From: Gammaproteobacteria bacterium
Lineage (GTDB): Bacteria; Pseudomonadota; Gammaproteobacteria; Ga0077536
DNA length: 17,072 nt
Assembly (NCBI GenBank): GCA_030639105.1
Contig: DAOWDI010000196.1
Coordinates: 1 to 17,072, forward strand
Direction of reading: 5' to 3'
The notes below the pieces were generated by a model, which saw only the letters and a list, made by a program, of their open reading frames with translations, ran no database searches and had not been told where the DNA came from. The position numbers and the translations under genes are program-made. Position 1 is the first letter of the stretch, and every line of letters begins with the position of its first letter. Below, piece after piece: positions 1 to 17,072 of this stretch.

Positions 1-12
1 ACCCTTAAATCA

Positions 13-993
13 ATGAAATCACCCGTACGCGTCATCGTGCCTGAAGCCGGTGGCTTGGTTTTCTATTCTTTTCTGGTTCTTGTCGCCGCCTGAGAGATGC
101 TTGGAGCCGACCAGCCAGTCATTCTGCAACTCCTCGAAATCACACCGGCCATGAAGACGCTGGAAGGCGTCGTCATGGAACTTGAAGATTGCGCATTTCC
201 ACTCATCTCGGGGATCGAAACAAGCGATGATGCTAAGGTCGCATTCAAAGACGCCGATTTCGGCATGCTCGTCGGTGCCCGGCCCCGCGGGCCCGGAATG
301 GAACGCGCCGACCTGCTCGAAGCCAACGGCGGGATCTTCAAGGTTCAGGGTAAGGCCATCAACGACAACGCAAGGCGCAATATCAAGGTGGTGGTGGTAG
401 GTAATCCGGCGAATACAAACGCCTGGACCTGCATGAATAGTGCACCGGACATCGATCCGCGGCAGTTTAGTGCAATGACTCGTCTCGATCATAATCGCGC
501 CTCAGCACAGCTTGCCCAACAAACCGGCAGCACGGTTTGTGAGATTCGCCGGATCATGATTTGGGGCAACCACTCGACGACGCAGTACCCGGATTTGAGC
601 CATGCCTCAGTCGCGGGGAAGGCCGCGCTGGACATGGTCGATCGAGCCTGGTATGAGAACGAATACATACCGAGCGTGGCAAAACGAGGTGCGGCGGTCA
701 TCGATGCGCGCGGCGCCTCGAGCGCAGCTTCGGCGGCGAACGCCGCATTGGAGCATATGCGTGATTGGGTTGGGGGAACGGCCGCTGACGATTGGACGAG
801 TATGGGCGTGGTGAGCGATGGGAGCTATGGTATCGAAGCCGGGCTGATTTACTCATTCCCGGTAACAACCGCTGATGGTGCCTACGAGATTGTTCAGGGT
901 CTGCCAATTGACGAATTCAGCCGCGAGCGGATGCGTGCAACCGAGAATGAATTGATAGAAGAACGCGCTGCGGTGCAAAAAATGCTCGCCTAA
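13..993 (+). pseudogene. mdh: malate dehydrogenase, 5' end degenerate with in-frame stop
   Basis: From codon 29 onward the reading frame is a well-preserved NAD-dependent malate dehydrogenase (malate to oxaloacetate, TCA cycle, cytoplasm). Visible landmarks are the substrate loop [11 protein letters not shown], the [10 protein letters not shown] strand, the LDHNRA segment, the catalytic-histidine motif [12 protein letters not shown] and the [13 protein letters not shown] helix. Reading from ATG 13 in the same frame gives MKSPVRVIVPEAGG, clearly the family N-terminus, and the 326-codon total matches the usual length. However codon 27 (91-93) is TGA, and the Rossmann glycines expected as TGAAGQIG read PEAGGLVF. 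The register is kept with no indels, so the damage is by substitution only. Initiation at ATG 97 would give 298 residues without the first beta strand and glycine loop that bind NAD. Recent pseudogenisation is my reading; local sequence error is the alternative. Only 12 bases lie upstream, so promoter and RBS cannot be judged. Confidence 0.85.
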
Positions 994-1084
994 GCGTATG
1001 GGGAAATGACTGCCACTTTTTGCAGGTGGCGCCGCCTCGCGATGTACCGGCAATCGTGGATTTCGCAGTGAGAATACGACGATC

Positions 1085-1648
1085 ATGATCGATAATGAGG
1101 GATTTCGGGCCAACGTCGGCATCGTCTTAGTCAACAATCGGGGGCAGTCCTTCTGGGGCCGCCGGATCGGAATGTCGGCGTGGCAATTTCCCCAAGGCGG
1201 GATCCAGAAGGACGAAACCCCCAGAGTCGCGATGTTCCGTGAGTTGGAGGAAGAGGTAGGCTTACGTTCGCAACATGTCGAGGTGATCGGCTGTACACAA
1301 GGATGGCTGCGCTATCGCCTGCCGAAAAAATACATTCGCACCCATCAGAAACCGGTGTGTATCGGACAGAAACAGAGATGGTTCGTGTTACGCCTGGACG
1401 CCGCGGAGAAGCACGTCGATCTCAATCAAGCCGAACAGCCGGAGTTTGATGATTGGCGCTGGGTTGATTACTGGGATCCCTTACGTTTCGTAGTCCCTTT
1501 TAAACTCGAGGTATATGAGAAGGCATTGAGCGAACTCGTACCGCTCGTGCGCGAAAGCACCAAAGCCGACATCCCTCCCCGCCCACATTTCTATCACCTC
1601 CGAGCGATCATCGGCCACCCCGGTGGGAAACGCGGACTGGGATCCTGA
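1085..1648 (+). CDS. rppH: RNA pyrophosphohydrolase RppH (Nudix hydrolase)
   Basis: RppH removes pyrophosphate from the 5' triphosphate end of mRNA and so starts RNA decay; it acts in the cytoplasm. The 187-residue protein has the family N-terminus [12 protein letters not shown], the segment AWQFPQGGI, and a complete Nudix box at residues 38-60 (G-x5-E-x7-RELEEEVGL) whose glutamates bind the catalytic metal. The later blocks [22 protein letters not shown] and [11 protein letters not shown] are RppH signatures that separate it from general Nudix enzymes. Length is typical for the proteobacterial family. ATG 1085 begins the conserved N-terminus directly; the upstream Shine-Dalgarno match is weak. 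It sits 91 bases after the mdh remnant on the same strand. No convincing terminator follows it. The gene looks intact. Confidence 0.96.
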
Positions 1649-1797
1649 AATCCGCGCATGAATAAAGGCCTCGGGCGACTCCAGTACCGACTTTTTTGAG
1701 GCCGATCCGCATCATCCATCGTGCATGCGTACGATATTGCAACCCGGATCCCCTGCCCCACCGACCCGAAACGGCGTCGTTATTTGCTTGGGCGTGG

Positions 1798-1832
1798 TTA
1801 CTCACAGAATCTGTGGATAACTGTGTGGGTTA
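1798..1832. promoter_or_regulatory. cluster of DnaA-box-like 9-mers
   Basis: TGTGGATAA at 1812-1820 is the exact reverse complement of the consensus DnaA box TTATCCACA. A two-mismatch copy in the same orientation, TGTGGGTTA, lies 12 bases on at 1824-1832. A third two-mismatch copy in the opposite orientation, TTACTCACA, is at 1798-1806. The inner part CACAGA-A-TCTGTG is also a dyad. The cluster sits in the gene-poor stretch after rppH and just before an AT-rich tract. It could be an origin, a DnaA titration or control site, or chance: only one box is perfect, and no dnaA, dnaN or mnmG gene is in view. Confidence 0.4.
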
Positions 1833-1880
1833 AATGCGCAAATGTAGCCTTTTTCGCAGTATGTGCAGGACGCAGCGTTA

Positions 1881-1945
1881 GATTGGTGATTTTTTGTGCA
1901 GTTTTATTAATCACTTTAAAAACAGATAGATAGATGAATCGAGCT
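1881..1945. other. AT-rich intergenic tract in the long gap after rppH
   Basis: This stretch is strikingly AT-rich against GC-rich surroundings, with runs such as GATTTTTTGTG, TTTTATTAATC and TTTAAAAACAG, and a short GATA tandem (AGATAGATAGATGA) at its end. GTGATT (1886-1891) and AATCAC (1909-1914) could pair as a 6-bp stem. It lies about 50 bases downstream of the DnaA-box-like cluster, the arrangement expected of a DNA-unwinding element. The rest of the 1649-2108 gap shows no gene that I can support. Confidence 0.35.
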
Positions 1946-2108
1946 ATAGGGGCTTGAAACTAAAACGGGGCGGTCCGTAATCGGTGGGGAGTACACGGCA
2001 GGGTGTGCATAACAGCCTATTTTCGATTGAGATCAGGCTTGATTTTGGTCGAAAACTGTGGTTTGGAGATGTCTTCAATCCAGAAACAATCTATGAGGTT
2101 CAGTATTT

Positions 2109-2246
2109 TTATTGGCTTACATGAATCTTCGCAATCAGCTTATCTTTTTGACTGACGGGCGAAATTGATACGATACGGTTGCCGTCCAATGGAGGGATTG
2201 GAATGAGGTTGATTAGCATAATGGTTGTTACCCCAGCCCAGCACAG
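2109..2246 (-). pseudogene. C-terminal remnant of a site-2-protease-like M50 peptidase
   Basis: The minus-strand frame ending at the stop at 2109-2111 reads LCWAGVTTIMLINLIPIPPLDG followed by about 25 residues. The segment NLIPIPPLDGNRI matches the second conserved motif of M50 membrane metalloproteases (N-x-x-P-x-x-x-x-D-G), whose aspartate is a zinc ligand; in the family it sits in a membrane helix near the C-terminus. Nothing resembling the upstream HExxH helix is found: beyond about 2246 the frame loses all resemblance to the family. I read this as the tail of a gene truncated by a deletion or rearrangement, with the breakpoint near 2246-2251. It cannot be a working protease. Confidence 0.65.
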
Positions 2247-2250
2247 GTAA

Positions 2251-2565
2251 AGCCAGAGGATAGCTCTCGGGCTTGAAAGCGAGCATCGGGATTGCCGCAC
2301 GCTGCTTGAACAATCGCGTGATGCGCAGAAGGATGGAGAAAGCCTCGCCGCCTGGAATGATCGGGCGACCGCGTTATTATCGAAGGTATCGAAACAGACG
2401 GAAATACGATCATCCGGCAGTTGCGTCCTCGACACTGCCCGGGTACCGCAACTGAACCGATCCTGTCCAGGGACGCGTGCCTTAGGCTGGGCCAATTTAT
2501 TGCAGCAAACAAGCTGGTGGATATCACTATCATCAGGTGAGTCGTGCACCATTGTTGTCGTCCTT
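2251..2565 (+). pseudogene. open but unassigned stretch, probably decayed coding DNA leading into the sulfotransferase gene
   Basis: One + frame is open for 105 codons from 2251 to the TGA at 2566 but has no early start codon. Its first part reads like a charged helical protein (LESEHRDCRTLLEQ, then DGESLAAWNDRATALL). Its last codons read TIVVVL and stop just where the sulfotransferase P-loop begins in another frame. In the middle, the sulfotransferase frame also looks coding (DRVIIEGIETDGNT; LGQFIAANKLVDITIIR) before a TGA at 2538. Alternating frames with protein-like content suggest a gene broken by small indels. I do not recognise the family of the upstream part. This may instead be ordinary intergenic DNA with chance open frames. 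Confidence 0.35.
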
Positions 2566-3287
2566 TGACCTCGGGTCGCAGCGGTTCGTCTCTTCTGGGC
2601 GCGATACTCGCCGATGCAGGGGCAGATTTCGGGCTCGGCACGCCGCAAGAATGGGATCCCCGCAGTGGGCAGATGGAGGGCACTGCCATCAGGTGGGCTG
2701 CGCATCATTATCGTCGTGCTTTTGACATCAGCGAGGGTAGGAAATACGTATTGTCACCGGCGCTCGAAACCAAATTTCGTCTGCGTCGCGGACGCAGGTA
2801 TTTGAGACATGCCTTGAAAGAGAGTCGCTTTCTAAAGATCGGCGACCTGGACCTTATCGTGCAACCGAGTTTTAAATTGGGGTATAACCCCCGGGTCGTC
2901 CTGAATTATCGCCAGCTCGAACTTAACCTCCCGAGTCTGCTGGTCGGGCGCACCCACATTGGACCCGACCAACTGGCGCGGGAATATGTGCGTATCTATC
3001 GGCAGGGTCTGATGCTGCTGCGGACGTTTGGTGGATGCGTCGTTGAATATAATGAACTACAGGACACGCAAGCGGGCGGATGGGCCGAGGCGCTTGCGGC
3101 GACAACGGGTCTGGATAGATTGGCGTTGATGGACAGTCGTCGTCGACGGCTTCAAGGTGAAGCCGACCCGCGGAACGTGGAACCGATTTACCTCGAAGCT
3201 TATACGCTGTACGAGGCGATGCGATCGCTCGGTGGTCGGGCAATCGAACCGTCGCGGCAGGTCGTGCGGGCTCGGGACCCGGTGTAG
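2544..3287 (+). CDS. sulfotransferase-family protein, N-terminus probably damaged
   Basis: The 247-residue product resembles bacterial sulfotransferase-fold proteins, which transfer sulfate from PAPS. TSGRSGSSLLGAILADAG at residues 9-26 fits the 5'-phosphosulfate-binding loop and following helix. PRVVLNYRQLELNLPSLL at about 116-133 fits the 3'-phosphate-binding strand and helix, although the usual R-x-P is changed to YRQ. EYVRIYRQGLMLL and CVVEYNEL fit the later helix-strand pair. The only available start in frame is GTG 2544, giving MHHCCRPL in place of the usual hydrophobic strand. One frame away the DNA reads TIVVVL, and removing two T from the run CTTTGACC at about 2563-2570 would join VVL to TSGRSGSS. 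A two-base insertion is therefore likely. The substrate is unknown. It converges with atpG, 81 bases away, with no clear terminator between. Confidence 0.6.
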   Translation: MHHCCRPLTSGRSGSSLLGAILADAGADFGLGTPQEWDPRSGQMEGTAIRWAAHHYRRAFDISEGRKYVLSPALETKFRLRRGRRYLRHALKESRFLKIGDLDLIVQPSFKLGYNPRVVLNYRQLELNLPSLLVGRTHIGPDQLAREYVRIYRQGLMLLRTFGGCVVEYNELQDTQAGGWAEALAATTGLDRLALMDSRRRRLQGEADPRNVEPIYLEAYTLYEAMRSLGGRAIEPSRQVVRARDPV

Positions 3288-3368
3288 AAATGGCCCCGGT
3301 CAACGAGGCTCAGGCCAAGATCTCTATCCAGTTACCATCTGGGTTGCATGCGACTCATCCAAACCGAA

Positions 3369-4262
3369 TTATGTCTGCTCTCCTATGATCGTCTCGAAAC
3401 CCGTGACCACATCCAGCAGTTCGGCGGTGATTGCATTTTGTCGAGCCCGGCATAAGACCGTCGTCACTTCCTCGATATGGTCATCGAGGTTGCGCTCCGC
3501 CGAGCGCATGGCGGCCAGGCGGCTGGCGTGTTCGCTGGCCTGGGATTCGGCGCAGGCGCGGAAGATCGAAGCAAATAGATACTGACGCAGCAGCCGGGCA
3601 AGTAGCCGTTGGCGGTCCATACTGAAGGTTGGCAGCATACGTGAGGGCCATGCTTCTTCCTCCAAGTGGCGAAAGCGGTGCAGGTCGACGGGGTACAATT
3701 CGAAGCCGGTGGGATGATAAGCCCCGCCGCCAGAATGACGGTTGTAGAACAGTAAGACCTTGTGTACGCCCGCCCGTCCACGCCAGTCGTCGACCTTGAG
3801 CAGGATCTGCTGCACGGTGGTCGTGATGCGGGTGGCCGATCCGGGCAGCGGAAGGTCTTCATGGACAACCTGGCCATGCCGCTCGAGTGTGGCGGCCACC
3901 CGTGCGCCGACGGCGAGCAGCAGGCAGTTTCCCGGATCCGTAAGCGTCGGGTCCGTGTGCTTCAAGGCAAAGGTTGCGATCTCCTCATTGAAGCGGCCAC
4001 ACAGACCGTGGTCGGAACCGAATATGATGACTCCAAGGTGGTACGGTTCGCCTGTGTGCCGGGCAGGGGCGGGCGGTATTTCCAATCCTCCTAACACCAC
4101 GTGCAGTCCCCGCTCCACGGTTCGATAGTAGCCGGCGAGGGCACTGACCGCCTGCTCATATTGCCGGATACTCGCTGCCGACAGCGCTTTCATGGTCTTG
4201 ACGATGGTGCGCAGTTCCTCAAGGCTATCCAGCTGAGAGTGCAGTCGTTCGAGGGATTCCAT
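3369..4262 (-). CDS. atpG: N-type ATP synthase gamma subunit
   Basis: Gamma is the central rotor shaft of the F1 part, coupling c-ring rotation to the alpha/beta catalytic sites. The 297-residue product has the typical N-terminal helix (RTIVKTMKALSAASIRQYEQA, about residues 18-38). The Rossmann-like core includes VIIFGSDHGLCGRFNEEI, and the C-terminal helix includes SERNLDD- and RARQNAITAELLDVVTGFE-type residues. The C-terminal RARQNAIT-ELLDV-G is the family signature. Length is normal. It is the last gene of the N-ATPase operon, starting five bases after the atpA stop, so it is likely translated by ribosomes coming from atpA. ATG 4262 starts the conserved N-terminal helix. It converges with the sulfotransferase-like gene. 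Confidence 0.95.
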   Translation of the reverse strand: MESLERLHSQLDSLEELRTIVKTMKALSAASIRQYEQAVSALAGYYRTVERGLHVVLGGLEIPPAPARHTGEPYHLGVIIFGSDHGLCGRFNEEIATFALKHTDPTLTDPGNCLLLAVGARVAATLERHGQVVHEDLPLPGSATRITTTVQQILLKVDDWRGRAGVHKVLLFYNRHSGGGAYHPTGFELYPVDLHRFRHLEEEAWPSRMLPTFSMDRQRLLARLLRQYLFASIFRACAESQASEHASRLAAMRSAERNLDDHIEEVTTVLCRARQNAITAELLDVVTGFETIIGEQT

Positions 4263-4267
4263 GGCCT

Positions 4268-5791
4268 TTACGCCCGTGACTGGCCGCGCAGCCCAATTAT
4301 TGCATCGCGGGCCATCTCCAGGACTTGCCGCCAGGCCTCATCGTCAAGCTTCCTACCGGCCTCCATGCGCTCGCACAATTCGGGCAGTTCTCTCGACATG
4401 CGTTCCTGCACCGCCACTTCGGCCGCGGCCACCTGATCGAGCGGCAGATCGTCAAATAGCCCTGCATTAACCGCCTTGAGCCCGGCTATTTGTTTGCTGG
4501 CGCGCAGTGGCTGATGCTCGCTTTGTTTCAGGACTTCGCGCACGCGCCGGCCATGCTCGATGGTCCGCCGGGTGTCTTCGTCCAGGCGCGTGGCAAAACG
4601 GGCGAAGGTCTCGAGTTCCTCGAATTGAGCATAGGCGAGACGCAGATCCCCGGCTACGGCGCGCAACGCCGGGTACTGCGTCTTGCCGCCGACCCGCGAT
4701 ACCGACTTGCCCACGTCGATGGCCGGCAGCAGGCCTTTGTGAAACAACGTTGGTGAGAGATAGACCTGACCATCGGTGATGGAGATGAGGTTAGTCGGGA
4801 TGTAGGCCGAGATATCCTGCGCCTGAGTTTCAATAATGGGCAGCGCCGTCAGCGAGCCGCCGCCGCGGGCAGCGCTCAGGTGGGTGGCCCGTTCCAGCAG
4901 GCGAGAGTGGATGTAGAAGATATCGCCCGGATAGGCTTCCCGCCCCGGCGGACGGCGCAGCAGCAAGGATAGCTCGCGATAGGCGCGGGCATGCCGGGTG
5001 AGATCGTCATAGACGATGAGCGCGTCACGACCTTTTTCCATGAAATATTCGGCCATGGTCATGGCGGCATACGGTGTGATGAAGCGCAGCCCCGGTGGAT
5101 CCTCATCCGATGCCACGATCACAATCGTGTTGTCCAGGGCTTCGTGCCGGCGCAAGGTGTCCACCACCCGGGCCACGGCGGTCCCACGCTGGCCGATGGC
5201 GCAATAGATGCATACCACTTCCTTGTCACGCTGGTTGATAATGGTGTCGACGGCCACTGAAGTCTTGCCCGTCTGACGATCGCCAACGATCAGCTCACGC
5301 TGACCGCGGCCGATGGGAATGAGGGCATCAATCGCCTTGATGCCGGTTTCCAGCGGCACCGTGACCGGGGCACGTTCGATAATGGCGGGTGCGGGACGCT
5401 CCACCGGCCACCGCTCGCTAAACCGCAGGGGCTTGCCGTGATCGAGCAAGCGTCCCGTGGCGTCGATCACTCGCCCCAGCAATCCCTCGCCGATGGGTGT
5501 GTCCGCCTCCCGTCCGGTGCCGCTGACCTCTATGCCCGCGCTCAACTTATCACTGTCGCCGAGCAGCATGACCCCGATCTCATCCGGCTCAAGGTTGATG
5601 GCAACACCCAACATGCCGCCCCGGAACCGTAGGAGTTCCTCCGCGGTCGCACCGGGGAGGCCTTTGATGCGCGCGATGCCGCCGCCCACCTGCACCACCG
5701 TGCCGGTTTCCCGCAGGCACAGATCGAGCGCATGGCGTTCGCTGGCCGCGTGCACGGTGGTCATGACGTCATCGAGTAGCGCCTGGAGCAA
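4268..5791 (-). CDS. atpA: N-type ATP synthase alpha subunit
   Basis: Alpha forms the non-catalytic nucleotide sites of the F1 hexamer and gives the arginine finger to beta. The 507-residue product has the beta-barrel N-terminus ([16 protein letters not shown]) and the Walker A loop GDRQTGKTS at 170-178. It also has the conserved blocks [49 protein letters not shown] and the arginine-finger segment [10 protein letters not shown]. The start is taken as TTG 5791, because GGAGT lies seven bases upstream and the atpF stop is four bases away; ATG 5764 would drop nine residues. The sequence diverges from housekeeping alpha subunits in the way N-type enzymes do. It lies between atpF and atpG in one polycistronic unit. 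Confidence 0.96.
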
Positions 5792-5795
5792 GGGT

Positions 5796-6560
5796 TTACT
5801 CCGCAGCCGCCGCTTGAGTCGAACCGAAGGCGTCTTCGACGGCGGCGGCCAGCCCTTCCATATAGTCGGCCAGATTCCAGCTCAGCCGCCGCCCGCCGCG
5901 GGTAAGTTCGATCCCGCACAGCAACTCCGGGGACTGGTTGTATTCCACCGCAACACCATCGGCCAGGTGTTCGTGGATCGCGCGAGTCAGACGGCCGCGT
6001 ACGGTGGGATCCAGCTCGAACGCGCTGGCGATGCGAACCGGCTCGGTGGTATCCGCCAGCAGCTCACGGGTGTCGGAGTCCAACGACTTCAGGCGTTCGA
6101 TAAACCGGTGAACGACCTGCCGGTCGAGGTCTGAGTCCGCCAGCTCGCTCAACGCCTTGCGCGAGATGGCCTGGATGGCCTCAGCCGCCCGGTGGCGTAG
6201 GTTGCCCAAGAACTCCTCCTTTTCCTGATTGGCCTGACGCTGCCAGTTTGCGCGGGTCTCGGCCGTTTCCACACGCGCCACCTCGAGCATTCGCTTTTTC
6301 TGTTGCTCGGCTTCTGCTCCGGCCGTGGCCAGGATCTGCTCGCGTGCGCGTTCCAATTCATCGCGCTTTTCCTGATAGCGTCGAGCGTTCTCCGCGGCCT
6401 GCTGCTCGCGCGCCTGCGCCTCATTCAGCCGCCCGGCGATGCGCTGCTCTCGACGGTCCATGGCACGGATGACCGGCTGGTACAAAAAGCGTTTCAGCAG
6501 CCAGACTAAGATGAGAAAATTGACGATCTGCGCCGAGACCGTGATCCAGTCGATCTCCAT
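5796..6560 (-). CDS. atpF: N-type ATP synthase b subunit with delta-like C-terminal extension
   Basis: Subunit b is the peripheral stalk that holds F1 still against the rotating c ring. The 254-residue product starts with a single membrane helix (about residues 5-25, [20 protein letters not shown]). A long charged coiled coil follows to about residue 130, rich in E, R, Q and A. The last ~110 residues are globular: [20 protein letters not shown] looks like the C-terminal half of the delta subunit. A normal b subunit is near 156 residues. The operon has no atpH, so the tail probably replaces delta, as is known for N-type ATPases. The start has GGGAGG eight bases upstream, inside the end of atpE, whose stop is three bases away. 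Confidence 0.93.
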
Positions 6561-6563
6561 CGG

Positions 6564-6842
6564 TCAGCCTCCCACCGGCGTCGTGACGTAGTCCCAGAAG
6601 GGGTTGGCGAAGATCAGGATCATGGCCACCACGAAACAGTAGATGGCGGTGGACTCGATCATGGCCAGTCCGACAAACAAGGTGCGTGTGATGGTGGCGG
6701 ACTCGTCCGGCTGCTGGGCGATGGCGCTCAAGGCCTGGGCCACCGCGCGGCCTTCCCCCAATGCCGGACCGATGGAGCCGATGGCGATGGTCAGCCCCGC
6801 GGTGACGATCGATACCATGCCGATCAGTGAGATGTTTTCCAT
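6564..6842 (-). CDS. atpE: N-type ATP synthase c subunit (rotor ring)
   Basis: Subunit c forms the membrane ring that carries ions across Fo. The 92-residue product is two membrane helices (about 8-38 and 52-80) joined by the polar loop AQQPDES. The ion-site glutamate is E63 in MIESTAIY, followed by S64, T65 and Y68, residues that bind Na+ in sodium-type rings. A second carboxylate, E30 in GPALGEGRA, faces it where Ilyobacter-type rings have glutamine. This two-carboxylate pattern is typical of N-type rings. Ion choice is not settled by sequence: N-ATPases were proposed to be Na+ pumps, but the characterised Burkholderia N-type ring was reported as proton-specific with 17 subunits. ATG 6842 is chosen because AAGGAGAG lies seven bases upstream; an ATG 39 bases further out gives an arginine-rich tail unlike the family. 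Confidence 0.97.
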   Translation of the reverse strand: MENISLIGMVSIVTAGLTIAIGSIGPALGEGRAVAQALSAIAQQPDESATITRTLFVGLAMIESTAIYCFVVAMILIFANPFWDYVTTPVGG

Positions 6843-6855
6843 GCTGCTCTCCTTA

Positions 6856-7566
6856 TCAATCTGGCGTTGGTTCCTGCGCATTGCTGGATTGTTCGGTGTG
6901 TCGATGGGTCGATGTCGCGGACGCGATATAGACCATCGCCAGGATGGCGAAGATATAGGCTTGAATAATACCGGTCAGCAGGCCCAGCATCTGCATGACA
7001 ACGGGAAAGAAATAGGGGGTCAGGCTGAGCAGGATGGCGACGATGACCGTACCGCTCATGATATTGCCGTAGAGCCTCACGGCCAGGGCGATGGTGCGCG
7101 AGATCTCGCCGATGACATTAAACGGCAGCATAAACCAGGTCGGTTTGATGTAATGCTGCAAATAGTTCAGTGGCCCTTCGTCGGCAACGCCATAGAGCGG
7201 CACCGCGACGAAGACGCAAATGGCCAGCGCGGTGGTAGTGGAGAGCGACCCGGTCGGCGCCATGTAGCCGGGAACGACGTTGAGCAGATTGGCCATGGCG
7301 ATGAATAGAAATAATGTGCCGACAAAGGGTAGAAATCTACCGGGCTCCTGGCGGCTCACCTCGCGGATCTGATCCCGGATGCCGCTGACCAACACCTCCA
7401 GCAGGTTCTGCCAGCGAGACATCGCCGTGGTGGTGGACAGGCGGCGCGTGACCAACCAGGAGATCAAGGTCAGCAGCGCCATCACCAGCCAGGTGAAGAC
7501 AATGGTGGCATTGAGCGAGAACCCTCCCAATTGCCAGAAGACGATGCCGTCGGGACTGATGGTCAT
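6856..7566 (-). CDS. atpB: N-type ATP synthase a subunit
   Basis: Subunit a is the stator half-channel protein that passes ions to the c ring. The 236-residue product is strongly hydrophobic with five to six predicted membrane helices. The essential arginine is R164 in ALAVRLYGNIMSG, matching the RLFGN motif of the family. Helix 5 carries the expected glutamine in GIIQAYIFAIL (Q202). NLLNVVPGYMAPTGSLSTTTALA is the usual second conserved block. Its ATG overlaps the atpR stop by four bases (ATGA), so translation is coupled. The short, polar C-terminal tail (HRHTEQSSNAQEPTPD) is not conserved in standard a subunits. It sits between atpR and atpE, the canonical N-ATPase position. Confidence 0.96.
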   Translation of the reverse strand: MTISPDGIVFWQLGGFSLNATIVFTWLVMALLTLISWLVTRRLSTTTAMSRWQNLLEVLVSGIRDQIREVSRQEPGRFLPFVGTLFLFIAMANLLNVVPGYMAPTGSLSTTTALAICVFVAVPLYGVADEGPLNYLQHYIKPTWFMLPFNVIGEISRTIALAVRLYGNIMSGTVIVAILLSLTPYFFPVVMQMLGLLTGIIQAYIFAILAMVYIASATSTHRHTEQSSNAQEPTPD

Positions 7567-7859
7567 GCCTCGGAGGCCTGTTTGGTGTGGCGGGAGCGCA
7601 TGCGTCGAATAATGACGAGGCGCGATAGCGTGAAACCGATCGCCGCTGTTAGCAGGTGTTGCCAGCCGGCGTAATAAGCGAGGAGGTAAAACCCGGCAAG
7701 CGCCAGGGAGAAGCGCAGCAGCAGGCTGCCCAGCATCCGTAAGGCCGGACGATGGGCTCGCTCAATACCGTTGAGCGTTACCCACAGTCCCCAGAAAAAC
7801 GCCAGGCCAAGCAGCGCGCCGGCGGTGAATGAGGCCATCAATAGCGGCAGTTCGTTCAC
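7563..7859 (-). CDS. atpR: N-ATPase accessory membrane protein AtpR
   Basis: AtpR is a small membrane protein found only in N-type ATPase operons; it is thought to help assemble or stabilise the Fo part, but its exact role is not established. The 98-residue product has three hydrophobic segments (about 4-26, 40-62 and 66-84). Family-like features include the ALLGLAFFWGLWVTL helix, R49 in SLLLRFSLALAGFYLL, and GFTLSRLVIIRR near the end, followed by a basic tail. The start is taken as GTG 7859, which overlaps the antiporter stop as GTGA; ATG 7838 would drop seven residues. A longer in-frame reading upstream is arginine- and glycine-rich antisense-like sequence lying over the antiporter gene and is not real. 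Confidence 0.9.
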   Translation of the reverse strand: MNELPLLMASFTAGALLGLAFFWGLWVTLNGIERAHRPALRMLGSLLLRFSLALAGFYLLAYYAGWQHLLTAAIGFTLSRLVIIRRMRSRHTKQASEA

Positions 7860-9052
7860 TGCCGGGTCTTCCCGGTGGGGATATCGCCGACCTGCGTGAG
7901 TGTCCACCGCGTGAGGACGGGGCCGATGAGCTCGAAGACGACCGTCGCACCGAGCACCACCGGTAGAACAATGTCCTTGATTTCCGGAAGGCGCTGAGCC
8001 GCGAGCAGGGCCATGCCGATGGCGACCCCGGCCTGGGGCAGCAGGGCGAGGCCCATGCGGTTGCGGATCACTGGCTCGGCGCCGCTCAACCAGCCGCCCA
8101 ACCGTGTACCGAGGATGCGGCCGGTGATCCGCAGCCCGATGTAGGCTGCGCCCAGCAAGCCGACCTGCGCCAATGCCTCCACGTGCAGGGCGGCGCCGGC
8201 CAGTAAGAAGAACAGGATCATGAACGGCCATTCGATGCCCTCGATCTCGTGGAAGGGACGGTCGTGATGGCTGGCAAGATTGGCCACCACGGCGCCCAGC
8301 GCCATGGCCGCCAGGATATAGGAGACCTCCACCCACACCGCGAGCCCCGCGCACAGCAGGACCAGGCCGAGTGCCTCGGCCTGGGTCGGCTCGCCCGGGA
8401 GGATGCGGCCGGTGAGATAGGCCATGGGCAGGCCGAGAATGACGCCTAAGCAGACCGCGCCACCGATCTCCCAGGCGCCGGCAGTTAGGATGTCAACCGC
8501 ACCGGCCGCACCGGTAAGCGCCTGGGCGGCCGCGAGCAGCAGGCTGAACAGCAGCAGCCCCCAGGCATCGTCGATGGCTACGATCCCCAGCAGGGTAGCG
8601 GTGAACTTACCTTCGGCATGAGCTTCGCGCACGACATCGACGGTGGCCGCGGGTGCCGTGGCCGGGGCGATGCCGGCCAACAACAGAGCCACTTCGATGG
8701 GTACGCCGAACAGGGTCAGGATGGTGAACATCAGCAGCGCCGTCATGAGGACCTCGCCAATGGACATGGTAAGCACCGCGCGGCCCAGCTCATGGAGTCT
8801 TATCCGGGTCATGTTCTGCCCCAGCAGGAAACCGATCATGGCCAATGCGACATCGGTCAGCACTGGAAACCATGCATCGGTGAACGCAGGCAGCCAGTCG
8901 AGTACCGACGGACCGATAACGAACCCCGCCAGCAGCAACAGGGTGACCCGCGGCAAGGGGGTGTGCCGCCCGGCCAGGTCGGCCAGCAGGCCGAGCAGAA
9001 ACAGGCCGCCAAAGGTGATCAGGATCTGGGCGATAGCGGGGATGTCAGTCAC
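7856..9052 (-). CDS. CPA2-type monovalent cation:proton antiporter within the N-ATPase operon
   Basis: The 398-residue product is almost all membrane helices (12 or so), the size of the membrane domain of Kef/NapA-type CPA2 antiporters, which exchange Na+ or K+ for H+ across the inner membrane. The paired aspartates D161-D162 in VAIDDAWGLLLF match the ion-binding DD of electrogenic NapA/NhaA-like members. The ATAPAATVDVVREAHAEGKF segment before it is the usual CPA2 block. There is no C-terminal RCK/TrkA-N nucleotide-binding domain. The start is taken as GTG 9052: AGGAG lies eight bases upstream and the codon overlaps the atpQ stop (GTGACTGA). Its own stop overlaps the atpR GTG. It is thus translationally locked between atpQ and atpR, where the standard N-ATPase operon has no gene. 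Substrate ion is not predictable here. Confidence 0.9.
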   Translation of the reverse strand: MTDIPAIAQILITFGGLFLLGLLADLAGRHTPLPRVTLLLLAGFVIGPSVLDWLPAFTDAWFPVLTDVALAMIGFLLGQNMTRIRLHELGRAVLTMSIGEVLMTALLMFTILTLFGVPIEVALLLAGIAPATAPAATVDVVREAHAEGKFTATLLGIVAIDDAWGLLLFSLLLAAAQALTGAAGAVDILTAGAWEIGGAVCLGVILGLPMAYLTGRILPGEPTQAEALGLVLLCAGLAVWVEVSYILAAMALGAVVANLASHHDRPFHEIEGIEWPFMILFFLLAGAALHVEALAQVGLLGAAYIGLRITGRILGTRLGGWLSGAEPVIRNRMGLALLPQAGVAIGMALLAAQRLPEIKDIVLPVVLGATVVFELIGPVLTRWTLTQVGDIPTGKTRQ

Positions 9053-9348
9053 GCTCGCTCTCCTGTTTGATCCAGTACCAGGCATTGATGCAGCCCAGCG
9101 CCATGCCGATGATGAGAAAGGTCAGTGTCCAGGAGACTTGACCCGGCCAACGTCGGTCCAGCCAGACACCCGCGGCGATGCCAAGGAGGGTGGGTACGGC
9201 CACGGACCAGCCCACCAGGCCGAACATGCCGAGCCCGAACCAGGCGCTGCGCCGGTCCTCTTTGCGGGCGCGCAGCTTGCGCCCGGCCCGGCGGCCGATC
9301 TGCTCACCCAGCCTTGCCGGCGGTTTGTGCCTGTGTTCATCCGGTGTT

Positions 9349-9356
<8 letters not shown>
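9045..9356 (-). CDS. atpQ: N-ATPase accessory protein AtpQ (AtpI/AtpZ-like)
   Basis: AtpQ is the small two-helix membrane protein of N-ATPase operons, related to AtpZ/AtpI proteins that aid c-ring assembly or divalent cation supply. The 103-residue product has a basic N-terminus (RRAGRKLRARKEDRR), then hydrophobic helices at about 42-66 (GLVGWSVAVPTLLGIAAGVWLD) and 75-96. It ends GCINAWYWIKQE, a family-like tail. The start is taken as TTG 9356, because AGGAGAAG stands at the right distance upstream and the codon overlaps the atpC stop (TTGGCTAA). The next in-frame start further upstream, at 9443, would run 90 bases into atpC with arginine-rich, antisense-like sequence. Confidence 0.88.
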
Positions 9357-11269
<1,913 letters not shown>

Positions 11270-11354
11270 TCAGGTTAAATTTCTGGTTCTCCCGTTCACT
11301 TTACGGGATCCCCGGTCTTGTAGGTGCGAAATCGACCGCTACGGCGCGCATCGT

Positions 11355-11381
11355 CCCCGCTACTGGGCGTAATAAGCGGGG
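11355..11381. repeat. 7-bp inverted repeat in the divergent promoter region
   Basis: CCCCGCT (11355-11361) and AGCGGGG (11375-11381) are perfect inverted copies separated by 13 bases. No T tract follows on either strand, so it is not a normal terminator. It lies between atpD and the FNR-type palindrome and could be an operator or an RNA hairpin in the atp leader. The remaining parts of the 357-base gap (11177-11354 and 11436-11533) show nothing else I can name. Confidence 0.4.
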
Positions 11382-11387
11382 ATTGCT

Positions 11388-11429
11388 TTGACCCAGGTCA
11401 CAATATTTTTGTCGAGGTGCCGATAGAAT
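11388..11429 (+). promoter_or_regulatory. class II FNR/CRP-type promoter for the glycan cluster
   Basis: TTGACCCAGGTCAC (11388-11401) is a near-perfect FNR/Anr-type site (TTGAC-N4-GTCAA with one mismatch), with the inner palindrome TGACC-CA-GGTCA. TAGAAT at 11424-11429 is a five-of-six match to the -10 consensus. If it is the -10, transcription starts near 11436 and the palindrome is centred at -41.5, exactly the class II activator position of FNR. There is no good -35 hexamer, as expected of activator-dependent promoters. The first gene begins at 11534, leaving a leader of about 100 bases. Confidence 0.5.
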
Positions 11430-11533
11430 GTATACGTAGCAAAATTTGGATAATAAGGCTAAAAAACCTGCTGCGGTACGCTACTAGAGCCGGACGTTTC
11501 GGCTCCGGATCCTCGACCAAATGGAGATAGCAG

Positions 11534-12718
11534 ATGACAAGTCCAAACATTCGGCTGCTGGAGCATAGGCTGGTGCGCGAACACGGACCCTCAATCGCCC
11601 TCGTCAGTACGTATATACCAACCAAGTGCGGTCTCGCAACATTCACTCATTCCCTGGTCACCGCATTTACCGCACGCCGCGCCGCGCCCGATATCGGTGT
11701 TGTGAGAATCGACAACGGGGATGATGATAACAGTGCCGATAGTAAAGTCGTGGCGCGGATGGATCCGAATTGTGCACGCTCGCTGAGCGCTGCGGCGGCG
11801 AAACTTAACACCTACGAGGTGGTGATCGTCCAACATGAGTTCGGTATATTCGGCCGCGACGACGGTGCTTCCGTTATCACCTTGCTGGAACAACTCAACG
11901 GACAGGTGATAGTGACACTGCACACGGTCCCGACCTCGCCGACGAGGCGGCAGAAGCAGATCCTCGAGCGCATCGGTGAGTTGGCCGATGCCGTCATCGT
12001 GATGTCGAATGCCGCGAGGCGGGTGCTCGATCGTCGTTACGCGATAACCCCGGAGAAGCTGACCGTCGTCCCGCACGGAGCACATTGTTATGTTAGCGAC
12101 GATAGCGATCGTGCGGACGGGAGACCGGTCATCCTCACCTGGGGGTTAGTGGGGCCCGGCAAAGGCATCGAATGGGGGATTGAGGCCCTGGCGCAGCTGC
12201 GGGACCTCGATCCGCGGCCGTTGTATCGAGTCGTCGGACAAACTCATCCAAACGTATTGCGCAGGGAAGGGGAGCGCTACCGTGAACACCTGTTGGCAAT
12301 AGCAGAGCAGCGCGGTGTAACCGGCATGTTGCAGATGCGCTCCGAATACCTCGATCACCAGCGCCTCGAACGTGTGGTCGGATCGGCCGATATCGTTTTG
12401 CTGCCATATGACTCGCGCGATCAGGCAACCTCGGGCGTTTTGATCGATGCGGTCGCCGCCGGCAAACCCGTCGTGGCAACCCGGTTTCCGCATGCCTCGG
12501 ATTTGTTGTCGACGGGCGCGGGCCGCCTGGTGCCGCACCAGGACGCACAAGCCATAGCCGACGCACTGAGGGCGTTGCTCTGTGAGCCTGATCTTTATGA
12601 CGCTGCGGCTACGCGAGCGCGATCGTTGGCGAAAACTTTGAGTTGGACGAGTGTCGCCGCAAGGTATGAGCGTCTTGCCGCCACGTTATACGCAGGTCGC
12701 ACGCCACAGGTTGCGTGA
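11534..12718 (+). CDS. GT4-type glycosyltransferase
   Basis: The 394-residue product is a GT-B fold retaining glycosyltransferase, which moves a sugar from a nucleotide sugar to an acceptor at the cytoplasmic side. The N-terminal domain opens with IALVSTYIPTKCGLATFTHSL (residues 21-41), including the glycine-containing loop of GT4 enzymes. HEFGIFG at 101-107 and TLHTVP at 128-133 are usual acceptor-domain motifs. The donor domain holds LTWGLVGPGKGIEWGIEAL (201-219) and SADIVLLPYDSRDQATSGVLIDAVAAGKPVVAT at 284-316. The usual E-x7-E pair is replaced by polar or acidic residues (D296 region and D305), so the donor pocket is atypical. GGAGA lies seven bases before ATG 11534. Its stop overlaps the next gene (GTGA). 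Given the mannoside-type neighbours, GDP-mannose is a plausible donor, but this is inference. Confidence 0.9.
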   Translation: MTSPNIRLLEHRLVREHGPSIALVSTYIPTKCGLATFTHSLVTAFTARRAAPDIGVVRIDNGDDDNSADSKVVARMDPNCARSLSAAAAKLNTYEVVIVQHEFGIFGRDDGASVITLLEQLNGQVIVTLHTVPTSPTRRQKQILERIGELADAVIVMSNAARRVLDRRYAITPEKLTVVPHGAHCYVSDDSDRADGRPVILTWGLVGPGKGIEWGIEALAQLRDLDPRPLYRVVGQTHPNVLRREGERYREHLLAIAEQRGVTGMLQMRSEYLDHQRLERVVGSADIVLLPYDSRDQATSGVLIDAVAAGKPVVATRFPHASDLLSTGAGRLVPHQDAQAIADALRALLCEPDLYDAAATRARSLAKTLSWTSVAARYERLAATLYAGRTPQVA

Positions 12719-13911
12719 GGTTTCCATCCCCAAACTTCCAGCATCTTCAGCGTTTGTCTGATGATACTGGATTGATCGAACATGCCTGGTTCGAGCTGCC
12801 GCGCCGATGCTGCGGATATACCGTCGATGACGTTGCACGCGGTCTGTTGGTGATCTGCCGGGAGCCGCGGGCAGAAACGGTACCGCGGCTGGTAAGCTTG
12901 GCGGAAATCTATCTGGACTTCCTCTATCACGCATTAGGTAGCAACGGTCGTTATCGCAACCGGATGAGCTACGCGCGCGAGTGGCTGGATGAGTCCCCGT
13001 CCGACGACGCGCACGGGCGCGCCCTATGGGCGCTGGGAACGGCTGCGCTCAGCGCGCCTTCGGCGGCGATGAAACGTGCTGCGAACCGTTTGTTCGAGGC
13101 CGCGAGCTCCTTCGATACGCCGTATGCGCGCGCGAATGCCTATGCGATTTTGGGGGCGGCGGCGTTGCTCGAAACAGACCCCCGCAACGATCACGCGAAG
13201 CGGCTCCTTGAGCGATGCACTGTGCGCCTGCAGGGATTGCGGGTCTCGCAACAATGGCCGTGGCCAGAACCCAGGCTGACCTATGACAACGCCCGTATCC
13301 CGCAGAGTTTGTTGGTCGCGGGCGCAGTGACCGATAATGCCCCGATGGTAGAGGAGGGTTTGGCGCTACTAAAATGGCTGGTCGATGTCGAGACGCAAGG
13401 TCCGCATTTTAGTTTCGCGCCGAGTGGTGGCTGGCGAGAGGATGAGCCGCGGCCGGGATTCGACCAGCAGCCACTCGAAGCGGCAGCGATGGTCGACGCC
13501 TGTGTGGACGCATTTTGGGTTTCCGGCGATATAAGGTGGGCTGATCTTGGGTTGAATGCGGTACGCTGGTTTTTAGGCGCCAATGATAAAAGCCTTACGC
13601 TCTACGACGAAAACACCGGTGGTTGTTGTGACGGTCTTACCGCTAGTGGGGTGAATGAGAATCAGGGTGCGGAATCGACCTTGGCCTGTATCGCCGCGTT
13701 GCAGCAGGTGCGGCGAATTGACTCAATGCTCGCCCATCGATGCCTGCAAGGCGAGCAGCAGGTCGGTTTCGTGAGCGGTAACCGCACCAACCGCACAATC
13801 GGCGGCCCCGTAGGTCAGATAGATGGTGCCATCACCAAATCGGTGAGCGCCGCCGACAAAGACCACGTCATCGACATCGCCCCACCGCTCCCACGGCAAC
13901 TCGGGCGTTAA
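12715..13911 (+). CDS. six-hairpin (alpha/alpha) barrel protein paired with GT4 glycosyltransferases
   Basis: The 398-residue product belongs to the helical, six-hairpin-glycosidase-like proteins often encoded next to GT4 and GH130 genes and annotated only as glycosyltransferase-associated. Visible conserved blocks are CCGYTVDDVARGLLV (residues 32-46), SPSDDAHGRALWALGTAAL (94-112), DNARIPQSLL and NENQGAESTLACIAAL near the end. Many repeated helices alternate with these loops. Catalytic activity is unproven. The start is GTG 12715, overlapping the GT4 stop by four bases. The family-like part ends at about 13710. The last ~60 codons run antisense through the 3' end of the GH130 gene and read like low-information sequence (GGPVGQIDG, APPLPRQLGR), so an original stop near 13720 may have been lost. 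Confidence 0.75.
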   Translation: MRFPSPNFQHLQRLSDDTGLIEHAWFELPRRCCGYTVDDVARGLLVICREPRAETVPRLVSLAEIYLDFLYHALGSNGRYRNRMSYAREWLDESPSDDAHGRALWALGTAALSAPSAAMKRAANRLFEAASSFDTPYARANAYAILGAAALLETDPRNDHAKRLLERCTVRLQGLRVSQQWPWPEPRLTYDNARIPQSLLVAGAVTDNAPMVEEGLALLKWLVDVETQGPHFSFAPSGGWREDEPRPGFDQQPLEAAAMVDACVDAFWVSGDIRWADLGLNAVRWFLGANDKSLTLYDENTGGCCDGLTASGVNENQGAESTLACIAALQQVRRIDSMLAHRCLQGEQQVGFVSGNRTNRTIGGPVGQIDGAITKSVSAADKDHVIDIAPPLPRQLGR

Positions 13912-14730
13912 TATCGGGTCCGCAAGTTTTCCCGCAATGCGTCCCGTATCATGGTCGAGCAGCGCAACATTCATGGTGTAGACGCCATCGCTATTGCGCT
14001 CGTGGAAGAACAGCAAGAGGCCGTGTTCGGTGTGTAGTGGCGGCGCGCCGGCACCGATGCCCAGTGCCCCGGGCGACGGGCGCAATAGGGTGTGATGATC
14101 GAGTTCGTCCAGATGCAATCGCCAGTAACTCTCGTCGCTCCGCAGCAAGGCATCGAGCGAGTCAAACACGGCGAGCTGCATGTCGGGATGTAGACGATGG
14201 ATCAGTGCCACGCGCCCATCGCTGAGATTGAAGATGACGGCATCCTTGTTTTCGTACCCCGCAGGGCCAATGATGTGACCGGAATCGGTGTGCAGGACAA
14301 ACCGGTCGACCTCATAGATGAGGCGATCGAGCCCGATCTGCCAGGGACTGCCGTGGCTGGGATCGGGGAAATGCGTATAGGTCATGACGATATGTTCTTG
14401 ACCGTCGCTATGAACTCGCTGGACCCGGGGATCTTCATAAGAGAACACGGTATCGGACGAACCTCGAGCCAACACCTGCTGGAATTCATAATGGATTCCG
14501 TCGCTCGAGGTGAATACCAGAACATCGGAGATGTAATCGATAAAGCGGGGCCCCGTATCACCGTTGCGCCGGTAGCCGTTGCGGATACCGCGAGCGAACA
14601 GATGCAGGATCCCATCATGGTGGATGACCCCGGCATTGAATATCGCCCCGTAACCGGGAACCGCGTCCGGCGCAACGATGGGTTCGGTGCTTACTCGACG
14701 TAGGTTGACTGATGACATGTCTGCAAGCAT
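13723..14730 (-). CDS. GH130 family beta-mannoside phosphorylase or mannosidase
   Basis: GH130 enzymes (formerly the PH1107-related glycosidases) cleave beta-mannosides, mostly by phosphorolysis to mannose 1-phosphate. The 335-residue product shows the five-bladed propeller pattern. The general-acid motif is YEDPR (D100). Later come ENKDAVIF (K162), ALIHR (H178-R179), LLFFHER (H243), GDVDDVVFVGG and the closing YLTYGAADCAVG. K162 and the H-R pair lie where GH130 phosphorylases keep basic residues for phosphate, which favours phosphorylase over hydrolase; I could not align structures. ATG 14730 is the longest start, but ATG 14718 (MSSVNLRR) is equally likely, since a predicted promoter would start transcription near 14728. 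It is divergent from the second GH130 gene and its 3' end overlaps the helical-barrel gene by 189 bases. Confidence 0.9.
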   Translation of the reverse strand: MLADMSSVNLRRVSTEPIVAPDAVPGYGAIFNAGVIHHDGILHLFARGIRNGYRRNGDTGPRFIDYISDVLVFTSSDGIHYEFQQVLARGSSDTVFSYEDPRVQRVHSDGQEHIVMTYTHFPDPSHGSPWQIGLDRLIYEVDRFVLHTDSGHIIGPAGYENKDAVIFNLSDGRVALIHRLHPDMQLAVFDSLDALLRSDESYWRLHLDELDHHTLLRPSPGALGIGAGAPPLHTEHGLLLFFHERNSDGVYTMNVALLDHDTGRIAGKLADPILTPELPWERWGDVDDVVFVGGAHRFGDGTIYLTYGAADCAVGAVTAHETDLLLALQASMGEH

Positions 14731-14734
14731 AGAA

Positions 14735-14764
14735 GGTATAGTTCATCGTTGAACGTCGATGCAA
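14735..14764 (-). promoter_or_regulatory. possible sigma70 promoter for the minus-strand GH130 gene
   Basis: Read on the minus strand, TTGCAT (14764-14759) and TATACC (14740-14735) are separated by 18 bases. The predicted start, near 14728, would make the message nearly leaderless for ATG 14718. The match is moderate and one of several AT-rich possibilities in the 145-base divergent gap. Confidence 0.3.
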
Positions 14765-14875
14765 CGGTTTGTGACATTAAACTATCAAAAACGTGATGGC
14801 AAACGCATGATCGCTTACGATAGCAGCAGATCCGCAACAGTTTTTAACCGCAAGGCGATGGTGAGCAATAGGTAA

Positions 14876-15907
14876 ATGGGCGACGGTAAGCACGAATTGT
14901 TCCGGCGTTACGACGGCAACCCCGTCTTGGTTGCCGACGACTGGCCGTACACTGTCAACTCGGTATTCAACCCGGGTGTGGTGCAGCATGAAAATGACAC
15001 TGTCCTGCTGGTACGGGTCGAAGACCGCAGCGGTCTGTCGCATCTCGGCGTGGCTCGCAGCAAAGATGGGTACACCGATTGGCAGATTGATCCGGAACCG
15101 AGTTTCGAGGCCGACGAAAATCGGTTTGAGGAGACCTGGGGGATCGAGGACCCGCGGATCACCCGCTGCGATGATGAATATATGATCGTCTACACCGGAT
15201 TTTCGCGCGGCGGGCCTCTCGTGTGTCTGGCGGCGACCCAGGATTTTAGGACCTTCGAGCGCCGCGGCGTGCTGATGGTCCCCGAAGACAAGGACGCAGC
15301 CTTGTTCCCCTGCACCTTCAACGGCCGCTGGGGACTCCTGCATCGGCCAGTATCCGCCGGTTCCGAAAACGCCCGCGTGGGGGCCCACATCTGGTTGTCC
15401 TGGAGTCCCGATCTGCGTCATTGGGGTGATCACACGGTCTTGATCCACGCGCGGGAGGGCGGTTGGTGGGATGCGAACAAGGTCGGACTCGGTCCCCCTC
15501 CTCTGCTCACCGAATATGGCTGGTTAGTGCTGTACCATGGCGTGCGCGTCACCGCGTCGGGGTCCATCTACCGCCTGGGTCTCGCCCTACTCGACCGCGA
15601 GAACCCCGAGATCATGCTGGTCCGCGGCAACGAGTGGATATTCGGGCCCGCGCGCGATTATGAGCGCAGCGGCGACGTCCCCGATGTCGTGTTCCCGTGC
15701 GGCTGGTTGCTCGATACGGATCAGCGGTCGCTACGCATCTATTACGGGGCCGCCGACACCTCCATTTGTGTCGCCACTGCCGACCTCGATGCGCTGGTCG
15801 CCCACCTGCATCGACACTGCATTTGTGGTTGCGCCCACGCGATCGGCTATCGTTGCCGGGTTGCGGCAAGCGAGCCGGTCGATATCAGCAATAACGGGTC
15901 AGGGTGA
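14876..15907 (+). CDS. second GH130 family beta-mannoside phosphorylase or mannosidase
   Basis: The 343-residue product is a GH130 paralogue from a different subgroup than its divergent neighbour. Motifs in order are NPVLVADDWPYTVNSVFNPGVV (15-36), LLVRVEDRSGLSHLGVARS (44-62), GIEDPRIT with general acid D92, and PEDKDAALFPCTFNGRWGLLHRP (136-158) with K139 and H156-R157. Then LGPPPLLTEYGWLVLYHGV (205-223), DVPDVVFPCG (267-276) and YYGAADTSICVAT (289-301) follow. The lysine and H-R residues suggest phosphate use, as in GH130 phosphorylases. After about residue 310 the tail has several cysteines (HRHCICGCAHAIGYRC) and is not part of the family fold. ATG 14876 has AGG five bases upstream. The next gene starts ten bases after the stop, so the two form an operon. 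Confidence 0.92.
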   Translation: MGDGKHELFRRYDGNPVLVADDWPYTVNSVFNPGVVQHENDTVLLVRVEDRSGLSHLGVARSKDGYTDWQIDPEPSFEADENRFEETWGIEDPRITRCDDEYMIVYTGFSRGGPLVCLAATQDFRTFERRGVLMVPEDKDAALFPCTFNGRWGLLHRPVSAGSENARVGAHIWLSWSPDLRHWGDHTVLIHAREGGWWDANKVGLGPPPLLTEYGWLVLYHGVRVTASGSIYRLGLALLDRENPEIMLVRGNEWIFGPARDYERSGDVPDVVFPCGWLLDTDQRSLRIYYGAADTSICVATADLDALVAHLHRHCICGCAHAIGYRCRVAASEPVDISNNGSG

Positions 15908-15917
15908 TGTGAACGAC

Positions 15918-17072
15918 ATGCGCGTCGCGATGTTAGGTCCGATTTCGTGGCGCACGCCGCCGCACCATTACGGTCCCTGGGAAAAAGTCGTCAGTCTACT
16001 GACCGAAGAACTTGTCGCGCGCGGTGTGGCGGTGACCTTGTTCGCCACCGGTGATTCACTGACGAACGCGAACCTGGCGTGGGTCTCGCCGAGGGGTTAT
16101 TCGGAAGATTCAGAACTCGATCCGAAGGTGTGGGAATGTCTGCATATTTCGGCGGTCTTCGAACGGGCGCGTGAATTTGACCTGATCCATAATCATTTCG
16201 ACTTCCTTCCGCTCTCCTACGCCGGACTCGTCGATACGCCGATAGTGACCACGATCCACGGGTTTTCGTCGCCGCGGATCGTTCCCGTCTACAAGAAGTA
16301 TGACCAGCGCTGTCATTATGTCGCGATCAGCGATGCCGATCGGCATCCGGGCTTGGACTATACCGCCACCATCCATCACGGCATCGATCTGGCAGAATTT
16401 CCGTTCAACGATAGGCCACGGGATTACTTGTTGTATTACGGCCGGATCCACCCGGACAAGGGCACCTTTGAGGCGATCGAGATCGCCAAACGCGCGCGGA
16501 AGAAGCTCGTGATCGCCGGTATCATCCAGGACCAAACGTATTTCGACGAACACATCAAGCCACGGATAGACGGCGAGGACGTTACCTACCTCGGATCCGT
16601 TGGTGGCGAGCGCCGTGGCGAGATCCTCGGTGGCGCCACCGCGCTGCTGCATTTGATCAACTTTGCCGAGCCATTCGGTTTGACCATGGTCGAGGCCATG
16701 GCCTGCGGGACCCCGGTGATTGCATTCGCGCGCGGCTCGGTGCCGGAGATCATCGAAGATGGTACCACCGGCTTTATCGTCAGTGACCTTCGCGCCGCCG
16801 GCGATGCGGTTGCCCGTGTGGCGGATATCGAACGTAAAGCATGCCGCGACCATGTCGAGCGGTACTTCACCGGCGCGCGGATGGCGGATGACTATCTGCG
16901 AATCTACCAAGAGATCCTGGATAGGCGAGAGAACTATCGGCCATGGGGTCATTACACCAACCTGCTCGAACGCGACAAGCACAAGGTCAAAGAACTTGTC
17001 GTCTCACCGGGTAAGCGCCTTAGCCTGCAACGACACGAGCGGCGCGCGGAACATTGGACGGTGGTCGACGGC
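15918..17072 (+). CDS. GT4 glycosyltransferase fused to type II phosphomannose isomerase cupin (cut by window end)
   Basis: The frame is open from ATG 15918 to the window edge (385 codons, no stop). Residues 1-335 are a GT4 glycosyltransferase: MRVAMLGPISWRTPP start, DLIHNHFDF (88-96), TTIHGFSSP (111-119), YVAISDADR (134-142), YYGRIHPDKG (173-182) and the donor-site pair E251-E259 in EPFGLTMVE, followed by AMACGTPVIA. At residue 341 the protein changes to RPWGHYTNLLERDKHKVKELVVSPGKRLSLQRHERRAEHW, the unmistakable start of the type II mannose-6-phosphate isomerase cupin, also the C-terminal half of ManC-type enzymes. Metal ligands Q371, H373 and E378 are present. The cupin should run about 70 residues more. 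The fusion links mannose 6-phosphate supply to a sugar transfer step. GTG 15909 is an alternative start with AGGG in front. Confidence 0.9.
   Translation, partial: MRVAMLGPISWRTPPHHYGPWEKVVSLLTEELVARGVAVTLFATGDSLTNANLAWVSPRGYSEDSELDPKVWECLHISAVFERAREFDLIHNHFDFLPLSYAGLVDTPIVTTIHGFSSPRIVPVYKKYDQRCHYVAISDADRHPGLDYTATIHHGIDLAEFPFNDRPRDYLLYYGRIHPDKGTFEAIEIAKRARKKLVIAGIIQDQTYFDEHIKPRIDGEDVTYLGSVGGERRGEILGGATALLHLINFAEPFGLTMVEAMACGTPVIAFARGSVPEIIEDGTTGFIVSDLRAAGDAVARVADIERKACRDHVERYFTGARMADDYLRIYQEILDRRENYRPWGHYTNLLERDKHKVKELVVSPGKRLSLQRHERRAEHWTVVDG

Follow-up and report, generated by a model that had tools for sequence, protein, structure and literature searches.

Why does a gene for a cation:proton antiporter lie inside an operon for an N-type ATPase? 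The order of the N-type operon is given as atpDCQRBEFAG, quoted from Dibrova et al. 2010 (PMC6688271, PMC8620254). In the window, by which I mean the whole stretch of 17,072 nucleotides analysed here, a complete N-type ATPase operon was found on the minus strand in the order atpDCQ-antiporter-RBEFAG. The source is a gammaproteobacterial genome that is 57% complete, with 1.5 Mb in 285 contigs. Using Pfam and NCBIfam, the genes were identified as atpD for the N-type beta subunit (9770..11176; best model alt_F1F0_F1_bet), atpC for epsilon (9349..9792), atpQ (ATPase_gene1, PF09527; 9045..9356), the antiporter gene (PF00999, 398 aa; 7856..9052), atpR (PF12966; 7563..7859), atpB for subunit a (6856..7566), atpE for subunit c (6564..6842), atpF for subunit b (5796..6560), atpA for the N-type alpha (4268..5791), and atpG for the N-type gamma (3369..4262). 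This gene order bears out the preliminary description, which had placed the antiporter between atpQ and atpR at the same coordinates. Both atpQ and atpR are present, a delta gene is absent, and the antiporter gene is the one interruption of the N-type order. The alpha, gamma, epsilon, a, b, c, Q, and R products all score above the cut-offs of the 'alternate F1F0' NCBIfam models, while the beta subunit is slightly below its best one (TIGR03305, 728.9 versus a cut-off of 752). Beyond the 5′ end of the operon (11534-15907), a glycosyltransferase gene and two GH130 phosphorylase genes are found, and such neighbours occur in none of the other eight gammaproteobacterial loci with an antiporter at this place, as far as the DNA examined extends. 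Just past atpG, on the opposite strand, there is an ORF of 247 aa without a Pfam match (2544-3287, plus strand).

How is the antiporter gene joined to its neighbours? The GTG at 9052 is the likelier start codon, because a Shine-Dalgarno-like AGGAG stands before it in the last codons of atpQ. Read from this GTG, the antiporter gene shares 8 nt with the end of atpQ, and its stop codon overlaps the GTG start codon of atpR by 4 nt. The stop and start codons shared with both neighbours, as first proposed, are thus real. Taking the start closest to the atpQ stop, the 8-nt overlap with atpQ was found in nine of nine gammaproteobacterial operons, irrespective of whether the antiporter is of the window type or of the NapA type described below. 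Moreover, the sequence over which atpQ ends and the antiporter gene begins is nearly identical across these nine operons; both kinds of antiporter begin with Val or Met, followed by Thr, Ser, or Asn and then by Asp or Glu. In insert-free operons, atpQ and atpR themselves overlap by 8 nt in 10 of the 30 examined, with starts such as ATGAATGAA, where the start nearest to the atpQ stop was chosen and some starts may be misplaced. Since the insert-free operons show an equal overlap and the gammaproteobacterial junctions are alike, the antiporter gene seems to occupy the former translational junction of atpQ and atpR. The insert of Nitrospirales is more loosely spaced, 107-108 nt after atpQ and 22-27 nt before atpR, which is in keeping with a separate origin.

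What kind of antiporter is encoded? The protein matches PF00999 in full length (111.7 bits against a cut-off of 26.2, profile positions 5-373 of 375), with the score taken on a 409-aa reading starting at 9085. In 22 aligned antiporters having 50-80% identity to the window protein, D161-D162 are invariant, and so are R308 and the QAG motif. The protein had been described as a CPA2 antiporter with a DD ion site; the invariant Asp pair confirms the DD site, while the CPA2 assignment is doubtful because the profile lies nearest to NhaP proteins of CPA1. As a single sequence, the window antiporter has no match among solved structures at E 0.01. The profile of the 22 sequences has six PDB chains under E 0.01, all of which are NhaP-type or named 'Sodium/hydrogen exchanger 7'. 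The best matches are 4cz8 (E 3e-9) and 4czb (E 1e-8), both named Na+/H+ antiporters, which I take to be PaNhaP and MjNhaP1 of CPA1. The likeness to the NhaP type is therefore this best profile match, whereas the DD pair of the window protein aligns with ND, the site of CPA1 NhaP proteins, in 4cz8 and 4czb. The likeness to NapA-type proteins, presumably CPA2 (4bwz and 5bz2), is the aligned DD site, and two proteins of the NapA type (L127 and L185) occupy the same slot in other genomes. In a profile comparison with these two, DD aligns with DD, but R312 aligns with their Lys, and the window profile has no match to the NapA chains at E 0.01. K305 of NapA is presumably the TM10 Lys of CPA2 antiporters. 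The R312 column has Arg, Lys, or Leu among the 22 aligned sequences. Because a DD site is combined with NhaP-type profile matches, the window antiporter is a member of the CPA superfamily with a CPA2-like site and a profile nearer to CPA1.

Is the arrangement limited to one strain? When GTDB contigs were scanned for the antiporter, 489 relatives were confirmed, and the best 80 of the 489 loci were analysed. A window-type gene lies between atpQ and atpR in 8 of these best 80. Six of them are gammaproteobacterial loci of Kineobactrum, Saccharospirillum, Thiohalobacter, and three MAGs (L004, L006, L007, L008, L009, and L011), and two are Nitrospirales MAGs (L015 and L018). The hosts with strain names are Thiohalobacter thiocyanaticus (L009, with the antiporter between I(Q) and R), Kineobactrum sediminis, and Saccharospirillum salsuginis. 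In 4 of the best 80, all of Nitrospirota (L013, L017, L019, and L020), the gene immediately precedes atpD at its 5′ side, in the same orientation and with a gap of about 0.15-0.33 kb, so it may have a promoter of its own there. All of the 12 atp-linked copies are within the first 18 of the best 80, and the remaining 68 loci, some on short contigs, have no atp genes in the DNA examined. When AtpR was sought in 26 genomes (drawn from 27 of the 80 loci, without L021; some genomes are incomplete), it was found in 10, exactly those with a linked copy, while 16 have the antiporter without AtpR. A search of plasmids yielded four records with homologues of 34-50% identity. The Nitrospirales loci L015 (from 10245) and L018 (from 3145) also have a tandem pair of atpE genes, the second of which encodes ESPAIF instead of ESTAIY. 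An isolated insertion in one strain with a separate promoter does not describe this gene: the slot is occupied in unrelated bacteria, and a promoter scan of 7400-11600 in the window found no sigma-70-like site on the operon strand. Three terminator-like sites were found versus 2.9 expected by chance; atpR contains two of them, on the operon strand.

I found that a different kind of antiporter sits in the same slot in some other operons. The locus L127 has a 408-aa PF00999 protein between Q and R, whose gene overlaps its neighbours by 8 and 4 nt. It has just 26% identity to the window antiporter over 168 residues, and its nearest solved relatives are structures of NapA-kind Na(+)/H(+) antiporters (5bz2, E 5e-27). 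The same arrangement exists in a second genome of this genus (L185; 11 genomes of the family were searched, 2 of which have AtpR). The genus is gammaproteobacterial and other than that of the window. In L173 of Nitrospirota, an ORF of 53 aa between Q and R resembles the C-terminal end of the NapA-like protein (45% across 33 residues; E 2e-7 when this pair alone is compared). Against either L127 or L185, no shuffle out of 1000 scored as high, compared with 804 of 1000 against the window antiporter. By this resemblance, the ORF is identified as a remnant of a NapA-like antiporter gene. No further NapA-like remnants were seen in the order of G968, where 121 genomes gave 14 matches and all but G1073 were inspected. 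The sole further match there that represents an N-ATPase with AtpR is L186, in which the contig ends inside atpR and the slot is out of view.

Is this common in N-ATPase operons? For AtpR (PF12966), three overlapping draws were searched, with 369 genomes from the class, 58 from relatives, and 398 from the phylum. Outside the window genome, 34 matches were obtained; the regions of all 34 were inspected, and 30 of them belong to N-ATPase operons, defined by at least four kinds of atp gene with atpB and atpE among them. An antiporter stands between Q and R in only one of these 30 sampled pseudomonadotal operons, namely L127 with its NapA-like gene. Among 245 Nitrospirota genomes, 19 have AtpR, with 20 matches altogether, and all 20 regions were inspected. 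Q and R of an N-ATPase are visible in ten of the regions, including the seed L184, which is from the same genome as L013. In none of these ten is the space between Q and R filled by a full-length antiporter gene, and that of the seed lies 5′ of atpD. Window-type copies in these N-ATPase loci were found by a local profile search, which other antiporter kinds in the flanks may escape. In summary, the antiporter recurs at this position in unrelated bacteria, but the arrangement is rare and not general among N-ATPase operons. The other large insert between atpQ and atpB in the surveyed operons is just a TPR-like segment in L146 (~7937-9598, reverse orientation; G570), where a 553-aa frame has TPR-like repeats, recognised by eye, fused to the N-terminus of atpB. 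In L184 (2743-4330, minus strand), atpA and atpG are separated by genes for a baeRF_family3 protein and a Ribosomal_S30AE protein; L170 has similar ORFs at this position, and L165 has them in another part of the flank.

How many times did the antiporter gene enter the slot? A tree built from four ATPase subunits of 43 loci unites the seven gammaproteobacterial window-type operons (the window included), the two NapA-like operons, and L126 in one clade (100/100), with the Nitrospirales operon L015 outside it. Ten of 53 loci were left out of this tree, and a quick tree of all 53 shows the same pattern. Grouping L015 with the gammaproteobacterial clade, L126 inside, was rejected (p-AU 4e-10). In the antiporter tree (29 rows; a wider quick tree has 71), the Nitrospirales copies between Q and R join standalone Nitrospirales copies (100/99), and a single origin of all copies between Q and R was rejected (p-AU 4e-89), whereas one clade of the gammaproteobacterial copies was not (p-AU 0.348). 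The groups for these tests were defined after the loci had been inspected. A single ancient insertion of the window type is thus rejected by both the antiporter and the ATPase tests. Because one origin is rejected, the trees indicate at least two insertions of the window type between Q and R, besides the 5′ position in Nitrospirota and the different antiporter family in the slot. The standalone copies L010 and L005 fall among or beside the gammaproteobacterial copies in the antiporter trees, so in this lineage the gene has moved out of operons or into them as well. L126, a close N-ATPase relative without the antiporter, is nested among the antiporter-bearing operons. This N-ATPase (L126/L196, G323) is split about 0.5 Mb apart, with atpD-atpC at 2.88 Mb and atpQRBEFAG at 3.37 Mb. 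A clade of the window-type operons and L126 without the NapA-like pair has a p-AU of 0.234, with which both a replacement of a window-type gene by the NapA-like gene and a separate arrival are compatible.

The antiporter genes are under purifying selection, with dN/dS of 0.09-0.21 by a simple method in six pairs, in five of which dS is 0.8-1.3 and the values are rough. The GC3 of the window antiporter gene (0.835) is inside the range of the operon (0.70-0.87), and its overall GC, 0.664, exceeds that of the other nine operon genes. No flanking ORFs (at least 100 aa, E 1e-15) are shared between any two of the nine gammaproteobacterial loci when 6-10 ORFs per locus are compared, and thus what is conserved is the operon together with its antiporter. 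N-ATPase was found in 3 of 36 genomes of the window's order, including that of the window, and in none of three other genomes of its genus. The other two of its family (L133 and L134) are distant on the tree and have no antiporter. Because the flanks are unshared, the order mostly has no N-ATPase, and the family members are distant, lateral transfer of the operon with the antiporter fits these observations; a mis-binned contig is also possible.

Which ion might the ATPase pump? The window c-subunit has two carboxylates (GEGR...ESTAIY), as in Na+-type sequences. ESTxxY is given as the Na+ motif of the c-subunit (PMC6504805, PMC10532065). However, a c-ring with Glu61-Thr62-Met63-Tyr66 was measured to be H+-specific (PMC5376962), and thus the sequence by itself does not settle Na+ coupling. 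It had been suggested to look for co-occurrence of the antiporter with c-subunit motifs. Of the operons with an antiporter, all 13 in which atpE is visible indeed have ESTxxY, but so have 30 of 40 others, and the association was taken as uninformative because the loci are related. Of the 11 genomes with an antiporter between Q and R, 9 also encode a full-length delta (OSCP) subunit of a canonical F-ATPase, the two exceptions being the 57%-complete genome of the window and G779, a MAG. The idea that a canonical F-ATPase is missing from these bacteria and that their N-ATPase serves as a synthase, driven by Na+ and fed by the antiporter, is therefore unsupported. In the genome of Thiohalobacter thiocyanaticus (G783), L195 has an apparently complete canonical F1Fo operon (~5.3-12.5 kb, reversed), with delta called by Pfam, alpha, beta, gamma, and a by tblastn, and I, c, b, and epsilon by eye; the ATPases of this species named in the available text of PMC6504805 are of the V type and the Na+ type only. 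Because of the Na+-type c motif and the delta gene in 9 of 11 genomes, the N-ATPase is most likely an extra Na+ pump.

What might the antiporter do beside such a pump? The same slot being used by two kinds of exchanger in several unrelated bacteria suggests a pairing of pump and exchanger. On balance, it is somewhat probable that the operon would make a Na+-type N-ATPase and a Na+ (or K+)/H+ exchanger as one unit of salt and pH homeostasis. The N-ATPase, judging from its c-subunit motif, would spend ATP for Na+ export, and the antiporter would swap Na+, or less likely K+, for H+ over the same membrane. The cell could then export Na+ by either ATP or the proton-motive force and convert either ion gradient to the other. 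I infer the substrate and direction of exchange, as well as the co-expression, the benefit, and any complex formation of the pair. A paired unit had already been proposed in the preliminary description; the recurrence, the two antiporter kinds, the shared junction, and the purifying selection speak for it, while its being a general arrangement does not hold (1 of 30). It is also conceivable, but quite unlikely, that the atpQ-atpR junction would be a docking slot for exchangers, at which AtpQ and AtpR hold the antiporter by the rotor, so that Na+ export is turned locally into H+ or K+ movement and lineages recruit different antiporter families.

Other explanations have to be weighed against the homeostasis unit. 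The antiporter may be a chance passenger that landed in the operon and gained translational coupling without working jointly with the ATPase, as might be expected from the rarity of the arrangement, the standalone relatives of the antiporter, and the operon L126 without it. This is unlikely, since the same kind of transporter came to the same place in separate lineages, two antiporter kinds are involved, one origin is rejected, and the TPR-like segment of L146 is the sole other large insert between atpQ and atpB. Alternatively, the two may work in series as an indirect proton pump, in which the N-ATPase builds a Na+ gradient and the antiporter admits Na+ and expels H+. Exchangers are reversible and the c motif is of the Na+ type, but DD exchangers are usually electrogenic and normally export Na+, and the canonical F-ATPase suggested by delta in 9 of the 11 genomes could pump H+ directly, which makes the series arrangement very improbable. 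A K+/H+ exchanger that balances charge or turgor during Na+ export is possible but not probable; it would be analogous to ntpJ, a K+ transporter gene in the operon of a Na+ rotary ATPase (PMC9945522), and some window-type homologues are named KefB in one data source. Against K+, the solved structures closest to the profile bear the names of Na+/H+ antiporters or sodium/hydrogen exchangers, and the slot's independent occupant is NapA-like. Thus, I favour Na+/H+ exchange within the homeostasis unit.

The role of N-ATPases is unsettled, because they are predicted Na+ pumps, yet one c-ring is H+-specific (PMC5376962), and salt induction of N-ATPase was not seen in one transcriptome (PMC3468840). 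A built-in exchanger acquired more than once points to Na+/H+ homeostasis as the job of the N-ATPase. In the available parts of the main texts of PMC4154653, PMC5376962, PMC6504805, PMC7784846, PMC12903955, PMC9927469, PMC3468840, and PMC3543383, no mention of an antiporter inside an N-ATPase operon was found, nor in those of PMC6688271, PMC10532065, PMC10308925, PMC12342949, PMC8620254, PMC9945522, and PMC8115632. The antiporter between Q and R is apparently undescribed in these papers, although Dibrova, Galperin and Mulkidjanian 2010 may have an earlier mention. The Thiohalobacter operon is called a typical atpDCIRBEFAG operon in the available text of PMC6504805, though the antiporter gene sits between I(Q) and R.

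How does the locus compare with known systems? It shares with the N-type operon atpDCQRBEFAG all nine genes in the same order, AtpQ and AtpR, the lack of delta, and an ESTxxY c-subunit, and differs from it by a tenth gene, the antiporter, at atpQ-atpR. The enterococcal operon ntpFIKECGABDJ for a V-type Na+-ATPase ends with the K+ transporter gene ntpJ (PMC9945522). Both operons encode a second cation transporter together with a rotary Na+-ATPase, predicted as such in the window. However, the enterococcal ATPase is of the V type and its KtrII K+ transporter gene comes last, whereas the ATPase of the window is of the N type and the antiporter gene lies inside the Fo part. By this analogy, the ntpJ operon may be regarded as the nearest precedent found for a transporter encoded in a pump operon.
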